Source: Pedobacter sp. SYSU D00535 (lineage in GTDB: Bacteria > Bacteroidota > Bacteroidia > Sphingobacteriales > Sphingobacteriaceae). From it: 64,000 bases of DNA. Positions 1 through 64,000 of the stretch are shown here, piece after piece; position 1 is the stretch's first letter; every line of letters starts with the position of its first letter. The stretch covers positions 1 to 64,000 of the forward strand of contig NZ_JAFEWD010000012.1 of assembly GCF_017355855.1 (NCBI RefSeq). The letters run 5' to 3'. The notes under the pieces were generated by a model, which was not told the DNA's origin, did not search any database, and was given only the letters and a program-made list of their open reading frames with translations. Position numbers and translations under genes: made by a program.

Positions 1-51
1 ATAAAAGCCAACCCTTTCCCCTAAATAATATAAAGCTCCACAGATCGTCCT

Positions 52-96
52 AAAAAATGAAACCGCCTCACAATTGACTTGTGAGACGGCCTCTTC
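52..96 (-). terminator. Rho-independent terminator after typA
   Basis: The inverted repeat at 63-90 (left arm ccgcctcacaa, right arm ttgtgagacgg) forms a hairpin with a short loop. Read leftward it is followed after three bases by six T residues (A-run at 52-57). It lies just past the typA stop codon. A T-run also follows on the + strand near 98-103, so it may act in both directions. A close copy lies after the ompA-like gene at 58255-58294. Confidence 0.75.
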
Positions 97-117
97 CTTT
101 TTTATAATGTAAATCTA

Positions 118-1926
118 TTACTGACTAAACTTCTTCGCGTTGATCTTTCTTTCATTCTCAGTCAGATAGATCTTTCTCAAGCGCATGCTTTGAGGAGTAA
201 CCTCGATATATTCGTCCGCCTGGATGTACTCCATCGCTTCCTCCAGAGAGAATTTGATAGCAGGAGCAATCCGAACGTTATCATCACTTCCGGAAGCACG
301 CATATTTGTTAATTGCTTTCCTTTAACTACGTTGATCACTAAGTCATTGTCGCGGATATGCTCTCCTAAGATCTGCCCTTCGTAAACTTCTTCTCCCGGA
401 TCAACGAAGAAACGACCTCTGTCCTGAAGTTTATCGATAGAATAGGCTGTTGACTGCCCTTTATCCATTGATACCAATACTCCATTCAGTCGGCCGGGGA
501 TCGATCCTTTCCATGGTTCATACGCTTTAAAGCGGTGGGCCATAATTGCTTCTCCAGCTGTAGCGGTAAGCACGTTGTTCCGCAATCCGATAATACCACG
601 AGAAGGGATGTCGAATTCAAGATGTTGTAAATCGCCCTTTGGCTCCATCACCAACAATTCACCTTTCCGTTGTGTTACCAGCTCGATTACTTTACCAGCT
701 ACCTCCCCCGGAACGTCAACGATCAACGTCTCCACCGGCTCGCATTTAACCCCGTCGATCTCTTTAACAATTACCTGAGGTTGTCCTACCTGCAATTCGT
801 AGCCTTCGCGACGCATTGTCTCGATCAAAACTGACAAGTGAAGAATACCTCTTCCATAAACAAGGTACGCATCAGGAGACTCGGTTTCGATAACCTTTAA
901 AGCAAGGTTCTTTTCCATCTCCTTATATAAACGCTCACGTAAGCGCTGGGAAGTCACAAATTTTCCTTCTTTCCCAAAAAACGGCGAGTTATTGATGGTG
1001 AACAACATGTTCATTGTTGGCTCATCAATTTTAATCACCTCTAGTTGCTCCGGATTTTCAAAGTCTGCAATCGTATCGCCAATATCAAAACCTTCAATAC
1101 CTACTACTGCGCAAATATCTCCTGACCGTACTTCCTGAACCTTGATCTTGCCAAGTCCTTCGAAGGTATAAAGCTCCTTGATCCGGCTCTTCTGAATTTT
1201 TCCATCTCTTTTCACAAGAGATACTGGCATATTTTCCTTGATTGTTCCACGGGCAACACGACCGACAGCAATACGACCAACGAAGGAAGAATAATCAAGT
1301 GAGGTAATTTGCATTTGAAGAGTACCCTCACTAATTGGAGCTGGAGGTATATTTTCCAAAATTGCGTCCATTAGTGGGAAGATATCTTGAGTTGGCGTTT
1401 TCCAATCAGTACTCATCCACCCTTGCTTGGATGAACCATAAATTACCGGAAAATCCAACTGCTCTTCGGTAGCATCCAAGTTAAAGAATAACTCAAAGAT
1501 CTGCTCATAAACCTCTTCCGGGCGACAGTTCTCTTTGTCTACCTTATTAACAACCACAATAGGTTTAAGTCCTAAAGAAAGCGCCTTTTGTGTTACGAAA
1601 CGCGTTTGAGGCATCGCTCCCTCAAACGCATCACACAGAAGCAATACACCATCGGCCATTTTCAGAACCCGCTCTACTTCACCTCCAAAGTCGGCGTGAC
1701 CAGGTGTGTCAATGATGTTGATTTTTACATCTTTATATCGAACTGAAACGTTTTTAGATACGATGGTGATTCCGCGTTCACGCTCCAGGTCATTATTATC
1801 AAGGATAAGCTCGCCAGTTTCCTGATTATCGCGGAAGATAGCGCAGCTGTGTAAGATTTTGTCAACCAGCGTAGTTTTGCCGTGGTCAACGTGTGCAATG
1901 ATTGCAATATTTCTGATATTCTGCAT
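118..1926 (-). CDS. typA: Ribosome-associated GTPase TypA/BipA
   Basis: Translational GTPase of the EF-G/LepA class that binds the 70S ribosome and supports 50S assembly and stress or cold adaptation. Residues 11-18 are the P-loop AHVDHGKT, DTPGH is at 73-77 and NKVD at 127-130, so the G1, G3 and G4 motifs are intact. A beta-barrel domain 2, an EF-G-like domain and the BipA-specific C-terminal part follow. At 602 residues it has the normal family length. The start is supported by a consensus -7 box (TACCTTTG) about 26 bases upstream. It appears to be a single-gene transcript, with a terminator just past the stop and a divergent small gene upstream. Confidence 0.97.
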   Translation of the reverse strand: MQNIRNIAIIAHVDHGKTTLVDKILHSCAIFRDNQETGELILDNNDLERERGITIVSKNVSVRYKDVKINIIDTPGHADFGGEVERVLKMADGVLLLCDAFEGAMPQTRFVTQKALSLGLKPIVVVNKVDKENCRPEEVYEQIFELFFNLDATEEQLDFPVIYGSSKQGWMSTDWKTPTQDIFPLMDAILENIPPAPISEGTLQMQITSLDYSSFVGRIAVGRVARGTIKENMPVSLVKRDGKIQKSRIKELYTFEGLGKIKVQEVRSGDICAVVGIEGFDIGDTIADFENPEQLEVIKIDEPTMNMLFTINNSPFFGKEGKFVTSQRLRERLYKEMEKNLALKVIETESPDAYLVYGRGILHLSVLIETMRREGYELQVGQPQVIVKEIDGVKCEPVETLIVDVPGEVAGKVIELVTQRKGELLVMEPKGDLQHLEFDIPSRGIIGLRNNVLTATAGEAIMAHRFKAYEPWKGSIPGRLNGVLVSMDKGQSTAYSIDKLQDRGRFFVDPGEEVYEGQILGEHIRDNDLVINVVKGKQLTNMRASGSDDNVRIAPAIKFSLEEAMEYIQADEYIEVTPQSMRLRKIYLTENERKINAKKFSQ

Positions 1927-1951
1927 GAAAAATGCGTATAAAAAATTTTGG

Positions 1952-1959
1952 CAAAGGTA
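1952..1959 (-). promoter_or_regulatory. -7 promoter box of typA
   Basis: Read leftward this is TACCTTTG, an exact match to the Bacteroidota sigma-ABfr -7 consensus TAnnTTTG. It would give a leader of roughly 20 bases before the typA ATG. No convincing -33 TTG is seen. Confidence 0.6.
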
Positions 1960-2031
1960 AGGTTTTATATCGGTTTTTCCGTGCTTTTATAAAGCTTGAA
2001 ATTAAATGACACTCAGGGACTAACAGAGGCT

Positions 2032-2039
2032 TACTTTTG
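2032..2039 (+). promoter_or_regulatory. -7 promoter box of the FeoB-associated gene
   Basis: TACTTTTG matches TAnnTTTG exactly and ends only 4 bases before the ATG at 2044. If used, the mRNA would be leaderless or nearly so. No clear -33 element is visible. Confidence 0.45.
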
Positions 2040-2043
2040 TAAT

Positions 2044-2202
2044 ATGGGAGCACAGGAAATGATAGTAGCGATTTTATTTTTGGTCGCATTATTTTTTGTA
2101 GGAAGAATGATCTATAGGAATCTACAAGTAAAGAAAACTTGCGGCCAGAATTGTAAATGTGGCATCGACTTTTCCGCTATAGATGTTCCGGAAAGAAAAT
2201 AA
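2044..2202 (+). CDS. FeoB-associated Cys-rich membrane protein
   Basis: A 52-residue protein with one N-terminal membrane segment (about residues 5-24), a short basic stretch and a cysteine cluster C33-x3-C37-x-C39. This matches the layout of the small FeoB-associated Cys-rich membrane proteins, which usually sit beside the ferrous iron permease FeoB. No feo gene is adjacent here. An in-frame ATG at 1996 would add 16 residues, but it precedes the -7 box at 2032-2039, so the ATG at 2044 is preferred. Its stop codon directly abuts the ispF stop codon on the other strand. Family assignment rests on layout only; the exact role is unknown. Confidence 0.75.
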   Translation: MGAQEMIVAILFLVALFFVGRMIYRNLQVKKTCGQNCKCGIDFSAIDVPERK

Positions 2203-2679
2203 CTATTTTTCGATCAGACAAACTGCATAGGCAACCACCCCCTCCTCGCGCCCGATAAAGCCCATCGTTTCGTTGGTAGTGGCTTTAATCGATATGTCGT
2301 CTTCGTCTAATCCAATTGCTGCGGCAATGTTTTTTTTCATGGCTGGAACATGGGGGTTAATTTTAGGTGCTTCAAGGCAGATCATGGCGTCAATATTGCC
2401 AAGACGCCATCCTTTTTCAGAAATTAACCTTACACACTCTTTTAACAATACCAAACTGCTAATACCCTTCCATCTGTCATCTTTATTCGAAAAATGATAT
2501 CCGATATCTCTCAAGTTAGCAGCTCCGAGAATGGCATCACAAATGGCATGCACCAGCACGTCGGCATCAGAATGCCCAAAAGCGCCTTTATCATGTTCCA
2601 ATGTAACACCTCCCATCACAAACGGATGTCTCTCTTTTAACTGGTGGACATCAAAACCAAAGCCGACCCTGATTTTCAT
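2203..2679 (-). CDS. ispF: 2-C-methyl-D-erythritol 2,4-cyclodiphosphate synthase
   Basis: Fifth enzyme of the non-mevalonate (MEP) isoprenoid pathway. It converts the CDP-methylerythritol 2-phosphate intermediate to the cyclic diphosphate with release of CMP, in the cytoplasm. D10-x-H12 and H44 match the zinc ligands, GHSDAD at 35-40 and TTNE at 134-137 are conserved active-site segments, and FIGREEG lies at 141-147. At 158 residues it is full length. The ATG begins directly after the porV stop codon, which suggests translational coupling to porV despite the unrelated function. No other MEP-pathway gene is in the window. Confidence 0.96.
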   Translation of the reverse strand: MKIRVGFGFDVHQLKERHPFVMGGVTLEHDKGAFGHSDADVLVHAICDAILGAANLRDIGYHFSNKDDRWKGISSLVLLKECVRLISEKGWRLGNIDAMICLEAPKINPHVPAMKKNIAAAIGLDEDDISIKATTNETMGFIGREEGVVAYAVCLIEK

Positions 2680-3858
2680 CTATTGGAAACTAAAAAGTAA
2701 AGAAAAGCGAAGCGTATTGGCCATCGGGCTTTTTTGCTGGTTGGCAAGAATGTAGGAAAAATCGAGATTGAAGATATTGTATTTCACACCTGCACCTAAA
2801 GTCAGATACTGCCGGTTACCTTTTGCAGGATTTTCGTAAAGATATCCGGCTCTAAGAGCAAATTGGCGATTGTACCAGTATTCACTACCTACAGAGTAAC
2901 TAATCTCCTGCAACTCCTCGGAAAAACCTCCCGGGGCATCAGAAAAAGAACCGAAGATTCCGGCAGGAACCGAACGATCATCATCCTTCCCACTGATTAC
3001 TTTTCCATTCTCATCACGCACCGGCGGAGTGGGAACCAATAGCTTGTTGATGTCAATGGTGAAGGTAAACTCACTCAAATCATCATAAAGAGTGGCTGCG
3101 GAACCAAGTTTCAGGTTCGTAGGTAAAGGAATCCGAGCTCCTTCATTACTCGTATAACGAATCCGGTTCCCAATGTTAGAAATGTTTAGTCCTACGGCAA
3201 TTCGTGCGTCACTCCCTAAAAGGAAGGTCTCATTTTGAAAATAAGCGGACGCGTCTGCTGCAATGGCCGTGGCTGGACGGATTTCTGCTCCGCTACTTAA
3301 AACATAACCGCCCGCAAGGTTTGAACGAATGAATCTAATAGCAGTCCCAAGGGACAAGTTTCCGAATAGACGAGCGTACGTTGCATCAATGGCAAATTCA
3401 TTTGGATTATAGGGTGTAACTGCATCGTTCTCACCTTGGGTAAATTCAATATCCCCTAGAGAAAAATAGCGAAGGGACCCTCCAATCACATTCCTGTCAT
3501 CGAGTTTGTAAAAGCCGGAAAGGTAGGCAAGATTAATGTCTGGCACCAGCCGTTGCAGCCAAGGACTATACGACAATGATAAACCGGCTGTATCTTGTAT
3601 AAAAGCCAACTTAGCAGGATTCCAGTGTGTAGAATTAGCGTCTGGAGTAGTTGCTACGCCTGCATCTCCCATAGCTCCAGCTCGGGAATCCGGTGCGATC
3701 AACAGAAAAGGGACTCCTGCATTAATTAGATTAGTCCCCTGTCTCCCGTCTCTGGTCACCTCTTCTCCACTTCCACTTTGCGCAGCTGCAGTGGATACAG
3801 ATAATAAGGCAAGTAAACAAGCTATAAGTTGAACGCCTGTCCTCCTGTAAACTCTCAT
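2680..3858 (-). CDS. porV: Type IX secretion outer membrane protein PorV (LptO)
   Basis: FadL-like outer-membrane beta-barrel of the type IX secretion system. In characterised species it shuttles CTD-bearing cargo from the translocon SprA to the attachment complex containing PorU. Residues 1-26 are a signal peptide ending in AAAQ. The family hallmark follows: an NAGVPFLLIAPDSRAGAMGD segment at about residues 46-65 and SxHWNPAK near 75-83. The rest has alternating barrel strands and a C-terminal F-Q end. At 392 residues the length is normal. It is divergent from gldJ with 193 bases between them. In several Bacteroidota the sortase gene porU lies between these two, but here it does not. ispF follows directly. 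Confidence 0.93.
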   Translation of the reverse strand: MRVYRRTGVQLIACLLALLSVSTAAAQSGSGEEVTRDGRQGTNLINAGVPFLLIAPDSRAGAMGDAGVATTPDANSTHWNPAKLAFIQDTAGLSLSYSPWLQRLVPDINLAYLSGFYKLDDRNVIGGSLRYFSLGDIEFTQGENDAVTPYNPNEFAIDATYARLFGNLSLGTAIRFIRSNLAGGYVLSSGAEIRPATAIAADASAYFQNETFLLGSDARIAVGLNISNIGNRIRYTSNEGARIPLPTNLKLGSAATLYDDLSEFTFTIDINKLLVPTPPVRDENGKVISGKDDDRSVPAGIFGSFSDAPGGFSEELQEISYSVGSEYWYNRQFALRAGYLYENPAKGNRQYLTLGAGVKYNIFNLDFSYILANQQKSPMANTLRFSLLFSFQ

Positions 3859-4051
3859 GGTTTAAAAGTATTAAAAAAATATCTCAATATAGAAATTGAC
3901 TTCTATAGCTACTGGTTATATTGGGTTTACTTGTGCTGTAACCCGCTCCGCTAAAATTACGTAGTAAGGCCATCTATTTATAATTATAATGGAAATAAAT
4001 ATTGTTTGCCGTATTTGTTTTTGGCTATATTTAGTTAATTAATGCTCATTA

Positions 4052-5683
4052 ATGAATAAAATGAAAAGATTATTACTTTTTACAACAGGGTTGCTTGCGC
4101 TGGGGATTTTGGGGACTGCTTGTAAAAGCAAAAGTGGCGGAACATCATCCAAAACTGGGTGGTCGTATAACGACAAGTACAACGGAGGATTTCAGGTAGC
4201 CAAAAAAGTGAAGCCAGGACCTGGCCCTGGATTGATTGCAATTGAAGGTGGAACTTTTGTGATGGGAGGAAGTTTAGACCAGGATTTAGCTTATGAATAT
4301 GACAACCTAAGAAGAAGGGTTACTGTAGCTTCCTTCTATATGGACGAAACAGAAGTCTCGAACGTGGACTGGTTGGAATATCTTTATTGGATAAACCGTA
4401 ACTTCCCTGAAGACAGAGAATATTATTACAATGCCATTCCTGACACCCTGGTATGGCGTCGTCCCTTATCTTATAACGACCCATTCGTAAATAATTACCT
4501 TCGCCACCCTGCTTATCAGGATTATCCGGTAGTAGGAGTAAGCTGGGAACAGGCGAACGCCTATGCTGAGTGGCGTACCGACCGGGTTAATGAGCAAATC
4601 CTTCGTTCAAAAGGGATTTTGATGGACTACAAAACTCTTGCCGGTGGAGGCAAAGGCAGCAGAGGAAAATCTGCTGGTCCGGCTACAGCTTCAACTTCAG
4701 GCCCCTTCAACACCGATATTTATCTGAATGGACAGTACCGCGGTGAAGGTGTTGACGGTAAAAGGATGCTGAAAGATCTTAATCCATCTGCACAAGCAGC
4801 AACAGGTAAAGATGCTCCAAAAGGAGGGGCCAGAAGACCTGCACGACTTGAAGATGGTATTCTTAAGGATGCCTATCGTTTGCCAACGGAAGCTGAGTGG
4901 GAATACGCCGCTCTTGCTTTAGCAGGAAATACAGAGTTTGAAAATATTGAGGATGGTAAGATCTATCCATGGAACGGTTTAGGAGTTCGTTCAGCAAAGA
5001 AAAGCACTCGCGGTTTGATTATGGCGAACTTTAAACGTGGAGAAGGTGACAATATGGGTACAGGTGGATACCTGAACGATAAAGCGGATATCACCGCACC
5101 TGTAAAAGCTTATCTACCTAACGACTTCGGTCTTTACAATATGGCTGGAAACGTTAATGAGTGGGTTGCCGACACCTATAGAAAGCTATCTTTTGAAGAT
5201 TTCGAAGACTTTAACCCTTTCCGTGGTAACCAGTTTGTAAACAAAAGACTAGAAGACAAAGCAAAAGGAAAATATGCGAAGGACAAATACGGCCGTCCTA
5301 TCAAGGATCCTGCTCCTGCACGTAAAAAACAAACATGGGCAGAGTTAAATGGAGGTGCTTCTGCCGATTCTAGCGATGCCTCTTCTATCGCCGGCAAGGC
5401 CTACAACCCTGACTTCCGTGGTCATAAAGATACAGTGAACGAGAATCTTTACGGGGTAGCTACTCTAGTAAATGACCGCTCGAAAGTATATAAGGGAGGT
5501 TCCTGGAACGACAGAGCTTACTGGCTAAATCCAGCTACAAGAAGACACCTTCAGCAAGACGAAACCAGCGCAGAAATTGGATTCAGATGTGCAATGAACA
5601 TGGTTGGTACTGCTGAGATCTCTTCTAAAGGAAAACCAAAGTTCACTCAACCAAGATCAAAGGCCCCTACAAGAGCGAGATAA
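4052..5683 (+). CDS. gldJ: Gliding motility/T9SS lipoprotein GldJ
   Basis: Lipoprotein with a formylglycine-generating-enzyme-like (SUMF1) fold, part of the gliding and type IX secretion machinery and needed in Flavobacterium to stabilise other Gld proteins. Residues 1-24 form a lipoprotein signal with lipobox LGTAC, acylated Cys24. The SUMF1 domain covers about 60-530 and contains the GldJ-type segments FYMDETEVSN, PDTLVWRRPL, NNYLRHPAYQDYPVVGVSW and NEWVADTYR. Low-complexity inserts (about 200-215 and 420-460) and a basic tail are present. The 543-residue length fits GldJ. GldK shares the fold, but the PDTLVWR and RHPAYxxYPVVGV segments favour GldJ. Start: ATG 4052 or, nine bases later, ATG 4061. 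Confidence 0.9.
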   Translation: MNKMKRLLLFTTGLLALGILGTACKSKSGGTSSKTGWSYNDKYNGGFQVAKKVKPGPGPGLIAIEGGTFVMGGSLDQDLAYEYDNLRRRVTVASFYMDETEVSNVDWLEYLYWINRNFPEDREYYYNAIPDTLVWRRPLSYNDPFVNNYLRHPAYQDYPVVGVSWEQANAYAEWRTDRVNEQILRSKGILMDYKTLAGGGKGSRGKSAGPATASTSGPFNTDIYLNGQYRGEGVDGKRMLKDLNPSAQAATGKDAPKGGARRPARLEDGILKDAYRLPTEAEWEYAALALAGNTEFENIEDGKIYPWNGLGVRSAKKSTRGLIMANFKRGEGDNMGTGGYLNDKADITAPVKAYLPNDFGLYNMAGNVNEWVADTYRKLSFEDFEDFNPFRGNQFVNKRLEDKAKGKYAKDKYGRPIKDPAPARKKQTWAELNGGASADSSDASSIAGKAYNPDFRGHKDTVNENLYGVATLVNDRSKVYKGGSWNDRAYWLNPATRRHLQQDETSAEIGFRCAMNMVGTAEISSKGKPKFTQPRSKAPTRAR

Positions 5684-5700
5684 TCTTGGAAGTATATAAA

Positions 5701-5747
5701 GCAAGAAAGCTCCGACAGTCAAACTGCCGGAGCTTTCTTGCTTTATA
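5701..5747. terminator. Terminator between gldJ and the DUF4159 gene, probably bidirectional
   Basis: Perfect 14-base arms at 5701-5714 and 5728-5741 (gcaagaaagctccg and its complement), with an inner CAG/CTG stem. TTTATA follows on the + strand and TTTATATA on the - strand. It lies between two convergent genes. Confidence 0.85.
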
Positions 5748-5765
5748 AGCTATGCTGCTTTATTA

Positions 5766-6422
5766 TTACTGCGTTAAAGCGTACTGGATCAGATTTGCTC
5801 CCATTCTTAGTGCCTTCAGCCTTGTTTCTTCAGTGTCCCCAGCATAAGTTCCCGGATCTTCCCAACCGTTTCCCAAATCGGATTCATAAGTATAATAGCA
5901 AACAACCCTTCCCTTATAAACGAGTGCAAGGCCCTGGGGTCTCTTTCCATCATGTTCATGGATTTTAGGCAAGCCCTGTGGAAAAGAAAATTTTTGCTTA
6001 TAGATGGGATGATTGGCGGGAAGCTCTAGAAAGTTTAACTCCGGAAAAACCTTCTTCATTTGCGGTCGGATGAACTTGTCCAGACCGTAGTTGTCATCGA
6101 TATGCAGAAATCCTCCACCTACGAGGTATGTTCGCAAATTCTGCGCTTCCTCCTTCGAGAACTCAACATTACCGTGACCTGTCATGTAAACGAATGGATA
6201 ATTAAATATCTCGGGGCTACTCGCTTCAACAATTGCTTCTTCCACATCGAAGTTGGTACCCAGGTTCTTATTACTAAACTTAATAAGATTGGAAAGTGCC
6301 GTACGATTTGCATACCAGTCGCCTCCCCCATTGTATTTCAACTTTGCTAATTTGTAACTTGGCGGAATAAAGGAAGCGGAAAGAATAACAAGCAGCGAGA
6401 CAAAGAAAAACTGTGGCTTCAT
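5766..6422 (-). CDS. DUF4159 domain-containing secreted protein
   Basis: A 218-residue protein with an N-terminal hydrophobic signal or anchor (about 1-20), so it is predicted exported or membrane-anchored. The rest resembles DUF4159, a glutamine-amidotransferase-like fold. Typical segments are KYNGGGDWYANRTAL near 30, FVYMTGHGNVEFS near 78 and YLVGGGFLHIDDNYG near 100. The biochemical function of the family is unknown. The start codon overlaps the rsmE stop codon by four bases (ATGA), so the two are likely translated together as the last genes of the leftward cluster that includes dedA and ppa. Confidence 0.85.
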   Translation of the reverse strand: MKPQFFFVSLLVILSASFIPPSYKLAKLKYNGGGDWYANRTALSNLIKFSNKNLGTNFDVEEAIVEASSPEIFNYPFVYMTGHGNVEFSKEEAQNLRTYLVGGGFLHIDDNYGLDKFIRPQMKKVFPELNFLELPANHPIYKQKFSFPQGLPKIHEHDGKRPQGLALVYKGRVVCYYTYESDLGNGWEDPGTYAGDTEETRLKALRMGANLIQYALTQ

Positions 6423-7126
6423 CTGTTTAAATAGTTTATCTCAAAACAAGCTTCCAGAGCTGCAGTTTCAGTCCTCAACCTGCTCGATCCTAAGGTGATG
6501 GGAAGAAAGCCATTTTCTTGCGCTAATTGAAGCTCTTCTCTCGTAAAATCACCCTCCGGCCCGATCAGTATCAGGTACCTCCTACCCAGCTCGGTCTTCT
6601 CTTTTAACGGAAACTTTTCACCTTCCATGCAATGTGCAACAAATTTTTGATCCGCAGAGCTTATTGTTTCAGAGATGAAATTCCTAAACCGTCGGGGCTC
6701 ATTTAAAATAGGGTGATAAGCCTTCAGCGATTGCTTGACGGCTGATGTGATAATTCTATTGAGTCGTTCTGTTTTAACTTCTCTTCTCTCAGATCGATCG
6801 CAAATGATCGGACTAACTTCGTCAATTCCTATTTCGGTAGCCTTCTCCAGGAACCACTCCAGCCTTTCTATATTCTTGGTGGGAGCAACGGCTATATGGA
6901 GGTAATAATTTCTCTTCCCGTAGTCGGTCTGTTTTTCTAAAACCTGAAGTATGGTTTTCTTGGCATTTGCGGATGTGATTTTAGCTTTATAAAATCCGCC
7001 CTTACCATCAACAAGGAAAACCTCATCATCCGTATCCAGCCTTAATACTTTAATACAGTGGCGGCTTTCCTCTTCATTCAGCTGATAATTATCCCCGGCA
7101 ATATCGGGAGTATAAAATAAAATCAT
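6419..7126 (-). CDS. rsmE: 16S rRNA (uracil-1498-N3)-methyltransferase RsmE
   Basis: SAM-dependent SPOUT-class methyltransferase that modifies U1498 of 16S rRNA in the assembled 30S subunit. The N-terminal PUA-like domain (about 1-70) contains SRHCIKVLRL. The C-terminal trefoil-knot SAM site is seen as LIGPEGDFT at 187-195 and LGSSRLRTETA at 212-222. At 235 residues it is full length. It starts 12 bases after the upstream CNNM/CBS gene and overlaps the DUF4159 gene by four bases, so it is inside an operon. Confidence 0.95.
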   Translation of the reverse strand: MILFYTPDIAGDNYQLNEEESRHCIKVLRLDTDDEVFLVDGKGGFYKAKITSANAKKTILQVLEKQTDYGKRNYYLHIAVAPTKNIERLEWFLEKATEIGIDEVSPIICDRSERREVKTERLNRIITSAVKQSLKAYHPILNEPRRFRNFISETISSADQKFVAHCMEGEKFPLKEKTELGRRYLILIGPEGDFTREELQLAQENGFLPITLGSSRLRTETAALEACFEINYLNR

Positions 7127-7138
7127 TCACCTTCTGGT

Positions 7139-8464
7139 TTAATGAAGGTCTACTGCGTCCTCCTGGTTAATTACAAGATCTAGTTTTACCGATTCAATGT
7201 TTTGCTCCGTTTTTTTAAGAACAGTGAACGTATAACCATAAAAATCCTTCCTCTCGCCCACTTCGGGAATCTTTCCAAAAAGATCGCTCACTAAACCTCC
7301 AACAGTATCGTAGTCGCCATCCTCTGGAAGATCATGAGGTAGATATTCGTTTACATCGTAGATTGTTGCAGCTGCATTCACAATAAATTCGTTGTCCGAA
7401 ATCTTCTCCACTATTGGCTTTTCTTCATCAAACTCATCCTGAATCTCCCCTACCAGTTCTTCCACAATGTCTTCCAGCGTCACCATCCCAGCTGTCCCCC
7501 CGAACTCATCCAACACAATGGCTATCTGAATCCGGCGTTGCTGAAACTCGCCTAACAAGTCGTTGATCTTCTTAGTCTCCGGAATGAAATAAGGCTTTCT
7601 GATCAGATCCTTCATGATCAGCTCTCTCTTGGTAGCTATTACCGGTAAAATATCTTTTGCGTGGATAATCCCTACAATTTTATCAATAGTATCATCGTAT
7701 ACCGGAATGCGGGAGTAACCTTCCTTTATGATTGTTTCGAGAATTTCCTCCGAACTCGTGTTCAGTTCAATACCTGAAATCTTGGTACGTGGTACCATGA
7801 TATGCTTGACTACCCGCTCGTTGAAATCGAACACATTCTTAATTAGCTCATGCTCATTCAGATTCAACGCGCCCGTTTCTTTCCCCTGTTCCAGCAGGTA
7901 CTGCAATTCCTCGGAGCTGTGGGCCGATTCATGTCCGCTAATTGCTTGAATGCCGAAAAGACGTAGGATAGTGTTTGCTAGCCCGTTCAGCAACCAGATA
8001 AAAGGCCTGAAAACCAGGTAAAAAAAGTGAAGAGGCAATGATACACCCATCGTAACCCCAATGGGCTGTTGAATAGCTATACTTTTAGGGGCTAGCTCTC
8101 CAAATACAATGTGTAAAATAGTTATGATTGAGAATGCTATAATTGGTGAGGCCGTAGATGAAAAAGATTGGACAAACTCAGGCGACGAGCCGAAAGACGT
8201 CAACAGATTGCTCAGGAGATGCTCCATAATATCCTCCCCAACCCAACCTAAACCAAGGGAAGCCAAAGTAATTCCAAGTTGAGTAGCTGCGAGGTACCCA
8301 TCCAGGTGATGGGTAATGTGCTTGGCTATTTTAGCTATCCTGTTGCCAGTCTTCGCTTTGATCTCAATCTGTGAGGCACGGACTTTTACAATAGCAAACT
8401 CTGCTGCTACGAAAAATCCGTTCAGAAAAACCAGAAAAAAAGTAAGGAATATCTGAAACCCCAT
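7139..8464 (-). CDS. CNNM-domain/CBS-pair transporter (hemolysin C/CorC family)
   Basis: Integral membrane protein of the CNNM/CorB family, linked to Mg2+ or other divalent-cation efflux. A DUF21/CNNM membrane domain (about 1-200, with FFVAAEFAIVKVRASQ near 20) is followed by paired CBS domains (about 205-330, with VPRTKI and YSRIPVYD segments) and a C-terminal CorC_HlyC domain (about 345-430, GDYDTVGG). At 441 residues it is typical. The gliding protein GldE has the same architecture, but nothing here separates it from other paralogues, so no symbol is given. It lies 4 bases after ppa and 12 before rsmE. Confidence 0.88.
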   Translation of the reverse strand: MGFQIFLTFFLVFLNGFFVAAEFAIVKVRASQIEIKAKTGNRIAKIAKHITHHLDGYLAATQLGITLASLGLGWVGEDIMEHLLSNLLTSFGSSPEFVQSFSSTASPIIAFSIITILHIVFGELAPKSIAIQQPIGVTMGVSLPLHFFYLVFRPFIWLLNGLANTILRLFGIQAISGHESAHSSEELQYLLEQGKETGALNLNEHELIKNVFDFNERVVKHIMVPRTKISGIELNTSSEEILETIIKEGYSRIPVYDDTIDKIVGIIHAKDILPVIATKRELIMKDLIRKPYFIPETKKINDLLGEFQQRRIQIAIVLDEFGGTAGMVTLEDIVEELVGEIQDEFDEEKPIVEKISDNEFIVNAAATIYDVNEYLPHDLPEDGDYDTVGGLVSDLFGKIPEVGERKDFYGYTFTVLKKTEQNIESVKLDLVINQEDAVDLH

Positions 8465-8468
8465 TTAA

Positions 8469-9014
8469 TTAAACATTAGTAACAAAAGTGTTCTGGTAAA
8501 GCTCGAGGCTTTCGCTGATAACCCTGAAAGCATCTTCTTTTCCCAGTAACTGCTCGATGGTAACGTTTTTATGTTCCAGCGCCTTATAGTCCTGGAAAAA
8601 ACGAACGATCTCTTTGGTTGTGTGTGGCGGGAGGTTTTCCAAATCTTCGATATAATTCACTGACATGTCGTTTTTAGCAACAGCAATGATTTTATCATCC
8701 TGCTCACCATTGTCAACCATGTGCATCACCCCAATTACTTTGGCTTCGATAATTGACATAGGATATACGTCCACTGAACATAGAACAAGAATGTCTAGCG
8801 GGTCCTTATCGTCACAATAGGTTTGAGGAATGAATCCGTAATTAGCTGGGTACATCACAGACGAGAACAAAATCCTGTCAAGCAATAACAGGCCCGAATC
8901 TTTGTCCACCTCGTACTTAGCTTTGGAGCCCTTAGGTATTTCAATTATTGCGTTTACAAACGATGGCAATTGGCTGCCTGGGGATACTTTATGCCACGGG
9001 TGTTCTTTACTCAT
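8469..9014 (-). CDS. ppa: Inorganic pyrophosphatase (family I)
   Basis: Soluble Mg2+-dependent enzyme that hydrolyses pyrophosphate from biosynthetic reactions. The family I signature D-x-D-P-x-D is D69-K-D71-P-L-D74, and [12 protein letters not shown] at 55-66 is a conserved active-site stretch. At 181 residues it is a normal prokaryotic length. A consensus -7 box (TATATTTG) lies just upstream of the ATG, so it can be transcribed independently of dedA. It is 4 bases from the CNNM/CBS gene that follows. Confidence 0.96.
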
Positions 9015-9018
9015 GTTC

Positions 9019-9026
9019 CAAATATA
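9019..9026 (-). promoter_or_regulatory. -7 promoter box of ppa
   Basis: Read leftward this is TATATTTG, an exact TAnnTTTG match. It ends only four bases before the ppa ATG, which implies a very short leader. Confidence 0.45.
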
Positions 9027-9056
9027 TTTTGTTCAACTTTTCTTTTATCCTTTTGT

Positions 9057-9683
9057 TTAGGTCAATTTTCTTTTTAGATAGGTCCAGATTAATGGTACTG
9101 CAGTTACAACGATGAACCCTATTATGATGAAAGATAAATATTCGTTTACCTCTTTCTCAAACCGCATTCCTAGAAAATATCCCAGCAAAGTAAGAGAGGT
9201 GATCCAGAGAAGCGCACCTGCTACGTTATAAAAAGCGAATTTCCGGATGTTTACATTTATCATCCCCGCTACGATAGGAGCAAAGGTTCTGACAATTGGA
9301 ATAAAACGTCCTGCTATTAAAGCAAATGCTCCCTGCTTTTTATAGTACTCTTCCGCGGCAAGGAGGTATTGTTTCTTAAAGAATACAGAGTCTTTCCTTT
9401 CGTAAAGCACCGGCCCTGTCTTCCGGCCGAACCAGTATCCCACAAAATTTCCGAGAATAGCGGCAAGAATAAGGCCTAAAACAAGTACGGTAATAGAGAC
9501 GTCCAACTTTCCGGTAGCAACGAACATACCCGCCAGAAACAGCAAATAGTCGCCAGGTAGAAAAAAACCGAAAAAAAGACCCGTTTCCGCAAAAACCACA
9601 AAAAGGAGAACATAATAGCCTCCTTCCCTAAGTAATCTTTCTGCATCAACGAGTTGGTGAACCGAGTCCCAGAGATCATTCAT
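9057..9683 (-). CDS. DedA family membrane protein
   Basis: Inner-membrane protein of the DedA/SNARE-associated (VTT) family. Several members recycle undecaprenyl phosphate or flip other lipids. It has about five hydrophobic segments. The LFFGFFLPGDYLLFLAGMF stretch (about 31-50) and RFIPIVRTFAPIVAGM (about 142-157) are the conserved DedA re-entrant and basic motifs. The length of 208 residues is typical. It lies 53 bases after nuoN with no terminator visible between them, so some read-through from nuo is possible. The substrate is unknown. Confidence 0.92.
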   Translation of the reverse strand: MNDLWDSVHQLVDAERLLREGGYYVLLFVVFAETGLFFGFFLPGDYLLFLAGMFVATGKLDVSITVLVLGLILAAILGNFVGYWFGRKTGPVLYERKDSVFFKKQYLLAAEEYYKKQGAFALIAGRFIPIVRTFAPIVAGMINVNIRKFAFYNVAGALLWITSLTLLGYFLGMRFEKEVNEYLSFIIIGFIVVTAVPLIWTYLKRKLT

Positions 9684-9736
9684 AATCGAATACCCGTAAA
9701 GCTACGAATATTAAAATAATTTTTGATTCAAATAAA

Positions 9737-11116
9737 TCAGATAAGCCTTGCTATAAACTCAGGATAGATCCCGAGAACGACAGTCGCAGCCGCGGAAACA
9801 GCCAATACAACTTTGAAATAGGCAGGCACAACGAGCTCGTTCCTTTCAGCATCTTTAAAGTACATTGCGATAACCACGCGGAGGTAGTAGAAAATACCGA
9901 TAATAGCGTTTATTACCCCAAAGACTACCAGCCATGTATGTAGACCCGACAAGGCCTTTGAAAACATCATGAACTTTCCAATAAAACCAGCGGTAAGTGG
10001 AATTCCTGCAAGCGAAAGCATCGCTATTGTTAGCGTAAATGCCAGGAACGGATTCTTTTTGGCAATCCCATTGAAGCTATCAAAACTATCGTTACCTACC
10101 TGTCTTTGAAGTAGAATTAAGACCGCGAAGGCTATTATAGAGGCTATTGAATACGCTGCCGCATAGATGAAAATGGCGTTGTGCGATGTTCCCGTCAGGG
10201 AGATCAGAGCAAATAACATATAGCCTACGTGAGAAATACTTGAATAGGCTAACATCCGCTTAAAATGCTGCTGATAAACAGCTGTTACATTGCCCACTAG
10301 AAGCGATAAAGCAGCTAAGGCCACCAAAATCGGGATCCAGAAGTCCTGAAGCGGAGTAAAACAAAAGGCAAACAACCGTAGGAAAGCAGCAAAACCTGCA
10401 GTTTTAACTACTGTGCTCATGAAAGCAGTAATTAAGGCAGGAGCGCCCTCGTAAACATCAGGAGTCCAAAAATGAAACGGTGCAGCACCTACTTTGAATG
10501 AAAGTCCGATAGTAAGGAGAAGGATTCCAGCGTAAAAAATAGGAGACACTTCCGAAGGAGCAGAAACAACATAGTCGCGGATGCGAGCTAAATCAAAAGA
10601 ACCTGATGCGCCGTAAATAAGTGCTATCCCAAACAATAAAAATCCCGTTGAAAAAGCACCCATCAAAAAGTACTTTAAGGCCGCTTCGTTCGATGCGAAA
10701 TCGCGTTTTTTAATTCCGGCCAGAATGTAGAGGCTCACAGACATAATCTCCACGCCAATAAACAACATGGAAAGGTTATGATATGATAGCATCACGATAA
10801 TCCCTGCAAGAGAAAACAACATTACTGCGTAATACTCCGCTACGTTCTCGCTGATGCGTTCAAAGTAGTCTTTAGATAGCAGAAGGATGAGTATTGTAGA
10901 TATAATAGTGATGCCTGAAAAAGCAACAGCAAAGTTGTCAAACAGCATCATTCCATTAAAGATGGGTTGAGCATTAGTGCCCCATTCCATAACTGCAAAG
11001 ACCAGCGCGGCTACGAGTCCCGCCAAGGAAACAGGCAGTAAGGCATTCTTAGCTTTAAACAGGCCAAGATATAAAACTAGTATCGCGAGAAGAGATATCG
11101 TGATTAATGCACTCAT
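9737..11116 (-). CDS. nuoN: NADH-quinone oxidoreductase subunit N
   Basis: Antiporter-like membrane subunit of respiratory complex I that carries part of the proton translocation path. It is a multi-spanning protein of 459 residues with the proton-conducting antiporter family pattern: KYFLMGAFSTGFLLFG, PFHFWTPDVYEGAP and AYSSISHVGYMLF segments holding the conserved charged residues within membrane helices. It is the last gene of the nuo operon, 26 bases after nuoM. Confidence 0.96.
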   Translation of the reverse strand: MSALITISLLAILVLYLGLFKAKNALLPVSLAGLVAALVFAVMEWGTNAQPIFNGMMLFDNFAVAFSGITIISTILILLLSKDYFERISENVAEYYAVMLFSLAGIIVMLSYHNLSMLFIGVEIMSVSLYILAGIKKRDFASNEAALKYFLMGAFSTGFLLFGIALIYGASGSFDLARIRDYVVSAPSEVSPIFYAGILLLTIGLSFKVGAAPFHFWTPDVYEGAPALITAFMSTVVKTAGFAAFLRLFAFCFTPLQDFWIPILVALAALSLLVGNVTAVYQQHFKRMLAYSSISHVGYMLFALISLTGTSHNAIFIYAAAYSIASIIAFAVLILLQRQVGNDSFDSFNGIAKKNPFLAFTLTIAMLSLAGIPLTAGFIGKFMMFSKALSGLHTWLVVFGVINAIIGIFYYLRVVIAMYFKDAERNELVVPAYFKVVLAVSAAATVVLGIYPEFIARLI

Positions 11117-11142
11117 GTCAAATCAAAATTCAATCTATTTTA

Positions 11143-12624
11143 TTAAAAGGTACCGGAAGAGCCGCTTTGAATCTTACCCTCTACGAATTCAACAAGAGAG
11201 TTAACAGTAGACTCAGAAAGATCTAAAAGACGTTTCGGATAAATCCCGATAAACAACACTAGAGCACAAACAACCACCAGCACTAATTTTTCTGTACCGT
11301 CAACATCTTTAAATACAGACGTCTGTTCATTGTTCTTGCCGAGCATCACCCGCTGGTACATCCTTAGCATGTAGACCGCACCAAAAATGATCGTTAGGCC
11401 AGCTATTACGGAAGCCCAAATATTGTAATGGTAAACACCCAGCAGCAACAAAAATTCTCCAATAAAACCGTTTGTTAAAGGTAGTGCTACCGTTCCTAGC
11501 AAGACAATCAAAAAGCCAATGGCAAATGTAGGGGCAACCTTAGCAATTCCGCCCATTCGCTCTATTTCTCGGGTATTCATCCGTCTGATGATAATATCCA
11601 GGATAAAAAACATTCCAAAAACATTGATCCCGTGATTCACCATTTGAATCATAGCTCCCTGAATCCCATGGGTATTCCAGGCGAAAATACCTGCTGCTAT
11701 AAGACCCACGTGTGCGATAGAGGAATAGGCTACCAATCGTTTAATGTCCTTTTGGGTAAACGCAATCAGTGACGCATAAACAATACCGGTAATCGCAAGG
11801 ACGATCACCATAGTTTTATATTCCCAGAAGCCAAGAGGAGCTACGGGTATCAGCCAGCGTATTACCCCGTAAATCCCCATTTTAAGCATGATTCCTGATA
11901 GAAGCATTGTTCCTGCTGTTGGAGCTTCCGTGTATGTGTCAGGTTGCCATGTATGAAAAGGAAAAACAGGCATTTTAATAGCAAATGCAAGGAAAAATCC
12001 CCAAAAGATCCACCGTTGCGTTGCGGAATCCAGAGAGAGACTGTAGAACGCCTGAAGATCGTAACTCTTGTCGGGAGTTTGTTGAGCCAGGTAGATCATC
12101 GCCAATAGCATGATTAAACTTCCTGCTATGGTATAAATGAAAAACTTCAAATTTACTCGAACGCGATTTTCTCCTCCCCAGATGGCACAGATGAAATAGA
12201 TCGGTATTAGCGCTGCTTCCCAGCCAACATAAAAAAGGAAAGCGTCAAGAGCAGTGAAAACCACAAGTAAGCCCGACTGCATAAACAGCACTAGGCCATA
12301 AAAAGCTCCAGGGTTCCGGTAGTTATGTTTAAAGCTGGCCAGAATTATAAGTGGGATTAAGCCATTGGTAAGCAAGACCAAGACCATGCTGATCCCATCT
12401 ATACCAGCATTGAAACGAGATCCAAAGCTGGTTAACCAGGGGTAATCAACAGTAAATTGTGCCCGCGGATCGTTAGCATTAAAAGCTGTAAGCAAATAGG
12501 CTGTTAAAGCTAGTGATAGCAATGACCAGATAAAAGCCGCATTTTTTGCCTGTGCAGATTTACCAAACAGCGAAACAAGAATTGCTCCGGCGATTGGTAA
12601 AAATATAAGCAGTAAAATTTCCAT
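11143..12624 (-). CDS. nuoM: NADH-quinone oxidoreductase subunit M
   Basis: Second antiporter-like membrane subunit of complex I. At 493 residues it is normal length, with about 14 membrane helices. Conserved segments are FYVGWEAALIPIYFICAIWGG near 130, FPFHTWQPDTYTEAP near 220 and YSSIAHVGL near 300. E135 in the GWE segment and lysines in the later helices fit the proton pathway of the family. It lies 20 bases after nuoL. Confidence 0.97.
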   Translation of the reverse strand: MEILLLIFLPIAGAILVSLFGKSAQAKNAAFIWSLLSLALTAYLLTAFNANDPRAQFTVDYPWLTSFGSRFNAGIDGISMVLVLLTNGLIPLIILASFKHNYRNPGAFYGLVLFMQSGLLVVFTALDAFLFYVGWEAALIPIYFICAIWGGENRVRVNLKFFIYTIAGSLIMLLAMIYLAQQTPDKSYDLQAFYSLSLDSATQRWIFWGFFLAFAIKMPVFPFHTWQPDTYTEAPTAGTMLLSGIMLKMGIYGVIRWLIPVAPLGFWEYKTMVIVLAITGIVYASLIAFTQKDIKRLVAYSSIAHVGLIAAGIFAWNTHGIQGAMIQMVNHGINVFGMFFILDIIIRRMNTREIERMGGIAKVAPTFAIGFLIVLLGTVALPLTNGFIGEFLLLLGVYHYNIWASVIAGLTIIFGAVYMLRMYQRVMLGKNNEQTSVFKDVDGTEKLVLVVVCALVLFIGIYPKRLLDLSESTVNSLVEFVEGKIQSGSSGTF

Positions 12625-12644
12625 CTATAGTGTTATCCCTATTG

Positions 12645-14555
12645 TTAAATATTATAAAATCCGTAAAGCAGTAAAGCAACGATACCGGCTACCATCATGA
12701 AGATGTAGAAGCCAATGTTTCCGGTCTGCAGGAGACGAAGCCCCTTACTTGCCTCTGTAGTCACCCGTCCAAATCCATTCACTAACCCGTCGATTAGAGA
12801 CTTATCAACAACCTTGAAGAAAAACCGTGACAAGGCGTTTAATGGTTTTCCAACTATAGCATCGTAAACTTCGTCAATGTAATACTTATTGTAAGACAAA
12901 TTCGCTAATGCACCTCTTTCCCCATTGTCTGGTACGGGAACGGGCTTCTTAGATACATATCTCGTATATGCGATCACTGCAGAAACCAGCGCAAGTACGA
13001 CAGAAACAGCCATTAAGAAATATTCTGTACTATGGTCGAGATGCATCGCCGGCACGCGACTATTAGAATCAAAAAAAACTGGACTTAGGAATTGAGATAA
13101 CCAGTGTGAGCCACCTAATACCTCAGGTACTCCAATAAAACCGCCAACTACAGACAAAACAGCCAGCACAATCAAGGGAATGGTCATTGATTTGGGAGAC
13201 TCGTGCAGGTGATGCTCCTGCTCATGTGTTCCCCTAAATGAACCGTAAAATGTAAGGAAGAGCATACGGAACATATAGAACGCAGTAAGCATAGCTCCTA
13301 TAACCCCTAAAACCCATAGAATTTTGTTATGCTCGTAGGCATGCGCTAAAATTTCGTCCTTCGAGAAAAAACCCGAGAACGGTGGTATTCCAGAAATCGC
13401 AATCGTGCCAATAAGCATGGTAGCGAACGTTACCGGAAGCTTTCCTTTCAAGCCTCCCATCATGCGCATATCCTGCTCATTGCTCATCGCGTGAATTACA
13501 GAGCCGGCGCCCAGGAACAATAGTGCTTTAAAAAAGGCATGCGTAATTACGTGAAAAAAGGCGCCTGTATATGCTCCAACACCGAGCCCCAAGAACATAT
13601 AGCCTAGTTGCGACACCGTGGAGTAAGCAAGAACCTTTTTAATATCAGTTTGGGTAAGTGCAATGGTAGCAGCAAGCAGCGCTGTCGCGATTCCAATGAT
13701 GGCAATAATATTAAGTGTCAAAGGTGACAGGGTAAACATGATATTTGAACGAGCAATCATGTAGATACCAGCAGTTACCATGGTTGCAGCGTGGATCAAC
13801 GCTGACACGGGCGTTGGACCAGCCATCGCATCTGGAAGCCACGTAAAGAGCGGAATTTGAGCTGACTTCCCTGTTGCGCCGACGAATAACAGGATAGTTA
13901 TCAGGGCAAGAATGTCATTATTTGGTGCAAGGTTCGCTACCTGCGGGAATACTTTATTAAATTCAAGACTACCAAAGGTGTTAAATATCAAAAATACTGC
14001 GATAAGGAACCCGAGGTCTCCAATTCTGTTCATTACGAAAGCCTTCTTAGCAGCACTGGCATAAGAAGAATTGCTAAACCAAAAACCGATCAATAGGTAC
14101 GAACATAACCCTACGCCTTCCCAGCCGATGAACATCACCACGTAGTTAGATCCCAGTACGAGTAAAAGCATGAAGAAAACAAAGAGGTTCAGGTACGAGA
14201 AGAATTTCGCGAACCCTGCATCATCGTGCATATACCCAGTAGAATAAACGTGGATCAGGAAACCAATGCCCGTTACAATAAGCAGCATCAGGGAACTAAG
14301 TGGATCTACCTGAAAGGAGAATGGAATTAATAGATTTCCCGCTTGAATCCAATCAAATAAAGGAATTACAAATGATTTGGTTGCGCTGGCATTCAGCTCG
14401 AGAAATATTCCAATGCTTGTTCCAAAAGAAAGAAGTATCATCAGGCTTCCTACAAATCCCACAAAACCTTTTGAAAGAACGTTTCGGCCCAGGCCGTTGA
14501 TGAGAAACCCTAACAGTGGAAATAAAGGAACTAACCAGACTAATTCTATTAACAT
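12645..14555 (-). CDS. nuoL: NADH-quinone oxidoreductase subunit L
   Basis: Largest antiporter-like subunit, at the distal end of the complex I membrane arm, with a long lateral helix near its C terminus. At 636 residues it is normal. Conserved segments are FIGWEGVGLCSYLLIGFW near 143, PLFTWLPDAMAGPTPVSALI near 236 and YSTVSQLGYMFLGLG near 315. The family C-terminal extension runs past residue 550. It lies 45 bases after nuoK. Confidence 0.97.
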   Translation of the reverse strand: MLIELVWLVPLFPLLGFLINGLGRNVLSKGFVGFVGSLMILLSFGTSIGIFLELNASATKSFVIPLFDWIQAGNLLIPFSFQVDPLSSLMLLIVTGIGFLIHVYSTGYMHDDAGFAKFFSYLNLFVFFMLLLVLGSNYVVMFIGWEGVGLCSYLLIGFWFSNSSYASAAKKAFVMNRIGDLGFLIAVFLIFNTFGSLEFNKVFPQVANLAPNNDILALITILLFVGATGKSAQIPLFTWLPDAMAGPTPVSALIHAATMVTAGIYMIARSNIMFTLSPLTLNIIAIIGIATALLAATIALTQTDIKKVLAYSTVSQLGYMFLGLGVGAYTGAFFHVITHAFFKALLFLGAGSVIHAMSNEQDMRMMGGLKGKLPVTFATMLIGTIAISGIPPFSGFFSKDEILAHAYEHNKILWVLGVIGAMLTAFYMFRMLFLTFYGSFRGTHEQEHHLHESPKSMTIPLIVLAVLSVVGGFIGVPEVLGGSHWLSQFLSPVFFDSNSRVPAMHLDHSTEYFLMAVSVVLALVSAVIAYTRYVSKKPVPVPDNGERGALANLSYNKYYIDEVYDAIVGKPLNALSRFFFKVVDKSLIDGLVNGFGRVTTEASKGLRLLQTGNIGFYIFMMVAGIVALLLYGFYNI

Positions 14556-14600
14556 GAACGCTTATTGTATTACGTTTATACCTCAATTAAAACTGCTTGC

Positions 14601-14930
14601 TTACCACTTCAAGCGGTTCAGCACGTTGATATCCGTTGTGTTGGTATTTCGATAGATCATCACGATGATTGCAAGTCCAACGGCAACTTCGGCGGCGGCA
14701 AGCGCCATGATAAAAAATACAAAAACCTGCCCTGAAGCATCTCCTCGATACGCAGAAAAAGCGGTGAGCAGGAGGTTTACTGCATTTAGCATCAGTTCGA
14801 TTGACATGAAAATTACGATAGCATTTCGTCTTATAAGGACTCCCATCACTCCAATTGCAAAAATAACCGCTGAAAACAGGATGTAATGATTTAAGGGAAC
14901 GCCTTGTATAGACTGAGTAATTGTTTCCAT
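14601..14930 (-). CDS. nuoK: NADH-quinone oxidoreductase subunit K
   Basis: Small three-helix subunit of the complex I membrane arm, homologous to MrpC. It has 109 residues, with the conserved glutamate-bearing helices SIELMLNAVNLLL and AAAEVAVGLAI (E45 and E80 region) used in the proton path. Its ATG overlaps the nuoJ stop by one base (TAATG), a classic coupled arrangement. Confidence 0.96.
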   Translation of the reverse strand: METITQSIQGVPLNHYILFSAVIFAIGVMGVLIRRNAIVIFMSIELMLNAVNLLLTAFSAYRGDASGQVFVFFIMALAAAEVAVGLAIIVMIYRNTNTTDINVLNRLKW

Positions 14931-15427
14931 TATGCTTTTTTAGGGTCCTTTTTCGCCAGTAAAACTGCGCCTACCATGGCCGACAATAAAAGTAGAGACG
15001 ATACCTCAAAGGGCAGAAGAAATTCGTTAAATAATACCTTTCCCAGGTTTTTCACTAAACCGATATCAGGATTTTTTAATACTACCGGATCAGAAACATT
15101 AAGTGCTTTCACCGACCCTACCAACGTAACAAGCAGACACATTCCGGCAATTACACCTACTACCTTGATCAAGTTTGATTTCATCGGCTCAGAGTCCTGA
15201 TTCAGATTCAAGAGCATGAGCACAAACAGGAATAAAACCATTATTGCTCCCATGTAAACGATAAAATTTACAATGGCGAGAAATTGAGCATTCAGTAAAA
15301 TATAGTGAATAGTGAATGTAAAAAAGGTGACGATAAGGTATAAAACACTATAAACTGGATTTTTAGAAAAGATAACCAGTAGTGAGAAAAATATCGATAA
15401 AAATGCGATTAAATAGAATAAGTTCAT
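14930..15427 (-). CDS. nuoJ: NADH-quinone oxidoreductase subunit J
   Basis: Five-helix subunit of the complex I membrane arm. It has 165 residues. The conserved helix with QFLAIVNFIVYMGAIMVLFLF near 48-68 corresponds to the pi-bulge helix involved in coupling. It lies 63 bases after nuoI and overlaps nuoK by one base. Confidence 0.96.
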   Translation of the reverse strand: MNLFYLIAFLSIFFSLLVIFSKNPVYSVLYLIVTFFTFTIHYILLNAQFLAIVNFIVYMGAIMVLFLFVLMLLNLNQDSEPMKSNLIKVVGVIAGMCLLVTLVGSVKALNVSDPVVLKNPDIGLVKNLGKVLFNEFLLPFEVSSLLLLSAMVGAVLLAKKDPKKA

Positions 15428-15490
15428 TAAATCTGTGATTTATCTCTGCCCCCTTTCATCCTAAAGAAAGCGGGGCAAAGGTATAATTTT

Positions 15491-15988
15491 TTAAGATTTT
15501 AAAGGTTCCTCAACTAGTTTATCTTTACCGAATATAAAATCCTTCCTCATGTAATCTGCGCTTAGAATCGGCCCGTCTAAATAGATAGCCTCCTTAGGAC
15601 AAGCCTCCTCGCACAAGCCGCAAAAGATGCATCGAAGCATATTTATCTCATACACCGCTGCATATTTTTCCTCGCGATAGAGGTGCTCTTCTCCTTTTTG
15701 CCGCTCTGCTGCAGTCATTGTGATCGCCTCAGCGGGACATGCCAAAGCACAAAGTCCACAGGCAGTACAGCGCTCACGGCCCTGTTCATCTCTTTTCAAA
15801 GAATGAAGTCCACGCCAGTTCTCCGAGATCGGTCTTTGTTGTTCGGGATAGTAAACTGTCTCCTTCTTCTTGAACATATGTCTAAAAGTAATTGCAAGAC
15901 CTTTGAATATCGATGGAAGATACAATCTCTCCATGAAAGTCATCGGCTTTTGCTCAAGTACTTTTTTTCTGTTACTTAATGATTCCAT
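15491..15988 (-). CDS. nuoI: NADH-quinone oxidoreductase subunit I (2 x 4Fe-4S)
   Basis: Ferredoxin-like subunit carrying clusters N6a and N6b, which pass electrons towards N2. Two CxxCxxCxxxCP motifs are present: C74, C77, C80, C84 and C120, C123, C126, C130. At 165 residues it is standard. An amphipathic N-terminal stretch (about 15-40) probably lies against the membrane. It is 33 bases after nuoH. Confidence 0.97.
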   Translation of the reverse strand: MESLSNRKKVLEQKPMTFMERLYLPSIFKGLAITFRHMFKKKETVYYPEQQRPISENWRGLHSLKRDEQGRERCTACGLCALACPAEAITMTAAERQKGEEHLYREEKYAAVYEINMLRCIFCGLCEEACPKEAIYLDGPILSADYMRKDFIFGKDKLVEEPLKS

Positions 15989-16021
15989 TACTCCTCCTTT
16001 CCCGACAAATCGGGAATAGTT

Positions 16022-17080
16022 TTAAAATAAAATATCCTTTAATGTCATCCAAACCCCTGTCAACACAATGTTGGCAATCCCAATAGGAATAAGAACCTTC
16101 CAACCCAAGTGCATCAACTGATCGTAACGAAACCGAGGGATGGTCCATCTGATCCACATAAAGAAGAAAATGAATAAGAAGATTTTTGCGAACAACACGG
16201 CCACACCTACCAATGGTGCCCAAGTGCTGCCAAGTGCCTCGTTAACCAAGTCCATTCCTGGATAATTGTAACCTCCCCAGTAAAGAGTGGCCATTACTGC
16301 GGACGAAACAAACATGTTTATGTATTCAGCAAAAAGAAATGCCCCGAGTTTAAAACCCGAATATTCAGTGTGGTAGCCCGCAACCAGCTCGTTTTCACTT
16401 TCAGGCAAATCGAAAGGTGTACGATTACATTCAGCAAAGGCACATATGATAAACAGCAAAAATCCCAGAGGCTGATTGAAAACGTTCCAGGTAAACCAGC
16501 CGTTATGCCAGAACCCGTGTTGCTGTTCTGCTATCTCCTTTAAGGATAATGTGCCTGTAACCATCAACAAAGCGATGATGGACAATCCCATTGCGATCTC
16601 ATAGCTAATATTTTGAGATGCAGCACGGATAGCTCCCATTAACGAAAACTTGTTATTGGATGCCCAACCACCTATCATAATACCGTATACCCCGAGCGAT
16701 ACAACACCGAAAATATAAAGGATACCTACGTTAATATCTGCTACTTGCAGGTCTACAACCGTATCTCCGATCACCATAGACTGCCCCCATGGAATGACTG
16801 CACTGCCTATACAAGCAGTAAGCAATGCCAGAGAGGGACCCATGATAAACAAAATGGGGTTTGACTCTGAAGGGATGATTTCCTCCTTGAAGAACATCTT
16901 ACCACCGTCAGCTAACGGCTGAAACATCCCATGAGGACCAGCCCTGTGTGGCCCCACCCGTCCTTGTAGAAAGGCTGCTATTTTGCGTTCAGCGAGGGTT
17001 GAATAAGCGGCTACTCCTAACGAAATCAGGAATATGACCGTTACCAATGCAAACTTCTCTATGATAAATGCTAATTCCAT
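16022..17080 (-). CDS. nuoH: NADH-quinone oxidoreductase subunit H
   Basis: Membrane subunit that, with NuoB and NuoD, forms the quinone-binding chamber of complex I. It has 352 residues and about eight helices. Conserved segments are ERKIAAFLQGRVGPHRAGPHG near 31-51 and NRTPFDLPESENELVAGYHT near 219-238, the latter holding the acidic loop near the quinone. The start overlaps the nuoG stop by one base (TAATG). Confidence 0.97.
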   Translation of the reverse strand: MELAFIIEKFALVTVIFLISLGVAAYSTLAERKIAAFLQGRVGPHRAGPHGMFQPLADGGKMFFKEEIIPSESNPILFIMGPSLALLTACIGSAVIPWGQSMVIGDTVVDLQVADINVGILYIFGVVSLGVYGIMIGGWASNNKFSLMGAIRAASQNISYEIAMGLSIIALLMVTGTLSLKEIAEQQHGFWHNGWFTWNVFNQPLGFLLFIICAFAECNRTPFDLPESENELVAGYHTEYSGFKLGAFLFAEYINMFVSSAVMATLYWGGYNYPGMDLVNEALGSTWAPLVGVAVLFAKIFLFIFFFMWIRWTIPRFRYDQLMHLGWKVLIPIGIANIVLTGVWMTLKDILF

Positions 17081-18084
17081 TAAAGTTTAGTTGTTCTTTC
17101 GAATTGCTCTTTATTTGCTTCCCTCAACGCGGGGTTGGTACGTAAAACCGGGGGAGGCATCAGTTGCTCATAATGATTGGCAGAAATTACCGAGTGATTG
17201 GCTATTTTTCTTGGTCCTTCAATCACCCAATCATCTGTTTTCTTCTTATCGAAACGACAAGTATTACAAATGAATTCCTCTACTTCTCCATATTCGTCTT
17301 TACGTGCTGTTACACGGATAACGTCTTCACCTTTGTACCAAAGAGTAACTTTACCCGAACATGTTGGGCAGTCGCGGTGTGCATCTACCGGCTTAGTAAA
17401 CCAAACACGGTTTTTGAAACGGAAGGTTTTATCAGTGAGAGCGCCCACAGGACAAACGTCGATAACGTTCCCGGAGAACTCGTTCTCAATTGCCTTCTCG
17501 ATATATGTAGATATTTCCGCTGCATCCCCTCGTCCAAGAACTCCGTGTACGCGATTCTCAGTAATCTGGTCAGCAGTGTAAACGCACCGGTAGCACAGAA
17601 TGCAACGGGTCATGTGCAGTTGCACCTTATCCCCGATATCAATTCTGTCGAATGTCCTTCTTTCAAACTCGTAGCGCGTAGCTTCCGAGCCATGCTCGTA
17701 AGATAAATCCTGCAAGTGACACTCACCAGCCTGGTCGCACACTGGACAATCAAGTGGATGGTTGATCAACAACATCTCAACTACTCCCTTTCTTGCCTCA
17801 ATCACTTCCGGAGAAGTAATATTCTGAACTTCCATCCCATCCATTACCGTCGTCCGGCAAGAAGCCACTAATTTTGGCATGGGCCTCGGATCCTTTTCAG
17901 ATCCCTTGCTTACTTTCACTAAGCAAGTCCGGCATTTACCGCCGCTACCTTGTAACTTGGAATAATAACACATAGCCGGAGGAACTATATCTCCTCCAAT
18001 TTGACGTGCAGCCGTCAGGATGGTAGTCCCAGCCTCCACATCAATGGTTATTCCATCTATTGTAACTTTAACTTTTTCTGACAT
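17080..18084 (-). CDS. nuoG: NADH-quinone oxidoreductase subunit G, short form
   Basis: Iron-sulfur subunit of the complex I peripheral arm. It has 334 residues against about 700-900 in most bacteria. The N-terminal 2Fe-2S domain has C39, C51, C54 and C76 (N1b). H109, C113, C116 and C122 fit N3, and C161, C164, C167 and C211 fit N4. A further CxxC pair set, C239, C242, C273 and C276, is the start of the molybdopterin-oxidoreductase 4Fe-4S domain. The protein ends soon after, so the large molybdopterin-fold part is absent. Flanking genes are intact and the reading frame is clean, so this is a genuine short form and not a local frameshift. Confidence 0.93.
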   Translation of the reverse strand: MSEKVKVTIDGITIDVEAGTTILTAARQIGGDIVPPAMCYYSKLQGSGGKCRTCLVKVSKGSEKDPRPMPKLVASCRTTVMDGMEVQNITSPEVIEARKGVVEMLLINHPLDCPVCDQAGECHLQDLSYEHGSEATRYEFERRTFDRIDIGDKVQLHMTRCILCYRCVYTADQITENRVHGVLGRGDAAEISTYIEKAIENEFSGNVIDVCPVGALTDKTFRFKNRVWFTKPVDAHRDCPTCSGKVTLWYKGEDVIRVTARKDEYGEVEEFICNTCRFDKKKTDDWVIEGPRKIANHSVISANHYEQLMPPPVLRTNPALREANKEQFERTTKL

Positions 18085-18102
18085 GTTAAAGATTCCCTCA
18101 AT

Positions 18103-19470
18103 TTAACTTGCTGTAACTGGCTCCACTTTAGGCAGCGGGTCGGCGTAATGAGCTAGGCCATAATTCCTTGTCATTGCCTCTTGTGGGTTAGTTACATGCC
18201 ATTCAAACTCATCCCTGAAATGACGAATTGCACTAGCTACAGGCCACGCAGCAGCGTCGCCCAGCGGACAGATCGTATTTCCCTCTATTTTCTTTGATAC
18301 ATCAACCAGCAAATCTATGTCGCTCAACTTACCATGGCCATACTCTAACCGATGAAGTACCTTCTCCATCCATCCGGTTCCTTCCCTACAAGGAGAACAT
18401 TGGCCACAGCTTTCGTGATGGTAGAACCTGGAGAAGTTCCAAGTATTTCTTACGATACACTGATCTTCATCATAGGCGATGAACCCCCCGGAACCTAACA
18501 TTGTTCCAGATGCAAAACCGCCATCGGCGAGCGACTCATAAGTCATCAGCCGGCTCTCGCCGTTAACTGTTTTTAATATAAGATTTGTTGGAAGAATAGG
18601 CACAGAAGACCCTCCGGCAACTACGGCTTTAAGCCGTTTACCGTTGGCAATCCCGCCACAGTACTCCTCCGAATAAATAAATTCCTCAACAGGTACGCCC
18701 AGCTCGATTTCATAAACGCCGGGCCTATTTAGATTTCCCGAGGCGGATATCAACTTAGTACCGGTACTTCTACCGATTCCAATCTTAGCGTATTCCTCAC
18801 CGCCGTCATTAATAATCGGAACGGTTGCAGCAATTGACTCTACGTTATTGACTACAGTTGGGCAATTATACAAACCAGAGATAGCCGGAAACGGAGGCTT
18901 AATCCTTGGATTTCCCCTTTTCCCTTCTAGCGACTCAATTAAAGCTGTTTCTTCCCCACAAATATAGGCGCCTCCTCCTGGCTGAACGTAAAGCTCAAGG
19001 TCGAAACCAGAGCCTAAAATATTTTTACCCAGAAAACCAGCATTTTTCGCTTCAGCGATCGCTTTTTCCAGAATACGAATCTGAGGCATCATTTCACCCC
19101 GCACATAAATGTAGGAAGTATTAGCGCCCAGAGCGTAACTTGATACAATCATACCCTCAATTAAAAGATGAGGAATATGCGTCATCAAATATCTATCTTT
19201 AAACGTACCCGGCTCTGATTCATCACCGTTGCACACGAGGTAACGCGGCTTACCTTCTGGTTTTGCAAGGAAGCTCCATTTCATCCCTGTAGGGAATCCT
19301 GCTCCTCCGCGACCACGAAGTCCTGATTTTTTCACTTCCTCCACCACGTCTTCCGGGCTTAGTGATTTTAATGCCTTTTCTACGGCACGATAACCACCCT
19401 TCTGACGATAAACTTCAAAAGTGTTAATACCAGGAACGTTAATATGTTCTAACAATAACTTACGTCCCAT
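18103..19470 (-). CDS. nuoF: NADH-quinone oxidoreductase subunit F (NADH/FMN)
   Basis: Subunit that binds NADH, FMN and cluster N3, the electron entry point of complex I. LRGRGGAGFPTGMKW at 51-65 is the FMN/NADH glycine-rich site, GGGAYICGEETALIESLEG near 165-183 is the NADH-binding stretch, and the SCGQCSPCREG segment near 352-362 provides cluster cysteines with a fourth downstream (GNTICPLGD). At 455 residues it is normal. It sits 18 bases before nuoG and 5 after nuoE. Confidence 0.97.
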   Translation of the reverse strand: MGRKLLLEHINVPGINTFEVYRQKGGYRAVEKALKSLSPEDVVEEVKKSGLRGRGGAGFPTGMKWSFLAKPEGKPRYLVCNGDESEPGTFKDRYLMTHIPHLLIEGMIVSSYALGANTSYIYVRGEMMPQIRILEKAIAEAKNAGFLGKNILGSGFDLELYVQPGGGAYICGEETALIESLEGKRGNPRIKPPFPAISGLYNCPTVVNNVESIAATVPIINDGGEEYAKIGIGRSTGTKLISASGNLNRPGVYEIELGVPVEEFIYSEEYCGGIANGKRLKAVVAGGSSVPILPTNLILKTVNGESRLMTYESLADGGFASGTMLGSGGFIAYDEDQCIVRNTWNFSRFYHHESCGQCSPCREGTGWMEKVLHRLEYGHGKLSDIDLLVDVSKKIEGNTICPLGDAAAWPVASAIRHFRDEFEWHVTNPQEAMTRNYGLAHYADPLPKVEPVTAS

Positions 19471-19475
19471 TTATT

Positions 19476-20012
19476 TTAGTTGATTTGAGGTTTCTCGGCT
19501 GTAGTAAGCCTTAAACTGTCAATTAACTCATCTACTTTTGCTTCAGTCAGATTCTCGTAGTAGGTATACTCCGGTCCAATTTGAAGCACTGGCGCCATTC
19601 CACATGCTGCCAAACATTCCACTCCTCTCCAGCTAAAAAGACCGTCAGCTGTCACCTCACCTTCTCTTACTCCCAGCTTTTGCTCGATATGCTTCATGAT
19701 CTTTTCGGCCCCAACTATATGACAAGGACCTGTGCGGCAAACCTCCAAAACATACTTTCCTAGTGGTTTCAGGAAAAACATGGTATAGAAAGTCGCCACT
19801 TCATACACTTCGATAGGCTTCAAATGCAAATACTCCGCAACTTTATCCATTGCTGCTGTACTTACCCAACCATACTCCGCCTGAACCAAATGTAAAATGG
19901 GTAACAATGCGGATTTTTGTTTGCCTTCCGGGTAGCGGCTAACAATCTCGTTAAACTTTGTGATTAGCTCGGGAGCAAAAACTATTTCGTCAGTCTCAGA
20001 TATTTTAAGCAT
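19476..20012 (-). CDS. nuoE: NADH-quinone oxidoreductase subunit E
   Basis: Thioredoxin-fold subunit with the N1a 2Fe-2S cluster. The ligands C92, C97, C133 and C137 follow the C-x4-C and C-x3-C family pattern. It has 178 residues, normal length. The ATG overlaps the end of nuoD by 8 bases, indicating coupled translation. Confidence 0.96.
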   Translation of the reverse strand: MLKISETDEIVFAPELITKFNEIVSRYPEGKQKSALLPILHLVQAEYGWVSTAAMDKVAEYLHLKPIEVYEVATFYTMFFLKPLGKYVLEVCRTGPCHIVGAEKIMKHIEQKLGVREGEVTADGLFSWRGVECLAACGMAPVLQIGPEYTYYENLTEAKVDELIDSLRLTTAEKPQIN

Positions 20013-21213
20013 CTAACTCTCCTGCAATTACATTTAAACTGCTCATGTTAATGATCGCGTCAGAAAGAAGCATTCCACGGCTCATTGGAGCATACATTTG
20101 ATAGTTGATAAAACTTGGACGACGGAAATGTAATCTGTAGGGAGTACGACCGCCATCGTTGATGAGGTAGAAACCTAACTCACCATTTGCGCCCTCTACG
20201 CAGTGGTAGAGTTCTGTTTTAGGAGTCTCTATCTCGCCCATCACAATTTTAAAATGATAGATAAGAGCTTCCATATTATTATAAACCTCTTCTTTCGGAG
20301 GCAAATAGAAGTCGGGAACGTTTGCGTGAAAAACGCCTTTAGGCTCCTTTTCTACCTTTGCCAGCGCCTGCTCAATAATGCGCAAACTCTGCCACATCTC
20401 TTCGTTTCTCAGGATATAACGATCGTACACGTCTCCGGTTGTTCCCACAGGAATATCGAAGTCGAATTCCTCATACGAGCTGTAAGGCTCTGCAACACGC
20501 ACATCATAGTCTACTCCCGTTGCACGCAAAATAGGTCCGGTCCAACTGTAGCTTAACGCCACCTCAGGAGTTACGGGAGCAACGCCCACTGTCCGGTCCA
20601 TAAAAATCCGATTGCGGTCAAAAAGCGTCTCGAACTCCCTTAGTACAGGAGGAAAGTCTTTGATGAATTTTTTGATTTTCGCAAAGGCGATATCGTTAAA
20701 ATCGCGTTCAAATCCGCCAATTCGACCAATATTAGTAGTCAAACGAGCTCCACAAATTTCTTCATAAATCTCGTAGATATGCTCACGCTGCTCCATCAAA
20801 TACAAGAATCCGCTGTACGCGCCTGTATCCACACCCAGAATTCCGTTACATATCAAATGGTCAGAAATCCGGGCCAACTCCATGATAATGACGCGCATAT
20901 AGTCTACGCGTTTCGGCATTTGAATGCCGAGCATTTTTTCAACCGTCATATGCCAACCGAAATTATTGATTGGCGAAGAACAGTAATTCATGCGGTCGGT
21001 AAGCGGCGTTATCTGATAAAATGGCCTGTGTTCAGCAATTTTCTCAAATGCTCTGTGTATATAACCAATAGTAGAAACACCGCTAACTATACGCTCTCCA
21101 TCCATCTCCAACACGTTCTGAAATACGCCGTGCGTAGCAGGGTGTGTAGGACCAAGGTTTAGCGTGGTCGTTTCCTTGTTTCCACTAACATCTACAATAG
21201 CTGGTTGATTCAT
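20005..21213 (-). CDS. nuoD: NADH-quinone oxidoreductase subunit D (49 kDa)
   Basis: Core subunit of the peripheral arm, related to NiFe-hydrogenase large subunits, that lines the quinone site. The N-terminal segment with LNLGPTHPATHG and the middle IGRIGGFERDF segment are conserved; the hydrogenase metal cysteines are absent as expected. It is a separate gene from nuoC, unlike the fused nuoCD of enterics. I choose the ATG at 21213, which follows the nuoC stop by one base with GGAAGG upstream. A TTG at 21225 would add four residues. This gives 402 residues. Confidence 0.96.
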   Translation of the reverse strand: MNQPAIVDVSGNKETTTLNLGPTHPATHGVFQNVLEMDGERIVSGVSTIGYIHRAFEKIAEHRPFYQITPLTDRMNYCSSPINNFGWHMTVEKMLGIQMPKRVDYMRVIIMELARISDHLICNGILGVDTGAYSGFLYLMEQREHIYEIYEEICGARLTTNIGRIGGFERDFNDIAFAKIKKFIKDFPPVLREFETLFDRNRIFMDRTVGVAPVTPEVALSYSWTGPILRATGVDYDVRVAEPYSSYEEFDFDIPVGTTGDVYDRYILRNEEMWQSLRIIEQALAKVEKEPKGVFHANVPDFYLPPKEEVYNNMEALIYHFKIVMGEIETPKTELYHCVEGANGELGFYLINDGGRTPYRLHFRRPSFINYQMYAPMSRGMLLSDAIINMSSLNVIAGELDA

Positions 21214-21214
21214 T

Positions 21215-21718
21215 TTACCTTCCAAAGTAAAAATCTTTTTTATCTACACGGTTAGGATCCTCAAGCGGAAACTCCTTCCGCATGGGAAAAACCGTCATAT
21301 CATCTACATTTAAAATCCTTACTAAATTCGGGTGCCCTTCGAATTGCACTCCGAAGAAATCGTAAGTTTCTCTCTCCATCCAGTTAGCACCATCCCAAAG
21401 AACGGTGGCGGTCGGAATTGTGGGATTAGCTTCGTCTAGATATACTTTAATTCTTGACCTAACTCCGTTCGTCATGCTATGGACGTGGTATACTACCGCA
21501 ATCGACAGCGGTTGTCCAGGGTAGTGAACGGCTGTTATATCTGTTAGGAAATTGAACTTAAGTTCAGGATCATTCTTCAAGAAGCTAAGCACGTCGATTA
21601 TGCTCTCCTTTGTAACCTCGAAAGTAAGCATCCCATAAGGCTCCGATGGAACAGAAATTTTCTCTCCAAAGTGAGCTCCTAACTTTTGTAATACAGTCTG
21701 GTTGCTAATTTTAGCCAT
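21215..21718 (-). CDS. nuoC: NADH-quinone oxidoreductase subunit C (30 kDa)
   Basis: Peripheral-arm structural subunit of complex I. It has 167 residues. The family signature ERETYDFFGVQFEGHPNLVR lies near 118-137 and the C-terminal PLEDPNRVDKKDFYFG ending is typical. It begins directly after the nuoB stop codon with no spacer. Confidence 0.96.
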   Translation of the reverse strand: MAKISNQTVLQKLGAHFGEKISVPSEPYGMLTFEVTKESIIDVLSFLKNDPELKFNFLTDITAVHYPGQPLSIAVVYHVHSMTNGVRSRIKVYLDEANPTIPTATVLWDGANWMERETYDFFGVQFEGHPNLVRILNVDDMTVFPMRKEFPLEDPNRVDKKDFYFGR

Positions 21719-22261
21719 TTACTGAATCCCGTATTTATTAAGTAATTCTTTGTACTCGGGTGAGTGACGACGACGGAGAGGCTCATTCTTTACCAGATCC
21801 TGCAACTTTAGCAGTCCATCAAGATAAGCCTCCGGACGAGGCGGACAGCCAGGAACGTATACGTCAACCGGAATAATTTCATCTATTCCCTGCAGTACTG
21901 AGTAAGTATCGAAAATACCTCCACTTGTTGCACAGGCACCAACTGCTATTACCCAGCGGGGCTCCGCCATTTGTATATAAACCTGTCTTAAAACGGGGCC
22001 CATCTTCTTTGCAATCGTTCCCATAACCAGCAACATATCCGCCTGACGGGGTGAGAAAGATGGCCTCTCCGATCCGAACCGGGAGATATCGTAATGGTTA
22101 CCCATAGTAGCCATGAACTCAATACCACAACAAGATGTTGCAAATGGTAGTGGCCACAATGAGTTAGCCCGTGCTAAACCTATAACCTTATCGAATGATG
22201 TCGCGAAGAATCCCGACCCCTCAATCCCTGGTGGCGCTTCGACTATTTTAATATCACTCAT
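21719..22261 (-). CDS. nuoB: NADH-quinone oxidoreductase subunit B (N2 cluster)
   Basis: Carries the terminal 4Fe-4S cluster N2 that reduces quinone. Ligands C44-C45 (tandem), C110 and C139 are all present, in [21 protein letters not shown] and VPGCPPRPE segments. It has 180 residues. Upstream lies a 112-base gap to nuoA holding a strong terminator-like hairpin (22278-22312) and a possible -7 box (22315-22322), so nuoB expression may be separated from nuoA. Confidence 0.97.
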
Positions 22262-22277
22262 TTTTTTCTTTTTAACT

Positions 22278-22312
22278 AAAAAAGCTCATTTCAAATACGA
22301 TTTGAAATGAGC
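22278..22312 (-). terminator. Terminator-like hairpin between nuoA and nuoB
   Basis: Perfect 13-base arms (22284-22296 and 22300-22312, gctcatttcaaat and its complement) with a 3-base loop, followed leftward by six T residues (A-run 22278-22283). This is the textbook form of an intrinsic terminator on the coding strand of nuo, placed inside the operon after its first gene. It probably acts as a partial terminator or attenuator. Confidence 0.75.
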
Positions 22313-22314
22313 CG

Positions 22315-22322
22315 CAAATTTA
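22315..22322 (-). promoter_or_regulatory. Possible -7 promoter box upstream of nuoB
   Basis: Read leftward this is TAAATTTG, an exact TAnnTTTG match, just upstream of the hairpin at 22284-22312. A transcript from it would start at or next to the hairpin. It could be chance in an AT-rich spacer. Confidence 0.35.
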
Positions 22323-22373
22323 CATTTTTACGATGCGTTTCAGCGGGTACCAAATTATTTAGAAACGTTCTAA

Positions 22374-22745
22374 CTAATCCCAGTCTAAGGCTTTCTTCTT
22401 AACTATGTAGATAAAGCCTAATAGCAATGTTCCCATAAAGACGAACATTTCTATCATTCCCTCTGTGCCCATCTCCCTGAAATTCACAGCCCAAGGATAC
22501 ATGAATATAACTTCAACGTCGAACAATACAAATAGTATCGCTACCAGAAAATATTTGATCGAAAATGGCTGGCGAGCGTTTCCAATAACTTCTATCCCCG
22601 ATTCAAATGGAGTTAACTTATCCTTTGTTTTACGTTTCGGACCAATCAGGTGAGTAAGTGTCATGGTAAAAATGACAAACCCTAATGCTACTAGCATTTG
22701 AAAAACGATCGGGAGATAATTAACCGGTGTACTTTGTGCTTCCAT
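22374..22745 (-). CDS. nuoA: NADH-quinone oxidoreductase subunit A
   Basis: Three-helix membrane subunit of complex I and first gene of the nuo operon. It has 123 residues. The conserved segments KLTPFESGIEVIGNARQPFSI and FLVAILFVLFDVEVIFMYPW near 42-85 identify the family. Preceded by a consensus -7 box at 22762-22769. Followed by a terminator-like hairpin before nuoB. Confidence 0.96.
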   Translation of the reverse strand: MEAQSTPVNYLPIVFQMLVALGFVIFTMTLTHLIGPKRKTKDKLTPFESGIEVIGNARQPFSIKYFLVAILFVLFDVEVIFMYPWAVNFREMGTEGMIEMFVFMGTLLLGFIYIVKKKALDWD

Positions 22746-22761
22746 TTCTCTTTAAAGACTG

Positions 22762-22769
22762 CAAATATA
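22762..22769 (-). promoter_or_regulatory. -7 promoter box of the nuo operon
   Basis: Read leftward this is TATATTTG, an exact TAnnTTTG match, 16 bases before the nuoA ATG and directly after the terminator hairpin of the upstream operon. Confidence 0.6.
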
Positions 22770-22770
22770 T

Positions 22771-22799
22771 AGAAAGAGCCGGAAATTCCGGCTCTTTCT
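22771..22799 (-). terminator. Terminator hairpin after the TPR gene
   Basis: Perfect 14-base arms around a single central base (agaaagagccggaa and its complement), extended by ATAT on both sides. Leftward the stem is followed by an A/U-rich but not pure T tract (TATATATTTG). It separates the exb/tonB operon from nuoA. Confidence 0.7.
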
Positions 22800-22814
22800 A
22801 TATTCATTCGATTT

Positions 22815-24482
22815 CTATTTACCTCCGCCCAGCTGCTTTAGAACATCACTGGCGTAAGAGTTAGAGGGATCCACACTCAACGATTTTCCAAAATATTCTT
22901 TCGCTTTCGCAGGATTCGATTTCAGATGGAAAGCGCCAAGGTTGTTGTATGCTTCTGCTAAAGCTTTTTTATACCTGGCATCAGTTAGATTTTCAGGTTT
23001 TTCACTTACAACTTTAATAAATTGCTCATAGTGGGGAACCATCAGCCCTTTGGGATTCTTATCATCATCCAATATTTTGTTTATCCTTGCTCTGAAAAGT
23101 GGAGCGTCCGATACATTTGGAGCATATCTAGCCACATAAGCAAAAGCAGAATCGGCTTTAACCAAATTACTCTTCTCAGGTTTTTCATTTGCATTCAAAC
23201 GAGTAGCATAATCCCAGTAATAAGAGAACCCGATATTGAATCTATCTTGAAGAGTCGCTTTAGGACTCTTAATCGCTAGCTCATATAACTGGCCAGCCTC
23301 TCCATATTTCTTTTCTTTGAATGCGGCTGCTGCCCATGTTCTCATTTCTTCTGCGAATGTTGAGTCTAACTCCACCGCTTTTGATAAATTCTCGAAAGCA
23401 GCAGGATCACCTGCTCTAAACTGAGCTTTTCCAAGATAAAGATGGTCTAAAGGAATTAAACGATCGGCTTCAACCTTCGCCATAAAGTCCTTCATTGCTT
23501 TGATACTACCTGCATAATTTCCATTCTCGAAAGCAGAAATAGCCAAATAGCGATAAATTCTAGGATTGGCATCCGCCTGAGTTGACATCGCTTGTGCTTC
23601 TTGCTCCAAGGTTTTCCAATCGCTGGCATACACCAAGAAGTCAGCAAAGCGCATCCGTGATTCCAGAGATCTGTCCGTTAGATCCAGATACTTTTTGTAA
23701 TTATCCAACGCTAACTTAAGCCTATTCTCTTTGTCCGGGGAAGGAGCACCAAAGCTCCACTGAAGGTAAGTCTCAGCTAGCTCGCGATAAGCAGGGGCAT
23801 AATTAGGACTAGAAGCTACGACGCTATTGAAGTCAGTTGCAGACTGCTCGAATGCCTTTGCGAGTTTATTAATTACCCCCAATTCAACCTTTGCCCGAAG
23901 CATATTTTTATCCAAATCGAAGGCAGTTCTATAAGCGCTATAAGCATCGCTATTTCTCTTCAGGCCACGATAAGCGTCACCCAGTGCTAAATAAACTTCG
24001 GCGTCTTTCTCGTCCATTGACTTAGCCTTCTCCAGTAGTGGTACAGCCGCTTCGTAATCAGGCTTAGGAGCACTAATGTAAGCTTTAGCAACATATATAT
24101 ATGGATCGTTATCCTTTCTGCTTGCAAGTCCAATTGCTTTATCAAAATTAGATTTAGCAGCTGCTGCGTTCTTCGAAAGCAGATCAACTGACCCCAAGCC
24201 AATATAATTTAACGCTTCCTTTTCATTAGCGCTAACTCCTTTAGAAAAAGTAGTTTTGGCTGAATCAACATACTCGTCGTGCAGGTAAACTCTACCCAAG
24301 AAATAATAATTTTCAGCGTTTCCCGGCTGAGCGGCTATTAAACGCTTAAGGGTAGTTTTTGCTTGTTGAAATTGCTCTGCATCAATTGCCTTTTTAGCAT
24401 CAGCTAAACTTTGAGCAAATGCAGAAGAACTCATCAATCCTGCAACAACACCCGCCTTTAGTGCGATTTTGAATACTTTCAT
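22815..24482 (-). CDS. Periplasmic TPR-repeat protein of the TonB operon
   Basis: A 555-residue protein with a signal peptide (1-23, ending SSAFAQ) and tetratricopeptide repeats along most of its length, for example PGNAENYYFLGRVYLHDEY near 53, KDAEVYLALGDAYRGLKRN near 158 and NLGAFHLKSNPAKAKEYF near the C terminus. TPR arrays bind partner proteins. No enzyme domain is seen. It is the last gene of exbB-exbD-exbD-tonB-small membrane protein-PstS-like-TPR, 23 bases after the PstS-like gene, which suggests a periplasmic scaffold for that TonB system. The partner is unknown. Confidence 0.85.
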   Translation of the reverse strand: MKVFKIALKAGVVAGLMSSSAFAQSLADAKKAIDAEQFQQAKTTLKRLIAAQPGNAENYYFLGRVYLHDEYVDSAKTTFSKGVSANEKEALNYIGLGSVDLLSKNAAAAKSNFDKAIGLASRKDNDPYIYVAKAYISAPKPDYEAAVPLLEKAKSMDEKDAEVYLALGDAYRGLKRNSDAYSAYRTAFDLDKNMLRAKVELGVINKLAKAFEQSATDFNSVVASSPNYAPAYRELAETYLQWSFGAPSPDKENRLKLALDNYKKYLDLTDRSLESRMRFADFLVYASDWKTLEQEAQAMSTQADANPRIYRYLAISAFENGNYAGSIKAMKDFMAKVEADRLIPLDHLYLGKAQFRAGDPAAFENLSKAVELDSTFAEEMRTWAAAAFKEKKYGEAGQLYELAIKSPKATLQDRFNIGFSYYWDYATRLNANEKPEKSNLVKADSAFAYVARYAPNVSDAPLFRARINKILDDDKNPKGLMVPHYEQFIKVVSEKPENLTDARYKKALAEAYNNLGAFHLKSNPAKAKEYFGKSLSVDPSNSYASDVLKQLGGGK

Positions 24483-24505
24483 AAGTTCAATAATAATAAT
24501 AAATT

Positions 24506-25396
24506 TTATTTAATGATTATTTCCCTGGATGGAATACTATCTGGTAAAAGCCCAGATTTAAGTACAATTCGCTGTCCCCTTTCACCTGCCAGGAAGGACG
24601 CAAATCCCGTTCCCAACCCCGGTCCACCCTGCGCATTAATTATATATAACTCTCTGCTTAAGGGATAAAGACCTAATGCTAAATTGCTTTGACTGGGTTT
24701 GTAGAATTTATCGGAACCTTTCTTACCCGGTATATTCCTAACTCCCAATATCTTAATGTTTTCCACCAAAGGTTCTAATTCTTCTGTTGGTTGTTTAATC
24801 CAGTTTACACCTATAACACCGATTGCCCCCGTATTATTGTGTACGTGTCGAATTACTTCGGGATTAGATTTTAATGCATAGACCCCCTCGGAAGGAAGCT
24901 GCTGAACGCCGGCAAGCTCTTTAAGGTATCTTACAGTACTTGAATTGGCATTATCAAACACCAAACGCCTTCCCTGGGTATTTCCTTGTAAGATTCGCAC
25001 AAGCTCTTCAACAGTTATGGTTGTATCGGGGGATGCCGCATTGGCCACGAGAGCTATTGCATCGATAGCGAAGCGGTTAACCCTCAGTTTTATATTTCTT
25101 TTTTCAAATCTGCTTGCCTCTTGAGGCCGTAGTTGCCGAGACATTATCGCTATGTCTACGCTATCATTAAGAAACGAATTTAAAAGCTGGACTTCGGGTT
25201 TGTATATTGCCTTTATGCTTGCACGGGGATAACTACTCTCAAAAACAATTAATTGGTCTTCTACAATGGGCTCAAGACTCTCATCAACAACAATTTGGGT
25301 GGCGCCAACGGTCGCACTCTGATCATTATCACCAGAATTACAGCGAATGAACCCAACTATCATTAACACTAGAGATATAGAGCGCTTAATCATCAT
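24506..25396 (-). CDS. PstS-like phosphate-type substrate-binding lipoprotein
   Basis: Periplasmic-binding-protein fold of the PstS class. The N terminus is a hydrophobic signal ending FIRC-NSGDN; the Cys is probably acylated, although the lipobox is not canonical. Binding-protein segments include VDESLEPIVEDQLIVFE near 40, SFLNDSVDIAIMSRQLRPQE near 75 and LYPLSRELYIIN near 250. No Pst permease or ATPase genes are nearby; it lies in the TonB operon. I start at ATG 25396, directly after the upstream stop; a GTG at 25405 lies inside the previous gene. It has 296 residues. The ligand cannot be told from sequence. Confidence 0.8.
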   Translation of the reverse strand: MMIKRSISLVLMIVGFIRCNSGDNDQSATVGATQIVVDESLEPIVEDQLIVFESSYPRASIKAIYKPEVQLLNSFLNDSVDIAIMSRQLRPQEASRFEKRNIKLRVNRFAIDAIALVANAASPDTTITVEELVRILQGNTQGRRLVFDNANSSTVRYLKELAGVQQLPSEGVYALKSNPEVIRHVHNNTGAIGVIGVNWIKQPTEELEPLVENIKILGVRNIPGKKGSDKFYKPSQSNLALGLYPLSRELYIINAQGGPGLGTGFASFLAGERGQRIVLKSGLLPDSIPSREIIIK

Positions 25397-25397
25397 A

Positions 25398-25613
25398 TCA
25401 ATCACTTTGTCGTAGTCTTATAAACCTCAAAAACGCATAAAGGATTAAGAAAACGCCGATAATTATTTTATATGGCCGTTCAAGCTGCAACGGAAGATCT
25501 TCCCAGAATATTACCGCCACCCCTACTATGAAGTAGAGAAGAAACATGAATAGCCCTAAAATGAACAGAAATCGCTTTGCGGGCGATTTCTGTCGATTTG
25601 GTTGTTGAAACAT
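25398..25613 (-). CDS. Small two-helix membrane protein
   Basis: A 71-residue protein with a basic N terminus and two hydrophobic segments (about 15-33 and 47-63) separated by a short hydrophilic loop. I recognise no named family. It is packed between tonB (3-base gap) and the PstS-like gene (1 base between stop and ATG), so it is very likely a real operon member and not a chance frame. Confidence 0.75.
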   Translation of the reverse strand: MFQQPNRQKSPAKRFLFILGLFMFLLYFIVGVAVIFWEDLPLQLERPYKIIIGVFLILYAFLRFIRLRQSD

Positions 25614-25616
25614 CTG

Positions 25617-26444
25617 CTACTGTGCTTCGAGGTTCAACATTATTGGCAATGTATACTGCACACGTACTGGTCTACCGTTCTGAATACCTGGAGACCATTT
25701 CGGCGCTCTTTTTAACATTCTAACCGCTTCTTCTCCTGTGCCCATACCCAGATCTCTCAAGGCTTTCACATCGGTTAAACTTCCGTCCTTTTCAACAACG
25801 AAACTAACGATGATACGACCAGACACGCCTTGCTCACGAGCAGCTGCAGGATAGTTGTAATTCTTTCCAACCCAGCTATAGAATTTATCCATACCTCCAG
25901 GGAAACTAGGCTGCACTTCAATACTTGCAAAGTCGTGAACACTATTATCTTCCACAATCGCTGCTTGAGTTGGAGGAGCCTCTCCTACTGGTTCGTCGAT
26001 ACGAATTTCCGCATTGGGGTCACCTTCGATCGTTTTCTGTCCCGGATCTTTAACTGCAAGTTCCGTTTGGGTTGGAGGCTCTTCTTCCCGAACCTGTTCT
26101 GCAGGCACAACTACAGGAGGAGGGAAACGCACCTGATCTACTTTTGGTTTTGGTGGTTCTGCTGGAGGAGGCGGAGGAGGAGCTTGCTCGTCTACCGGAG
26201 GCGGAGGTGTTAAAACCACTTCTGTCTCGATGACTCTTTCTTCCTCAACTGGCGCAAACCCCTTAACGTATTTTATAATTAAAGGCGCACTAATTGCTAA
26301 CACGAAAAGGGCACCTCCAATAATTAAGGCCTTCGATGTTGTTTTAGAGTTCTCCTTCCGAAGAACATAGGCACCGTAAGATTGGTTTCTGCCGGTAAAT
26401 ACCACGTCAAGCCATACAGGGTTAAAAATATCTAATTTAGCCAT
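25617..26444 (-). CDS. tonB: Energy transducer TonB
   Basis: Inner-membrane-anchored protein that spans the periplasm and passes proton-motive energy from ExbB/ExbD to outer-membrane receptors. It has a cytoplasmic N terminus, one membrane helix (about 38-60), a proline-rich spacer (about 78-115, with PPPPV and PPPPPPAEPPKPK) and a C-terminal TonB domain (about 190-273) with the YPAAAREQGVSGRIIVSFVV core. It has 275 residues. The cytoplasmic N-terminal extension (DIFNPVWLDVVFTGRNQSYG) is typical of the Bacteroidota form. Gene order fits a dedicated ExbBDD-TonB complex. Confidence 0.95.
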   Translation of the reverse strand: MAKLDIFNPVWLDVVFTGRNQSYGAYVLRKENSKTTSKALIIGGALFVLAISAPLIIKYVKGFAPVEEERVIETEVVLTPPPPVDEQAPPPPPPAEPPKPKVDQVRFPPPVVVPAEQVREEEPPTQTELAVKDPGQKTIEGDPNAEIRIDEPVGEAPPTQAAIVEDNSVHDFASIEVQPSFPGGMDKFYSWVGKNYNYPAAAREQGVSGRIIVSFVVEKDGSLTDVKALRDLGMGTGEEAVRMLKRAPKWSPGIQNGRPVRVQYTLPIMLNLEAQ

Positions 26445-26481
26445 TTCTGTTTATTTTGGGTCGTTCATTCTTTTCTCGAGA

Positions 26482-27021
26482 CTAGTAGATACCGTCACGT
26501 TTTAGCAACTCAATTTCAGGTGCTGAAATATCTACGATTGCGTAACTTTCGGTATTAGTGATCTTCATCTCATCCAAAATGTCAACCAGATTTTTATAGT
26601 TTGCCTTATCGCTAGCTTTGATCAAAACAATGATGTTCTTACCAGTAGATGCCTTAATCTCTTTACTTTTTTCAAGGATCGCCTTACGGATGCCATTCTT
26701 TCCGTAGCCGTCAACAGTAGGAGCACTAAGCGGCTTATCTACAAGACCGATATACCACTCTAGTTTGTTTTTATCTCCTAAAAGAACGGTCATTGTTCTA
26801 GTATCGGCAACGTCGAACTGATCTTCGTTTTTTTCATCTTTATCCGGCATGGCTAAGTCCATAGCCTGTGGCTTCGCAAGGGTGGTAGTAAGCATGAAGA
26901 AAGTAATTAGAAGGAACATCAAATCCACCATCGCTGTTAGGTCGACACGTGTAGATGCTTTTTTACTTCTAACTTTCCCGCCTTTCTTACCACCCCCGCC
27001 GGAGGTATCTAATTCTGCCAT
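26482..27021 (-). CDS. exbD: Biopolymer transport protein ExbD (second copy)
   Basis: Single-helix subunit of the ExbB/ExbD proton channel. The membrane helix RVDLTAMVDLMFLLITFFML (about 25-44) keeps the essential aspartate D33. A periplasmic domain follows. A Gly/Lys-rich N terminus lies before the helix. It has 179 residues. This is the second of two adjacent, clearly different exbD genes, suggesting ExbD heterodimers. It lies 22 bases after the first copy and 37 before tonB. Confidence 0.93.
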   Translation of the reverse strand: MAELDTSGGGGKKGGKVRSKKASTRVDLTAMVDLMFLLITFFMLTTTLAKPQAMDLAMPDKDEKNEDQFDVADTRTMTVLLGDKNKLEWYIGLVDKPLSAPTVDGYGKNGIRKAILEKSKEIKASTGKNIIVLIKASDKANYKNLVDILDEMKITNTESYAIVDISAPEIELLKRDGIY

Positions 27022-27043
27022 TTTTTAATCTTTTTAATATAAA

Positions 27044-27664
27044 TTAATCCCTACCCTCCATAGAAGTAATCAAACTAAACTTGTTTACTTCCTGAGCTTG
27101 TAATATGTCGATTACTTTTTTGATAGTTGGATACTCCTCTTCTGAATCACCCTTGATACTAACACGCATTGCGGTATTATTTATCTCTTTAGTAGCAATC
27201 CGAGCGTTACGAATCCACTCGTATAATTCAGAAGCATTAGCCCCCACAGAATCAACTGGGATACCTGGCTGTGCTCCCGGTTTCATCCGATCTGCACCAC
27301 CCATAGCAATCAGTTGTTTCACGTTACCGATTGGCACTCCAAATGATTCAATCAATGAGAATCTTTCTTTCTCCTCTGGCGTAAATCCAACTTTATAACG
27401 TTCGCCCATCAACTCGAGTAAACGAGCTCTGACGGTTTGTCCGGCTACTCCGAAAAATACCTTTCCTTCACCAACAGTAATTGTAGCAATATCAGTAGTG
27501 GGTTGCTTGATCTGTACAGTTGAGGAAGGAGTATCAACCGGAAGAGGCTCTGGTTGGCGAGCGGTTGCTGTTAAAATGAAGAAAGTTAACAACAGAGCAG
27601 CTACGTCACACATTGCCGTCATATCTATATGGGTACTCTTTCTTGGAACTTTTACTCTAGGCAT
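27044..27664 (-). CDS. exbD: Biopolymer transport protein ExbD (first copy)
   Basis: ExbD-type subunit with helix IDMTAMCDVAALLLTFFIL (about 13-31) that retains the proton-carrying aspartate D20. The periplasmic region is longer than in the second copy (206 residues in all) and contains a VRARLLELMGERYKVGFTPEE stretch. It is preceded by a terminator-like hairpin at 27708-27739 that separates it from exbB. Confidence 0.92.
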   Translation of the reverse strand: MPRVKVPRKSTHIDMTAMCDVAALLLTFFILTATARQPEPLPVDTPSSTVQIKQPTTDIATITVGEGKVFFGVAGQTVRARLLELMGERYKVGFTPEEKERFSLIESFGVPIGNVKQLIAMGGADRMKPGAQPGIPVDSVGANASELYEWIRNARIATKEINNTAMRVSIKGDSEEEYPTIKKVIDILQAQEVNKFSLITSMEGRD

Positions 27665-27707
27665 TGTTTAAAATTAATGGTCCCTTTAATCTTTTAATAT
27701 AGTGATG

Positions 27708-27739
27708 AAAAAGGCCCGCATTTTCCATAAATGCGGACC
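27708..27739 (-). terminator. Attenuator-like hairpin between exbB and exbD
   Basis: Arms ggcccgcattt and aaatgcggacc (27713-27739, one G-T pair) form a GC-rich stem. Read leftward a run of five T residues follows (A-run 27708-27712). It lies in the 93-base gap after exbB, inside an otherwise close-packed operon, so it is more likely a partial terminator than the end of the transcript. Confidence 0.6.
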
Positions 27740-27757
27740 AAAATATTTCACTAAATT

Positions 27758-28585
27758 TTATTTATGGGTACTCGCGTATGTTTGTACAATTGAGAAACCA
27801 GCTTCGTCAATTGAATAGGTCAGCTTATCAATTTTTGAAGTGAAGATATTGTACATGATAATAGCGATAGTAGACGTAAGGATTCCTGTAGCAGTATTGA
27901 TAAGAGCTTCAGAAATACCGTTAGCTAACTGAGCCTGGTCAGGAGCACCTGCAGTTGCCAAACCGGCGAAGGCCTTGATCATACCTGATACTGTACCTAG
28001 TAGTCCTGTCAAAGTACCTACAGAAACCAGAGTTGCGATAACTGTCAAGTTTTGCTCTAGCATTGGCATTTCAAGAGCCGTTGCTTCCTCGATATCTTTC
28101 TGGATAGCCAAAGAAGCTTGCTCGGTATCTAATCTAGAATCTTGCTCCACTTCACGGTATTTTTTCAAACCAGATTTGATAACGTTCGCTACGGAACCTT
28201 TCTGCTTATCACACTCGGCCATAGCAGCCTCGATATTTCCTGCTGTAAGATATCCCTGAATTTTCTTTACGAATACATCGACGTTGCCACTTCCAGTAGC
28301 TTTGTTAATTACGAAGTACCGCTCAATAGAAAACACGATTACCATTAATAACATCCCGATAAGTACAGGCACGATAAAACCACCTTTATAAACCATTCCG
28401 AAATAGTTACCTGGAAGTGGGTGACCGTTTTCAGGATCGCCTCCTTCAAAGTTTGTAGGACTTCCCATTACGAATTTCCACAATAAGGCGCCAATAACAA
28501 GGCAAATGATGATCGTAAGACTTGCAAAAATGTTTGAACCAGAGCTTTCTTTTTTCGCTGTTGTTGGTTTTGGTGCGGTTGCCAT
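27758..28585 (-). CDS. exbB: MotA/TolQ/ExbB proton channel protein
   Basis: Pentameric inner-membrane channel subunit that, with ExbD, converts proton flow into work on TonB. It has 275 residues. An N-terminal helix (about 20-40) and a second one (about 72-90) are followed by the conserved ExbB core with LTVIATLVSVGTLTGLLGTV and GISEALINTATGILTSTIAI helices (about 178-245). It is the first gene of the operon. The upstream 300 bases have only imperfect -7 matches (for example TAACTTTA). Confidence 0.94.
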   Translation of the reverse strand: MATAPKPTTAKKESSGSNIFASLTIIICLVIGALLWKFVMGSPTNFEGGDPENGHPLPGNYFGMVYKGGFIVPVLIGMLLMVIVFSIERYFVINKATGSGNVDVFVKKIQGYLTAGNIEAAMAECDKQKGSVANVIKSGLKKYREVEQDSRLDTEQASLAIQKDIEEATALEMPMLEQNLTVIATLVSVGTLTGLLGTVSGMIKAFAGLATAGAPDQAQLANGISEALINTATGILTSTIAIIMYNIFTSKIDKLTYSIDEAGFSIVQTYASTHK

Positions 28586-28891
28586 TTTTTAAAATTTAGT
28601 TTTTAGTTTAATTAAAGTTATAAAATTGATACTCGTTTTTTGCACTGCCTTCTTGCAGCAGCCTAACAAAAATAGATTTTTACGGTAAATAAAAACATGA
28701 TTGAAATTATATTTCATCATTCCTGTTTCAGCAGCTCCCATCCATAGGGCAAGTAATTCCAATTGCCCAAAAAAGCCTTATTTGAAGCATTTACTGTACA
28801 ATGAAAGCCATTTTTTTTTTCAAATGCAAATTGCAATAAAAAAGTTATGGTCTATTTTTTGGTTTTTTGTTATTTCTACTGTGTTTTCCTT
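28586..28891. other. Intergenic region between exbB and the SUI1-like gene
   Basis: 306 bases, AT-rich. It must hold the exbB promoter and the 3' end of the leftward SUI1-like transcript. A small inverted repeat gggcaa (28747-28752) / ttgccc (28763-28768) is present without a clear T-run on either side. A 64-codon rightward frame at 28701 starts with TTG and resembles nothing I know. Confidence 0.5.
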
Positions 28892-29236
28892 TTAGCCACC
28901 CGATTTCTTAACCTTGTAGTTACTTGATTTTAACAATTCGATAACCTTGTCTCTGAAGTCGCCCTGGACTAAAATCTCACCGTCCTTTGCAGAACCGCCG
29001 GTGCCGCATTTCTGTTTTAACATCTTGCCCAGGGTAATCAGATCTTCTTCTTTTCCTACAAAGCCAGTGATTAAAGTTACTGCTTTTCCTCCTCTCTGTT
29101 TTTTATCTAACTGAACCCGCAAGTCCTGCTGCTGAGGTGGTAAAGTTTCCTGCTCCGACGCTTCATTATACTCATACTCAAATTCGGGATTAGTAGAGTA
29201 AACGACGCCACTGATATTTTTGTTTTTCTTTGACAT
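28892..29236 (-). CDS. SUI1/eIF1-like translation factor (YciH family)
   Basis: A 114-residue protein whose C-terminal two thirds match the SUI1/eIF1 fold: KQRGGKAVTLITGFVGKEED near 46-65, CGTGGSAKDGEILVQGDFRD near 76-95, then a basic tail. The bacterial YciH type is thought to affect the fidelity of initiator selection, but its role is not settled. It lies 3 bases after the lipid-kinase gene and is probably co-transcribed with it. Confidence 0.9.
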   Translation of the reverse strand: MSKKNKNISGVVYSTNPEFEYEYNEASEQETLPPQQQDLRVQLDKKQRGGKAVTLITGFVGKEEDLITLGKMLKQKCGTGGSAKDGEILVQGDFRDKVIELLKSSNYKVKKSGG

Positions 29237-29239
29237 AAG

Positions 29240-30112
29240 CTAATGTAAAACAGTTAGGGATAGGGGCTTTACCTGAATCAGAATTTCCGAATTCACTTCT
29301 TTCGGTTCTCCGTCAACATGAACAGTCTGGGGCTCACTCGTTTCTATACGAATATTCTTACCTTTTATTATTTCGATATACCTTGATTTATCACAACTTT
29401 TCTTAAACATGTGATACCCCATCACCGGAAATTGATACAAGGGGAACGGTTTGACAATGACTACGTCTAGTAATCCGTCTGTCAGCGACGCAGTTGGGGA
29501 AATATGAGCGTTGTTCCCAAATTGAGAGGAGTTTGCTATGCTTATCATAAAAGCTTTCCGCTCTATCGGCACTCCGTCAATCTCCAACTTGTAATATTTC
29601 GGCTTGTAGTTAACGATTTCATTGAAGGTAGCGTTAATATAACCTCGAAGCCCTCGCGACTCTAATTTAGAGAAGCAGTAGCTGATGTGAGCGTCGAATC
29701 CTATCCCCCCAATGTTGAAAAACTTCCAGTTATTCAGGCTAGCTGTGTCGATCGTCTGATAATTTAGTCGGTTGATTGCTCGGATTGCCTTTGGGTGACT
29801 AAGAGGAATGCCTAACGACCGGGCTAAACCATTCCCAGAACCACAGGGGACGATGCCCATCATACTCTGGCTTCCTTCTAAAGCGGAAGCAACTTCGTTA
29901 ATTGTTCCATCACCTCCAACTGCCACAACTATATCTGCCCTTTGCTTTACAGCGTCCTCCGCTAGCTCAAACGCGTGGTTTGGCCGCTGAGTAATAGAAA
30001 ATCGGGGGTCAAAAACGCGCAAATCGAGCGATGATTCAACCAATTTTTCAAACCCCTTTTTGCTTCTACCTCCTGATATAGGATTAATTATGAATACTAC
30101 TTGCCTTTTCAA
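29240..30112 (-). CDS. Diacylglycerol kinase-family lipid kinase (YegS/DgkB type)
   Basis: Soluble lipid kinase that phosphorylates diacylglycerol or a related lipid with ATP. The nucleotide-binding GGDGT motif is at 66-70, preceded by VVAV. The N-terminal INPISGG (9-15) and PCGSGNGLARSL segments are standard. It has 290 residues. The first codon is TTG at 30112. There is no upstream in-frame ATG, and the first internal Met is beyond the essential N-terminal motif, so the TTG start is well supported. It is divergent from metK. Confidence 0.9.
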   Translation of the reverse strand: MKRQVVFIINPISGGRSKKGFEKLVESSLDLRVFDPRFSITQRPNHAFELAEDAVKQRADIVVAVGGDGTINEVASALEGSQSMMGIVPCGSGNGLARSLGIPLSHPKAIRAINRLNYQTIDTASLNNWKFFNIGGIGFDAHISYCFSKLESRGLRGYINATFNEIVNYKPKYYKLEIDGVPIERKAFMISIANSSQFGNNAHISPTASLTDGLLDVVIVKPFPLYQFPVMGYHMFKKSCDKSRYIEIIKGKNIRIETSEPQTVHVDGEPKEVNSEILIQVKPLSLTVLH

Positions 30113-30161
30113 TTGTAAAAGCGAAAATAAGCTTTAATTTTTCGCAATTTAAAAATTATTG

Positions 30162-30169
30162 TACTTTAG
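30162..30169 (+). promoter_or_regulatory. Possible -7 promoter box of metK
   Basis: TACTTTAG matches TAnnTTTG with one mismatch. A start site about 5-8 bases downstream would place the SAM-II aptamer at the very 5' end of the mRNA, which supports the assignment. Confidence 0.4.
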
Positions 30170-30182
30170 CCTCCGCAAAAAA

Positions 30183-30246
30183 GTGGACTGATTTGCTGTG
30201 TTTTCAAGCTAAAACAAGATTGCAACCACGTAAAAAAAAGTGCTAA
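30183..30246 (+). promoter_or_regulatory. SAM-II riboswitch upstream of metK
   Basis: The layout matches the SAM-II (metA-type) pseudoknot. P1 is GTGG (30183-30186) paired with CCAC (30226-30229). The conserved CTGATTTG loop (30188-30195) follows the 5' arm, TTGCAA (30220-30225) precedes the 3' P1 arm, then comes an A-rich stretch and the GTGCTAA end (30240-30246). GCA (222-224 in the 30 kb block) can pair with TGC (241-243) as P2. A 6-bp extra hairpin (TGTTTT/AAAACA, 30199-30216) is inserted in the P1 loop. It ends 69 bases before the metK ATG. SAM-II normally represses translation or transcription when SAM is abundant. Confidence 0.82.
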
Positions 30247-30315
30247 TTCTGAACTGATTTTTACTTTCCCCGCAACGCATTCCACTGTACATTTAAAAAA
30301 GTTTAGAAAAAAGAT

Positions 30316-31569
30316 ATGCCTTATTTATTTACATCTGAATCTGTATCGGAAGGACATCCGGATAAAGTTGCAGATCAAATCTCTGATGCGCTAATTGACA
30401 ATTTTTTAGCGTGGGATGCCGACTCGAAAGTGGCGTGTGAAACATTGGTAACGACTGGTCAGGTTGTACTTGCCGGAGAAGTGAAGTCTAACACCTATCT
30501 GGACGTGCAGAAAATCACCCGCGATGTGATCCGTAAGATTGGGTATACCAAGTCTGAGTATATGTTTGAAGCGAACTCTTGCGGTATCTTATCGGCAATT
30601 CACGAGCAATCTGCTGATATTAATCAGGGAGTAGATCGTAAGGAAAAGCAAGAACAAGGTGCCGGAGATCAGGGAATGATGTTCGGTTATGCCACTAGCG
30701 AAACGGCAAACTATATGCCGCTGGCCCTGGACCTGGCCCATAAAATTTTAGAAGAATTAGCAGGACTGCGTCGGGATGGAGATGCCATTTCTTACCTCCG
30801 CCCTGATGCAAAATCTCAGGTAACTATCGAATATAGCGATGATCATAAGCCGGTCCGCATTGATGCAATTGTAGTATCAACGCAACATGACGACTTTGAT
30901 ACGGAGGAGAACATGCAGCAGAAGATCCGCGAGGATATTATTAATATTCTAATCCCTCGTGTTAAAGCTCATCTCACTCCAGAACTTCAGGCACTTTTCA
31001 ATGATGATATCAAATATCACATCAATCCTACTGGTAAATTCGTAATTGGCGGCCCTCACGGGGACACCGGCTTAACTGGTAGAAAAATCATCGTTGACAC
31101 TTATGGAGGAAAAGGAGCGCATGGAGGCGGTGCTTTTTCAGGGAAGGATCCATCTAAAGTAGATCGTTCTGCAGCATACGCTACTCGCCATATTGCAAAA
31201 AATATGGTCGCAGCAGGCATCTGTGATGAAATTCTGGTTCAGGTCTCTTATGCGATCGGCGTTAAAGATCCAATGGGAATTTACGTAAATACGTATGGGA
31301 CATCTAAAGTTGATTTAACAGACGGCGAAATTGCTCAAAAAGTATCGCAAATTTTTGACATGACTCCTTACGGGATCGAAACGCGCTTAAAACTTCGCAA
31401 CCCTATATATGCTGAAACTGCTGCCTATGGTCACATGGGCCGGAAGCCAGAAACTGTAACCAAAGTGTTCGAAGGTGCTAACGGCGAGACAAAACAGGTA
31501 GAGGTGGAGCTTTTTACCTGGGAGAAACTTGATTTTGTTGACAAAGTGAAACAAGCTTTCGGCGTTTAA
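30316..31569 (+). CDS. metK: S-adenosylmethionine synthetase
   Basis: Makes S-adenosylmethionine from methionine and ATP in the cytoplasm. It has 417 residues. Signatures are [12 protein letters not shown] near 116-127 (methionine/ATP loop), [20 protein letters not shown] near 241-260, and [19 protein letters not shown] near 264-282. Preceded by a SAM-II riboswitch, so its own product should repress it. Followed by a strong terminator. Confidence 0.97.
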
Positions 31570-31590
31570 GCGAAAAACAATTACTGAAAT

Positions 31591-31627
31591 AAAAGCCTTC
31601 TGTACCACCAGAAGGCTTTTTTATTTT
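31591..31627 (+). terminator. Terminator after metK
   Basis: Perfect 12-base arms at 31591-31602 and 31609-31620 (aaaagccttctg and its complement) with a 6-base loop. The 3' arm ends in TTTT and is followed by TTATTTT. Confidence 0.9.
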
Positions 31628-31637
31628 AATTTGCGCT

Positions 31638-32198
31638 ATGATAGATGAAAGCAGAAATCCGTGGAAGATTCTGTCGGAAAAAGAGATCTATGACAACCGA
31701 TGGATTAATGTTACAGAGTATCAGGTCATTAACCCTTCCGGGGGACAGGGTATTTACGGCAAGGTACATTTCAAAAACCTTGGGATCGGGATTCTACCTT
31801 TGGACGATGAAATGCATACCTGGTTGGTAGGACAGTATCGATTCACATTGAACCAATATACCTGGGAAATACCCGAAGGGGGCTGTCCTTTAGGAACTGA
31901 CCCTCTCGAAACTGCAAAAAGAGAACTGCTGGAAGAGACGGGACTTACTGCGACAGAATGGACCCATCTGATGCCCTTTCACCTCTCGAACTCCGTTTGT
32001 GATGAATTTGGGCATATCTTTATGGCGAGAGGGCTGCAACAGGGACAGTCGGAGCCAGAAGAGACGGAGGAACTGCAGGTGAAACGAGTACCGTTTGAAG
32101 AAGCTTACCAAATGGTTGTATCAGGAAGAATCACCGATTCATTGAGCGTTGCCGCAATATTGAGAGTGAAGACTTTACTACTGGAAAACAAGTTGTAG
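31638..32198 (+). CDS. NUDIX hydrolase (ADP-ribose pyrophosphatase-like)
   Basis: A 186-residue NUDIX protein, probably cleaving ADP-ribose or another nucleoside diphosphate sugar. The Nudix box covers about 87-108 and ends in RELLEETGL, with the metal-binding REx2EE core intact. The first glutamate of the usual G-x5-E-x7 pattern is threonine here. The EIPEGG lead-in and the general layout match ADP-ribose pyrophosphatases. It begins inside the tail of the metK terminator region and precedes plsC. Confidence 0.88.
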   Translation: MIDESRNPWKILSEKEIYDNRWINVTEYQVINPSGGQGIYGKVHFKNLGIGILPLDDEMHTWLVGQYRFTLNQYTWEIPEGGCPLGTDPLETAKRELLEETGLTATEWTHLMPFHLSNSVCDEFGHIFMARGLQQGQSEPEETEELQVKRVPFEEAYQMVVSGRITDSLSVAAILRVKTLLLENKL

Positions 32199-32209
32199 TA
32201 CCAGATCAA

Positions 32210-32217
32210 TACTTTTG
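32210..32217 (+). promoter_or_regulatory. -7 promoter box of plsC
   Basis: TACTTTTG, an exact TAnnTTTG match, ends 8 bases before the plsC ATG. A TTG lies 14 bases upstream (32193-32195), a little closer than the usual -33 spacing. Confidence 0.5.
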
Positions 32218-32225
32218 CTTTTGAC

Positions 32226-32990
32226 ATGAACAAGCTGTTAGGTTACTTTTTTACTCCCCTTCATTACTTTTTTTACGTTCTGTGTTTATTGATTTTCCAC
32301 CCGCTACAGTGGCTGGCACTTAAACTGGGAGGCTACAGCGCCCACAAAAAGGTGGTCGACATTCTAAATTTCTTTTTAGTAAGCACTTTTTATTTGGCGG
32401 GAACCAGGGTCATCTTTAAAAACGAGTACCAGCTCCCTGAGAGCAGATCGATTATTTTTGTGGCCAATCACCAAAGCATGTTCGATATACCTCCCCTTAT
32501 TTGGTTTTTGAGAAAATATCACGCCAAGTTTATTTCAAAAATTGAACTAACAAAAGGTATCCCCAGCGTATCTTTCAACCTTAAGTATGGCGGAGGAGCA
32601 AACATTGATAGGAAAGATCCTAAACAGTCCATCATGGAGTTGATGAAGTTGGGACAGCGTATGAAAGATAACAATTGGTCTGCCGTTATATTCCCGGAAG
32701 GCACGCGATCGAAAACAGGAGTCCTGAAGCCTTTTAATACTGCTGGAGTTGCAACCTTGTTAAAAAAGGCACCGGAAGCTCTCATCGTACCCATTGCTAT
32801 TGAAAACTCCTGGAAAATAGTGCAGTATGGGAAGTTCCCGTTAAGCTTTGGCGAGAAGATGATTCTTACCGTGTTGAGCCCCATCGAAACCGAGGGAAGG
32901 AAAGCGGATGAAATACTGAAGGAGGCGGAGCTTTTACTAAGAAGGCACCTAAAACAAGAGTTACCTGAGCAGGCGGCCTCCGCAGTCTAA
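32226..32990 (+). CDS. plsC: 1-acyl-sn-glycerol-3-phosphate acyltransferase
   Basis: Membrane-associated acyltransferase that adds the second acyl chain to make phosphatidic acid. The catalytic H-x4-D is H82-QSMF-D87 and the glycerol-phosphate-binding EGTRS is at 158-162. An N-terminal hydrophobic stretch (about 10-30) anchors it. It has 254 residues. Its stop codon overlaps the stop codon of the convergent LytTR regulator by a few bases. Confidence 0.93.
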   Translation: MNKLLGYFFTPLHYFFYVLCLLIFHPLQWLALKLGGYSAHKKVVDILNFFLVSTFYLAGTRVIFKNEYQLPESRSIIFVANHQSMFDIPPLIWFLRKYHAKFISKIELTKGIPSVSFNLKYGGGANIDRKDPKQSIMELMKLGQRMKDNNWSAVIFPEGTRSKTGVLKPFNTAGVATLLKKAPEALIVPIAIENSWKIVQYGKFPLSFGEKMILTVLSPIETEGRKADEILKEAELLLRRHLKQELPEQAASAV

Positions 32991-33718
32991 ATATTCTTAT
33001 CCTCTATCAATTTAAAAAAGCTTTCTCGATAAGTATCGCCGATCGGGATTATTTTGTCCTTAATCTGAATCCTACTACGTTCGATACTCTCTATTTTGTC
33101 AACAGAGACAATGTAGGACTTGTGGACCCGTGCAAACCTCCGGGCAGGCAGTGCCTCCTCCATCTTTTTCATATGCTGAAGCGTGATAATTCGTTCGCTA
33201 CCTGCAAAAATCGAAACGTAATCTTTTAATCCTTCAATATACAAAATATCGTTAATGTAGATTTTCTGAATGCGGTGTTCTGTCTTGACAAAGATGAAAT
33301 CCGGTGATTGACTTTCAACTATTCCAGCCTTCTCCACCACTGCAGGAGGAGCTTGAGCTAAAACCTGTTGTTGTGCCTGCACCTTTTGTACCGCCTTATA
33401 GAAGCGGTCGAAAGCTATTGGCTTCAATAGATAGTCGAGTACGTCCAATTCATAACCATCAAGGGCGTATTGCGAATACGCTGTCGTCAAAATTATATTC
33501 GACTTCCCATTAATGATTTTTACGAACTGAATCCCGGTCAGTTCGGGCATCTGAACATCGAGAAAAATGAGGTCAATTTTTTCCTGTTGAACAATTTGCA
33601 AAGCTTCAAAGGCACTTGTAGTAGCTTTAACAAGTTCAAGTGCAGGAATTTTCGCGATGTAATCGGTTAGGATATCAAGGGCCAAAGGTTCATCATCTAC
33701 AACAAGGCAGCGTATCAT
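32987..33718 (-). CDS. LytTR-type response regulator
   Basis: DNA-binding response regulator of the LytR/AlgR class. The receiver domain (1-120) has acidic residues D8 and D9 and phospho-acceptor D54 (in IFLDVQMPELTG), with lysine in the LLKPI segment near 104. After a Gln/Ala-rich linker (about 112-135) comes the LytTR domain (about 140-240) with HRIQKIYINDILYIEGLKDY and ARVHKSYIVSVDKIE segments. It has 243 residues. One base separates it from the kinase gene, so the two form a pair. Target genes are not evident. Confidence 0.94.
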   Translation of the reverse strand: MIRCLVVDDEPLALDILTDYIAKIPALELVKATTSAFEALQIVQQEKIDLIFLDVQMPELTGIQFVKIINGKSNIILTTAYSQYALDGYELDVLDYLLKPIAFDRFYKAVQKVQAQQQVLAQAPPAVVEKAGIVESQSPDFIFVKTEHRIQKIYINDILYIEGLKDYVSIFAGSERIITLQHMKKMEEALPARRFARVHKSYIVSVDKIESIERSRIQIKDKIIPIGDTYRESFFKLIEDKNI

Positions 33719-33719
33719 T

Positions 33720-34730
33720 TTATAAATCTAGAGATAATTCGCAATAGTATACAGAAGGAGTATCAGTAATATTCAATTTGTATTTGCCGGGGTAAAGGAG
33801 CTCTAACCTTCTCTTCACGTTATTTAGCCCTATGCCGCTGGTCAGATCTTTATTCTGCAAACTTTTCTTATTCCAGACATTGAATTGCAGTCCCGAGCCA
33901 TTAATTATTACCGCAAGCTTAATCGGATTTTCAGGATCGGAGGCGAGTCCATGTTTGAAAGCATTCTCGACAAAGGCTATAAGAATCAGGGGTGCAATGC
34001 GATGGTTAATATGACTTCCAGTTATATTAAACTCGACATAGGCCTCGTTCTTGAAGCGCAGCTTTTGCAGCTCGATGTAATTATCCAGATACCGTAACTC
34101 TCTTGACAGGTCAACCTGTACCTCATTGCTCTCCTGCAGCATATACCGCATTATTTCCGACAGCTTCAGAATTGCCTCGGGAGTTTTGTCAGACTTCTGA
34201 TAAGCCAAAGAATAGATGTTGTTTAGCGAATTGAAAAGAAAATGAGGGTTGATCTGGGACTTCAAAAAAGCCAGTTCCGCCGAAAGCTTATCCTTCTCCA
34301 GATTTTTCCGGATCTTTTCATTTACAAACCAGTCGGACGTAAACTTGAACGCGGTGCTGATAAAAACAAAAAAAGTGCTGGTAAAAACAGAGCCAAGAAA
34401 GTACTCCCAAAAACCAATGCGAGTTTGATTTTGTCCCCGGAGCAGCACCGTTTCCCAAAAGACATTTGCTAAACCGTATTTTATGAGCGCTGAAACAATA
34501 ATCAGCGAAGTTATGCTGACCGCGCAAGCAAGGTATCTTCTGGTGTTTAAGAAATTGGGCAGAAGATACAGGTAGTTTACATAGAACAAAGCGATGTTGA
34601 ACAGACCAAAATACAGGAATATGATGACGGAATCCTGCAGGGAACTGTTCCTACTTCCTACAAAAACAAAAAAGAGCAACAGCCCAAGCCATACGATGGA
34701 ATGAAGAAAAATTTGCCTTGCTTTACTCAT
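33720..34730 (-). CDS. LytS-type sensor histidine kinase
   Basis: Membrane sensor kinase of the His_kinase/LytS class. About four membrane helices lie in residues 8-130. The phospho-accepting H163 lies in SQINPHFLFNSLNNIYSLAY, followed by an HATPase with ENAFKHGL (N-box) and a GIGLNNVKRRLELLYPG end. It has 336 residues from the ATG at 34730; the TTG at 34733 adds one residue only. No extracellular sensor domain is seen, so the helices themselves probably sense. Partner: the LytTR regulator directly downstream. Confidence 0.93.
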   Translation of the reverse strand: MSKARQIFLHSIVWLGLLLFFVFVGSRNSSLQDSVIIFLYFGLFNIALFYVNYLYLLPNFLNTRRYLACAVSITSLIIVSALIKYGLANVFWETVLLRGQNQTRIGFWEYFLGSVFTSTFFVFISTAFKFTSDWFVNEKIRKNLEKDKLSAELAFLKSQINPHFLFNSLNNIYSLAYQKSDKTPEAILKLSEIMRYMLQESNEVQVDLSRELRYLDNYIELQKLRFKNEAYVEFNITGSHINHRIAPLILIAFVENAFKHGLASDPENPIKLAVIINGSGLQFNVWNKKSLQNKDLTSGIGLNNVKRRLELLYPGKYKLNITDTPSVYYCELSLDL

Positions 34731-34766
34731 CAAGGCAAATGTACTTCTATTCGGTAAAGTTTAAAT

Positions 34767-34774
34767 CAAATTTA
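34767..34774 (-). promoter_or_regulatory. -7 promoter box of the LytS/LytTR operon
   Basis: Read leftward this is TAAATTTG, an exact TAnnTTTG match, about 37 bases before the kinase ATG. A second exact match, TACATTTG, lies at 34736-34743 but is almost on the start codon. Confidence 0.5.
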
Positions 34775-34817
34775 GACGAAGCCCTGCTTTTTCTCTCTAA
34801 ACCGATAAATCTGTTCT

Positions 34818-36029
34818 TTAAGCTGAGGGCGTTTGAGATGTTAGCTCAATACACTGTTTCGCGATCTCCAATTCCTCGTTCGTTGGAACTACCAGCACCT
34901 TTGTTTTCGCATCGGAAGTGTTGATTTCTCTGATTCCCTTTTCCCGCAAAGTATTTTTAGACTCGTCGAGCTTAATACCCAGGAAGTCCATGTCTTTGCA
35001 AACCAATTCTCGCACCAAGGCATCGTTCTCCCCAACCCCGGCAGTAAAAACAATAGCATCCAGACCATTGAGAGCTGCAGCATAAGACCCGATGTACTTT
35101 TTAATCCTATAAGTATACATCTCATAGGCAAGTTTTGCGTTAGGATCCCCATTCTTCATTTCACGAGTAATGTCTCGCATGTCACTGAAACCGGTTAGTC
35201 CCAACATGCCGCTCCTTTTATTCAGCAGCGTGCTCACCTGTTCGATATCGTAGCCCAATTGGGAAACGAGGTGAAAAACTACTGAGGGATCGATGTTGCC
35301 ACTTCGGGTGCCCATAATGAGACCATCCAGGGGACCTAGCCCCATACTAGTATCAATACAGACTCCCGCATCAACAGCCGCCATACTACACCCGTTTCCC
35401 AGATGTATGGTAATTATTTTAGCCTGACGTTTATTTAAATATTCAGCCGCCTGCCCCGCAACATACTTGTGACTGGTACCATGGAAACCATAGGCTCGAA
35501 CGCCATAGTCAGTATAATAGTTATTAGGGATGGCGTAGCGAAAAGCCTTTTCAGGCATTGTTTGATGAAATGCCGTATCAAAGACTGCAATCTGGACAGC
35601 CCGGGTGAAGATTTTTTCAGCCACCTCGATACCAAGATAATGTCCCGGATTGTGTAGCGGAGCCAGCGGAAAGAGCTTTTTAATCTCCTCTTTCACTTCC
35701 GTAGTGATAATGGTGGTTTTTGAGAAACTTTCTCCCCCATGAACCACCCGATGACCCACAATTTCAATTTCCTCTGGCTTTTGTATAACCCCTATGCCTG
35801 GTTCGGTTAACAAATGTCCCACTTCCAGCATACCCTTCTCATGGTCTGGCAAGTCCAGTGTTCGCTGAATCACCTTTTCCTCACCATCTGTGTATACCTT
35901 ATGGGTAATCACGGCGTCTTCCAAACCAATCCGCTCAACCAAGCCAGCACAAATGGGTTGCTCAGATGGCAGCTTAAAAAGCTGATATTTTATGGAGCTA
36001 CTTCCAGAGTTGATAACAAAAATATTCAT
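34818..36029 (-). CDS. ackA: Acetate kinase
   Basis: Converts acetyl phosphate and ADP to acetate and ATP. It has 403 residues. N-terminal INSGSSSIKYQLF and GHRVVHGGE segments, then GFHGTSHKY, HLGNGCS and GTRSGNIDPSV are the ASKHA-fold ATP and acetate sites. It lies 27 bases after pta, forming the usual Pta-AckA overflow or acetate-activation pathway. Confidence 0.97.
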   Translation of the reverse strand: MNIFVINSGSSSIKYQLFKLPSEQPICAGLVERIGLEDAVITHKVYTDGEEKVIQRTLDLPDHEKGMLEVGHLLTEPGIGVIQKPEEIEIVGHRVVHGGESFSKTTIITTEVKEEIKKLFPLAPLHNPGHYLGIEVAEKIFTRAVQIAVFDTAFHQTMPEKAFRYAIPNNYYTDYGVRAYGFHGTSHKYVAGQAAEYLNKRQAKIITIHLGNGCSMAAVDAGVCIDTSMGLGPLDGLIMGTRSGNIDPSVVFHLVSQLGYDIEQVSTLLNKRSGMLGLTGFSDMRDITREMKNGDPNAKLAYEMYTYRIKKYIGSYAAALNGLDAIVFTAGVGENDALVRELVCKDMDFLGIKLDESKNTLREKGIREINTSDAKTKVLVVPTNEELEIAKQCIELTSQTPSA

Positions 36030-36056
36030 TAGTATTTCAAAAAGTTTGCCCTGGTC

Positions 36057-38150
36057 TTATTGTTCCTGAGCCTGAATTGCTGTAATTATTACGGTATTAA
36101 AAATATCATCTACAGTACACCCGCGACTTAAATCATTTACGGGTTTATTTAGTCCCTGCAACATAGGACCGATGGCTAAAGCACCGGTTTCCCGCTGAAC
36201 GGCTTTGTAGGTGTTATTCCCTGTGTTAAGATCAGGAAAAATAAGAACACTGGCCTGGCCAGCTACCTCAGAATTCGGCAGCTTTTGGCGACCAACCTCG
36301 GGGTCAACTGCTGCATCGTATTGTATAGGGCCTTCTACTTTGAGATCCGGCCGGGTAAGTTTTACAATTTCGGTAGCTCTCCGGACCTTCTCTACGTCCT
36401 CTCCCACCCCTGAAGTTCCGGAAGAATAAGAAAGCATGGCGATCCTCGGTTCAATTCCAAAACGCTGACTCGTCTCAGCAGAAGATATTGCTATTTCTGC
36501 CAGCTGCTCTGCAGTAGGATTCGGGTTTACAGCACAATCGCCAAATACGGATACCCGATCGGGAAGACACATAAAGAAAACGGAGGAAACTGTAGATATC
36601 CCCGGCTTCGTTTTCACAAATTGCAAAGCCGGCCGTATAGTGTGCTGTGTCGTATGGACAGCTCCAGAAACCATCCCGTCCGCGTGGCCCTTAAATACCA
36701 TCATAGTACCAAAGTAGGATACGTCGGTCATTAGATCCCGGGCCATCTCCAGGGTCACATTTTTGCTCTTTCTCAACTCGAACAAGGTCTCAACGTAATC
36801 GTCGTAATATTCTGAGTTTGCCGGGTCGATAATTCGGATCTTGCTAAGATCAAAATTTAAGCCTAAGCGCTTTGCTGAGGCCGCAATTTCGTTGGGATTG
36901 CCCAAGATGGTAATCTTCACTATGTCCTGGGCAACAAGTCTTGCAGCTGCCTTCAATACCCGGTCATCATCTCCCTCGGGCAACACAATATTTTTCGTTT
37001 GGCTTTTGGCCCATTTGCTCAGCTGATATTGGAACATATGCGGGGTAATCCCTTCAGATTTGAAGGTAACGATTTTCTCGTCGAGTGCCTGCACATCAAC
37101 ATACCTGTCAAACGTGTCAATAGCGAGCTGAATTTTCTTGTTATTATCGCTCGTGATCCTGGGCCGTATAGCTGCGATTTCAGTGGTTGTTTGAAAGGTG
37201 CCGGATGAAACAGAAACAATAGGCACAATGGTTTGCAAACCATTGATCAATCTTGTAATCGGCTCTTCCGGAAGCGTCCCGGCAGTCAATACAATACCAG
37301 CCACTTTCGGATAGCTGGTAGAAAGGTTTGCCTGCAAAGATCCGATGATAATATCTCCGCGGTCGCCTGGAGTTACAATCAGAACATTCTCCTTGAGGTG
37401 ATTGAGAAAATGAGGCAAATTCATGGCTCCGGTGACGAAGTTGTCCACCTGATTAGATAAGAACTCCTCTCCAAACAAGAGCTTTCCATTGAGACCCTGG
37501 CAAATTTCTTTCATAGTGGGATTTTGCAACCCTTTATCGGCCGGTATCACGGCGAGGATTGCCTCCGCTGGCAGTTGAGCAGTAAGAAGTTCGCGTACAT
37601 CGTTTACTTGTTCCGCCTTTACCTTATTAGCAACAATCGCGAGTACCTGCACTTCCCTTGACTCAAAATTCCTTAGTAGAGTAAGTACAGAATTGACTAC
37701 CTGGGCCGTAGACTTCCCTTCACCAGGAACCACGATAATAGCAGGAGCACTGAGGTTCTTTGCGATGGACACATTCGCTTCAAATTCGAAGGCTGCTCCA
37801 TCACCGATAAAATCACTGCCTTCAACCACTGTAAAATCGTAGCTTTCTTCCAGCTTTTTAAACTTCGAGATAATGGTATCAATCATCTGACCCTCGGTTT
37901 CACTTTCGATGTGACGCAATGCCTCCTCCCGGCTAAATGCATAAGTATCCTCGTAATTGATTCCAAGGTTAAAGTGGTCGATAATGGTCTGGATGTGGAC
38001 GTCCCGTTTCTGGATTTCTGTATGATTAACAATCGGTTTGAAGTACCCTATTCTTTGGGCCTTCCCCAGCAGCATATTTACCAGCCCTAATGCAACTATT
38101 GATTTTCCGCTATAGGGCTCGGCAGTGGCAATAAAGATCGTTTTGGTCAT
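36057..38150 (-). CDS. pta: Phosphate acetyltransferase (long form)
   Basis: Interconverts acetyl-CoA and acetyl phosphate. At 697 residues it is the long form. The N-terminal P-loop-like dethiobiotin-synthetase-type domain (TAEPYSGKSIVALGL near 9-23), a central DRTGG domain (about 210-320) and the C-terminal catalytic PTA domain (about 365-690, with LPEGDDDRVLKAA and SYSSGTSGVGEDVEKV) are all present. It is followed by ackA and preceded by a gap of about 190 bases with a lone CheY-like gene further upstream. Confidence 0.97.
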   Translation of the reverse strand: MTKTIFIATAEPYSGKSIVALGLVNMLLGKAQRIGYFKPIVNHTEIQKRDVHIQTIIDHFNLGINYEDTYAFSREEALRHIESETEGQMIDTIISKFKKLEESYDFTVVEGSDFIGDGAAFEFEANVSIAKNLSAPAIIVVPGEGKSTAQVVNSVLTLLRNFESREVQVLAIVANKVKAEQVNDVRELLTAQLPAEAILAVIPADKGLQNPTMKEICQGLNGKLLFGEEFLSNQVDNFVTGAMNLPHFLNHLKENVLIVTPGDRGDIIIGSLQANLSTSYPKVAGIVLTAGTLPEEPITRLINGLQTIVPIVSVSSGTFQTTTEIAAIRPRITSDNNKKIQLAIDTFDRYVDVQALDEKIVTFKSEGITPHMFQYQLSKWAKSQTKNIVLPEGDDDRVLKAAARLVAQDIVKITILGNPNEIAASAKRLGLNFDLSKIRIIDPANSEYYDDYVETLFELRKSKNVTLEMARDLMTDVSYFGTMMVFKGHADGMVSGAVHTTQHTIRPALQFVKTKPGISTVSSVFFMCLPDRVSVFGDCAVNPNPTAEQLAEIAISSAETSQRFGIEPRIAMLSYSSGTSGVGEDVEKVRRATEIVKLTRPDLKVEGPIQYDAAVDPEVGRQKLPNSEVAGQASVLIFPDLNTGNNTYKAVQRETGALAIGPMLQGLNKPVNDLSRGCTVDDIFNTVIITAIQAQEQ

Positions 38151-38341
38151 ATAAATTTCTTTTAAGCTCCCAGGCGGGAACTTATTAGTAAATCTGTAAG
38201 ATTTAATGAATTAAGGCAATAATGCGCTAAATGTTTAACTAAATCAACAAAAAGGAGAAATAAAACAAGGGAGATTGCTTGCAGAGGAAGCGGTTCTCGG
38301 AGGTAAAGAAAGGGACCGCAAGGGCCCCGCTACGATCTTAT

Positions 38342-38761
38342 CTAAATTACGAGAGATGTAATTGAATTACGAGGATTCTGTTTTCCCGTAGCAGCACTAG
38401 CTCCTAAAGTAAGAGCATCTTCTACTATACGTTCCAAAGAATCGACATCGAAGGGCTTTGCGATGTAAAATTCTGCACCAGCACTAGCCGCTAACTCTCT
38501 AATATTGCTGTTCGCAGTCAGATAAACAACGGGAATATGCGAATAGTCAGGATGATTCTTTATAGTTTGAGTCGCAATTATCCCCCCAGAATCAGGAATC
38601 CAATTATCCATAATGACAACTGAGGGCCTGGCAGCGTCAACCTGTTTAAGGATATCATTCACATTGGGAGAAGTGACAACTTCCCAACCGGCACCAGATA
38701 GAATAACTTCAATTATATCTAGTATATCTTGCTCGTCATCACAAACCAAAATACGTTTCAT
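38342..38761 (-). CDS. Single-domain CheY-like response regulator
   Basis: A 139-residue protein made of one receiver domain plus a short tail. D8, D9, phospho-acceptor D52 and K102 are in place, with T82 in the VVYLTAN segment. No output domain is present, so it acts by protein contact or as a phosphate relay. No kinase is adjacent; pta-ackA, whose intermediate acetyl phosphate can phosphorylate receivers, lies next to it. The cognate kinase is unknown. Confidence 0.92.
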   Translation of the reverse strand: MKRILVCDDEQDILDIIEVILSGAGWEVVTSPNVNDILKQVDAARPSVVIMDNWIPDSGGIIATQTIKNHPDYSHIPVVYLTANSNIRELAASAGAEFYIAKPFDVDSLERIVEDALTLGASAATGKQNPRNSITSLVI

Positions 38762-38896
38762 AGAACGCTAAATAACAAAAGTTTAACCACACAAAACAGG
38801 AAAGTTATTATTTAACAGGGTTGATAACTTGTTAAAAAAACTTTGAAACAAAACAGGAACTAGAACTTAAAGTTTTAACAAATGTAACGTTTGTTA

Positions 38897-39106
38897 TCAA
38901 AACAGCACCTTCCCTGTCTTTTGGAATACAGCGATGTTAATAATAAACATTAAAATCTCTACCGGAATACCAATAGTGTAAAGAAGTCGCCTTATAGTGT
39001 CCTTATGGATAACCTCGTACTGTGAGTTTAAAACCCTGTTTACTACATCCACAGAAACCTCAAGAACGGCAAACCCAAAAATCAGGTTGAATAGAATTAA
39101 TTTCAC
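38897..39106 (-). CDS. Possible small membrane protein (unsupported)
   Basis: A 69-codon frame starting with GTG. It has two hydrophobic stretches (about 1-15 and 47-62) and a charged middle, which looks protein-like, but I recognise no family. There is no ATG, no consensus -7 box and no operon partner. A short perfect inverted repeat taacaaa/tttgtta (38876-38896) lies at its 3' end. It could equally be chance in an AT-rich spacer. Confidence 0.3.
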   Translation of the reverse strand: MKLILFNLIFGFAVLEVSVDVVNRVLNSQYEVIHKDTIRRLLYTIGIPVEILMFIINIAVFQKTGKVLF

Positions 39107-39366
39107 TTTGTTTAATCGACAAATATTTCAATAGCTTCAATTTTGAGTGACCTGGAGAACTCTCCTGCCCTCGGCTGTTGAATCTGTCTGCTCAACTTCC
39201 CTTATGGTAAAAGAAGTTAAAGAAAGGTTCTAACTAAAATACTAATAGTTAAACTCCCCCATTCAGCATCATCACTCGAGGCGAAGTTAAAGAAAATCAG
39301 ATAGATAAGTGGAAAAATTTACTAGAAATTAAAGTCGGCCGGAAGGAATTGCTCTAAAAACACAAA
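39107..39366. other. Intergenic region upstream of tRNA-Asp terminator
   Basis: No gene seen. It holds a 13-base direct repeat, gaagttaaagaaa, at 39213-39225 and 39283-39295, 70 bases apart. Their meaning is unknown. Confidence 0.4.
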
Positions 39367-39393
39367 AGCCCCTCAGATATTCTCTGAGAGGCT
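39367..39393 (-). terminator. Terminator after tRNA-Asp
   Basis: Arms agcccctcaga (39367-39377) and tctgagaggct (39383-39393) with one G-T pair and a 5-base loop. Leftward it is followed by TTTT, then GTG, then TTTTT. Confidence 0.75.
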
Positions 39394-39400
39394 TCTCCAG

Positions 39401-39474
39401 CGGTCTGGACGGGACTCGAACCCGCGACCCCATGCGTGACAGGCATGTATTCTAACCAGCTGAACTACCAGACC
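39401..39474 (-). tRNA. tRNA-Asp (anticodon GTC)
   Basis: Read leftward it folds as a full cloverleaf: acceptor arms GGTCTGG/CCAGACC, D-arm GTTC-AGCTGGTTA-GAA(T), anticodon loop CTGTCAC with GTC at 39438-39440, and T-arm with GGTTCGAGTCC. The discriminator is G at 39401 (- strand) and CCA is not encoded. It is close in sequence to E. coli tRNA-Asp. Terminator directly downstream. Confidence 0.96.
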
Positions 39475-39627
39475 GTGTGCCCCTTTTGGGACTGCAAATA
39501 TGGAGTTTTTGTTTTTACTTCACAAATAAAAAATAGAAAAAATTTAAATAAATCTTCATCTTATCGCTAATAGCCTGTGTTTCTGGAAGTTTCTTCATTT
39601 AAATTTTTTTCTATCTCTTTCTGCCTT

Positions 39628-40701
39628 TTAGGCTATAGACCCTTCTTTCATCTTTTCGGCGTTCTCAGCGAACTGAAGCGCATCAATAATTTCCTGTATA
39701 TCGCCATCCATGATAGCCGGAAGATTATACAAAGTTAAGCCAATGCGATGTTCAGTTACCCTTCCCTGCGGATAGTTATAGGTTCTGATCTTTGCAGAAC
39801 GGTCTCCTGTTGATACCATTGACTTACGTTTGGCTGCGATGTCTCCGGTCTGCTTTTGCACTTCCAGGTCGTATAACTTGCTTCGCAGCATCTCCATCGC
39901 TCGTTCACGGTTACCCAACTGAGATCGCTCTACCTGACATACTACCACCATGCCCGTCGGTTTGTGCGTCAATTGCACCTTCGTTTCAACTTTATTTACG
40001 TTCTGACCACCTGCACCTCCAGAACGAGATGTTTGCATCTCAATATCTGCAGGGTTTAGGTAGAAGTCCACTTCCTCCACTTCCGGCAACACTGCCACTG
40101 AAGCCGCAGATGTATGCACTCTTCCCTGTGTTTCGGTATCAGGCACCCGTTGTACCCTGTGAACTCCCGACTCGTACTTCAAGGTCCCGTAAACATCCTC
40201 GCCGCGCACATTCAGAATCACCTCTTTGTAGCCACCGGCCGTACCTTCGGTTACGTCCACTACCTCAACCTGCCAGCCTTTTTTCTCGAAATAACGGGTA
40301 TACATCCGGTACAAATCGCCTGCAAACAGCGCTGCTTCATCACCTCCGGTACCCCCGCGTATTTCAAATACCGCGTTCTTAGCATCCTGAGGATCTTTCG
40401 GAATCAGCATCACCCGGATCTTATCTTCCATTTCCTCTTTTTGAGGTAATAGCTCATCCATCTCCATTTTGGCCATCTCCCGCAGTTCCTCATCCTTCTC
40501 ATTCGCCAGGATCTCTTTGTTCGCCTCAATATTTGAAACTATATTCTTGTAGACTTTATACTCGTCTACGATTTTTCCAAGATCCTTGTATTCTTTATTC
40601 AACTGAGTGAAACGTTTCATATCGCTCACAGTTGAAGGGTTACTTAGTTCCCTTTCAACCTCTTCCCAGCGCATTTTTATTGCTTCTAATTTATCTAACA
40701 T
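39628..40701 (-). CDS. prfA: Peptide chain release factor 1
   Basis: Recognises UAA and UAG stop codons and triggers peptide release. It has 357 residues. The peptidyl-hydrolysis GGQ motif is at 231-233 ([12 protein letters not shown]). The codon-recognition tripeptide of the RF1 P-x-T type is P187-D-T189, where many species have PAT or PVT. It appears to be a single-gene unit. Confidence 0.96.
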
Positions 40702-40856
40702 GTTCTAATTTGAAAACCAACATCCTACCTGTGGTCACCCTCAGTCTTTCCGCTGCAATCGGCTTACTGAATAAAGGCGGATGCTTTAAAAGGCACAAAA
40801 ATAAGGCTTTTTGACGAATTTATGTTTTTATAAAAGTATCTGACTACAAACCGCTT

Positions 40857-41876
40857 CTATTCCTTAGCGAAGGCTTGATGAAGCTTATTTATCCTGCTAC
40901 TATCAAGCTTTGAACCAATAACCAATTGATGTTTAAAGCTTAGCCTTTTACCTTTCTCAAGGCTAAAATTAAGGCGCTCCTTTCCACCAGTATAGAACTC
41001 CGCTCCAAGCGGATTTATTGCAAAGAGGCCGTAGCCACGTGCCATCCAGAAACCAGGGTAGTTTATGTTCGAAGGATGATCCATCAAGACAACAGCGACT
41101 GGCTTTGCATCTACGGTTCCCGTAAGCTTTAGCCATTCCGATCGGGTTCCAAAAACTTCCTCGCCTTTTACCCCCCGGCTGCTCTCGTAGACGCCAGTAG
41201 TAATGTCAGGGTCGATTATCTTTTTAATGTTGTTTTTGTCCAGATAGACAGCTACTGGTTTATCTGATTTCGCCTCCAGCTGCCTTGAAACTCTTATGGC
41301 AAACAAACCCTCCTTATTATCCTTAAGCGAAACACCTTGCAGGGCTTTCAATAATGTTTCCCGGGAAATTAAACGCAGCCCCTGCTCCTCCCGGAAGATG
41401 TAGCGAGTTGTTTCCTCCAGCACCGGAAGGCCACCCGGATTTAGCCAGGATGCCGCAACGGTGAATTCTGCCCTGCCTTTCCCCGCTTTGATATTCTTTA
41501 CCAACCTGACCTTAATCGTTCCATAGGGCTTTTTATTGGTGTCGATCTTTGTAGAATTATTCCAATAATCCGCCCCGTTCACGTCGCCGTAGTTAAACCA
41601 AACTCCTATTTGGTGTGGGTGGTCGATCTGGTCGCCTTTCTGCGGTTCAATTGGCCATCCTCTGGTCACCGTCGCCCCTTCTGTAGTTTTCACCGGATAG
41701 AGCACATGTTTTTTTAGACTATCAGCATAGAGAAGTGACGTAAACAGCTTTCCGTCTATTAGCACGTCAACCTTTTTGCTTGCTTGGTCCTGGCTTATGC
41801 GGAATAGTCCCTGTGCAGTGGCGCGATTGAAACTCACTAGAAGAGCGAATAGGATTAAAAGGCTAGTTTTTTTCAT
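40857..41876 (-). CDS. DUF6807 (PmoA-like) secreted protein
   Basis: A 339-residue exported protein. Signal peptide about 1-21 (ending ATAQ), then a beta-rich domain related to the DUF6807/PmoA family found in polysaccharide and sugar metabolism of Bacteroidota. Typical segments are YPVKTTEGATVTRGWP near 65 and DHPHQIGVWFNYGDVNG near 83-99. Biochemical role unknown. The ATG at 41876 is preferred; a TTG at 41882 would add two residues. It overlaps the 3' end of lpxH by 14 bases, so they are coupled. Confidence 0.85.
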   Translation of the reverse strand: MKKTSLLILFALLVSFNRATAQGLFRISQDQASKKVDVLIDGKLFTSLLYADSLKKHVLYPVKTTEGATVTRGWPIEPQKGDQIDHPHQIGVWFNYGDVNGADYWNNSTKIDTNKKPYGTIKVRLVKNIKAGKGRAEFTVAASWLNPGGLPVLEETTRYIFREEQGLRLISRETLLKALQGVSLKDNKEGLFAIRVSRQLEAKSDKPVAVYLDKNNIKKIIDPDITTGVYESSRGVKGEEVFGTRSEWLKLTGTVDAKPVAVVLMDHPSNINYPGFWMARGYGLFAINPLGAEFYTGGKERLNFSLEKGKRLSFKHQLVIGSKLDSSRINKLHQAFAKE

Positions 41877-42621
41877 TTTCAAAGTATTTTAGATACACTT
41901 CCTCCCCGTCGAACACGGCGTACGAATTTTGAGTTAGCCATTCCCCCAAATTTATATAACGACTAGCAGCGCCAAGTTGTACGTCCATTGCCAGGTGCCG
42001 ATGACCGAAGATTAAATAGTCGTAATGCTCTTTCTGCAAAACTTCCTTGCTGTAGGTGATCAACCATTCCTTTTTCTCACCGAGAAAATCCTTCTTTTCC
42101 ATGCCTATTGCACGACTATGACCAGACCAGGCCAGCGCTATCCCGATGCCTAGGTTAGGATGCACGCGGGCAAACATCCACTGACACAGCTCGCTCCGGA
42201 AGATCTTCTTCAAAAACTTGTATTTGGCATCTCCGGGCCCCAGTCCGTCGCCGTGATGCATATAAAACTTCTTTCCGTTTCGTTCGATGCTTAGGTCATT
42301 GGAAATGATCTTGACACCGAACTCCTCCGTCAGGTAGCCAAACATCCACATGTCATGGTTTCCTTTAAACATCGTAATCTTAACACCATTGTCCGCTAGT
42401 TCGGCCAACTTGCCTAAAAAACGAACGCAGCCTTTTGGCACCGCCCGTTTATACTCAAACCAGAAGTCGAACACATCCCCAACCAGAAACAATTCAGCAG
42501 CATCTTCTTTGATAGAATCCAGCCATCGCACCACCTTAGCTTCCCGCTCACGGCTTATTTTATAGTCCTTTACCCCGAGGTGAAAATCGGAAGCAAAATA
42601 TATCTTATTACGTTGGGCCAT
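41863..42621 (-). CDS. lpxH: UDP-2,3-diacylglucosamine diphosphatase (LpxH type)
   Basis: Metallophosphoesterase of lipid A synthesis that cleaves UDP-2,3-diacylglucosamine to lipid X and UMP at the inner membrane. Metal and active-site motifs are D12-F-H14, D49 in GDVFDFW, GNHD at 87-90, HHGD at 121-124 and GHRH at 205-208. It has 252 residues. It is divergent from the prolyl oligopeptidase gene. Confidence 0.9.
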   Translation of the reverse strand: MAQRNKIYFASDFHLGVKDYKISREREAKVVRWLDSIKEDAAELFLVGDVFDFWFEYKRAVPKGCVRFLGKLAELADNGVKITMFKGNHDMWMFGYLTEEFGVKIISNDLSIERNGKKFYMHHGDGLGPGDAKYKFLKKIFRSELCQWMFARVHPNLGIGIALAWSGHSRAIGMEKKDFLGEKKEWLITYSKEVLQKEHYDYLIFGHRHLAMDVQLGAASRYINLGEWLTQNSYAVFDGEEVYLKYFENEKN

Positions 42622-42708
42622 TGTTATAAAAGTACGAAGATGCAGTGAAAATTGTAATTTGCAACATCTTGAGGCGTTTCTACTAAAATTCGCACAAACT
42701 GTTTCTTT

Positions 42709-44832
42709 ATGAAATCATTTTATATCCTGTTATTAACAAGCGGAGTTGCTGTCTCTGCTATGGCACAAACAAAAAAGAAAATGACGTATCCTACTACTAA
42801 AAAAGATAACACTACAGACACCTACTTTGGCACAACCGTTCCCGATCCTTACCGATGGCTGGAAAACGACCAGGCGGAAGATACGAAGGCATGGGTAACA
42901 GCTCAAAATAAGGTAACCCAGCATTATTTGGCTCAAATACCCTATCGGGATAAAATCAATAAACGCCTGGAGAAGCTCTGGAACTACGAGAAATATGGGG
43001 CTCCGTTCAAAGAAGGAAAATACATCTACTTCTTCAAGAATGACGGACTGCAGAATCAAGCAGTATTATACCGACAACAAGAGGGAGGCCAACCCGACAT
43101 CTTTTTGGATCCTAACAAATTTTCTACAGACGGGACTACTTCATTAGCCGGAATTGAATTTACCAAAGACGGGAGCCTGGCGGCTTATCAAATTTCTGAA
43201 GGAGGCTCGGATTGGAGAAAGGTTATCGTGATTAGGACAGAAGACAAATCTATTATAGGGGAAACGCTTACAGATGTAAAGTTTTCAGGATTGGCCTGGA
43301 AAGGAAATGAGGGCTTCTACTACAGCAGTTATGATAAACCAAAAGAAGGAAGTCAGTTATCAGGATTAACACAACATCATAAACTGTACTATCACAAACT
43401 GGGCACTCCTCAAAGCCAGGATGTTTTGATTTTTGGGGGAGAAAAGACGCCGAGACGATATGTCCAGGGGTCGGTTACGGAAGATGAAAAATACCTCGTC
43501 ATTACTGCAGCCAATTCCACCACGGGGAATGAGTTATACATACAAGACCTGGAGAAGCCGGGAAGCGCAATTGTTACCGTTGTTGATGATATGGACAGCG
43601 AACATTATGTGTTGGACAATGAAGGAACCAAACTGTACATCTTCACCAACCTGAATGCGCCGAATAACAGAATAGTTACCGTTGAAGCTGCAAGCCCGGC
43701 GCCCGCAAACTGGAAAGATCTGATCAAAGAGACTGAAAATGTATTGAATGCGGGAACCGGGGGCGGAAAGATCTTTGCCAACTACCTGAAAGATGCTACG
43801 TCGTTAGTGGTGCAATATAATATGCAGGGGCAACTGGAGCGAACTATCGAATTACCAGGGGTAGGTACAGCTTCCGGCTTTGGAGGCAAAAAGGATGAAA
43901 ACGAGTTGTACTACACCTTCACTTCCTACGTGTATCCGCCGAGCATCTTTAAATATAGTATAGCGAGCGGTCAATCGCAGTTACATAAGAAATCAGGTGT
44001 GCAATTCAATCCGGACCTGTATGAGTCGAAACAGGTTTTTTATACCTCTAAGGACGGAACAAAGGTTCCGATGATCATTACTCATAAAAAAGGAATCAAA
44101 TTGGATGGAAGCAATCCGACGCTCCTTTATGGTTACGGTGGATTCAATGTCAGTTTAACTCCGGCCTTTAGCACGTCCAACATCATTTTGCTGGAGCAAG
44201 GTGGAGTTTATGCTGTTCCAAACCTTCGCGGAGGCGGTGAATATGGAGAGAAATGGCACCTGGCTGGCACAAAGATGCAAAAGCAAAACGTGTTTGATGA
44301 CTTTATTGCAGCGGCAGAGTATCTTATCGAAAACAAATATACTTCAAGTGAAAAACTGGCGCTAGCCGGAGGTTCGAATGGAGGTTTACTGGTGGGCGCA
44401 GTGATGACGCAGCGTCCAGACCTTTTTAAGGTTGCCTTTCCGGCTGTTGGAGTTTTGGATATGCTTCGCTATAACAAATTTACAGCAGGCGCAGGCTGGG
44501 CCTACGACTATGGAACTGCGGAAGATTCAAAAGAAATGTTTCAGTATCTGTATAAGTATTCGCCCTACCATGCATTGAAACCCAATACAGCATATCCAGC
44601 AACCATGGTTACTACTGCCGACCATGACGACCGGGTGGTGCCTGCGCACTCGTTTAAGTTTGCCGCCCGGTTACAGGAATATCATAAAGGCAGCAATCCG
44701 GTGCTGATCAGAATTGATACAAAAGCCGGTCATGGTGCAGGAAAGTCTACCGCCCAGGTAATTGCGGAACAAACTGACAAGTGGGCGTTCATGTTCTATA
44801 ATTTAGGGGTAACCTATAAAGAACCTCAATAA
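42709..44832 (+). CDS. Prolyl oligopeptidase (S9A family)
   Basis: Serine peptidase that cleaves after proline in short peptides. A signal peptide (1-20, ending AMAQ) predicts export to the periplasm. Residues about 90-440 form the seven-bladed propeller; the alpha/beta-hydrolase domain has S556 in GGSNGG, D641 in HDDRVVP and H675 in AGHGAGKS. It has 707 residues, full length. The following kinase gene starts 30 bases downstream. Confidence 0.96.
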   Translation: MKSFYILLLTSGVAVSAMAQTKKKMTYPTTKKDNTTDTYFGTTVPDPYRWLENDQAEDTKAWVTAQNKVTQHYLAQIPYRDKINKRLEKLWNYEKYGAPFKEGKYIYFFKNDGLQNQAVLYRQQEGGQPDIFLDPNKFSTDGTTSLAGIEFTKDGSLAAYQISEGGSDWRKVIVIRTEDKSIIGETLTDVKFSGLAWKGNEGFYYSSYDKPKEGSQLSGLTQHHKLYYHKLGTPQSQDVLIFGGEKTPRRYVQGSVTEDEKYLVITAANSTTGNELYIQDLEKPGSAIVTVVDDMDSEHYVLDNEGTKLYIFTNLNAPNNRIVTVEAASPAPANWKDLIKETENVLNAGTGGGKIFANYLKDATSLVVQYNMQGQLERTIELPGVGTASGFGGKKDENELYYTFTSYVYPPSIFKYSIASGQSQLHKKSGVQFNPDLYESKQVFYTSKDGTKVPMIITHKKGIKLDGSNPTLLYGYGGFNVSLTPAFSTSNIILLEQGGVYAVPNLRGGGEYGEKWHLAGTKMQKQNVFDDFIAAAEYLIENKYTSSEKLALAGGSNGGLLVGAVMTQRPDLFKVAFPAVGVLDMLRYNKFTAGAGWAYDYGTAEDSKEMFQYLYKYSPYHALKPNTAYPATMVTTADHDDRVVPAHSFKFAARLQEYHKGSNPVLIRIDTKAGHGAGKSTAQVIAEQTDKWAFMFYNLGVTYKEPQ

Positions 44833-44862
44833 GCAGCACATAATCTCTAGATAGTTTTTTAG

Positions 44863-46104
44863 ATGAATCCATACGAACAGAAAAGGCGCTGGAAATTTCT
44901 TCTACTTGCATTTGCAATTGTAATTGGCGGCGTATCGCTATGGTACAGCAACTATCTGGTAAAGGGCATTTCAGCAGCTGAACGGACGCGGGCAGAGGTA
45001 TGGGCCCTAAGCAATAAGAAGATTGTTGAGATTACGGACATAAATGACGATTACATCACCTTTATTTATTCCATTCGAGACAGCCTTTCAGTTCCGGCAA
45101 TCGTAACTGACAACCGGGATAGTATTATTTATTGGAAGGGACTGGACAGCACGAAAACCAATTATAGATTGGAGGCCGAAAACGTGGTGGAATCACCTGT
45201 ATACACGCGAAAAACGTACGACCCGGTCTATTTTAAGACGCAGTTGAATGAGATGAAAGCCCAGCACCCACCTATCATTATTACTAAGGATGACGGGGAA
45301 AAGTGGTTTGTGTATTATAAAGACTCGCCCTTGCTCACCCAGTTAAGGGTTTTTCCCTATATCCAACTTACCGTAATCGGCATCTTCCTTCTGATTGCCT
45401 ACCTGGTCTTTAGCTCCTCCAGACGGTCGGAGCAAAACCTGGTTTGGGTGGGGATGGCTAAAGAAACGGCGCACCAGCTAGGGACACCGATCTCGTCCCT
45501 TATGGCCTGGACAGAATTGATGAAATCGAAGTTTAATGCTGAAGACGATCCGCTGATTCTCGAGATGGAAAACGACATTAAGCGATTAGAGATGGTGGCC
45601 GACCGATTTTCGAAAATCGGATCAAAAGCCGTCTTGCAAAGTCATAACGTATATGAAGTTGTGAGCGAGTATGTTAAATACTTCAGCGTAAGGGCCAGTG
45701 ACAAGATTAAGTTCATGGTAACCGGAGACAAGGAAATCGAGGCGCTGATGAACGTTCCTCTTTTCGACTGGGTGATCGAAAACTTGCTGAAAAATGCTGC
45801 TAACGCAATCGAGGGCGAAGGCAGGATAGAAGTTCACATTTCGGATCACCTGGCGAAGAATCAGGTGTACATCGATGTTATCGATACGGGAAAAGGAATT
45901 CCCCGAATGAAGTTCGAGACAATTTTCCAACCTGGTTATACCACCAGAAAACGTGGATGGGGCTTGGGACTTTCGCTGAGTAAGCGTATAATTGACAACT
46001 ATCACCGGGGGCAAATCTTTGTTAAAGACTCGGAGGTGGGTAAAGGAACAACTATACGTATTATCTTAAAAAGCGGAATGACTTATGAACCGGCCACAAG
46101 CTGA
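44863..46104 (+). CDS. Membrane sensor histidine kinase
   Basis: Two membrane helices (about 11-33 and 166-185) enclose a periplasmic sensor region of about 130 residues. The HisKA box has H204 in MAKETAHQLGTPISSLMAWT. The HATPase domain shows ENLLKNAANAIEG, DTGKGIP and GWGLGLSLSKRII boxes. It has 413 residues. No response regulator is adjacent; the next gene, a DinB protein, overlaps its 3' end by 20 bases. The signal is unknown. Confidence 0.93.
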   Translation: MNPYEQKRRWKFLLLAFAIVIGGVSLWYSNYLVKGISAAERTRAEVWALSNKKIVEITDINDDYITFIYSIRDSLSVPAIVTDNRDSIIYWKGLDSTKTNYRLEAENVVESPVYTRKTYDPVYFKTQLNEMKAQHPPIIITKDDGEKWFVYYKDSPLLTQLRVFPYIQLTVIGIFLLIAYLVFSSSRRSEQNLVWVGMAKETAHQLGTPISSLMAWTELMKSKFNAEDDPLILEMENDIKRLEMVADRFSKIGSKAVLQSHNVYEVVSEYVKYFSVRASDKIKFMVTGDKEIEALMNVPLFDWVIENLLKNAANAIEGEGRIEVHISDHLAKNQVYIDVIDTGKGIPRMKFETIFQPGYTTRKRGWGLGLSLSKRIIDNYHRGQIFVKDSEVGKGTTIRIILKSGMTYEPATS

Positions 46105-46591
46105 CGAGTATGCAGCATTTTATCAAAAATACATCGAGACAGTAGGGGACGATGTATTAGAGGAACTCAAGGTCCAGCCAGACCTGGTGACAACCCGGCT
46201 TGGCGGCCTACCAGCTGAAAAAGCCGATTATGCCTATGCAGAGGGAAAATGGACTATTAAAGAACTTGTTGGTCACATGATCGACACGGAGCGGGTGATG
46301 GCTTATCGACTACTCCGAGTCTCAAGGAACGACGATACTCCCTTGCCTGGATTCGACGAGAATACTTTTGTCAGTAATTCAACTTTTAAAAGTCGGGACT
46401 TAGGTAGCTTGATCGAGGAGTTTGCAACTGTAAGAAAAGCAAATCTTTATTTAATCGGCGCGCTGTCGGAAGAACAGCTCAACCGCCGTGGTACCGCCAG
46501 CAACTGCCCCGTGACAACCCGGTCTCTGCTATTTATCATGGCTGGCCATGTGAAGCACCATCTGACCATCTTGCAGGATCGTTATTTATAG
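46085..46591 (+). CDS. DinB family protein
   Basis: A 168-residue DinB/YfiT-fold four-helix protein. Metal-site histidines of the family are visible: H61-like in ELVGHMIDTERVMAYR and HVKHH near the C terminus. Members include thiol transferases and metal hydrolases; no substrate can be assigned. The ATG lies inside the kinase gene (20-base overlap), so the two are probably translated together. Confidence 0.85.
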   Translation: MNRPQADEYAAFYQKYIETVGDDVLEELKVQPDLVTTRLGGLPAEKADYAYAEGKWTIKELVGHMIDTERVMAYRLLRVSRNDDTPLPGFDENTFVSNSTFKSRDLGSLIEEFATVRKANLYLIGALSEEQLNRRGTASNCPVTTRSLLFIMAGHVKHHLTILQDRYL

Positions 46592-46812
46592 CGCCGGGCG
46601 TTAGGGATAGCAGTGGAAAACCCCCAGTGAGGGCAGCCTATGAAGAACCCAGGCGAGCATTTGCAACCGATAACCCGGCCCGTTCAGGCGAGGAACGCCC
46701 AAATTATATTCGTGTACAAAGAAACTTCTTAGCGTTTTTGATTAAAAAATATAAATTCCTCAAACTAAGTAAACAAAACGTTATGAATTTCTTTTTTTAT
46801 AGCATTTATATT

Positions 46813-46820
46813 TAGATTTG
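46813..46820 (+). promoter_or_regulatory. -7 promoter box of the pdh genes
   Basis: TAGATTTG, an exact TAnnTTTG match, 26 bases before the pdhA ATG. A weak 62-codon frame at 46627-46815 runs into this box and is rejected as a gene. Confidence 0.6.
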
Positions 46821-46846
46821 CCTTCCCAAAAAACACATAATAACTA

Positions 46847-47842
46847 ATGAGTTCAGTTGAAATTACCAAAGATACCTATCTTAACTGGTACGAACAGATG
46901 TTGCTGATGCGTAGGTTCGAAGAGAAATCAGGACAACTATACGGACAGCAAAAAATCAGAGGGTTTTGTCACTTATATATTGGTCAGGAAGCAGTTTTAG
47001 CAGGTGCTATGTCTGTTTTGGGTCCGGACGACTCTATGATTACTGCCTATCGTGACCACGCTCATGCTTTAGCAAGAGGAATGAGCGCCAATGAAATTAT
47101 GGCTGAGTTATATGGAAAAGTTACCGGCTGCTCAAAGGGCAAGGGTGGCTCCATGCACATGTTCAGTAAAGAGAAAAAATTCTTTGGCGGACACGGTATC
47201 GTAGGTGGTCAAATACCATTGGGAGCAGGTGTTGCCTTTGCTGAAAAATATTTAGGCACTACCAACGTGAACGTATGTTACATGGGAGACGGTGCTGTTC
47301 GTCAGGGTGCCTTGAATGAAACATTCAACATGGCAATGCTTTGGAAACTACCGGTAATCTTTGTATGTGAAAACAACGGTTACGCGATGGGTACTTCAGT
47401 ACAGCGTACAACCAACATGATTGATATTTATAAGATCGGTTTAGGATTTGATATGCCTTGTGCTCCGGTTGATGGTATGGATCCGGTTGCTGTGCATAAC
47501 GCAATGGATGAGGCAGTTCAACGTGCTCGTCGTGGCGAAGGCCCTACTTTCCTGGAAATGCGTACTTACCGCTACAAAGGTCACTCTATGTCTGACCCAG
47601 CAAAGTATCGTACAAAAGAAGAACTTGAAGCATACAAAGCAAAAGATCCTATTGGCGTTGTAAAGGCTGCAATTGTTGAAAACAATTATGCTGATGAAGC
47701 GTGGTTTGATGAGATTGATGCTAAGGTAAAAGCTATTGTGGAAGAATCTGTAAAATTTGCAGAGGAGTCACCTTGGCCAGAGCCGCACGAACTTTACGAA
47801 GATGTTTACGTGCAGGAGGATTACCCATTCATCAGAAGCTAA
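46847..47842 (+). CDS. pdhA: Pyruvate dehydrogenase E1 component, alpha subunit
   Basis: Thiamine-diphosphate-dependent alpha subunit of the pyruvate dehydrogenase complex, oxidatively decarboxylating pyruvate. The TPP motif runs from GDGAVRQGA (near 147) to CENNGYAMGT (near 174-183), and the conserved phosphorylation-loop-like YRYKGHSMSDPAKYRT follows near 243. It has 331 residues. The beta-subunit gene is not adjacent; the E2 gene follows 34 bases downstream. Confidence 0.95.
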   Translation: MSSVEITKDTYLNWYEQMLLMRRFEEKSGQLYGQQKIRGFCHLYIGQEAVLAGAMSVLGPDDSMITAYRDHAHALARGMSANEIMAELYGKVTGCSKGKGGSMHMFSKEKKFFGGHGIVGGQIPLGAGVAFAEKYLGTTNVNVCYMGDGAVRQGALNETFNMAMLWKLPVIFVCENNGYAMGTSVQRTTNMIDIYKIGLGFDMPCAPVDGMDPVAVHNAMDEAVQRARRGEGPTFLEMRTYRYKGHSMSDPAKYRTKEELEAYKAKDPIGVVKAAIVENNYADEAWFDEIDAKVKAIVEESVKFAEESPWPEPHELYEDVYVQEDYPFIRS

Positions 47843-47876
47843 TAAATTACTACTCATAAAAAACTGAATTCAAACA

Positions 47877-49520
47877 ATGGCTGAAGTAGTTCGAATGCCC
47901 AAAATGAGCGACACCATGACCGAAGGGGTGATCGCTAAATGGCACAAAAAGGTTGGCGATAAGGTGAACACCGGTGATTTAATTGCCGAGGTAGAGACCG
48001 ACAAAGCCACTATGGACTTTGAATCATTCCAGGAAGGAACGTTATTATATATTGGTGCTGAAGAGGGATCTGCAGTACCTGTTGATTCTGTAATTGCTGT
48101 GCTTGGTGCTCCGGGCGAAGATTATAAATCAGCTTTGGAAGGTGCTGGTAATGGCGCTGCTGCTCCTGCTGCTGAATCCAAACCAGAAACTACCGCTCCT
48201 GCTGAAGAAGCAGAAGAAGGTGGAATTGATCCTGAATCTGTTGGCGCAACAGTTATTCGTATGCCTTTATTGAGCGATACGATGACGGAAGGCGTAATTG
48301 CAGAATGGCATAAAAAAGTGGGTGACACTGTGAAAAGTGACGATACCCTTGCTGATGTGGAAACTGACAAGGCTACCATGGAAGTGACCGCTTATGCAGA
48401 AGGTACTCTTTTATACGTTGGTGTTGAAAAAGGTCAAGCTGCCAAAGTAAACGATGTAATCGCGATCGTGGGTAAAGAAGGAACTGATGTTCAGGCTTTA
48501 TTAAAAGGTGGTAAAAAAGCTGCCAGCAACCCAACTGAAGGAAATAAAGCAGAAGAAAGCTCGGCAACTCCTGCTCCTGCTCAAGCGGAAGCTCAAACTT
48601 CTACTTCATCTGACGCAAGAGTGAAAGCTTCTCCTTTAGCTAAGAAATTAGCGGAAGAAAAAGGAATTGACCTTTCACAGGTTAAAGGAAGCGCCGAAGG
48701 CGGACGTATCGTAAAGAAAGACGTAGAGAACTTCAAGCCTTCTGCTCAACCAGCAGCGCAGGCTGCTGCGCCACAAACGGACGCTGCACCAGCTGCAAAA
48801 GCAGAAAAAACAATCACTATCCCTCAGTTTATTGGGGAGGAAAAATACACCGAGAAGCCGGTTACCCAGATGCGTAAGGCCATTGCCCGCTCGCTTTCTG
48901 ACAGCTTGTTTACTGCGCCACATATTTTCGTTACCATGAGTATCGACATGGACAGCGCCATTGCTGCCCGTGCAAAAATGAATGAGTATGCTCCGGTAAA
49001 AATTTCATTCAACGACTTGGTAGTGAAAGCTACTGCAATTGCGTTGAAACAACACCCTGCTATCAATTCATCCTGGTTAGGTGACAAGATCCGTGTGAAC
49101 GAACATGTGAACATCGGTGTTGCAGTAGCGGTAGATGAAGGCTTGGTTGTTCCCGTTATCAAATTTGCTGATGGCAAATCTTTAAGTCATATCTCTTTAG
49201 AAGTGAAAGATTTCGCCCAGAAAGCGAAAACGAAGAAACTTCTTCCTACAGATATGCAAGGCTCTACCTTCACCATTTCTAACCTGGGAATGTTTGGTGT
49301 AGATGAGTTTACTGCTATCATCAACCCTCCAAACGCAGCAATCCTTGCAGTGAGTGGAATTCAACAAGTTCCGGTTGTTAAGAACGGAGCAATCGTACCA
49401 GGTAACATCATGAAAGTGACGTTAAGCGGTGATCACCGGGTAGTTGACGGAGCTGTAGTTGCAGCATTCTTACAAACACTGAAAGCGCTGTTAGAAGAAC
49501 CTGTAAGATTACTGGTTTAA
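47877..49520 (+). CDS. pdhC: Pyruvate dehydrogenase E2 (dihydrolipoamide acetyltransferase)
   Basis: Core acetyltransferase of the complex. Two lipoyl domains are present, with lipoyl-lysines K43 and K165 in ETDKATM. Ala/Pro-rich linkers separate them. A peripheral subunit-binding domain follows (about 250-285, ASPLAKKLAEEKGIDLSQ). The C-terminal catalytic domain has H520-RVV-D524-G. It has 547 residues. Followed by a strong terminator. Confidence 0.96.
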   Translation: MAEVVRMPKMSDTMTEGVIAKWHKKVGDKVNTGDLIAEVETDKATMDFESFQEGTLLYIGAEEGSAVPVDSVIAVLGAPGEDYKSALEGAGNGAAAPAAESKPETTAPAEEAEEGGIDPESVGATVIRMPLLSDTMTEGVIAEWHKKVGDTVKSDDTLADVETDKATMEVTAYAEGTLLYVGVEKGQAAKVNDVIAIVGKEGTDVQALLKGGKKAASNPTEGNKAEESSATPAPAQAEAQTSTSSDARVKASPLAKKLAEEKGIDLSQVKGSAEGGRIVKKDVENFKPSAQPAAQAAAPQTDAAPAAKAEKTITIPQFIGEEKYTEKPVTQMRKAIARSLSDSLFTAPHIFVTMSIDMDSAIAARAKMNEYAPVKISFNDLVVKATAIALKQHPAINSSWLGDKIRVNEHVNIGVAVAVDEGLVVPVIKFADGKSLSHISLEVKDFAQKAKTKKLLPTDMQGSTFTISNLGMFGVDEFTAIINPPNAAILAVSGIQQVPVVKNGAIVPGNIMKVTLSGDHRVVDGAVVAAFLQTLKALLEEPVRLLV

Positions 49521-49545
49521 TTATCAGTCATCAATTTTGATAATC

Positions 49546-49577
49546 AAAGCGGCTCTGGTTTCAGGGCCGCTTTTTTT
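49546..49577 (+). terminator. Terminator after pdhC
   Basis: Arms aaagcggc (49546-49553) and gccgcttt (49566-49573) with a partly paired interior (ctctg/caggg), then a T-run to 49577. Confidence 0.9.
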
Positions 49578-49986
49578 GTTTCTTAGTGTTGATTTTTGGG
49601 CTGTGCGAAGACAAGCATCGCAGACAGAATGCATTCGTCAAATAACTTCTGAAAACGTTTGTATAAAAAACGGTAATAGACGAGTTACCTTTCAGAGAAA
49701 GTGAGCGAAGCGCGCCGAAATCTATCATCAGAAATGAAAGCACTTTGAGGAGGTAAAAAACTCTTGATGAGGTACCTAGTTGAAACGCATCAGCCAGGCG
49801 ATCAGCATTTTAACGGTAAGAAATCACATTCATTCACAGTGTTGAACAGGCAAGAATCGAATAACAGGTTCTATAAACATATCGACTATTATTAAGCGCA
49901 GTTAGAGATATGAGTATAAGACAACGTCCCCCCTTTCGTTAAAGGGCACCTGAACGACATGGACCATTAGTGAAAAATAAATCCAT
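49578..49986. other. Intergenic region after the pdh terminator
   Basis: About 400 bases without a credible gene. Frames are short and broken. Nothing structured was recognised apart from the element that begins at 49987. Confidence 0.4.
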
Positions 49987-50020
49987 AAAAAAGCCCGGCG
50001 TTTATGAGAAACATCCGGGC
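49987..50020 (-). terminator. Leftward terminator of an unassigned transcript
   Basis: Arms gcccgg (49993-49998) and ccgggc (50015-50020), with inner gttt/aaac pairing. Leftward it is followed by six T residues (A-run 49987-49992). No leftward gene ends near here, so it may terminate a small RNA. Confidence 0.65.
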
Positions 50021-50242
50021 AACCTAAACCTTATCACAATTATACTCTCCAAAACGCATAAGGTTTCAAATTGTTGTAGAAAATTTGAAAATTCTTCTGA
50101 AGTTGCAACAATACTTCCCCCAACTTATAGTGTCTTATTTTCTTGAAGCATCTCCGCAGTCTCGAACAACAATTCTGCTTGTAGCTATTTTTTATAAAAA
50201 AGGTGCGAGATGTACTCCCGTTATACAGGAATGAAAAATAGT
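49987..50242 (-). ncRNA. Candidate structured small RNA
   Basis: Upstream of the terminator at 49987-50020 on the - strand lies a 9-bp perfect stem (50026-50034 with 50058-50066, 23-base loop), then a 6-bp stem with CAAATT/AATTTG arms (about 50067-50087) and a GAAGT/ACTTC stem near 50094-50112. No frame in the segment has a usable ATG of meaningful length. The 5' end and promoter are not defined; 50242 is only the limit of the AT-rich segment I examined. The assignment is inference from structure plus the unexplained terminator. Confidence 0.35.
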
Positions 50243-50463
50243 TTTATACTGTCAGATGAAACTGCAATAGGTTAAATATATGCTAGTGGATCAGTATAGC
50301 TAGCCCGCTTGAGATTTAGGCTTCCATCCAGTCACGATTATTAGAGGCTCAATGGTGTAAGCTAAAACCGATTGCAGCGAAAAGGCTCGCAACGAAGGGC
50401 TGCCGTCAGTACTTGTAGCGGCAAGCAGCCCCCCAGCAGTTTGAAGTACGTTAGCTCGTTTCC

Positions 50464-50497
50464 AAAAACCGGACGGACTTATGAGAAATGCCGTCCG
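50464..50497 (-). terminator. Terminator after the aldolase-fold gene
   Basis: Arms cggacgg (50470-50476) and ccgtccg (50491-50497), followed leftward by GG-free TTTTT (A-run 50464-50468). It lies 13 bases past the stop codon. Its loop shares TTTCTCATAA with the terminator at 49987-50020. Confidence 0.8.
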
Positions 50498-50509
50498 ATC
50501 CTAACGAAT

Positions 50510-51811
50510 CTATTTAAGAAACTTTTCCCGCAACTGCTCTACCTGTTCGTTGCTGATTGGGACCATGTTGCCTATGGGAGCGCAAAGCACCAGGGATTTT
50601 GCACTAAACTCGGCCACTTCTAGGTAGTCGAAGGTTTGCAACAGCTGATCACCGGTGACAAGGACACAAGTATTTTGAATAATTACTGCTGGATTATTCT
50701 TAGCTACCAGATCCGGAATAGTACTTTGGTCGGCGAAGTGGCTGCCGAACTCCAACGAACTCACGTCCTGCAAGAAAATCCAGCTTTCCGGAATGGTACG
50801 AACGTTAAAAGTTGACCCAGTAACACCAAAAGCCATCAAATATGGTGACTGGGTGAGGATGATCGAGTTAATCTCCGGATGCTTCCTGTAGATTTCCTGA
50901 TGAAGGTAAGTGGTGCGACTCGGCACTTTGCCTGGCTCACGTTTACCATCTTTGATTTGTACGATATCTTCAATTTTCAAATCCCACCGGGGCACATCGG
51001 TTGGAGTGATTAAAAAGTCGTTACCCCTCCAGCGTGTTGATACGGTGCCATAAGAGCTGATCATGAGACCCTGAGTACAGGCCCGTTTTACGATATCTAC
51101 GATCTCTGTGCGCTTTTCCCTTTCATCAGGAGGGTAAGCTACGACGTCCATTTCGGGCAGTTGAGCTGGAATCTGATTCTCGAATGCTTCGATCTGCTCG
51201 TCGCTCAAAAACTTTGGCTCTCCAACTGATTTACCGTAAAGTATTGCCCGAGCACAAAATTCGAGTGTTTCAAAACGTTGGAAAGTATCCAGCAAATCAA
51301 ACCCTCCAACCACAGTCCCGTGGTTTTCCATAATCACCGAATTATAACCCTTCGTAAACTCACTTGCAATTTTTGCTCCCAGTGCTGCGCTACCTGGTAG
51401 TTCGTATGGAGCGTAACCAACAGGGCCGCATACTCTTTTTGCCTGAGATATAATGTTTGTATTTGGGATGGTCCTGACAATACTGAACGACACCAAAGCA
51501 GGTGGGTGGGCATGAATAATTGATTTGATATCGGGCCTTATTTCATAAATTGCTCTGTGAAAGGGAAATTCGGAAGATGGCTTATGGCGCCCTTCAATTG
51601 TGCCATCCTTTTTTACGCAAACGATGTCTGAGGGCTGTAGTCTACCCTTGTCAACAGCTGAAGGCGAAATCCAGATATCACCGTTTTCGTCCATGATAGA
51701 GATATTTCCACCTGAGGTGGTCGTCAGACCGCGCCGGTAGATCCTACCCATGGTTAAAGCAATTTGATCTCTTGGGTGCATCAGGTGGGGGTTCAGAATC
51801 TCGTTGACCAT
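50510..51811 (-). CDS. Duplicated class II aldolase/adducin-fold protein
   Basis: A 433-residue protein made of two class II aldolase/adducin domains. The first (about 8-200) keeps the zinc and catalytic pattern: E81, H100-A-H102 and H164 in ENHG, as in fuculose-phosphate aldolase and relatives. The second (about 235-425) has the same outline but TQS (320-322) in place of HAH, Thr in place of the catalytic Glu, and N380-T in place of NHG, so it should be inactive. Substrate unknown. The ATG at 51811 is chosen because a -7 box (51836-51843) lies between it and the longer frame start at 51883. Confidence 0.85.
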   Translation of the reverse strand: MVNEILNPHLMHPRDQIALTMGRIYRRGLTTTSGGNISIMDENGDIWISPSAVDKGRLQPSDIVCVKKDGTIEGRHKPSSEFPFHRAIYEIRPDIKSIIHAHPPALVSFSIVRTIPNTNIISQAKRVCGPVGYAPYELPGSAALGAKIASEFTKGYNSVIMENHGTVVGGFDLLDTFQRFETLEFCARAILYGKSVGEPKFLSDEQIEAFENQIPAQLPEMDVVAYPPDEREKRTEIVDIVKRACTQGLMISSYGTVSTRWRGNDFLITPTDVPRWDLKIEDIVQIKDGKREPGKVPSRTTYLHQEIYRKHPEINSIILTQSPYLMAFGVTGSTFNVRTIPESWIFLQDVSSLEFGSHFADQSTIPDLVAKNNPAVIIQNTCVLVTGDQLLQTFDYLEVAEFSAKSLVLCAPIGNMVPISNEQVEQLREKFLK

Positions 51812-51835
51812 ACTTTTTTTAATTTTAGTTTTTAG

Positions 51836-51843
51836 CAAATTTA
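51836..51843 (-). promoter_or_regulatory. -7 promoter box of the aldolase-fold gene
   Basis: Read leftward this is TAAATTTG, an exact TAnnTTTG match, 25 bases before the chosen ATG. It rules against the longer frame that begins upstream of it. Confidence 0.55.
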
Positions 51844-52060
51844 AGCGATGCCTTTCAGTTCGGCATCCTGCTATTTCCTGCAAAGAGGGTCAGGATTATG
51901 CTAGATGAAAATGACGAGAGTCATCTTTAATAGTGTTTCGAAAGCAAGCGCTATACGGACAGCCAGGGTTATTTGAAGTAGACGGCTCAGGTGACACGAA
52001 GAAGACCAGGTATTGAAACCGGAAAAGGAACCGAAACAGCAAAAGAGATATCCTCCCCAT

Positions 52061-52096
52061 AAAAAAAGAGCCAGACTCCATAAGGACGCCTGGCTC
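52061..52096 (-). terminator. Terminator after the TonB-dependent receptor
   Basis: Arms gagccag (52068-52074) and ctggctc (52090-52096) with a 15-base loop, followed leftward by seven T residues (A-run 52061-52067). It lies 28 bases past the receptor stop codon. The 217 bases between here and the aldolase promoter hold nothing else I recognise. Confidence 0.85.
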
Positions 52097-52124
52097 GGAC
52101 TTAACTATATATTACTGATGAAGT

Positions 52125-54557
52125 CTAGAACTTGTAGGTCAGCGTTGTCATAAACTGTCTTGGTGCAATTGGATTAACGCTGTAGTTCTCATGCACATAG
52201 TAGTTCAGTTCGTCGGTTAAGTTCGAAACTTTAGCGAGAACAGAAAGTCTTTTAAATGTGTAACCAGCTGAAAGATCAATAGTGGTAAAGCCCGACACGG
52301 GAATAAGGCGGTTGTACTTTTGAGTCTGTTCCACGGTATTGTTCCAACCAGCATTACGTTTACCAGTGTAGAAGGCGGATGCGCCTAGTCTAACTCCTCT
52401 AAGCTTCGTTGCGGAAAAGGTGTAAAATAAAGAAGCGTTGGCTGTGTGAGCGGTATTACCCACCAAACGCTCTCCTTCATAATAACTCCCTTTTTTTCCT
52501 GAAGTCTTAGTGTACCTCATGAAATTATAGCTATATCCTCCAATAAAGTCTAGCCCTGAAATTATACTTCCATTTAAATCCAGTTCAAATCCATCACTGG
52601 TCGTTTGTCCGGTGAACTCTTTTAAATCTGTATTAGCTACAGGATTTCCGTCGGGGCCTAATGCTGTTTGAACAAAGTCGTCATTTACAATACGGTAGTA
52701 GGAAAGGTTAGCGGACACCTTTCCATTAAGGAAGTCGTTTTTAACCCCTACCTCATACTGATCGAGTATAGATGGTCGAAGAGAACCGCCTGTACTTGCA
52801 TCAATACCCGTATTTGTGACAAAATTATTAGTGTAGCTTACAAAAATCGACGTTGTTTTGATAGGTTGATAGATTAGTCCGACACGAGGAGAAAAAGCTC
52901 TGTCGTACTTGTTATCTTGCTTCAGTGCTGCGTTCTGCTGGTTTCCGTATCCAACTCTTTCGTCGGAGTTAGCATCATATACAATCCCTCTTGCAGCCTT
53001 TTGATATGTCCAGCGAAGCCCTGCTAATACTTTAAATTTGTCAGTCAGTTCTATCAAATCCTGAGCATACACACCGAATCGATGTACAGGGTTTATTGTA
53101 TATAGCGAATCTACGGTTTGCGGAATATCGGTCCTGGCTTTAGAAAAATCACCCGTCAAAATATTTATGCTATCGTAGTTATTATTAAACTTTTTGAAAG
53201 TAGTATTAGTTGTGAGAAAAGTTTCAGCATCTGTACCTGCCAAAAAAGTATGAGTAATGCTACCGGTCTTAACCTTACCCGTTAAATTGATTTGACCATT
53301 GTAGTAATCTTCACCAAGCTTCGATCTCGTTAAAGTGCGATTCCAAAGACCATCTTCTGTGGCGGGCGCAATTCGCTCGGTAGAAAAATAGTTTCTATTA
53401 TAACCCTGATAGGAAATTATTGAATTGAGTTTCCAGTTATCCGATATCTCATGGTTTACTTGCGCTGAAGCAGAGCCTTGCTGAACCCTATTGAATCCCC
53501 AGGTTGTATTGAAAAAAGATGACCTGGAAACGGTGGTGTTTAATCTGTTGTTTACTGATCCTACTCCGAAGTCGGGAGTCAAATCATAATCCTGATAGTC
53601 ACCCTCCAATAAAAGCTCCGTCTTGTCACCCAACTTGTAAAGCAAAGAAGGATTGAAATAATATCTGTCAGACTTGACACTATTTCTAAAACTCTCGGCA
53701 TTCTCATAAGTACCAATTAATCTAAAAGCCACGTTTTTAGTTATTGGGCCGTACACATCACCTGTTGGTTTGTATAGACTGTAGCTTCCTGCTCTAAGAG
53801 AAACCTCTCCTCCATACTCAAACTTCGGTTTTTTAGTAACCAGATTCAGAACTGCTCCTCCGGTAACATTTCCATATAACAAGGCTGCACTACCTTTTAA
53901 GACTTCTACGCTTTCCAAAGTACTCGCCTCTGGCAGAGCTCCTGAGCTTACTCTGCTACCATTCTTAAACATATTGGTGCTTCCCAGATTATAACCCCTG
54001 GCAAAAAAAGTCTCAGATGTTGAGCCTCTGGTGGTTCCAAGAGCTACACCGTTGACGTTTTTAATCACGTCGCTCAAACGATTGGCCTGCTGGTCGCGAA
54101 TGACTGCGCTGCTTACCACTGCCATCATTTGTGGATTATCAATTGGCTTAATCCCTGCCTTTCCAATTGATAACGGTTTTTGATTCGCACTTTTATATCC
54201 GGTAACGACCACCTCATTGAGCTTCTCAGAACTTTCGGGCAACACAAAATCAACGCGGGCTACTTGCCCTGCTTGTACCGTTACCGTTTTCTCCTGGCTC
54301 TCCAGCCCGATAGAAGAAGTTTTTACGGTATATACCCCCGGTTTTACCTGTCTGATAGTGAATGTTCCATCGTCGTTCGTAAATACCGATTTTGAAGCTT
54401 CCTTTAACCCAACATTTACTCCTGCCGCGGGCGCACCATCTCGGCTGCTAATTTTCCCTTCAATTATTCCCGTTGCGTTTTGAGCCTGTAAGCCACTTAC
54501 GAAACCAATAAGCATCAGAAGAAGAATTACATGGAGAGTAGAGGTTTTTATTTTCAT
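52125..54557 (-). CDS. TonB-dependent siderophore-type outer membrane receptor
   Basis: An 810-residue outer-membrane receptor. Signal peptide about 1-25 (ending LQAQ); N-terminal carboxypeptidase-regulatory-like beta-sandwich (about 26-115); plug domain (about 125-235, with IRDQQANRLSDVIKNVNGVA); then a 22-strand barrel ending in LTYKF with terminal Phe. The plug and barrel layout matches siderophore receptors (TIGR01783-like). Start: ATG 54557; a longer frame from 54587 adds ten residues before the signal peptide and lies in the promoter region. Two TTAGA-N5-TCTA-type palindromes and two -7 boxes lie upstream, suggesting metal-dependent control. The ligand is not known. Confidence 0.92.
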   Translation of the reverse strand: MKIKTSTLHVILLLMLIGFVSGLQAQNATGIIEGKISSRDGAPAAGVNVGLKEASKSVFTNDDGTFTIRQVKPGVYTVKTSSIGLESQEKTVTVQAGQVARVDFVLPESSEKLNEVVVTGYKSANQKPLSIGKAGIKPIDNPQMMAVVSSAVIRDQQANRLSDVIKNVNGVALGTTRGSTSETFFARGYNLGSTNMFKNGSRVSSGALPEASTLESVEVLKGSAALLYGNVTGGAVLNLVTKKPKFEYGGEVSLRAGSYSLYKPTGDVYGPITKNVAFRLIGTYENAESFRNSVKSDRYYFNPSLLYKLGDKTELLLEGDYQDYDLTPDFGVGSVNNRLNTTVSRSSFFNTTWGFNRVQQGSASAQVNHEISDNWKLNSIISYQGYNRNYFSTERIAPATEDGLWNRTLTRSKLGEDYYNGQINLTGKVKTGSITHTFLAGTDAETFLTTNTTFKKFNNNYDSINILTGDFSKARTDIPQTVDSLYTINPVHRFGVYAQDLIELTDKFKVLAGLRWTYQKAARGIVYDANSDERVGYGNQQNAALKQDNKYDRAFSPRVGLIYQPIKTTSIFVSYTNNFVTNTGIDASTGGSLRPSILDQYEVGVKNDFLNGKVSANLSYYRIVNDDFVQTALGPDGNPVANTDLKEFTGQTTSDGFELDLNGSIISGLDFIGGYSYNFMRYTKTSGKKGSYYEGERLVGNTAHTANASLFYTFSATKLRGVRLGASAFYTGKRNAGWNNTVEQTQKYNRLIPVSGFTTIDLSAGYTFKRLSVLAKVSNLTDELNYYVHENYSVNPIAPRQFMTTLTYKF

Positions 54558-54565
54558 GTCTTTAT

Positions 54566-54635
54566 TTAGATTAATTCTATGCGGCAAAAATAGAAAGTCA
54601 ATCCGTTTTCACAAAATTATTTAGAATTAATCTAA
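54566..54635 (-). promoter_or_regulatory. Promoter region of the receptor with paired palindromic operators
   Basis: Two copies of a 14-base element face each other: ttagattaattcta (54566-54579) and its exact complement (54622-54635). Each is itself a near-palindrome TTAGA-N5-TCTA(A/T). Two exact -7 boxes lie between or beside them on the - strand: TAATTTTG (54612-54619) and TATTTTTG (54585-54592). The upstream element abuts the first box and the downstream one covers the likely start of the second, a layout expected of a repressor. The arms look like DtxR/MntR-family operators, which is inference. Confidence 0.6.
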
Positions 54636-54705
54636 TTAGAGCTACAGATATAGAGTGGTAATGTCGCGGTTTTTTTTTTAAATTGATTTGTAAACCTTTA
54701 GCCCC

Positions 54706-55941
54706 GTGAACCTAGGAAAGCCAAGCTTGCTGCTCATTATTTCGCTCCTATTCATGCTGAATAGAGAGGAGGTTTACGGCCAATTTCAGTTAAAATCCGA
54801 CAGAAAAAGTGAGACGATCGCCTTTAAGATGGTTAAGAATCTAATGGTCGTTTCACTCACTATTAACAATGAAGGGCCGTTCAACTTTATATTGGACACA
54901 GGTGTAGGTATCTTCCTAATCACCCACCCAGCGTTAACCGAGTCATTAGGCCTTCGCGATTTACGACAAATTAATATAACCGGATTTGGAGAGGGTGAGG
55001 AGTTGCGTGCAAAGATTGCTCCGTCAGTACTTGTACAAATTGGTCCACATATCGAGGGGCACATGGCTGCCGCCGTCCTCGAGGAGGATCATTTTGGACT
55101 CTCCTCCTATATCGGCTCACCCATTCATGGCCTCCTTGGTTATGAGTTCTTCAATAGCTTCGTAGTCCATGTCAACTATATGAGTAACACACTTCGCGTC
55201 TATCCGCCTGAAAAACATAAAATTCTTAGAAAAGGACAAAAAATACCGATAAGCATAGAAGCGAGAAAACCTTATACCCATGCTCGCATAATAATGCCTT
55301 CAGGAGAAAAAATTACAGCGAAACTGGTCATCGACTCTGGTGCTGGTCATCCCTTGTCGCTCGAAACTTACCAGGGCCAACCCTTTATCGTTCCTCAGCA
55401 GAGAATTGAGGCGAACTTAGGCGTGGGCCTGTTAGGAGCAATCGAAGGATATATTGCGCGAGTTCCCACATTTATATTAGGGAAATTTGAGCTTCACAAT
55501 GTTATCACAGCATTTCCAAACTATACTCCCTTAACGAAAATGGTATCGCAGGGTAGAAATGGCAATTTGGGAAATATCATTCTAAGGAAGTTTAATATCA
55601 TCCTGGATTATAACCGAGGCATTATGTACTTGAAACCCAACTCGCGATTTAAGGAGCCTTTCGAGCATGATATGAGTGGACTCGAACTGCTAGCGATTGG
55701 CCCCGACCTCGAAAAAATTATTATTGGAAGAGTAGAGAAAGGTTCTGCAGCGTGGGAAATAGGCTTGCAGGAGGAAGATGAGATCGTATCGGTGAATTTT
55801 AAACCGGTAAGTCAAATTGGCTTGGAGGAAATTTACAATCTATTCCGAGCAAAGACGAACAAAACAGTTATCCTGTCGATAATTCCAAAAGGAACAACAA
55901 AACCCGAAACCGTTCTTTTAACATTAAAGAGAAGGATATAG
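54706..55941 (+). CDS. Secreted double retropepsin-like aspartyl protease with PDZ domain
   Basis: A 411-residue protein with a signal peptide (about 1-25), two aspartyl-protease half-sites, LDTG at 63-66 and IDSG at 209-212, and a C-terminal PDZ domain (about 320-408, with GSAAWEIGLQEEDEIVSVN). Two half-sites in one chain could form a pepsin-like dimer internally. The start codon is GTG (54706); it is supported because the signal peptide begins there. It is divergent from the receptor gene but has no clear -7 box of its own. Substrate unknown. Confidence 0.85.
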   Translation: MNLGKPSLLLIISLLFMLNREEVYGQFQLKSDRKSETIAFKMVKNLMVVSLTINNEGPFNFILDTGVGIFLITHPALTESLGLRDLRQINITGFGEGEELRAKIAPSVLVQIGPHIEGHMAAAVLEEDHFGLSSYIGSPIHGLLGYEFFNSFVVHVNYMSNTLRVYPPEKHKILRKGQKIPISIEARKPYTHARIIMPSGEKITAKLVIDSGAGHPLSLETYQGQPFIVPQQRIEANLGVGLLGAIEGYIARVPTFILGKFELHNVITAFPNYTPLTKMVSQGRNGNLGNIILRKFNIILDYNRGIMYLKPNSRFKEPFEHDMSGLELLAIGPDLEKIIIGRVEKGSAAWEIGLQEEDEIVSVNFKPVSQIGLEEIYNLFRAKTNKTVILSIIPKGTTKPETVLLTLKRRI

Positions 55942-55965
55942 CAATGCTAAATCCTTCTCAATTTT

Positions 55966-57162
55966 CTACACCACCAGATTTCCCGTATTGTTTACTGAGC
56001 GAGCAAAAGGTTTCATATACGCCTCAAACAGTACTGCTAACTCCCTCCGGGTCACAATCCGGGAAAGATCAAACTTGCCTGACAGCTTGAGCGACTTATT
56101 CCAGGCACGCTCTACTTCGCGGTCCAGTTCATCGCCTCTATTGGCTGTAAACTTAATGAGGCTCAACACTTCTTTTAGCGACAACCGCTCGGCCTTGTTG
56201 TCAAGAAACCATATCTGACTACGGCTATAATATTCCTTCATGGCATCCCTAATGTCAGATGCTAGCACCGTGCTGTCGGGCATAAACAAGAAATTATTAT
56301 TGACCAGTCTCCCCTTAAGAATCCCGGTAGCTGCTAATTTCTGAATAGCCGAAAAACTTGAATCAGCAGGACTTATATCCGTAAAATTGAATAATTGTGA
56401 TCTATAAGCTAACAGCTCCGCCTGAATAATTCTAATATCAAGTTCTTTAGTTTCCTTGTTGAAGAAGGCACAATAAGCCCCGACCGCCCCCGCTGCCTGC
56501 CCCGCAGCAAAAGTACTGGTTGCCACGCTTGCACCGGTTACCAGGAAGTTTTCTTTACCCGCAATTAGTGCCGATATCGGCAGGAAATGTAGCTGACCTG
56601 ATACCGGAGCCACGCTTGTTCTATATTTTTTATCAGAATACACATCCACCACTGTCAATAATGGAGATGGCATAGCCACTTTTGCCAGACTGGCTATAAC
56701 ACTATTCGTAGTTGCATCAATGAAAACAGTCGCTTTTATTTCACTTTTATCCTTGAACTCAGCTTCCCAAAATTTCCCATCTCGCTTTACCTCCTTTAAA
56801 TCACCTTTACGAACTACAGTTAGGTTTTTTATAGTATCTGTCCAGCCCTTGAAAACAGTCCCAACAAATTCAGGAGTTAACCCTGACGATTGGCTTTGAG
56901 ATTTGCTCTTCAGCGAGTCAACCAGCTTTAAGAAGTCGCCATACACGCCTGTTTTAAAAGTTCTTTCTGCTTCATTTATTGTGATACTGGTAAATTCTCC
57001 CTGATGAACCAGGGTAGTTTTTGCGCCCGAATGAGCAGATTGGATAGCCGCTGCAAGGCCGGAAGGAGTAGCGCCGAACACTACTACGCCGGTTTTGTTA
57101 CGCTGAGCAAACGCGGAGCCAACCAACAATAAACTTAAAATACCTAGAATATATCTCTTCAT
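55966..57162 (-). CDS. Degenerate FAD-dependent oxidoreductase-like secreted protein
   Basis: A 398-residue exported protein (signal peptide 1-19, ending SAFAQ). Residues 25-50 resemble the Rossmann start of FAD-dependent oxidoreductases (GVVVFGATPSGLAAA; G30, G35), but the second-strand acidic residue and the following GGxTSGG loop are replaced (LVHQGEFTSI). The VFIDATTNSVIASLA segment near 148 corresponds to a second flavin-binding region. About 200 residues of C-terminal sequence have no recognised domain. It may have lost flavin binding. It is convergent with the protease gene. Confidence 0.6.
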   Translation of the reverse strand: MKRYILGILSLLLVGSAFAQRNKTGVVVFGATPSGLAAAIQSAHSGAKTTLVHQGEFTSITINEAERTFKTGVYGDFLKLVDSLKSKSQSQSSGLTPEFVGTVFKGWTDTIKNLTVVRKGDLKEVKRDGKFWEAEFKDKSEIKATVFIDATTNSVIASLAKVAMPSPLLTVVDVYSDKKYRTSVAPVSGQLHFLPISALIAGKENFLVTGASVATSTFAAGQAAGAVGAYCAFFNKETKELDIRIIQAELLAYRSQLFNFTDISPADSSFSAIQKLAATGILKGRLVNNNFLFMPDSTVLASDIRDAMKEYYSRSQIWFLDNKAERLSLKEVLSLIKFTANRGDELDREVERAWNKSLKLSGKFDLSRIVTRRELAVLFEAYMKPFARSVNNTGNLVV

Positions 57163-57291
57163 TTTTTTCTTTTGTCTCCAAATATATGTTTCAACCTCAA
57201 CGAAGTAAAAGATTAATGATTTTAGTATTAAGAAAGTTTAACATATTTTAACAATACGTAATAACCCTTATTAGAACTTAAACGCACAACT

Positions 57292-57831
57292 ATGAAAGCC
57301 AATCAAAACGCTCTTCGTTACCCTATCGGCGAATTTTCTGCACCTGCAGATATTACTGGGGAACAAATTAAAAATTGGATTGACGAAATTGCAGCACTAC
57401 CCGAAGAGCTCGAAAAGGCTGCTGATGGCCTATCAGATACACAGCTCAATACGCCCTATAGACCAGGAGGATGGACCCTGCGACAGGTCATTCACCATCT
57501 TCCTGATAGCCACATGAATTCGTACATTCGGTTCAAGTTAGCTATTACCGAAGATTCGCCAACCATCAGACCATATCTGGAAGATCGGTGGGCTGAATGT
57601 GAAGAAGCCAGAACAGCAGCGCCGGACGTTTCCATCAACTTACTCAAAGACCTCCACAAACGCTGGGTTTTATTCTTGAGATCACTTCAACCGGCAGACT
57701 TCGAGAAGGGTTTTATCCATCCGGAACAAGGAAAGCTGCTGAAGCTAAAAGAGGTTCTGGGGTCATATGCGTGGCATGGGAAGCACCACCTTCACCATAT
57801 CCTGCAAACCAGACAGCTGAATGGCTGGTAA
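57292..57831 (+). CDS. YfiT-like bacillithiol transferase/metal-dependent hydrolase (DinB fold)
   Basis: A 179-residue DinB-fold protein with the YfiT pattern: IGEF near 12, GWTLRQVIHHLPDSHMN near 60-76, and HGKHHLHHIL near the C terminus, giving three likely metal-binding histidines. YfiT of Bacillus subtilis is a thiol-dependent S-transferase-type enzyme; whether this strain makes bacillithiol is not known from the window. Single gene, followed by a 480-base spacer. Confidence 0.85.
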   Translation: MKANQNALRYPIGEFSAPADITGEQIKNWIDEIAALPEELEKAADGLSDTQLNTPYRPGGWTLRQVIHHLPDSHMNSYIRFKLAITEDSPTIRPYLEDRWAECEEARTAAPDVSINLLKDLHKRWVLFLRSLQPADFEKGFIHPEQGKLLKLKEVLGSYAWHGKHHLHHILQTRQLNGW

Positions 57832-58254
57832 TACTCCGAAAGGGACTAACCGTCAAACATAGCCATGTGACCAAGGTTTGACTTAAAAGCTTAAGTGAAG
57901 AAGAAGAGCAGCAAGGAAGCCCTGATCATCTGTATTGATACTAGGTGTAGCGATAGAAAAAAGGAGTCGGGTAGATGATAACTGCAGGTTTTTCCTGCAA
58001 AACCTGCACTCAAGGTGCATGCAACGTGCACGCATGGTGCACTCATAAGCAATATTAGGAGCATAAGAGCCGGGCTAGTACATTAGATCGGCACTGCTTC
58101 TACTTCCGCAGAATGTCAAGGGTTAGAGGGTCCCTCAGGAATTGATAAACAGGGGTCTTTAACTTCTTTCAGGGGAACAGGAAAAGGCCAGGCAATTGCG
58201 AACAAGCAACCAAGGTCCTTTAAATGAGGTCAAGCTGAGTGGACCTAAAAAAAG
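57832..58254. other. Intergenic region with nested hairpins
   Basis: No credible gene in 420 bases. At 57984-58007 a 9-bp perfect stem (gcaggtttt/aaaacctgc, 6-base loop) overlaps a different 6-bp stem (tgcagg/cctgca, 57983-57999); the two cannot form together. Several GTGCA-type repeats follow at 58014-58043. It is unclear whether this is transcribed. Confidence 0.4.
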
Positions 58255-58294
58255 AAAAACCGCCTCACAATTGACTTACGAGACGGCTTCTTTT
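58255..58294 (-). terminator. Terminator after the OmpA-like gene
   Basis: Hairpin of the same sequence type as after typA: the first 20 bases (58258-58277, aaccgcctcacaattgactt) are identical to 61-80. Leftward it is followed by TTTTTCTTTTTTT. It lies past the ompA stop codon. Confidence 0.8.
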
Positions 58295-58313
58295 TAAGTT
58301 AAATTTTTTCTGA

Positions 58314-58994
58314 CTATTGAGCGTTAGCTCTTGCTTCTTGTTTCAATTTATCGTTTGCAACAATTACAATCTCTACCCTACGGTTTTGTGAACGTCCAGC
58401 GTCGCTTGTGTTATCAGCAATCGGTTCAGTTTCACCTTTACCTACAGTAGTTAACCTACTTGCAGAAATTCCCTGAGCCACTGCGTAGCTTCTAACTGCT
58501 CCTGCACGTCTTTCAGACAAATCGTAGTTGTAAGAATCGCTACCCACATTGTCTGTGTGGCCGATAACCATAATATTGGTTTCAGGATTGTTCTTCATAG
58601 TTGCTGCAAGATTCTGAATATTTGTTCTTGCATTGGCTTTTAAATCAGACGAGTTGAAGTCGAAAAGAATACCGGAATCGAACTTCACAATTAAACCCTC
58701 ACCTGCATCAATTACTTCTGCTCCAGGTACCGTCTTTCTGATTTCCTCAGCCTGACGATCCATTTTACGGCCAATGTACGCTCCTGCTACACCTCCGATC
58801 GCGCCACCAACAACTGCACCTACTGCGGTATTACCGGCTTTTTTACCAATGATTGCACCGATGGTACCACCAGCAGCGGAACCGATGACGGCACCTTTCT
58901 GAGTCCGTGTCATTTGGCTGCAACTAACCGTTAACATAGATGTTGCTGCGATAGCTATACAAAAAGTAGCAATTTTCATTTTCATTGTTTTCAT
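58314..58994 (-). CDS. OmpA-family lipoprotein with glycine zipper
   Basis: A 226-residue outer-membrane lipoprotein. The signal has lipobox LTVSC with acylated Cys25. Residues about 34-77 are a glycine-zipper (GAVIGSAAGG, GAIIGKKAGN, GAVVGGAIGG). The C-terminal OmpA-like peptidoglycan-binding domain (about 105-215) has FDFNSSDLK, GHTDNVGSDSYNYDLSERRA and SQNRRVEI segments. It anchors the outer membrane to the cell wall. ATG 58994 is used; ATG 58985 would be equally possible. Confidence 0.94.
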   Translation of the reverse strand: MKTMKMKIATFCIAIAATSMLTVSCSQMTRTQKGAVIGSAAGGTIGAIIGKKAGNTAVGAVVGGAIGGVAGAYIGRKMDRQAEEIRKTVPGAEVIDAGEGLIVKFDSGILFDFNSSDLKANARTNIQNLAATMKNNPETNIMVIGHTDNVGSDSYNYDLSERRAGAVRSYAVAQGISASRLTTVGKGETEPIADNTSDAGRSQNRRVEIVIVANDKLKQEARANAQ

Positions 58995-59212
58995 AATTGT
59001 GTCTTTAATACTAAGTGTGTTGTTTGTCTTTTTTCAAACCTGATGCCAAATTACGCAAATTCTGCTAAGTGATCTGATTCCATGTTGATTTGACCACCTA
59101 CCGAAATAATGGTTTAATTCAATTCTGCTGTAATTTTAGCACATTTTGTTTCAATCATCAACACCTTATATACATTAATGATCGACGATGGTTTTCAGAA
59201 TTCCCAATGAAT

Positions 59213-59998
59213 TTAAAGGGATGGGGTTTTTCCACCATCCACCGGAATATTAACTCCGCTGATATAGCCCGCTGCAGGAGAAGCTAGAAATACTACAGCA
59301 GCTGCGACGTCTTCAGCCGTGCCAATCCTGCCTAAGGGGATTTCTTTAATCATTTCTTGCTGTACCTCTTCGGGAGTCTTACCCTCTCGCTCCGCACGAC
59401 CATTAATAATCGCCTCTAACCTGGCAGTCATGGAGGTACTTGGAAGCACATTATTCACGGTAATACCAAAAGGTCCGAGTTCGACAGAAAGAGTTTTTGC
59501 CCAACTTGCTACGGCTCCCCGAATAGTGTTGGAAACTCCAAGACCTTTCAAAGGCGTTTTTACTGAAGTTGATATCACATTGATAATCCTACCCCAGCCA
59601 GTTTGTTTCATAAAGGGAATTGTAAGCTGTGCCAGTATTTGATTACAGAGTAGATGCTGACTAAAGGCTTGTTCAAATTCTTCGACACCCGCTTCTATTG
59701 CCGGACCAGCCTTGGGGCCGCCCGTGTTGTTAATGAGAATATCTATGGGTTGCTTTTCCAAGTAGGCAGAAACCGCCTGTTTGAGCTCTTCTGGCTTTGT
59801 AAAATCAGCCACAATATAATGGTGTGTTTCCGTATCATCGGCCGGGAGCTGAGCTATCACCTCTTTTAACTTCTCTTCGTTCCGGGCAACCAGGGTAATG
59901 CTTGCACCAAGTAAAGCCAATTCCATCGCGGAAGCTTTACCAATCCCCTGCGTACTTCCGCAGACTAATGCGCGTTTCCCTGTAAGATCTAAATTCAT
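59213..59998 (-). CDS. SDR-fold oxidoreductase-like protein, non-canonical active site
   Basis: A 261-residue short-chain dehydrogenase-like protein. The cofactor glycine motif G14-STQ-G-I-G20 is close to the TGxxxGxG pattern. The catalytic S is present in VISTSV, but the canonical YxxxK is missing; the corresponding stretch reads GVSNTIRGAVASWAK. This resembles a known beta-keto-reductase-like SDR subgroup (cd05344 type) that lacks the full tetrad. It starts one base after the rarA stop codon, so they are co-transcribed. Confidence 0.85.
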   Translation of the reverse strand: MNLDLTGKRALVCGSTQGIGKASAMELALLGASITLVARNEEKLKEVIAQLPADDTETHHYIVADFTKPEELKQAVSAYLEKQPIDILINNTGGPKAGPAIEAGVEEFEQAFSQHLLCNQILAQLTIPFMKQTGWGRIINVISTSVKTPLKGLGVSNTIRGAVASWAKTLSVELGPFGITVNNVLPSTSMTARLEAIINGRAEREGKTPEEVQQEMIKEIPLGRIGTAEDVAAAVVFLASPAAGYISGVNIPVDGGKTPSL

Positions 59999-59999
59999 A

Positions 60000-61280
60000 T
60001 TAATATCCGTACTTGTTTTTCCACAAACGTTTCAAATGCTCACGGAGTTTTAATTCAGAGGCATTATTTCCGGGATCAAAAAGCTTCGTCCCACTTAGTT
60101 TGTCAGGAAAGTACTCCTGTTCTTCGAAGTTACCCTCGTAAGAGTGCGCATATTTGTACTCCTTCCCATAGCCTATATTTTTCATCAACTTGGTGGGAGC
60201 GTTACGAAGGTGCAATGGCACGGGCAAATCGCCGGTTCTGGCTACTAGTTCCTGCGCCTTATTTATAGCTGCATAGCTCGCGTTACTTTTAGCCGAAGAG
60301 GCCAGGTAAGTTACTGTTTGAGACAAGATGATGCGCGATTCCGGCCAACCAATGACGTTCACCGACTGGAAGCAAGTATGCGCCAGCAGAAGCGCATTGG
60401 GATTTGCGTTCCCTATATCTTCAGACGCGAGGATTAACAAACGGCGGGCAATAAACAGGGGATCTTCTCCCCCTTCTATCATCCGGGCCAGCCAATAAAC
60501 CGCAGCGTTAGGGTCACTTCCCCGAATGGATTTTATAAAAGCGGAAATGATGTCGTAATGTTGCTCACCGGCCTTGTCATATAAAGCCATGTTCTGCTGC
60601 ACATTCTCCAGCACCAAATCATTTGTAATTTCTATTTGATCCTTCCCAACCGCATTTATCACCAGCTCCAGCACGTTGAGTAAGCGTCGGGCATCGCCGC
60701 CACTAAGGCGCAGCAAAGCTTCATGTTCTTTAATGGTGATCTGCTTACGCGATAAAAACTCATCTTCCTTAAGTGCTCTGCCTATAAGTTGAAGCAAGTC
60801 TTCTTCCGTAAGGTGCTGCAGAATATACACTTGGGATCTGGAAAGTAAGGCGGAGATGACTTCAAAAGAAGGATTTTCAGTGGTAGCACCAATCAAGGTT
60901 ACCAACCCTCGCTCCACTGCTCCTAAAAGGGAATCTTGTTGTGACTTGGAAAAACGGTGAATCTCATCAATAAACAAGACCGGCAGGTTTTCTTCTGTTT
61001 CTTTCAGTCTTGCCGCCTTTTCAATTACTTCCCTGACATCTTTCACGCCAGAGTTGATAGCGCTTAAACTGAAAAAAGGCCTATTTAATTGTTGAGAAAT
61101 GATATAAGCTAAAGTGGTCTTTCCTACACCGGGCGGGCCCCATAGAATTAGCGATGGAAGGTTGCCACTTTCTATAGCCCTCCTTAAAATAGCATTATTG
61201 CCGACCAAGTGTCGCTGACCAACATATTCGTCCAGGTTTTTCGGACGCATTCTTTCTGCTAGTGGAGGTATGGTAGCCAT
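60000..61280 (-). CDS. rarA: Replication-associated recombination protein A
   Basis: AAA+ ATPase of the RarA/MgsA/WRNIP1 family that acts at stalled replication forks. Walker A GPPGVGKT is at 48-55 and Walker B DEIH at 105-108; the clamp-loader-like and C-terminal tetramerisation parts follow ([18 protein letters not shown] near 250). It has 426 residues. The upstream gap holds a glnS terminator. Confidence 0.96.
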
Positions 61281-61285
61281 ATTTT

Positions 61286-61335
61286 AAAAATTGGGCCTGG
61301 ATGCGAAGCAATCAAATCAATACCTCCAGACCCAA
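61286..61335 (-). terminator. Terminator between glnS and rarA
   Basis: Arms ttgggcctgga (61291-61301) and tccagacccaa (61325-61335), one G-T pair, 23-base loop, followed leftward by five T residues. It ends six bases before the rarA ATG, so rarA expression requires read-through or an internal promoter. Confidence 0.65.
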
Positions 61336-61339
61336 CTAA

Positions 61340-63007
61340 TTATCCTTTTTTAACTTCCTTTGCCCAGGTATCCTTCAGGGTAACGGTTCTGTTGAAGACA
61401 AGGTTTTCAGTAGTAGAATCTTTATCAAGAGTAAAGTAGCCTTTGCGGATAAACTGGTAGCCACGACCGGGCTGAGCTGTCGCTAAATCCGGTTCCATGA
61501 AAACTTTGGGAATAATCTGCAAGCTCTCGGGATTAATAAGCTCCTTGAAGTCGCGGTCTTCTCCAGCCGGATCTTCCGATCGGAACAATCTATCATAGAC
61601 CCGTACTTCTGCCGTAGCTGCATGCGGTACGCTCACCCAGTGGATAGTACCCTTCACATTGATGCCAGAAGTATCCTGCCCAGATTTGGATTCAGGAATA
61701 TATGTACAACGCACTTCAATAATATTTCCCTGCTCATCCTTCACAAAATCTTCGCACTTTACAATATAAGCATGCTTCAGGCGCACCATTAGTCCTGGTC
61801 CTAGTCGGAAAAACTTCTTCGGAGGATTTTCCATGAAATCTTCACGCTCTATCCACAGCTCTTTGCTAAATGGAATGTCTCTTGAACCTTCCCCACCTTC
61901 TACTTCGGGGTTATTTTCACCGTGCAGCAGCTCACCTTCTCCCTCGTAATTGGTGATCACCAGTTTAATGGGATCAAGCACTGCCATTCTGCGCCAGGCT
62001 GTTTTGTTCAAATCTTCGCGAACACAGAACTCTAGCAGACTTACATCGATAATATTTTCGCGCTTCGCTACACCGATCCGGTCGCAAAAATCACGGATGG
62101 AGGCTGGGGTAAAGCCCCTCCTTCTTAAGCCGCTGATCGTAGGCATCCGCGGATCATCCCATCCAGTTACAAAGCCCTCATTCACCAACTGAAGCAACTT
62201 CCGCTTACTCATCACGGTGTAAGTCATGTTAAGACGGGCAAACTCATACTGACGGGAAGGGAAAATTTCCAGCTGGTCTATGAACCAGTCATAAAGAGCC
62301 CTGTGCGGAATGAATTCGAGGGTACAGATCGAGTGAGTTATCCCTTCAATGGAATCTGACTGGCCATGGGCGAAATCGTACATCGGGTAGATGCACCACT
62401 TGTTCCCTGTACGATGGTGCTTAGCGTGGCGGATACGATACATAATCGGATCGCGCATGTGCATGTTAGGTGAAGCAAGATCAATTTTAGCACGAAGTAC
62501 TTTCGCTCCATCGGGATACTTTCCTTCACGCATTTCAGCAAACAAGCTCAAATTCTCCTCAATACTTCTTTCGCGATAAGGAGATGGCGTTCCCGGTTCG
62601 GTGGGAGTACCTTTTTGAGCTGCTATTTCATCGGGAGAACTGTCATCCACATAAGCCAAACCCTTTTTAATCAAGTTAGTGGCAAACTCATAAAGCTGAT
62701 CAAAGTAATTAGAAGCGTATAGCTCGTTATCCCAATTGAAACCAAGCCATTTTACATCCTCTTTGATACTTTCCACGTACTCCGTCTCCTCCGTCTCGGG
62801 ATTCGTATCGTCAAACCTTAGATTAGTTTTACCATTATATTTTAATGCCAGACCGAAGTTCAGGCAGATGGATTTAGCATGACCAATATGAAGATAGCCA
62901 TTAGGTTCGGGCGGAAAACGAGTATGGACGCGTCCACCATTTTTCCCGTTTCGGATATCCTCCTCAACAATTTCTTCTATAAAATTTAATGATCTTTCTT
63001 CGCTCAT
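61340..63007 (-). CDS. glnS: Glutamine-tRNA ligase
   Basis: Class I aminoacyl-tRNA synthetase that charges tRNA-Gln directly. The HIGH motif is at 40-43 within [16 protein letters not shown], and the KMSKS-type motif reads VMSKRKL near 265. A C-terminal anticodon-binding beta-barrel pair is present. It has 555 residues. A consensus -7 box (TACTTTTG) precedes it. Confidence 0.97.
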
Positions 63008-63024
63008 AACAGTTTAAAAGGCTA

Positions 63025-63032
63025 CAAAAGTA
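63025..63032 (-). promoter_or_regulatory. -7 promoter box of glnS
   Basis: Read leftward this is TACTTTTG, an exact TAnnTTTG match, 18 bases before the glnS ATG. Confidence 0.55.
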
Positions 63033-63266
63033 GTAAAATTAGCTTTGTGAAGATTAGATAGTTTTAATAACGAGCCTGATCCTTTTTAAGTTTATAAGGC
63101 AGTAGAAAACTGTGTTTTGGCCTCCTTCTCACTTACCGCTTCCTATGAAAAATTTCAAACCACGACTTTCACCGAAACTAAAAATGGGTTGAATGGCTCT
63201 AAATTGTAGAAAAAATTTCCCATCGAAGGCAAAAAAATTATCTTTATAGATCGATAAACTTAGCTT

Positions 63267-64000
63267 ATGAAGAGAATCTTAATTGTTGATGATGAAGTTA
63301 ATATCGGATTACTGCTCTCCAGGTTTCTTACCCGAAACGGCTTTGAAGTAGCTACCGCCACGAACGGCGGCGCAGCGATGGAAATGCTTGGTAAAGAAAA
63401 ATACAATTTAGTACTCTGCGACTTCCGTCTGGAGGATACGGATGGAAGGGAGATGCTTAAAAAAATAAAAGTCTCTTATCCTGCTACCGGTGTAATTATC
63501 ATAACGGGTTATTCCGACATCAAGTTAGCCGTCGAGCTTATTAAAATGGGGGCTTATGATTATATCACGAAGCCCTTGTATCCGGATGAAATTTTAAACA
63601 CCATCAACAAAGCTCTTGAAACACAGGAAGCTTTATCGAAGGATTTTGCGGAGGAGAGTACTTCTCAAAGCTCGAAAAAGGAAAAGTCGTCGGACAGCAA
63701 TCTCGCTTTCCCGGATCAATTTATAACGGGCCAAAGTAACGCCTCACGCGAGCTTCTGAAACAGATCGAGTTAATTGCTCCCACCAACTATAGTGTTATC
63801 CTAACCGGCGAGAGTGGAACAGGGAAAGAGTCTGTTGCGAAGTCGATCCATTTGAAAAGCAATCGAAGTGATAAGCCCTTTATCGCTATGGACTGTGGCT
63901 CATTAACGAAGGAACTGGCCGGAAGCGAGTTCTTTGGCCATGAAAAAGGCTCTTTCACCGGAGCTTTGTATACTAAGATAGGCCATTTTGAAATGGCTAA
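63267..64000 (+). CDS. Sigma-54-dependent response regulator (NtrC type), partial
   Basis: Cut by the window end after 244 codons with the frame still open. The receiver domain has D8, D9, phospho-acceptor D52 and K102. The AAA+ domain begins near 148 with Walker A GESGTGKE and the sigma-54 contact loop GSFTGA (usual form GAFTGA) near 229-234. The remaining AAA+ part and the DNA-binding helix-turn-helix lie outside. ATG 63267 has an imperfect -7 box (TATCTTTA) upstream. It probably activates sigma-54 promoters in response to a kinase not in the window. Confidence 0.92.
   Translation, partial: MKRILIVDDEVNIGLLLSRFLTRNGFEVATATNGGAAMEMLGKEKYNLVLCDFRLEDTDGREMLKKIKVSYPATGVIIITGYSDIKLAVELIKMGAYDYITKPLYPDEILNTINKALETQEALSKDFAEESTSQSSKKEKSSDSNLAFPDQFITGQSNASRELLKQIELIAPTNYSVILTGESGTGKESVAKSIHLKSNRSDKPFIAMDCGSLTKELAGSEFFGHEKGSFTGALYTKIGHFEMA

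Follow-up and report, generated by a model that had tools for sequence, protein, structure and literature searches.

The metK gene of Pedobacter sp. SYSU D00535 is preceded by a SAM-II long-loop riboswitch (RF01726) at the 5' end of its predicted mRNA, and we consider it probable that this element works as a feedback OFF switch via strand exchange. With SAM abundant, the RNA would fold into P1 and the SAM-binding pseudoknot. When SAM is scarce, the leader downstream would pair back on the aptamer and unfold it, allowing metK to be expressed. The two folds would exclude each other, and SAM would pick one of them by strand exchange. The element lies in a window of 64,000 nucleotides (positions 1 to 64,000 of contig NZ_JAFEWD010000012.1), by which we mean the whole stretch of DNA that was analysed. 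Our argument draws on family membership and position of the element, on covariation in an inserted hairpin, and on an excess of clade-matched complementarity between leader and aptamer in the relatives.

The covariance model of RF01726 matches positions 30177-30256 of the forward strand with 46.2 bits (cmscan; gathering score 44 bits; E 1.2e-5 for all 64 kb). When 301 bases were scanned against all Rfam families under lax settings, it was the only family listed up to E 10 (E 5.8e-8), RF00521 being absent, and a genome-wide scan found it to be the sole copy in the 4.9-Mb genome (E 2.2e-7). The first-pass annotation had read a SAM-II riboswitch here and suggested a search with RF00521; the class stands at 46.2 bits, and the family is RF01726 instead. 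The element resembles this family in its core bases, P1, pseudoknot strands, occurrence in Bacteroidota and a score above the curated cut-off. P1 and the conserved strands GATTTG, TTGCAACC and TGCTAA are present in the order of RF01726, and the motifs named beforehand (GTGG/CCAC, GATTTG, TTGCAA and GTGCTAA) are likewise all in place and in the right order. According to the cmscan alignment, P1 consists of GTGG (30183-30186) and its partner CCAC (30226-30229). GATTTG (30190-30195), identical in all 12 chosen insert-aptamer sequences, would by analogy supply the L1 third strand of the SAM-binding triplex. GATTGC (30218-30223) contains in its TTGC the pseudoknot 5' strand and is a predicted anti-aptamer target in relatives, and TTGCAA occupies 30220-30225. 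The linker strand GTAAAAA (30230-30236) can pair with TTTTTAC at 30258-30264 in RNAfold, and GTGCTAA (30240-30246) includes the pseudoknot 3' strand TGCTAA (30241-30246, cmscan alignment). By analogy, we take U30244 to be a SAM-contact position, and the pseudoknot pairing scheme is likewise adopted from the SAM-II structure. For the role of GATTTG, the L1-P2b triplex of SAM-II as outlined in PMC5352136 serves as the model.

A SAM/methionine gene lies downstream of the match, as expected of a member of RF01726. The match ends 60 nt before metK (30316-31569, forward strand), whose ORF starts with ATG at 30316 and is an S-adenosylmethionine synthetase by TIGR01034 (515.6 bits, cut-off 309.4, E 7e-155), in agreement with the target named in the first-pass annotation. 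A SAM-II aptamer with metK as its target is an ordinary member of a known family; we infer SAM as the ligand and SAM-dependent control of metK in the OFF direction. The divergent neighbour of metK (29240-30112, reverse strand) encodes a YegS/Rv2252/BmrU-family lipid kinase.

Within the window's family, RF01726 was found at E <=0.01 in 238 of 251 genomes, 188 of the 251 being above the cut-off. A sample of 395 genomes from the phylum contains 70 with a match (57 above the cut-off), and a set of 60 that includes the window's own genome contains 35. Thirteen family genomes gave no match (G005, G008, G017, G020, G032, G068, G079, G092, G112, G121, G156, G160 and G268), and 50 of the 238 matching ones have none above the gathering cut-off. 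Since many family members score near or below the Rfam cut-off, they are easily missed, and an annotation based on the cut-off will skip these 50 of 238. As to gene context, 140 of the 147 loci around RF01726 matches (146 distinct places) hold metK, 136 of these 140 with a parsed aptamer at most 300 nt upstream, and the remaining seven loci without metK (L219-L225) score 28-32 bits, below the cut-off. Seen from the gene, the aptamer is present in 42 of the best 80 named metK loci (40 by pattern, L061 and L108 by Rfam), and RF01726 at gathering score in none of the 37 other metK loci with upstream sequence. The presence of SAM-II in Bacteroidota had been taken for a surprise, which it is not: SAM-II was named for the Bacteroides group, with B. 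thetaiotaomicron listed, in 2005 (Corbino et al., 2005; PMC1273637) and again two years later (Barrick and Breaker, 2007; PMC2258182), and the "SAM-II long loops" of RF01726 were described as Bacteroidetes and marine in 2010 (Weinberg et al., 2010; PMC2864571).

The comparison of leaders is based on 227 loci, which gave 176 parsed metK leaders. The 51 unparsed loci comprise 37 metK loci without the motif, L077 without upstream sequence, seven weak matches, and six loci whose aptamer or near form escaped the pattern and is left out of the leader counts (L034, L061, L108, L152, L155 and L157). A subset of 146 of the 176 is non-redundant (downstream 5-mer Jaccard overlap <=0.4 with every kept leader); it includes L109, which is mis-parsed in that GCCAA in the linker was taken as the tail, and counts on 145 leaders are given without it. 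The sample is not random, as the search-derived loci are the best-scoring ones and 60 further places were hand-picked. In addition, the leaders share descent, which makes the p-values across leaders too small, ancestry being uncorrected in every one of them.

A Bacteroidota-type -7 box, TACTTTAG (30162-30169), with one mismatch to TAnnTTTG, lies 21 nt upstream of P1. In the relatives, the exact form of the box stands 12-26 nt upstream of P1 in 132 of the 146 non-redundant leaders versus a mean of 7.3 in shuffles, the window's one-mismatch form being outside these 132. The sigma-A consensus is given as TAnnTTTG at -12 to -5 (PMC9723704), and the position of the box therefore places the aptamer at the predicted mRNA 5' end, near 30174 in the window, as the earlier reading of this box had proposed.

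The window's aptamer differs from the RF01726 covariance model in its apical loop, which in the cmscan alignment has 22 nt with a hairpin versus 3 nt in the model. Across the 146 non-redundant leaders, the stretch from GATTTG to TTGC measures 5-7 nt in 95 and 17-36 nt in 51, with no intermediate lengths. All 51 long loops belong to the window's family or to four named Sphingobacteriaceae, and short loops also occur in the window's family; the named hairpin-bearing metK relatives are a Sphingobacterium (L036), a Pedobacter (L052), a Mucilaginibacter MAG (L094) and a Sphingobacteriaceae MAG (L046). Fifty of the 51 distinct long inserts are more stable than their own shuffle mean (mean -6.0 versus -3.2 kcal/mol shuffled, p 7e-10; 21 of 51 at p <=0.05), the sole exception being the A/U-rich hairpin of the window. 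This hairpin (30199-30216) has a 6-bp stem joining 30199-30204 with 30211-30216. Its own energy fails as proof of the stem, as -1.9 kcal/mol is at chance level and 86 of 200 shuffles are equally good, so that support for the stem comes from comparison. Because the 12 insert aptamers have differing stem registers, covariation was counted on seven sequences picked for a common register (L032, L182, L192, L030 and L025 were omitted). In these seven, 97.6% of the stem cells pair, a value as high in none of 500 shuffles and falling to 48-57% with the partner slid. Four of the six pairs are altered on both sides, which 6 of 500 shuffles reach, and none of 500 attains the covariation score; the seven sequences show no more kinds of pairs than shuffles do (468 of 500 reach their number). 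Judged by this sequence comparison and by the long inserts, the extra 6-bp stem in the P1 loop, already noticed in the first-pass annotation, is real. At the level of the family, the loop with the hairpin is a variant, in which the insert most likely extends the aptamer loop at its periphery.

Between the pseudoknot 3' strand and the AUG there are 53-204 nt in the 145 leaders and 69 nt in the window. This downstream leader is more complementary to its own aptamer than dinucleotide shuffles are, with -20.2 versus -15.3 kcal/mol and an excess in 132 of 145 leaders (p 2e-23), or in 134 of 146 if the mis-parsed L109 is included. By P1 type, the excess is seen in 86 of 97 GTGG and 46 of 48 GAGG leaders, where counts below the shuffle mean shift by a few per random draw (49/49 versus 46/48 for GAGG). 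As controls, pairing of the leader with the upstream flank gave no excess (72 of 146, p 0.39), and neither did the metK leaders devoid of SAM-II (18 of 37, p 0.82), of which three carry SAM-I/IV; pairing with the coding region gave a slight one (83 of 146, p 0.014). In unconstrained folds by RNAfold, which ignores pseudoknots and SAM, GATTGC is paired downstream with a probability of 0.60 versus 0.28 in shuffled leaders, P1 forms with 0.12 versus 0.30, and the folding ensemble gains 4.1 kcal/mol in stability.

Besides being complementary, the leaders prefer their own aptamer. The own core fits better than cores of the same type in 74 of 97 GTGG leaders (p 5e-9) and 28 of 49 GAGG leaders (p 0.006), and better than cores of the other type in 87 of 97 and 38 of 49, respectively. 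This preference is explained by matching motifs that are specific for the clade. Both types are enriched in GCAATC, which is complementary to GATTGC (19 of 97 GTGG-type leaders, z 18; 14 of 49 GAGG-type leaders, z 12). TTTTAC is enriched in the GTGG type alone (39 of 97 versus 12.1 shuffled; GAGG type 2 of 49 versus 4.7) and CTTTAG in GAGG-type leaders alone, and reversed control motifs showed no enrichment. The motifs also accompany their partners within the 146 leaders: TTTTAC occurs with a GTAAAA linker in 35 of 70 versus 6 of 76 others (Fisher p 1e-8), CTTTAG with the tail GCTAAAG in 16 of 50 versus 2 of 96 others (p 5e-7), and GTCAAATC or either of two near forms with GATTTGAC in 6 of 17 versus 1 of 129 (p 7e-6). 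A downstream strand that is complementary to the aptamer and changes with it is thus seen across the relatives, and the window alone is not significant.

For the window itself, two anti-aptamer elements are predicted. The first, TTTTTAC (30258-30264), follows from the TTTTAC enrichment in GTGG-type leaders. The second, GCAACGCATTCCACT (30272-30286), comes from RNAfold and the alignment and is not significant alone; here AGTGGA (30182-30187) is predicted to pair with TCCACT (30281-30286), and TTGC (30193-30196) with GCAA (30272-30275). The whole leader folds with -22.3 kcal/mol (z -1.3; 22 of 200 shuffles equally good in RNAfold), and its aptamer-leader complementarity is -14.2 versus -13.1 kcal/mol (p 0.35). 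In both same-genus relatives (L032 and L033) the aptamer-leader energy is matched by none of 60 shuffles, and in the alignment the window has CGCAACGCATTCC where these two have TGCAATC. Given these values, the strand-exchange reading builds on the relatives and not on the window alone.

The leader sequences point to anti-aptamer strand exchange as the switch, which would operate without a Shine-Dalgarno sequence or an intrinsic terminator. Depending on the clade, the anti-aptamer would target the linker strand, GATTGC, L1 or the P1 5' strand. We infer this expression platform as a new one, and since the comparative pattern identifies the strands that are expected to compete, the mechanism is testable with few point mutations. 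Regarding the final step, Rho prefers C-rich, G-poor RNA. C is more frequent than G in 144 of the 146 leaders, compared with 27 of the 37 metK leaders that lack SAM-II (p 6e-9), although this C-richness may simply reflect the G content of the aptamer. SAM would free this C-rich, G-poor leader and thereby let Rho load, a final step that we tentatively favour over translation control. As a tentative extension to Bacteroidota SAM-II switches, it is possible that the SAM-freed leader loads Rho and metK transcription stops, that the anti-aptamer hairpin is the antiterminator, and that its registers are rewritten clade-wise, following the variable bases of the aptamer.

Control of translation could take two other forms. 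A leader strand freed by SAM could pair with the A-rich start region and lower translation at a distance, for which a SAM-II switch in Sinorhizobium offers a precedent (PMC9373788). Enforcing the aptamer changes start-region accessibility by -0.024 versus +0.005 in shuffles (p 1e-4); however, this effect is very small, and the wide variation in leader length disfavours a contact with the start codon, so that we regard control at a distance as rather unlikely. The other form is direct occlusion as in the metX SAM-II and SAM-V switches, whose aptamer fold is related to that of the window and whose own Shine-Dalgarno sequence lies in or next to the pseudoknot, which hides the ribosome binding site. 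A review, in its treatment of these classes, counts SAM-II/V among such switches (PMC10907184). In the window, however, no Shine-Dalgarno sequence is apparent by eye near the AUG at 30316, as expected for Bacteroidota (PMC6847099), and none lies in or beside the pseudoknot. TGCTAA is 69 nt away from the AUG, and in the 145 leaders the distance is 53-204 nt. Direct occlusion would also render the downstream complementarity idle and leave it unexplained, and we hold it to be very improbable.

According to PMC6061858, the majority of SAM-II switches act on transcription, which would speak for SAM-induced intrinsic termination ahead of metK. Yet no intrinsic terminator was found between aptamer and metK in the window, and terminator-like sites occur downstream of the aptamer in 3 of 146 leaders versus 1.0 shuffled (the mis-parsed L109 is one of the three) and in whole leaders in 5 of 146 versus 4.8, which is about chance; intrinsic termination is in our view very improbable. 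A last explanation sees in the element a fossil or chance match that does not switch in this organism, the complementarity of the relatives being irrelevant to the window. The score is just 2 bits above the cut-off, and the window's own hairpin and anti-aptamer are at chance level. But the low score goes with the 22-nt insert, which is absent from the model, RF01726 is found in nearly all genomes of the family (238 of 251), and the family matches that were fetched precede metK; we hold a fossil to be very improbable.

Strand exchange has a counterpart in SAM-I (S-box) switches, in which the leader is likewise in competition with the ligand-bound fold of the aptamer, whereas the SAM-I aptamer is unrelated to SAM-II. 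S-box platforms act through terminators or Shine-Dalgarno sequestration. The SAM-II/metA element RF00521 shares P1, pseudoknot and a SAM/methionine gene with the window's element but differs in that its covariance model remains unmatched here up to E 10. Many of its members have putative intrinsic terminators, as stated in the report on this element (Corbino et al., 2005; PMC1273637), whereas none was found in the window's leader. Among the open-access journal papers listed, there was no description of a SAM-II long-loop platform, its control of metK or an anti-aptamer, and the main-text passages searched of the B. thetaiotaomicron and F. psychrophilum transcriptome papers and of the TaRTLEt paper hold no metK/SAM-II result for Bacteroidota. 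None of these papers explains the action of SAM-II long-loop switches in a phylum with mRNAs devoid of a Shine-Dalgarno sequence.

The same genome also carries two SAM-I elements (RF00162), at G000:C11:509505-509621 (L228) and G000:C1:104355-104464 (L229). One of them precedes a MetX-like gene (best NCBIfam MetX score 343, below the cut-off of 500) followed by homoserine dehydrogenase, and the other a metH-like ORF, named by eye. SAM-I occurs in 248 of 251 family genomes (E <=0.001), and SAM-I together with SAM-II in 235 of 251; a passage in Barrick and Breaker (2007; PMC2258182) states that no species with both was found. In the Bacteroidia MAG of L108, a SAM-I (1619-1727, reverse strand) and a SAM-II (1849-1931, forward strand) stand back to back within the 400 bases upstream of metK. 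SAM-I/IV (RF01725) replaces SAM-II at metK in L041 (1827-1932), L044 (1851-1946) and L080 (1822-1926), and with these three leaders different SAM aptamers serve one gene in Bacteroidota. Eight flavobacterial leaders (L038, L043, L047, L049, L050, L066, L212 and L214) have GAGG, not GTGG, in P1, and the same eight contain an insertion at another site as well: the linker from P1 to the pseudoknot 3' strand is enlarged by a sequence that looks like a hairpin by eye.
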